13,034 nt of DNA from Thermodesulfobium sp. 4217-1. Lineage in GTDB: Bacteria; Thermodesulfobiota; Thermodesulfobiia; Thermodesulfobiales; Thermodesulfobiaceae. The position numbers and the translations under genes were made by a program. The notes beneath the pieces were generated by a model. The model worked only from the letters and a program-made list of their open reading frames with translations. It did not search any database and was not told the origin of the DNA. Below, piece by piece: positions 1 through 13,034 of the stretch. How positions within the stretch are numbered: position 1 is the first letter of the stretch; every line of letters begins with the position of its first letter. Location: assembly GCF_039822205.1 (NCBI RefSeq), contig NZ_JBAGBW010000035.1, positions 1 through 13,034 on the forward strand, in the 5' to 3' direction.

Positions 1-5
1 CTATA

Positions 6-191
6 TTGTTGTGTGATAAAGATGGTCTTTCAGAGGGAATGATTCTAAAATCAAGAGTACCTCATGTTTGTGGCTCCACTCTATGGACCATTATTTATTT
101 AGGTTCTGACATAGTACTTAAATGTAACGATTGCTCTGCTGTAATTATGGTTTCAAGAAAGAAGATATTTAGACAGTTTAGAAAGATGTAA
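6..191 (+). CDS. DUF951 family small protein, possibly 5'-truncated by window edge
   Basis: This small protein (up to 61 residues) matches the DUF951 family pattern: a G-x-I/V-x-L/M-K stretch, then P-H-x-C-G-S, an aromatic, a short beta-rich segment ending in K-C-x-x-C, and a basic tail. The PHVCGS motif and the KCNDC pair would make a Cys/His metal site, so a small zinc-ribbon-like fold is likely; the molecular role of the family is not established. The start is uncertain. TTG codons at 6 and 9 are possible, no ribosome binding site is visible, and the frame stays open to the window edge, so the true start may lie further left. ATG at 39 falls inside the conserved region and would cut off part of the family N-terminus. 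It lies 62 bases before the aminotransferase in the same orientation. Confidence 0.75.
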   Translation: MLCDKDGLSEGMILKSRVPHVCGSTLWTIIYLGSDIVLKCNDCSAVIMVSRKKIFRQFRKM

Positions 192-213
192 TAACATATC
201 TTGAGGTAAAAAG

Positions 214-261
214 ATGAAAATAAAAATTTTTAAAATGGATGTGGAGAAATTAAATGATTAA
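214..261 (+). other. 15-codon mini-ORF, possible leader peptide overlapping the aminotransferase start
   Basis: An ATG at 214 lies a proper distance after a GAGGT ribosome binding site near 202-206. It opens a 15-residue frame (begins MKIKIFKMDV) that ends at a TAA overlapping the aminotransferase ATG at 254. The frame differs from the downstream gene, so it is not an alternative start for it. It could couple translation into the aminotransferase. No family can be recognised at this length, and chance is a real alternative. Confidence 0.25.
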
Positions 262-1339
262 ATTGGCTGATTTTGGTAGGGAATATAACTTATTAAAAGA
301 CGAAATTGACAAAGAACTTCAAAGTGTGCTTAACAGTGGCGCATTTATAATGGGCAAACAGGTAGGAGAGCTTGAGAAAAATCTCTCTGATTATCTTGGC
401 TGCAGGGCTTTTACCGTTGCTTCGGGGACTGATGCTCTATTGATTGCGTTAAGAGCTGCATCTATAGGCGAGGGAGATGAGGTTATAACGACTCCTTTTA
501 CCTTTGTGGCTACTGCAAGCACAATAACCTTTGTCGGCGCCAAGCCTGTGTTTGTGGATATAGATGAAGAAACTCTTAATTTAGATCCAAAATTAATTGA
601 AGAAAAGATAACAGATAAAACAAAAGCTATTCTCCCAGTGCACCTTTTTGGTCACAGCGCTGATATGGATGAAATTATGAAGATTGCAAAAAAATATAAC
701 TTGATAGTTATTGAAGACAACGCTCAAGCTTTTGGCTCGGTTTACAAAGGCAAAAAAACAGGCTCGATAGGAGATATTAGCGCTCTAAGTTTCTTTCCAA
801 CAAAAAATCTTGGCGCATACGGCGATGCGGGAGCAGTTTTTGCAAAAGATGATGGCATTTGCGATAGAATCGACATGCTCAGATCACACGGAAGCAGAAA
901 AAAGTATTTACATGAGATTATAGGGTATAATTCCAGATGCGATACGATGCAAGCTGCAATTTTGAATGTAAAATTAAAATATTTTGAGGAATTCATAGAA
1001 AAAAAGAGACAATTGGCAGCTATTTATCTTAAAGAACTTAAAGATATAGTCTTGCTTCCTTCGGAAAAAGACGATTGTCGCCACACCTATCATCAATTTA
1101 CTATTAGAGTTAAAGATAGAGACGATTTTATTTCTTATTTAGGCTCAAACGAAATACAATCAGCCATTCACTATCCGTTGCCGCTACACCTTCAGAAGGC
1201 TTTTGGATACCTTGGTTATAGTGAAGGCTCCTTCCCTATTGCTGAAATGATTTCAAAAGAGGTTCTGTCTCTTCCTATCTTTCACATGCAAAAAGAGGAC
1301 GAAATATATAAAGTTTGCCAGATAATAAAAAATAGATGA
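254..1339 (+). CDS. DegT/DnrJ/EryC1/StrS family PLP-dependent aminotransferase
   Basis: This is a 361-residue fold-type I aminotransferase of the sugar aminotransferase family, which moves an amino group from glutamate or glutamine to a keto-sugar nucleotide for cell-surface glycan or antibiotic sugar synthesis. Visible landmarks are the N-terminal D-F-x-R-E-Y helix, SGTDALLIAL (phosphate-binding region), PFTFVATA, VFVDIDEETLNLDP, the PLP-contacting Asp in VIEDNAQAFG (D155), the Schiff-base Lys in SFFPTKNLGAYGDAG (K184), and YNSRCDTMQAAIL. Length is usual for the family. ATG 254 is preceded by GGAG at 243-246. No other sugar biosynthesis genes are in the window, so the substrate cannot be inferred from context. 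Closest functional types are WbpE/WlbE/DesV-like enzymes; exact substrate unknown. Confidence 0.93.
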   Translation: MIKLADFGREYNLLKDEIDKELQSVLNSGAFIMGKQVGELEKNLSDYLGCRAFTVASGTDALLIALRAASIGEGDEVITTPFTFVATASTITFVGAKPVFVDIDEETLNLDPKLIEEKITDKTKAILPVHLFGHSADMDEIMKIAKKYNLIVIEDNAQAFGSVYKGKKTGSIGDISALSFFPTKNLGAYGDAGAVFAKDDGICDRIDMLRSHGSRKKYLHEIIGYNSRCDTMQAAILNVKLKYFEEFIEKKRQLAAIYLKELKDIVLLPSEKDDCRHTYHQFTIRVKDRDDFISYLGSNEIQSAIHYPLPLHLQKAFGYLGYSEGSFPIAEMISKEVLSLPIFHMQKEDEIYKVCQIIKNR

Positions 1340-1469
1340 AATGTGAGATTGACAGGTGAACATTAAAAATCCATTTAATTTAGGGTTTATTCTATGAAAA
1401 GAGTTTGTCTTTTTATGACGATATCTCTTTTTACTCGTTGCCAGATGCTCACCAGACAAAAAATTGCTA

Positions 1470-3128
1470 ATGGGCTGTGATCTGCCGAAATTTAGATGGA
1501 AAATATCTCAAAGCGATAATAATATAGACAGAAGTCTATACGGTTTTATTGAACTAATCCTAAATAATAGGTGTTTATCAGCTGACCAGTTAGACAGGTT
1601 TCTAAAGATTTCTACTGACAACTTCGATTCGAGATTTGAAAACGATCGCATAGAAAGAGCTCTGGATACTTTCAAAAATATGCTTATATCAGAGGAACCC
1701 ATTGGAATTTTTGGCGATTATGATGCTGATGGGGTTACCTCTGTAGCAATTCTTTGTAAATTTCTCTCTCATTTAAATAAAAAGTTTGTCTTCAAGCTCC
1801 CCACAAGAGATGACGGATACGGTGTCAATATCGATGTGCTAAATTATTTTAAAGAACAGAATATTAATAATATAATTGTGCTCGATTCCGGGTCTAACTC
1901 AAGAGACGTTTGGTTAGCTGGTGAAAAAATGGGTCTAAATTTACTTTACTTAGATCATCACGAGATCCTTTGCGACTTAGACGATAGCATCAACCTGGTA
2001 AATCCACACATTTGGGACGGAGATCCGCTCTGTAGTGCTGGAGTTATATTGCGATTTTTAATGTTGTCGGATATATTTGAAGATTGCTATGAAATATATC
2101 CGACTCTATTAGAGTTGGCTGCTATTGGGACAGTCGGGGACTCTATAGAGCTATTAGGCGATAGCAGGATTATTGTAAAATTGGGATTGGAGCAACTAAA
2201 GAACACTACTCTGCCAGGGATAGCTAATTTTTTGAACAAGAGAATGCCGTTTATAACCATTGAGGACCTGATGTTCTATCTGGTTCCTTTGATTAACTCT
2301 GCAGGCAGGGTTGGAAAGCCAGACCTTGCTCTGAATTTTTTGCTGGAAATGGAGAACAATAGATCGATTGAGCAGTGCAATCTTTTGGAATCCTATAACA
2401 ACAAAAGAAAATCTCTTCAAAGTCAATTTTTCTCTATTTGCATAAACCACCTAAATGAAAATCTGTATTCTCCGCATGTTCACTTTATGAGAATCGACAA
2501 CTGCCCAAAGGGCATTATTGGCCCTCTTGCGTCAAGGCTCGCATGCTCTTACAAAAGGCCATTCTTTCTCTGTTCGGGCGAGCAGTTACTATATGGATCC
2601 GGGAGAAGTCCAGGAAATGATGTAGATTTAATAGGTATATTTGATCAGGTGAAGTCGGAATATCCAGAAATAATAGAACAGTTTATAAATTTTGGAGGAC
2701 ATCAAGGCGCAGTCGGCTTTACTATAAGAAAGGATGCGTTCCCTGAAATAAAAAAATCCTTCGAAAGATTTAGGGTGAAAGAAAGCATACCCTTTTTAAA
2801 CGTTGATATATCTTTTAATGGCTTTGCTATAGATGATAACTTTTTTAGGGCTTTGAGACTAATGACTCCCTTCGGCTTTGGCAATCCAAAAGTTGTGGTC
2901 TGCACAAAGGATGTAGAGTTTAGAAATCTTGAAGTCCAAAAAGATTATTCTGAAACAGTTCTTTACAAGCACTATAATAATATAAGATGGATCGTGAGAA
3001 ACAACAAACAAATTTTGAAAGAATTGTTATCTGGGAGATTTGATGTTGTTTGGGAGGCCAAAGTTAAGAATGATGGTATTGATTTTGAATTTTTAGATGC
3101 AAAAATGGTTTTTTTAAATTGTTTGTAA
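1470..3128 (+). CDS. recJ: single-stranded-DNA-specific 5'-3' exonuclease RecJ
   Basis: RecJ degrades single-stranded DNA 5' to 3' in recombination and gap repair. The protein (552 residues from ATG 1470) shows the DHH phosphoesterase motifs in order: GDYDADG (residues about 82-88), V-L-D-S-G (D139), L-DHH (162-164) and IGTVGDS (D224). These are followed by INSAGR, the DHHA1 motifs GIIGPLASR and GSGRS, FGGHQGAVGF, and a C-terminal segment with PFGFGNP typical of the RecJ OB domain. All metal-binding aspartates and histidines are present and the length is close to the family norm (E. coli about 577). The conserved N-terminal Trp (KFRW) sits just after the start, so either ATG 1470 or TTG 1464 fits; neither has a clear ribosome binding site. 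It is followed after a short gap by rel, an arrangement resembling the recJ-apt-relA region of Firmicutes but without apt. Confidence 0.93.
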   Translation: MGCDLPKFRWKISQSDNNIDRSLYGFIELILNNRCLSADQLDRFLKISTDNFDSRFENDRIERALDTFKNMLISEEPIGIFGDYDADGVTSVAILCKFLSHLNKKFVFKLPTRDDGYGVNIDVLNYFKEQNINNIIVLDSGSNSRDVWLAGEKMGLNLLYLDHHEILCDLDDSINLVNPHIWDGDPLCSAGVILRFLMLSDIFEDCYEIYPTLLELAAIGTVGDSIELLGDSRIIVKLGLEQLKNTTLPGIANFLNKRMPFITIEDLMFYLVPLINSAGRVGKPDLALNFLLEMENNRSIEQCNLLESYNNKRKSLQSQFFSICINHLNENLYSPHVHFMRIDNCPKGIIGPLASRLACSYKRPFFLCSGEQLLYGSGRSPGNDVDLIGIFDQVKSEYPEIIEQFINFGGHQGAVGFTIRKDAFPEIKKSFERFRVKESIPFLNVDISFNGFAIDDNFFRALRLMTPFGFGNPKVVVCTKDVEFRNLEVQKDYSETVLYKHYNNIRWIVRNNKQILKELLSGRFDVVWEAKVKNDGIDFEFLDAKMVFLNCL

Positions 3129-3158
3129 GATTTGCTGGAGAGGATAAAAGTTGACCAT

Positions 3159-5498
3159 ATGTCAATCAATCAAGAAAAAAATTTAAATATATCGAAAAAA
3201 GGATCGGAAGAAAGAGACCCTTTGAAAAGTCAGTCTTCCGGACTTTCTGACGGCTACCCGAATCTTGAGAGCAAACAGCCTCCAGAAGAAGATTTTGATT
3301 CAGAAGAGCTTGTTTCAAAATCCCCTGGGCTAAGCGATTTATTAGAGGGTTTTGACGATTTAGGTCGGCAATTTTTATTAAAATGTTTCGGTTTTGCTTA
3401 CTTCAGGCATGGTGAGCAAAGAAGGCTCTCTGGGGAGCCATACATATATCACCCTCTAAACGTGGCATTGATACTAAAAGAAGTTGGTATGGATTACAGG
3501 TGTTTGGGTGCCGCACTGCTTCATGACGTTCTTGAAGACACGCAAACAACGCCCGAAGAGATCAAAACAAGTTTTGGCGAAGATGTATTAGTTCTCGTAG
3601 ATGGGGTAACGAAGTTAGGCAAATTGAGGTTTAAATCGCCAAGAGAGAGACAGGCAGAGTCTTTTAGGAAGATGTTCGTAGCTATGGCAAAGGACATCAG
3701 GGTTGTTGTAATAAAATTGGCAGATAGACTCCATAATATGAGGACACTTGAAATCTTAGCCAACGAAAAGAAAGAGCACATTGCAAATGAGACTCTTAAG
3801 ATATTTGCTCCTTTAGCTCACCGATTGGGCATGTGGGGCATAAAAAGCGAATTAGAAGACCTTGCCCTTTACTATCTGGATAGAGATATGTTCAATCATA
3901 TTTTAATGTATATGGAATCAAACATAAACAATCATGTGAATTTTCTTTCAAAGATAGAAGGTTCGTTAGGGGAGAGCTTTCAAAAAGAACTAAACTGTAA
4001 ATTTAAAATCAAGAGAAGAAAGAAGCACATATATAGTGTCTACCAGAAACTAAAGAGAACTAACAAGGTTATTGAAGATATTTACGATATATTTGGTCTT
4101 AGGATAATAATAGGCGAAGATGTCGAAACAGACGATCCTTATATTAGTAGCTGTTATCACGTTCTTGGGATAATACATTCTCTATTTCCACCGATACCTG
4201 GTAGATTTAAGGATTTTATTGCAGCTCCAAAACCGAATAATTATCAATCTTTGCACACTACTGTGTTAGGACCTGGCGGGGTAAGGGTTGAGATACAAAT
4301 CCGTACAGCCAAGATGGATAGGATTGCTGAGGTTGGAGTGGCAGCGCATTGGCTATACAAGGAGAGAAAAACAAGTGCTATTAAAGATGCAAACGAGTTA
4401 AAACTAATATGGCTTAGACAACTCCTTGAGTGGCAAAGTGATATAAAAGGCGCAGAGTTTATGGATATGATTGAGTCGAGCTTTACAGAGGAGGAGATCT
4501 TTGTCTTTACTCCTCAGGGTGACATACTTGACTTTGAGGCAGACTCTACTCCTGTAGATTTTGCATATAGAGTTCATACAGAAGTTGGGAACAAGTGTGT
4601 GGGGGCAAAGATAAATGGGAGAATGGTGGCATTAAGCACTACTCTTCAAACAGGAGACGTAATAGAGATCATAACCTCGAAGAACGCTAAACCGCACCTT
4701 TCGTGGCTAAATTTTGTCAAAACGAGCTCGGCAAGGCAAAGGATTAAGAGTTATTTTAAAAAGGAACACAAAAACGAGGCTGTTTTAGAGGGCAGGCAAA
4801 AAGTTTTAAAAGAACTCTCTCGATTAAATATAGTTATTGAAGAAAATCAAAGACAAAATCTCATTCTTGAGGTTGCAAAAAAGCTCAACCTTACTTCTAC
4901 AGACGATCTCCTGGCTTCAGTCGGTTTTGATGACATATCGGCGCATAGCGTAGTAAACAAGATTAAAGATATGATTGCAAAACCTGAGGAAACCCTACCT
5001 GCCTTTAAGGCAAAGGATGTAACGAAGAAGAAAGAGGACGTTATAAAGATTGGAGATTTAGGTGGTCTGGAGGTTTCATTCGCGAGGTGTTGCGGACCTG
5101 TCCCCGGTGATAAGATAAAAGGTTATATAAGTCGTGGCAGAGGGTTGATTGTTCATAGGGAGAATTGTTCAAGCCTTATAAGTCAAATTGCCAGAGAGGG
5201 CTCTGAAAGGGTCATAGACCTTAACTGGAACAATCAATTGAGAGCAGAATCTTATGAGAGTCACTTGATAGTCGAGGGAACTGATAGGGTGGGATTTATG
5301 AAAGACGTGCTTATTAGGGTAGCAAGCCTAAACGTAAACGTAGTAAAGGCATCTATAAGCACAAATAAGGCCAAGAAAAAGGCTTATATGATATTGGAAG
5401 TTCAGCTAAAAGATGTAGCAGAAAGAGATATGCTGATGAAAGAGCTTAGGGCTATTCCAGATGTCTTAGACGTGAGACAAAGGGGAGAGATCAATTAG
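3159..5498 (+). CDS. rel: bifunctional (p)ppGpp synthetase/hydrolase (RelA/SpoT, long RSH)
   Basis: This enzyme makes and degrades (p)ppGpp, the stringent-response alarmone. Counting from ATG 3159 (779 residues), the HD hydrolase has H98 (YHPLNVA), H122-D123 (LLHDVLEDT) and D189 (KLADRLHNMRT). These spacings match the manganese site of characterised Rel enzymes. The synthetase has D310 (IYDIFGLRI), RFKDFIAAPKPNNYQSLHTT and E378 (VEIQIRT), so both activities look intact. Then come a TGS domain (about 447-506), a helical region, the conserved-cysteine domain (ARCCGPVPGD, C644-C645, HRENC) and a C-terminal ACT domain (about 705-775). About 60 acidic, serine-rich residues precede the HD domain, more than in most family members. 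ATG 3159 follows GGAGAGG (3137-3143) at a rather long spacing; TTG 3132 is an alternative in-frame start without a good site. Its stop overlaps the uvrC start by one base. Confidence 0.95.
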   Translation: MSINQEKNLNISKKGSEERDPLKSQSSGLSDGYPNLESKQPPEEDFDSEELVSKSPGLSDLLEGFDDLGRQFLLKCFGFAYFRHGEQRRLSGEPYIYHPLNVALILKEVGMDYRCLGAALLHDVLEDTQTTPEEIKTSFGEDVLVLVDGVTKLGKLRFKSPRERQAESFRKMFVAMAKDIRVVVIKLADRLHNMRTLEILANEKKEHIANETLKIFAPLAHRLGMWGIKSELEDLALYYLDRDMFNHILMYMESNINNHVNFLSKIEGSLGESFQKELNCKFKIKRRKKHIYSVYQKLKRTNKVIEDIYDIFGLRIIIGEDVETDDPYISSCYHVLGIIHSLFPPIPGRFKDFIAAPKPNNYQSLHTTVLGPGGVRVEIQIRTAKMDRIAEVGVAAHWLYKERKTSAIKDANELKLIWLRQLLEWQSDIKGAEFMDMIESSFTEEEIFVFTPQGDILDFEADSTPVDFAYRVHTEVGNKCVGAKINGRMVALSTTLQTGDVIEIITSKNAKPHLSWLNFVKTSSARQRIKSYFKKEHKNEAVLEGRQKVLKELSRLNIVIEENQRQNLILEVAKKLNLTSTDDLLASVGFDDISAHSVVNKIKDMIAKPEETLPAFKAKDVTKKKEDVIKIGDLGGLEVSFARCCGPVPGDKIKGYISRGRGLIVHRENCSSLISQIAREGSERVIDLNWNNQLRAESYESHLIVEGTDRVGFMKDVLIRVASLNVNVVKASISTNKAKKKAYMILEVQLKDVAERDMLMKELRAIPDVLDVRQRGEIN

Positions 5499-7144
5499 TG
5501 TTTTCTATCGAAGAGGTAAACCTGGAGGATATTCCTGAGCTTCCAGGGGTATATATGTTTCTTTCTAAAGATAAGAAGACTCTATATGTTGGTAAAGCGA
5601 TAAATCTTTTAAATAGACTAAAAAATTATTTACAAAACAAATCTCACGATCAGAAAACTTCTCTAATGCTTGATGAGGCAAGGTATTTAGATTTTATAAT
5701 AGTAAGAAATGAATATGAGGCGCTTGTGCTTGAGATGACTCTTATCAAGGAGAGGACTCCAAAATACAACGTTCAGTTAAGGGATAACAAGTCTTATCCG
5801 TATATAAAAATTGATCTAAACGAAGACTTTCCTGTGCTTGAGCTATTTCGGGGCAAGCCAAAAAAGAAGAAGGATGTTCTATACATTGGTCCTTATCCTG
5901 ATGGCTCGAGCTTGAGAAACCTTCTAAGGTATATAAATATCGCCCTTCCTTTGAGAAAGTGTTCTAAAAACACCTTTAGAAATACGAAATCCTTTTGCAT
6001 TAGATATCAGATGAATCAGTGTCTTGCACCCTGTGTGGGCCTAACTAATAAGGATGAATACAACAAGTTAGTGATGATTGCTAAAGATTGGCTTTTTGGC
6101 GATTTAAATAACGTTAAAAAGGACTTAAGAAGGGGGATAGAGGAGTCCTCTCTTGAAGAAGATTTTGAAAAGGCAGCAAGGCTCAGGGACAGTCTCTTGT
6201 TTATAGAGTCTTTTTCAAACATGAAAATGGTAGATCCTCTTGGAAAATTAAATGCAGATGCCGTTTATATTAATAAATTTGGCGATATATCGCTCGTTCA
6301 GGTAAGAAATGGTCTTATTTACGCAAATATAATAAAAAGAATGGTAAACGTTCAAGAAGGCAACGTTCACGATGCTATGTTGTTTTTTTTGTATGATTTT
6401 TACTCAAATATAGCGCCTGGAAAATTTGTCTGTATAAACATATTATTCGATGAAGTAGAGCTTATAGAAAGATTTTTTGAGGATAAATGGGGAAAAAAAC
6501 ACAAAATCAAAATTATATTGGAGGAAGATATAGGAGAAGATAAAGAGTCTTCTAAAAAGGTTACTTCTAAGCCAGCCATAAAATATAGAGATATTTTAAG
6601 AATTGCAAAAGAGAACCTCTTTGTAAAGAACAGGATAAATGTTTTTAAAGAAGGTTTCAAAAGACTCTCTGAAATTTTTGGCAAGGATATCTCTTTGGTT
6701 TTTGCTTTAGATATTGCACACTTTCAAGGTGAGGCTACTGTGGCAGGACTGTCTGCTGCTGACGAAAAGGGTTTGAGAAAGAGATATTATAGAAGAATGA
6801 GGCTGACGGATGATAGCTGCGATGATTACGCATCTATGGACGAGGCGCTCAAAGCTATTTCAAAGAAAAAGATAGAAGCAGATGTTTTGTTAATAGACGG
6901 TGGTTTGGGACAATTAGAGGTTGCATTAAGAAATTTGAAAGACTCTTCTACTATTGTTATATCTTTGGCAAAGGAAGAGGAAATAATATATCTGATGGAC
7001 AAAAGAGAGCTAAGGTTGCCAAAGAGCGACTATGCTCTTAGGGCATTGATGTATCTAAGAGACGAAGCTCACAGATTTGCTAATGAATATCGAAAGTACC
7101 TATTTTCCAAAACCAGAAAGCCCTGGAAAACCGAAAGTTATTGA
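5498..7144 (+). CDS. uvrC: UvrABC excision nuclease subunit C lacking the C-terminal HhH pair
   Basis: UvrC cuts the damaged strand on both sides of a lesion in nucleotide excision repair. The 548 residues contain, in order: a GIY-YIG nuclease (PGVYMF with Y19, LYVGKA with Y30, R40) for the 3' cut; a four-cysteine region (RKC...C...C-LAPC) now linked to an iron-sulfur cluster; a UVR domain (EEDFEKAARLRD); and the RNase H-like endonuclease for the 5' cut with D405 (ALDIAH), D442/D443 (DDYASM), D467 (LIDGG) and H525 (RDEAHRFA). The protein ends 23 residues after that histidine. E. coli UvrC has about 72 more residues there, which form the (HhH)2 DNA-binding domain, and no such coding continues after the stop in any obvious frame. 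GTG 5498 overlaps the rel stop (TAGTG) and has AGGGGAG at 5481-5487, so translation is probably coupled. Confidence 0.94.
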   Translation: MFSIEEVNLEDIPELPGVYMFLSKDKKTLYVGKAINLLNRLKNYLQNKSHDQKTSLMLDEARYLDFIIVRNEYEALVLEMTLIKERTPKYNVQLRDNKSYPYIKIDLNEDFPVLELFRGKPKKKKDVLYIGPYPDGSSLRNLLRYINIALPLRKCSKNTFRNTKSFCIRYQMNQCLAPCVGLTNKDEYNKLVMIAKDWLFGDLNNVKKDLRRGIEESSLEEDFEKAARLRDSLLFIESFSNMKMVDPLGKLNADAVYINKFGDISLVQVRNGLIYANIIKRMVNVQEGNVHDAMLFFLYDFYSNIAPGKFVCINILFDEVELIERFFEDKWGKKHKIKIILEEDIGEDKESSKKVTSKPAIKYRDILRIAKENLFVKNRINVFKEGFKRLSEIFGKDISLVFALDIAHFQGEATVAGLSAADEKGLRKRYYRRMRLTDDSCDDYASMDEALKAISKKKIEADVLLIDGGLGQLEVALRNLKDSSTIVISLAKEEEIIYLMDKRELRLPKSDYALRALMYLRDEAHRFANEYRKYLFSKTRKPWKTESY

Positions 7145-7177
7145 AGCGTGAAATATAATTCTCTTTACCGTTGTTTA

Positions 7178-7186
7178 TGCTAAAAT
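7178..7186 (+). promoter_or_regulatory. candidate extended -10 promoter, upstream of first small peptide gene
   Basis: TGCTAAAAT matches the extended -10 pattern (TGnTAnnnT) with no good -35 at 17 bases. The same 12 bases, TGCTAAAATAAA, lie at a similar distance before the second copy although most of the sequence between differs, which suggests function. Here it also sits in a weak imperfect hairpin (CCG.TTTAT...ATAAACGG, 7168-7192) ahead of T-rich DNA that could instead act as a poor terminator for uvrC. Confidence 0.35.
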
Positions 7187-7229
7187 AAACGGAAAATTGT
7201 TTTGCTTTTTTTTGGTTTTATAGGACTTT

Positions 7230-7392
7230 TTTGATTATTTTTTGTGCAGGGAGGTTTTTAGTGTTAAAACTTATGAGATCGAGCAAGTTTATATTTTTTG
7301 TAACCATAATACTTGTTGCTGTATTTGTAGCAACATCGGTAATATTATTTTTACCTGTAATTCCAAGATAGGATGAATCGATATATAGCATT
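7230..7392 (+). repeat. long direct repeat, copy 1
   Basis: This block is about 95% identical to 8684-8847, at a period of 1454 bases. It spans a T-rich segment, the GGGAGG ribosome binding site (7249-7254), the whole small peptide gene and the first six codons of the following M23 gene. Differences are a one-T length change, one base before the GTG, three synonymous changes and the stop region. Identity drops abruptly at both edges. Confidence 0.9.
7261..7371 (+). CDS. 36-residue single-pass membrane peptide, copy 1 (novel small protein)
   Basis: GTG 7261 lies six bases after GGGAGG, an excellent ribosome binding site. The 36-residue product starts MLKLMRSSKF, then has one hydrophobic helix of about 20-24 residues rich in Ile, Val, Phe, Ala and Leu, and ends PVIPR. 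The basic N-terminus suggests N-in, C-out topology. The identical peptide is encoded at 8716-8826, with only three third-position synonymous differences, so the amino-acid sequence is under selection or has been recently homogenised. The TAG stop is one base before the ATG of the M23-like gene, implying translational coupling and a role with that secreted protein at the membrane. I do not recognise a family. A 7-bp stem (TGTTGCT/AGCAACA, 7314-7335) falls inside the coding region. Confidence 0.75.
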   Translation: MLKLMRSSKFIFFVTIILVAVFVATSVILFLPVIPR

Positions 7393-8464
7393 TTCCCTTC
7401 TATTTTCTGTCTTTCTTTTGACGGCTATACTACCTTATGCTATAGGACAATCAAGAGATAGTACGTACCCAGAAAATAGTGAGTTAGAAAGGCTAAAAAG
7501 TCAAGTCGATCAAAAAGAGGATGCCTTTAACCGTTTGAAACTGCACGAAACTGGAGACACAGGTCAGCTTAGTCTGATCAATGCGAATTTGGATCTAAAT
7601 AAGGCTGAGATAAAGTATGCTGATTATAAGATAAATTTAATAGAAAAAAATATTTCTGACACTACTTCACAGATAGAGTATCAGAAAAACTTGATTCAAC
7701 AAAAGGAACAAGAGGTAGGCAAGAGACTGAGATCTATATATATGATGAAAGAGCTCCCATTTTTAAACATCATTGTCTCGATGAACAACAATATTAACGA
7801 TTGGTTTGAAAGCGTTATCTTGTTTCAGAGAATTGAAAGCCAGGATAGGGATGTCCTTGATCAATATTCTTTGGCTGAAACGAAATTAAACGATTTGTTA
7901 CAGTCTCAGGATAAAGAGAAGAATAAAGTGCTTGGTCTAAAACAGGAGCTTTTTCAGAAAGAGAAGGGGATTATCGAGCAAAGAAATGAAAAAATGGCTT
8001 TGCTCTCAAACGAGACTAACAATGAGGTCTCTTATGCCCAGGGCACTCAAAATCTTAGCTCAAGGTCTCGTGAAAGCTCAGGAGGCTTTATTTGGCCTGT
8101 AGTAGGGCCTATTACTTCAGGATATGGCTGGAGGATTCATCCGATATTCAAAGTTCCAGAATTTCACACTGGAATTGATATAGGCGTGCCTTATGGCACT
8201 CCAATATTGGCGGCTAAAAGCGGAGTGGTTACGTATTCAGGCTGGGGAACTGGGTATGGAAACCTGGTGATTTTAGACAATGGCTCTGGAATAGAAACAA
8301 GATATTCTCATGCGAGCAGGCTTGTAGCCTATGTAGGCGAAAGGGTTAGACAAGGGCAGGTAATTGCTTATATAGGCAGTACGGGTTGGTCTACTGGCCC
8401 CCATTTGTTTTTTGAAATAAGAATTAATGGTAAACCAGTTAATCCGCTGAACTATCTGCCTTAG
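7373..8464 (+). CDS. EnvC/PcsB-like coiled-coil protein with degenerate M23 (LytM) domain
   Basis: This 363-residue protein begins with a signal sequence or membrane anchor (MNRYIAFSLLF...ILPYAIG, possible cleavage after AIG). A long charged coiled coil follows (about 30-215), then a C-terminal LytM/M23 domain (about 235-363). In active M23 enzymes zinc is held by the His and Asp of HxxxD and by the second His of HxH. Here H265 and D269 (HTGID) and the general catalytic H313 (YSHAS) and H344 are present, but the HxH motif reads H344-L-F346, so the third zinc ligand is lost. The protein is probably not a hydrolase; by analogy with EnvC and NlpD, whose degenerate LytM domains activate amidases, it may be a regulator. 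ATG 7373 sits one base after the small peptide stop with no independent ribosome binding site beyond the coupled context. It is a paralogue of the gene at 8828. Confidence 0.9.
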   Translation: MNRYIAFSLLFSVFLLTAILPYAIGQSRDSTYPENSELERLKSQVDQKEDAFNRLKLHETGDTGQLSLINANLDLNKAEIKYADYKINLIEKNISDTTSQIEYQKNLIQQKEQEVGKRLRSIYMMKELPFLNIIVSMNNNINDWFESVILFQRIESQDRDVLDQYSLAETKLNDLLQSQDKEKNKVLGLKQELFQKEKGIIEQRNEKMALLSNETNNEVSYAQGTQNLSSRSRESSGGFIWPVVGPITSGYGWRIHPIFKVPEFHTGIDIGVPYGTPILAAKSGVVTYSGWGTGYGNLVILDNGSGIETRYSHASRLVAYVGERVRQGQVIAYIGSTGWSTGPHLFFEIRINGKPVNPLNYLP

Positions 8465-8559
8465 ATATAGCAAAACTTTCTGTAAATCAAGTTTATCATC
8501 TTGGTCAGAGCGAATCGTTTACTGAAAACATGCATGAAATAACCAACAATGAGAAGTAA
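8443..8559 (+). pseudogene. start-less open frame, possible gene remnant
   Basis: A frame open from a stop just upstream (8440) to TAA 8557-8559 runs out of the end of the first M23 gene into the intergenic region. It encodes a protein-like tail (LDIAKLSVNQVYHLGQ...), but no usable start codon with a ribosome binding site precedes it. It may be a leftover of a gene displaced when the neighbouring unit was duplicated, or chance. The rest of the gap to 8630 shows nothing recognisable. Confidence 0.15.
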
Positions 8560-8637
8560 AAGTATAAATAAATAGTCTTCTTTGGTGACGCAGCATAGTC
8601 TCTTTTATCTATTTTTAGAATGAGATCAATTTGACTG

Positions 8638-8646
8638 TGCTAAAAT
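8638..8646 (+). promoter_or_regulatory. candidate extended -10 promoter, upstream of second small peptide gene
   Basis: TGCTAAAAT followed by AAA repeats the 12-base element seen before the first unit (7178). It lies about 78 bases before the GTG start, compared with 83 in copy 1. A TTGACT at 8631-8636 is too close to serve as its -35. The sequence between this element and the conserved ribosome-binding block is not conserved, so retention of this short element is the main argument. Confidence 0.35.
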
Positions 8647-8683
8647 AAAATGGTTAGAGTTTTTTGAGATTTATCTTAATATA

Positions 8684-8847
8684 TTTGATTATTTTTTTGT
8701 GCAGGGAGGTTTTTCGTGTTAAAACTTATGAGATCGAGTAAGTTTATATTTTTTGTAACTATAATACTTGTTGCTGTATTTGTAGCAACATCGGTAATAT
8801 TATTTTTACCTGTAATTCCAAGGTGAAATGAATCGATATATAGCATT
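8684..8847 (+). repeat. long direct repeat, copy 2
   Basis: This is the partner of 7230-7392. The block covers the T-rich leader, GGGAGG (8704-8709), the second small peptide gene and the first 20 bases of the second M23 gene. Homologous recombination between the copies would delete one complete peptide-plus-M23 unit of about 1.45 kb and leave an intact hybrid unit. Confidence 0.9.
8716..8826 (+). CDS. 36-residue single-pass membrane peptide, copy 2
   Basis: The amino-acid sequence is identical to the peptide at 7261-7371. The codons differ only at AGC/AGT (Ser), ACC/ACT (Thr) and AGA/AGG (last Arg), and the stop is TGA in place of TAG. GTG 8716 is six bases after GGGAGG, and the stop is again followed by exactly one base before the ATG of the next gene. 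Conserved start, stop position and coupling distance with changed stop identity argue that this is a real translated gene. Predicted topology is one membrane helix with a short basic cytoplasmic N-terminus. Function unknown; a membrane partner or translation-coupling leader for the adjacent M23 protein are the two main options. Confidence 0.78.
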   Translation: MLKLMRSSKFIFFVTIILVAVFVATSVILFLPVIPR

Positions 8848-9961
8848 CTCTTTTCTACTTTCTTTTTTTCTTCTAACAGCCATATTGCCTTATGCTATCG
8901 GAAAATCCAACGAACAGATTGAACAAAAAAGAAGCGAGTTAGATAGCATAAGGGCTCAAATTGATGAAAAAAGATCGATTCTAAATCAGCTAAAACAACA
9001 AGAAAACGGTATTACAGGCCAAATAGATCAGATCGATGCAAATTTAGATTTAAAAGAAACTGAATTAAAGGATGTAGATTACAGATTAAATCTCTTACAA
9101 CAGAAAATTCTTGATACCAATGCTCAGATTGACTATCAAAGAAAAGTTACTCTGGAAAAGGAAGCTCAGGTTGCAAACAGACTGAGATCTATATATATGA
9201 TGAAGGAACTGCCCTTTTTCGATATTGTATTGTCTATGAACAACAACGTGAACGATTGGTTTGAAACCCTTTTTATCTTTGAAAGAATAGCTACTCAGGA
9301 CAAGGACGTTTTAAATCAATATTCCATCTCTATGAGAAATCTAAACGAGCTTTTGAAGAGCCAGGGAGAAGAACAATCAAAAGCAATTGAACTTAAAAAA
9401 GATCTCGAGCTCAAAAAACAGGAAATTATTTCCCAAAGAAATGACAGACAGGCTATATTGAAAAATATAATGAGCAATAAGGCTTCCTATGAGGCAGCAG
9501 AAGCAGAATTACAGGCAAAGTCTCAAGAGATAGAGGCCTTTTTAAGAGGATTCGACTCGAGTCCTCGTACAGGATCAGGCAAGTTTATATGGCCTGCGTC
9601 GGGGCCTATTACTTCGCCATTCGGTCCAAGATATGATCCCTACCTACACGTTCACAGCTTCCACACTGGAATTGATATAGGTGCAGAATATGGTTCTCCT
9701 ATACTTGCTGCCGATAGTGGCCGAGTTGTGTATTCTGGTTGGTATGACGGTTATGGGAAAGCTGTTATCATAGATCACGGAGGAGGAGTGTCTACTCTGT
9801 ATGCTCATGCGAGCAGGCTGGTCGCATACGTGGGCGAAAGCGTAAGACAAGGGCAGGTCATTGCTTATGTGGGAGCTACTGGGTACGCAACTGGGCCACA
9901 CCTTCATTTCGAAATAAGAATTAACGGCAAACCTGTTAACCCATTGAATTATTTACCATAA
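8828..9961 (+). CDS. EnvC/PcsB-like coiled-coil murein hydrolase with intact M23 (LytM) domain
   Basis: This 377-residue secreted protein has a signal sequence or anchor (MNRYIAFSFLL...ILPYAIG), a long coiled coil (about 30-235) and a C-terminal M23 metallopeptidase domain (about 250-377). The zinc site is complete: H279 and D283 (HTGID) plus H360 of H358-L-H360 (GPHLHFE), with catalytic H327 (YAHAS). M23 peptidases of this form cut peptide cross-links in peptidoglycan; coiled-coil versions such as PcsB and EnvC relatives are controlled at the division site by FtsEX, though no ftsEX genes are in the window. It is a paralogue of the gene at 7373, about 14 residues longer between coiled coil and catalytic domain. 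It is coupled to the small peptide gene by a one-base gap. Confidence 0.93.
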   Translation: MNRYIAFSFLLSFFLLTAILPYAIGKSNEQIEQKRSELDSIRAQIDEKRSILNQLKQQENGITGQIDQIDANLDLKETELKDVDYRLNLLQQKILDTNAQIDYQRKVTLEKEAQVANRLRSIYMMKELPFFDIVLSMNNNVNDWFETLFIFERIATQDKDVLNQYSISMRNLNELLKSQGEEQSKAIELKKDLELKKQEIISQRNDRQAILKNIMSNKASYEAAEAELQAKSQEIEAFLRGFDSSPRTGSGKFIWPASGPITSPFGPRYDPYLHVHSFHTGIDIGAEYGSPILAADSGRVVYSGWYDGYGKAVIIDHGGGVSTLYAHASRLVAYVGESVRQGQVIAYVGATGYATGPHLHFEIRINGKPVNPLNYLP

Positions 9962-10028
9962 TATGGTTGTTAAGGTTGTTCTTTTTAAAATATTTTGTTT
10001 TTTTGTTTAAAAATTTTGGAGGTGTATT

Positions 10029-11276
10029 TTGCAAAAATTTTATTTTCCCGAATTCACAATTAAAGAACTTAAAAATTCTCTTAAATTAGTTCTAATACCA
10101 ATTTTTGAGTCCAACAGTATAGTCACTTCTCTATACTTAAAGGTTGGCTCTGCCCTTGAGAATCAGAATACAAATGGATTATCGCATTTTCTTGAGCATC
10201 TCTTGTTCAAAGGGACACAGAGGAGAAATGCTTATGATATATTTTGTGAAATTGAGAGCGTTGGTGGAGAGATAAATGCCGCCACCTCTACCGAGTATAC
10301 GGTTTTTTATAACTATCTCCCCTATGACTCATTAGAGCTCTCTCTTGATATGATCTCAGACATTGTATTTCATTCTACCTTCCCAGTTGATGAGGTAAAC
10401 AAGGAGCGATTGGTAGTGTTAGAAGAAATGAAGAGATCTTATGATAGGATACCAAGCTGGAACTTTAATAACTTTTTGAAAAAATCTTTTCCAGAAAGCA
10501 CTTTGGGTTTGCCAATAATTGGCAGAGAAGAAGTAATTGCTAATATTGAATATGATAAGATCATCGAGTTTTATAAAGAGCGATATCTGCCAAGCAATTC
10601 GATTTTGGTCATTGCTGGCAGGTTTGACAATGATGAGGCTATTAGGCTTGCGGAAAAGTACTTTGAGAATATCCCTGACGGGAAAAATATTGCTTTTGAT
10701 TATTCTGTAGACAGCTTTCCCGCGAAAGATTTTTATGTCGAGAAAAGAAAAGATATTAAACAAGCGAGCTTGATTTATGGTTTCAGGACAAATGGCTATG
10801 AAGAATGTGAGAGAGACGTGTTCGATGTAATAGATGCTTATTTGGGCTCTGGTGGGAGTTCGATTTTGTTTCAGGAGATAAGGGAAAAAAGAGGCCTTGC
10901 TTATGATGTCTCTACATTTAACTATGTGTTTAAGAATGCATCTTTGTTTGGTGTGATCTCGGGTCTCAATCAAAAATATTTAGACGAAGCTATTGATGTC
11001 ATTAGAAGTGAGATTGTAAAACTAAAGGAAAATGGCATAAAAAAACCAGAGCTTGACAGATTGAAGATGCTGTTGAGGGGTCGATATCTGCTCGATTTTG
11101 AAACGAATTTCAAGATTTCAAGTTTGATAGGAAAGCATATATTATTTGATGAAATTGATTACCTGATCTCTTATTTAGATAGGCTGGAAGATATTTCTCC
11201 TGAACAGATACTTGAAGTTGTAAACAAATCTCTTGATTTTGACAGAGAAATTATCTGCCTGATAAAAAACGAATAA
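10029..11276 (+). CDS. M16 family zinc metallopeptidase (insulinase/processing-peptidase type)
   Basis: This 415-residue protein has the inverted zinc motif HxxEH (H53-F-L-E56-H57) and the downstream ligand Glu in VVLEEMKRS (E133, about 75 residues on). The NAATSTEYTVFY strand and the second-domain signature FQEIREKRGLAYDVSTF are also present. Length and domain order fit a single-chain active M16B peptidase, as in the bacterial relatives of mitochondrial processing peptidase and of B. subtilis MlpA. No signal peptide is seen, so it is probably cytoplasmic, degrading or processing peptides. TTG 10029 is chosen because GGAGGTG (10018-10024) lies about five bases upstream. It follows the second M23 gene by 67 T-rich bases without a clear terminator, so it may be cotranscribed. 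Its stop abuts the stop of miaB on the other strand. Confidence 0.92.
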   Translation: MQKFYFPEFTIKELKNSLKLVLIPIFESNSIVTSLYLKVGSALENQNTNGLSHFLEHLLFKGTQRRNAYDIFCEIESVGGEINAATSTEYTVFYNYLPYDSLELSLDMISDIVFHSTFPVDEVNKERLVVLEEMKRSYDRIPSWNFNNFLKKSFPESTLGLPIIGREEVIANIEYDKIIEFYKERYLPSNSILVIAGRFDNDEAIRLAEKYFENIPDGKNIAFDYSVDSFPAKDFYVEKRKDIKQASLIYGFRTNGYEECERDVFDVIDAYLGSGGSSILFQEIREKRGLAYDVSTFNYVFKNASLFGVISGLNQKYLDEAIDVIRSEIVKLKENGIKKPELDRLKMLLRGRYLLDFETNFKISSLIGKHILFDEIDYLISYLDRLEDISPEQILEVVNKSLDFDREIICLIKNE

Positions 11277-12623
11277 TTAAGACTCTTCTCCAATCATATA
11301 GTACGAAAGGACTTTGGTGATATAAACCTTTGACAAATGTCCTTGATTAAGCTGATTTTTTGGCTTGAATATGACTATCTGATGTCCCTTTGTTCTTGAT
11401 GAGACGAAACCTTTCTTTTTTTTGTCCTCTCCTTTTATAAGGACATCTACCTGCCTATTTAAATATTGCTGCCTGAAATTAATAGAGTTCTCCTCTATTT
11501 TCTTTATCAATATATTTGTCCTCTCTGATTTTTCTTGATATGTCATTTTGTCCTCAAACTTTGAGGCGGGGGTAAATGGTCTCTTAGAATATATCGCAGT
11601 ATTTACACTGTCGTATTTAAACTCTTCTACAGCCTCTATCGTGAGTTTGAAATCTTCATCTGTTTCGCCTGGGAACCCTATGATAAAATCTGAAGTTAAA
11701 ACTGCATCTGGAATTATTTTTCTTATCAGATTTATAGAGCTTCTATATTGATCGACGCTATATTTTCTATTCATCAATTTTAGAATCCGATCGGAGCCTG
11801 ACTGCATAGGGATACTAAAATAATTGCACAGGTTATCGTATGAGGCTACTGTTTCCAATAGCTCTTCTGTAATCATAGACGGATAGCTTGTTATACACTT
11901 AAACCATAAATTAGGGAATTCTTTTGCGCTCAATTCCAAAAGCTCTTTCAAAGAAGAGCCAATGTCCTTTCCGTAAGAATCGCAGTTTTGTCCTAAATAT
12001 ACGATTTCTTTAAAGCCCTGGTCGCTTCTGTGAGATACCTCTTTTAATATACTGTTAAGAGTTCTGCTTTTTTCTCTTCCCCTCCCATAAGGAACAGCAC
12101 AATAAGTACAAAACTGATCGCATCCAGAAGATATTGGCAGATAGGCGCTTGGAAAGTCGAAGTTACCCTCTGGAATGGGGATGCAATCTGGGTTCTCTAT
12201 TGATTCTTTTAAATTAATATAATTTGACTTTTCTATAATTTTATTAACAATTATCTCTATTTCTTCTAATGATGCTGGGCTAAATAGGACATCAATTTTC
12301 GGGAATTTCTCTAATATTTTTTCTCCCCATATTTTGGCCTGGCATCCACCAAGAGCAAAACACTTTAGATCTTTTTTTCTTTTTAATTTTAAGTAATTTC
12401 CAATTCTTGATAGCGCTTTATTTTCAGCGTTTTCTCTAACGGCACAAGTTAAGAGTACAATTATCTGAGCATTTTCTGGATTGGAGGGAGTGAGCCCGTG
12501 CTTTAAAAAGAGAGAGGCGAAAACCTCTCCCTCGTATTTGTTCATCTGGCACCCTAATACCTCAATAAAAAAGGTTTTGGGTTTTTCGAGTAAGTTAAGC
12601 TTGTGGTCTTCTTGGCTCAACAA
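11277..12623 (-). CDS. miaB: tRNA-2-methylthio-N6-dimethylallyladenosine synthase MiaB
   Basis: MiaB is a radical-SAM methylthiotransferase that adds a methylthio group to i6A37 of tRNAs reading UNN codons. The 448 residues show an N-terminal cluster-binding domain with C25 (LGCQMN), C60 (LLTCAVRENAENK) and C94 (GGCQAK), then the radical-SAM CxxxCxxC at C168/C172/C175 (GCDQFCTYCAVPYGRGRE). LGQNCDSYG, MQSGSDRILKLMNRKYS and a C-terminal TRAM domain (about 380-446) follow. REKSR and LGQN favour MiaB over the paralogues RimO and MtaB. The only plausible starts are TTG 12623 or TTG 12620, both inside the end of spoVS (29- or 26-base overlap), with no strong ribosome binding site, so coupled translation is likely. 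spoVS followed by miaB also occurs in the Firmicutes rny-ymdB-spoVS-miaB region. Confidence 0.93.
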   Translation of the reverse strand: MLSQEDHKLNLLEKPKTFFIEVLGCQMNKYEGEVFASLFLKHGLTPSNPENAQIIVLLTCAVRENAENKALSRIGNYLKLKRKKDLKCFALGGCQAKIWGEKILEKFPKIDVLFSPASLEEIEIIVNKIIEKSNYINLKESIENPDCIPIPEGNFDFPSAYLPISSGCDQFCTYCAVPYGRGREKSRTLNSILKEVSHRSDQGFKEIVYLGQNCDSYGKDIGSSLKELLELSAKEFPNLWFKCITSYPSMITEELLETVASYDNLCNYFSIPMQSGSDRILKLMNRKYSVDQYRSSINLIRKIIPDAVLTSDFIIGFPGETDEDFKLTIEAVEEFKYDSVNTAIYSKRPFTPASKFEDKMTYQEKSERTNILIKKIEENSINFRQQYLNRQVDVLIKGEDKKKKGFVSSRTKGHQIVIFKPKNQLNQGHLSKVYITKVLSYYMIGEES

Positions 12624-12867
12624 TTAATTTTACAGCTGTTTTAGCTTCACCCTGTATTTCAACATCGGCAAAAGCAGGTATGCATATAAGATCTATTGCA
12701 CTGGGGGCAACATAGCCTCTCGCTATTGCGATTGCTTTTACTGCCTGATTCACAGCTCCTGCGCCTATCGCTTGTAGTTCTGCTCTACCCTTTTCTCTTA
12801 TTGTGTTTGCAAGGGCACCTGCTACGGCATTTGGATTTGATTTAGCACTGACTTTTAGTTCTGACAT
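12595..12867 (-). CDS. spoVS: stage V sporulation protein S (SpoVS), Alba-like
   Basis: This 90-residue protein matches SpoVS almost end to end (LKVSAKSNPNAVAGALA, ELQAIGAGAVNQAVKAIAIA, IDLICIPAFADV, TAVKLIVEPR). SpoVS is a small Alba-like, probably nucleic-acid-binding protein needed for late sporulation in Bacillus and also widespread in non-sporulating bacteria, where it is thought to be regulatory. ATG 12867 has a perfect AGGAGGT (12880-12874) six bases upstream, the best initiation site in the window, which suggests high expression. It overlaps the start of miaB. The upstream region has a promoter-like element and three inverted repeats. Presence of this gene does not by itself show that the organism sporulates. 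Confidence 0.95.
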   Translation of the reverse strand: MSELKVSAKSNPNAVAGALANTIREKGRAELQAIGAGAVNQAVKAIAIARGYVAPSAIDLICIPAFADVEIQGEAKTAVKLIVEPRRPQA

Positions 12868-12888
12868 GCTATGACCTCCTTTTGTAAG

Positions 12889-12915
12889 TAGCGTTAAGTT
12901 TTAATATGAACGCTA
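12889..12915 (-). promoter_or_regulatory. 7-bp-arm hairpin in the presumed spoVS 5' leader
   Basis: The arms TAGCGTT and AACGCTA (12889-12895 and 12909-12915) are perfect complements around a 13-base loop. The element lies 21 bases before the spoVS start, just upstream of its ribosome binding site. It could fold in the mRNA leader or bind a protein. There is no T-run, so it is not a typical terminator. Confidence 0.4.
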
Positions 12916-12918
12916 TAA

Positions 12919-12941
12919 TATTAATTTTCATAAAATTAATA
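12919..12941 (-). promoter_or_regulatory. 23-bp perfect palindrome, candidate operator upstream of spoVS
   Basis: The arms TATTAATTTT and AAAATTAATA (10 bp each, 3-base centre) form a perfect inverted repeat. It overlaps the most likely -10 of the spoVS promoter, the position of a repressor operator. It is almost entirely A+T, which raises the chance of coincidence. Confidence 0.4.
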
Positions 12942-12953
12942 CCTCTTTGTCAA
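12927..12953 (-). promoter_or_regulatory. candidate spoVS promoter (TTGACA ... TATGAA)
   Basis: On the - strand a perfect -35 TTGACA (12953-12948) is followed 15 bases later by a weak -10 TATGAA (12932-12927). Spacing is short, but transcription from here would start near 12920 and leave a leader of about 50 bases. The -35 also lies inside an imperfect 22-bp inverted repeat (ATACC...GGTAT, 12939-12960). Confidence 0.4.
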
Positions 12954-12961
12954 GTGGTATC

Positions 12962-13034
12962 TTAAACCTTGAACCTCTTAATTTCTTCAGATATATTATT
13001 TGTGCCCTTCACGATTGTATCAGATATCTCCTTA
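12962..13034 (-). CDS. C-terminal fragment of an upstream gene, runs off the window
   Basis: Reading leftward on the - strand from the window edge, an open frame encodes a protein-like end (KEISDTIVKG...EEIKRFKV) and stops at TAA 12964-12962, 94 bases before spoVS. Composition is helical and charged, unlike the AT-rich intergenic sequence beside it. The ending E-E-I-K-R-F-K-V resembles the C-terminus of methyl-accepting chemotaxis proteins, but 23 residues are too few to assign. In Firmicutes ymdB or rny would be expected here, and this ending does not look like either. Confidence 0.5.
   Translation of the reverse strand, partial: KEISDTIVKGTNNISEEIKRFKV

Follow-up and report, generated by a model that had tools for sequence, protein, structure and literature searches.

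A single-helix membrane peptide encoded directly ahead of EnvC-type genes as a candidate partner of EnvC-type proteins

The stretch of DNA analysed here, 13,034 nucleotides from contig NZ_JBAGBW010000035.1 of Thermodesulfobium sp. 4217-1 and hereafter called the window, encodes twice over a peptide of 36 residues directly upstream of a gene for an M23 protein. We propose that this peptide is a small membrane protein of bitopic form, that its translation is probably coupled to that of the EnvC-type protein encoded behind it, and that it would serve as the membrane partner of that protein; the probability of this reading, which is drawn from sequence, is put at about 0.5. Cell-wall hydrolases need restraint, and for EnvC-type proteins the membrane regulator known so far is FtsEX. 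If the proposal is correct, a tiny membrane protein present in two distant lineages would amount to a new layer of control for EnvC-type proteins. The peptide has probably been overlooked because of its small size, which is below what most gene finders accept, and no such peptide is described in the titles and abstracts that literature searches returned.

The two 36-residue frames

The two GTG-started frames encode the same peptide, the translations of 7261-7371 and 8716-8826 both being VLKLMRSSKFIFFVTIILVAVFVATSVILFLPVIPR. This had been claimed in a first-pass annotation of the window and was confirmed by re-reading the sequence, as were the three codon differences between the copies (all synonymous and, on re-reading, all in third positions), the GGGAGG sites, the single base between the stop of each peptide frame and the ATG of the M23 gene, and the stop codons TAG and TGA (Table 1). 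The single membrane helix proposed at that time agrees with an AlphaFold model, in which residues 4-33 are predicted to form one helix. The N-terminus of the peptide is basic and, since by the positive-inside rule the basic end of a membrane helix stays inside, the predicted topology is N-in/C-out. Searches with the peptide gave no match in Pfam at E up to 1 and only sub-threshold matches in NCBIfam. A possible extended -10 element precedes each copy, although a promoter scan singled out neither; the counterpart of the second element in G001, the one genome with a single peptide copy, reads TGATAAAAT in the alignment.

Table 1. Features of the two peptide-M23 units (window coordinates unless a locus is named)
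Feature	Position	Strand	Remarks
Possible extended -10 element, copy 1	7178..7186	+	TGCTAAAAT; inferred, conserved in alignment
Approximate homogenised tract, copy 1 side	7238..7392	+	identity peak against 8693-8847
Ribosome-binding site, peptide copy 1	7249..7254	+	GGGAGG, 6 nt 5' of GTG; direct sequence
Peptide copy 1	7261..7371	+	36 aa, GTG start, TAG stop
M23 copy A	7373..8464	+	EnvC-type: signal peptide, coiled coil, LytM; HLF replaces HLH; Pfam PF01551
Possible extended -10 element, copy 2	8638..8646	+	TGCTAAAAT; inferred, conserved in alignment
Approximate homogenised tract, copy 2 side	8693..8847	+	identity peak against 7238-7392
Ribosome-binding site, peptide copy 2	8704..8709	+	GGGAGG, 6 nt 5' of GTG; direct sequence
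Peptide copy 2	8716..8826	+	same 36 residues as copy 1; GTG start, TGA stop
M23 copy B	8828..9961	+	EnvC-type; HxxxD and HLH motifs intact; Pfam PF01551
Homogenised 5' module pair	L041 2030-2250 and 3482-3702

The neighbouring M23 proteins are of the EnvC type

A coiled-coil LytM protein had been noted beside each copy, a description that profile and fold searches refine to EnvC-type. The signal peptides were judged by eye, and in the predicted structure two long helical stretches (2-125 and 141-243) are followed by strands. A joint profile of the M23 family matches EnvC over its full length (E 3.6e-52), and the top matches of a fold search with the model of copy B were EnvC of the FtsE/FtsX/EnvC complex; the queries that retrieved EnvC relatives were the joint profile and copy B. 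The LytM part of copy B superposes on that of EnvC at 1.9 A, and the overall TM-scores near 0.4 probably reflect a different pose of the long coiled coil. The NCBIfam equivalog cut-off for E. coli EnvC (270 bits) was missed by copy B (94.3 bits) as well as by copy A (68.2 bits). Judged from profile and fold, both M23 proteins are of the EnvC type, though not E. coli EnvC itself.

Copy A reads GPHLFFE in place of GPHLHFE, with HLF at the site of the HLH of active enzymes, and the conserved zinc-site histidine is lost in G000, G002 and G003. In the motif alignment HLF is found in all three genomes that hold copy A, whereas copy B retains HLH. On account of this replacement copy A is probably catalytically dead, a probable pseudo-enzyme whose companion, copy B, is intact. 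Directly 3' of copy B (10029-11276) lies a gene for an M16-type peptidase resembling YfmF/YfmH, with scores below the curated cut-offs, and a 90-aa frame on the minus strand (12595-12867) looks SpoVS-like by eye.

Occurrence and selection within the genus

The phylum was sampled with four genomes (G000-G003), all belonging to one genus. The 36-aa frame is present in each of them, in two copies in G000, G002 and G003 and in one copy in G001. All seven copies are intact, start with GTG, are preceded by AGGAGG or GGGAGG and keep the one-base gap to the ATG of the M23 gene; conversely, every EnvC-type M23 gene in the four genomes has the peptide frame on its 5' side. Pairs of copies from different species are separated by 16-25 substitutions, yet by just 3-5 residue changes, against 10.6-15.2 expected if these substitutions fell at random (P at most 0.0008, 5,000 simulations). 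Nei-Gojobori estimates between species give dN of 0.07-0.09 and dS from 0.46 to saturation. The C-terminus, LFLPV(I/F)PR, which adjoins the M23 start, is conserved in the genus. By this pattern of substitution the 36-aa frame is a coding sequence under strong purifying selection. The earlier view that it is a real small gene is therefore supported by seven intact copies in four genomes and by selection between species; among these relatives the peptide always precedes an M23 gene, and none of the seven copies is frameshifted or broken by a stop. A tblastn search of a plasmid collection with the peptide returned no matches, and a broad search with a profile of the genus peptide gave no convincing match beyond the genus, the best E there being 5.8e-4 compared with about 1e-22 for members of the genus.

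It is these substitutions across species, and not the sameness of the two copies, that identify the frame as a real gene. Near-identity within a genome spans the ribosome-binding site, the peptide and the M23 signal peptide, whereas the M23 proteins are just 56-58 percent identical. The two copies of G003 match over 221 bp without a mismatch but differ from their counterparts in other species, so that the sameness of the peptide copies is due to gene conversion of the 5' module while the M23 bodies diverge. The homogenised tract is patchy in G000 and G002. Copies homogenised by conversion lend the gene no independent support, and the main argument of the first-pass annotation, which took identical copies as evidence of selection, is weak since conversion explains the identity. 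Copy A is absent from G001, and loss is the simpler reading because copy B of G001 and that of G003 form the closest cross-species pair (90 percent).

Position relative to ftsEX

In a survey of diverse genomes FtsX was encoded just 5' of such M23 genes in 54 of 66 cases, and in a second set at 49 of 65 M23 loci. In all four genomes of this genus ftsX lies elsewhere, apart from the M23 genes; ftsE-ftsX of G001 (L126, 1889-3473), unlike that of most bacteria surveyed, has no adjoining M23 gene. Many other surveyed M23 genes without ftsX before them have no such peptide. Other small hydrophobic frames before the surveyed M23 genes were rejected by eye, as most had no convincing ribosome-binding site or resembled internal starts of the upstream gene.

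A second lineage with a comparable peptide

Two loci of the first survey, one from Gastranaerophilales and one from a relative, have another short hydrophobic frame, unlike that of the genus, ahead of their M23 gene. A search of Gastranaerophilales found this peptide in most genomes of the order, and a profile search of the phylum revealed a large family, with matches at E below 1e-10 in many of 292 genomes. The Gastranaerophilales peptide (loci L129-L189) is a single helix of 33-36 aa that begins MEFFRKxQKxII; residues M1, E2, F3, R5 and W22 are invariant, the N-terminus is conserved, the C-terminus is variable and dN/dS is about 0.12. A long frame follows within 61 nt at all 61 loci examined, the gap ranging from 2 to 61 nt and mostly being 26 nt or less. 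M23 motifs were found at 60/61 of these loci and FtsX at none (0/61), FtsX being encoded at other places in 60/60 genomes. A ribosome-binding motif precedes the peptide at 60/61 loci and the long frame at 21/61, counting these two frames alone.

Common to both groups is thus a single-helix peptide of 33-36 aa directly 5' of an EnvC-type M23 gene that lies away from ftsX. The two peptide families fail to match (hhalign probability 0.7 percent, at a length too short to exclude distant homology), and the Gastranaerophilales arrangement is therefore best regarded as an analogue, possibly convergent, rather than a homologue. One MEFFR member run against NCBIfam gave no matches.

Proposed role and alternative explanations

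We suggest that the peptide would insert in the membrane as one helix, N-in/C-out as predicted, and that translational coupling would ensure that it is made together with the secreted EnvC-type LytM protein. At the inner membrane it would then hold or gate this protein, possibly together with FtsEX, in those lineages whose envC-like gene lies apart from the ftsEX operon. Coupling is indicated in this genus by the tight spacing and by a strong ribosome-binding site solely before the peptide, that of the M23 gene being weak. Residue-level conservation in both groups and the variable gap in the second indicate that the product itself matters. Among the options of partner, regulator or leader raised in the first-pass annotation, the data favour a sequence-conserved protein, probably one that is coupled in translation as well.

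A wider and rather unlikely speculation is that in at least two phyla EnvC-type genes away from ftsEX have independently acquired a coupled single-helix peptide for anchoring or gating, as a second membrane input beside FtsX. Several points speak against a partner role. Two lineages whose peptides do not match could resemble each other by chance; both groups still encode FtsX and need no replacement for it; the surveyed M23 genes that have neither ftsX nor a peptide before them are numerous; and the fixed one-base gap also fits a cis-acting leader.

Such a leader, whose translation would deliver ribosomes, perhaps membrane-located ones, to the M23 start while its product is functionless, is a doubtful but possible alternative. 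It would account for the constant spacing and the lone strong ribosome-binding site in the genus, and for the short gaps and the skew of ribosome-binding motifs towards the peptide in Gastranaerophilales, but not readily for low dN/dS in both groups or for order-wide conservation with specific invariant residues over so wide a range of gaps. An arrest peptide that senses the state of secretion or of the membrane, stalls near its C-terminus and regulates M23 translation is improbable: the conserved C-terminus beside the M23 start in the genus would suit it, whereas in Gastranaerophilales it is the N-terminus that is conserved, and an Rfam search of the window returned no elements.

The usual position of EnvC-type M23 genes directly behind ftsX raises the question of whether the peptide derives, by decay, from the last transmembrane helix of an earlier ftsX copy at that place. 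This origin is very improbable and was rejected on predicted topology, which is the reverse of that of the last FtsX helix, and on constraint; the peptide has its own start and its own ribosome-binding site, and by eye bears no likeness to the C-terminus of the genus's own FtsX. A non-functional frame, open by chance or through recent duplication, is scarcely credible. The shortness of the frame and the homogenisation of its two copies would be compatible with it, but the cross-species data refute it, in that substitutions are biased to third positions, residue changes are far fewer than placed at random and every copy is intact.

Comparison with known systems

The closest parallel to the proposed partnership is the FtsEX-EnvC module of E. 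coli and V. cholerae (PMC7668044; PDB 6tpi, 8tzl), whose EnvC is matched by the M23 neighbours in sequence and fold as well as in the layout of coiled coil and LytM domain. EnvC is without catalytic residues (PMC7668044), and copy A resembles it in having a degenerate zinc site, whereas copy B has kept its active-site motifs. Unlike those of the module, the genes described here lie apart from ftsEX, occur as two copies in three of the four genomes and are accompanied by a 36-aa membrane peptide. This arrangement, a small single-helix peptide before an EnvC-type gene, together with its analogue in Gastranaerophilales, is suggestive of a small partner or switch of EnvC-type proteins that has been overlooked.

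Membrane proteins that serve an FtsEX-controlled cell-wall hydrolase, the type of role proposed here, are exemplified by SweC and SweD of B. subtilis, which act as membrane co-factors of FtsEX-CwlO (PMC6705773). Both possess soluble cytoplasmic domains (PMC6705773), whereas the 36-aa peptide is a bare helix, and the likeness drawn here is one of proposed role, with no homology claimed. Other tiny regulatory single-helix membrane peptides include KdpF (30 aa), which is co-transcribed with the complex it presumably serves (PMC3618439), and MgrB (47 aa; PMC8404706). Their partners differ from the one proposed here, and no sequence similarity is claimed.
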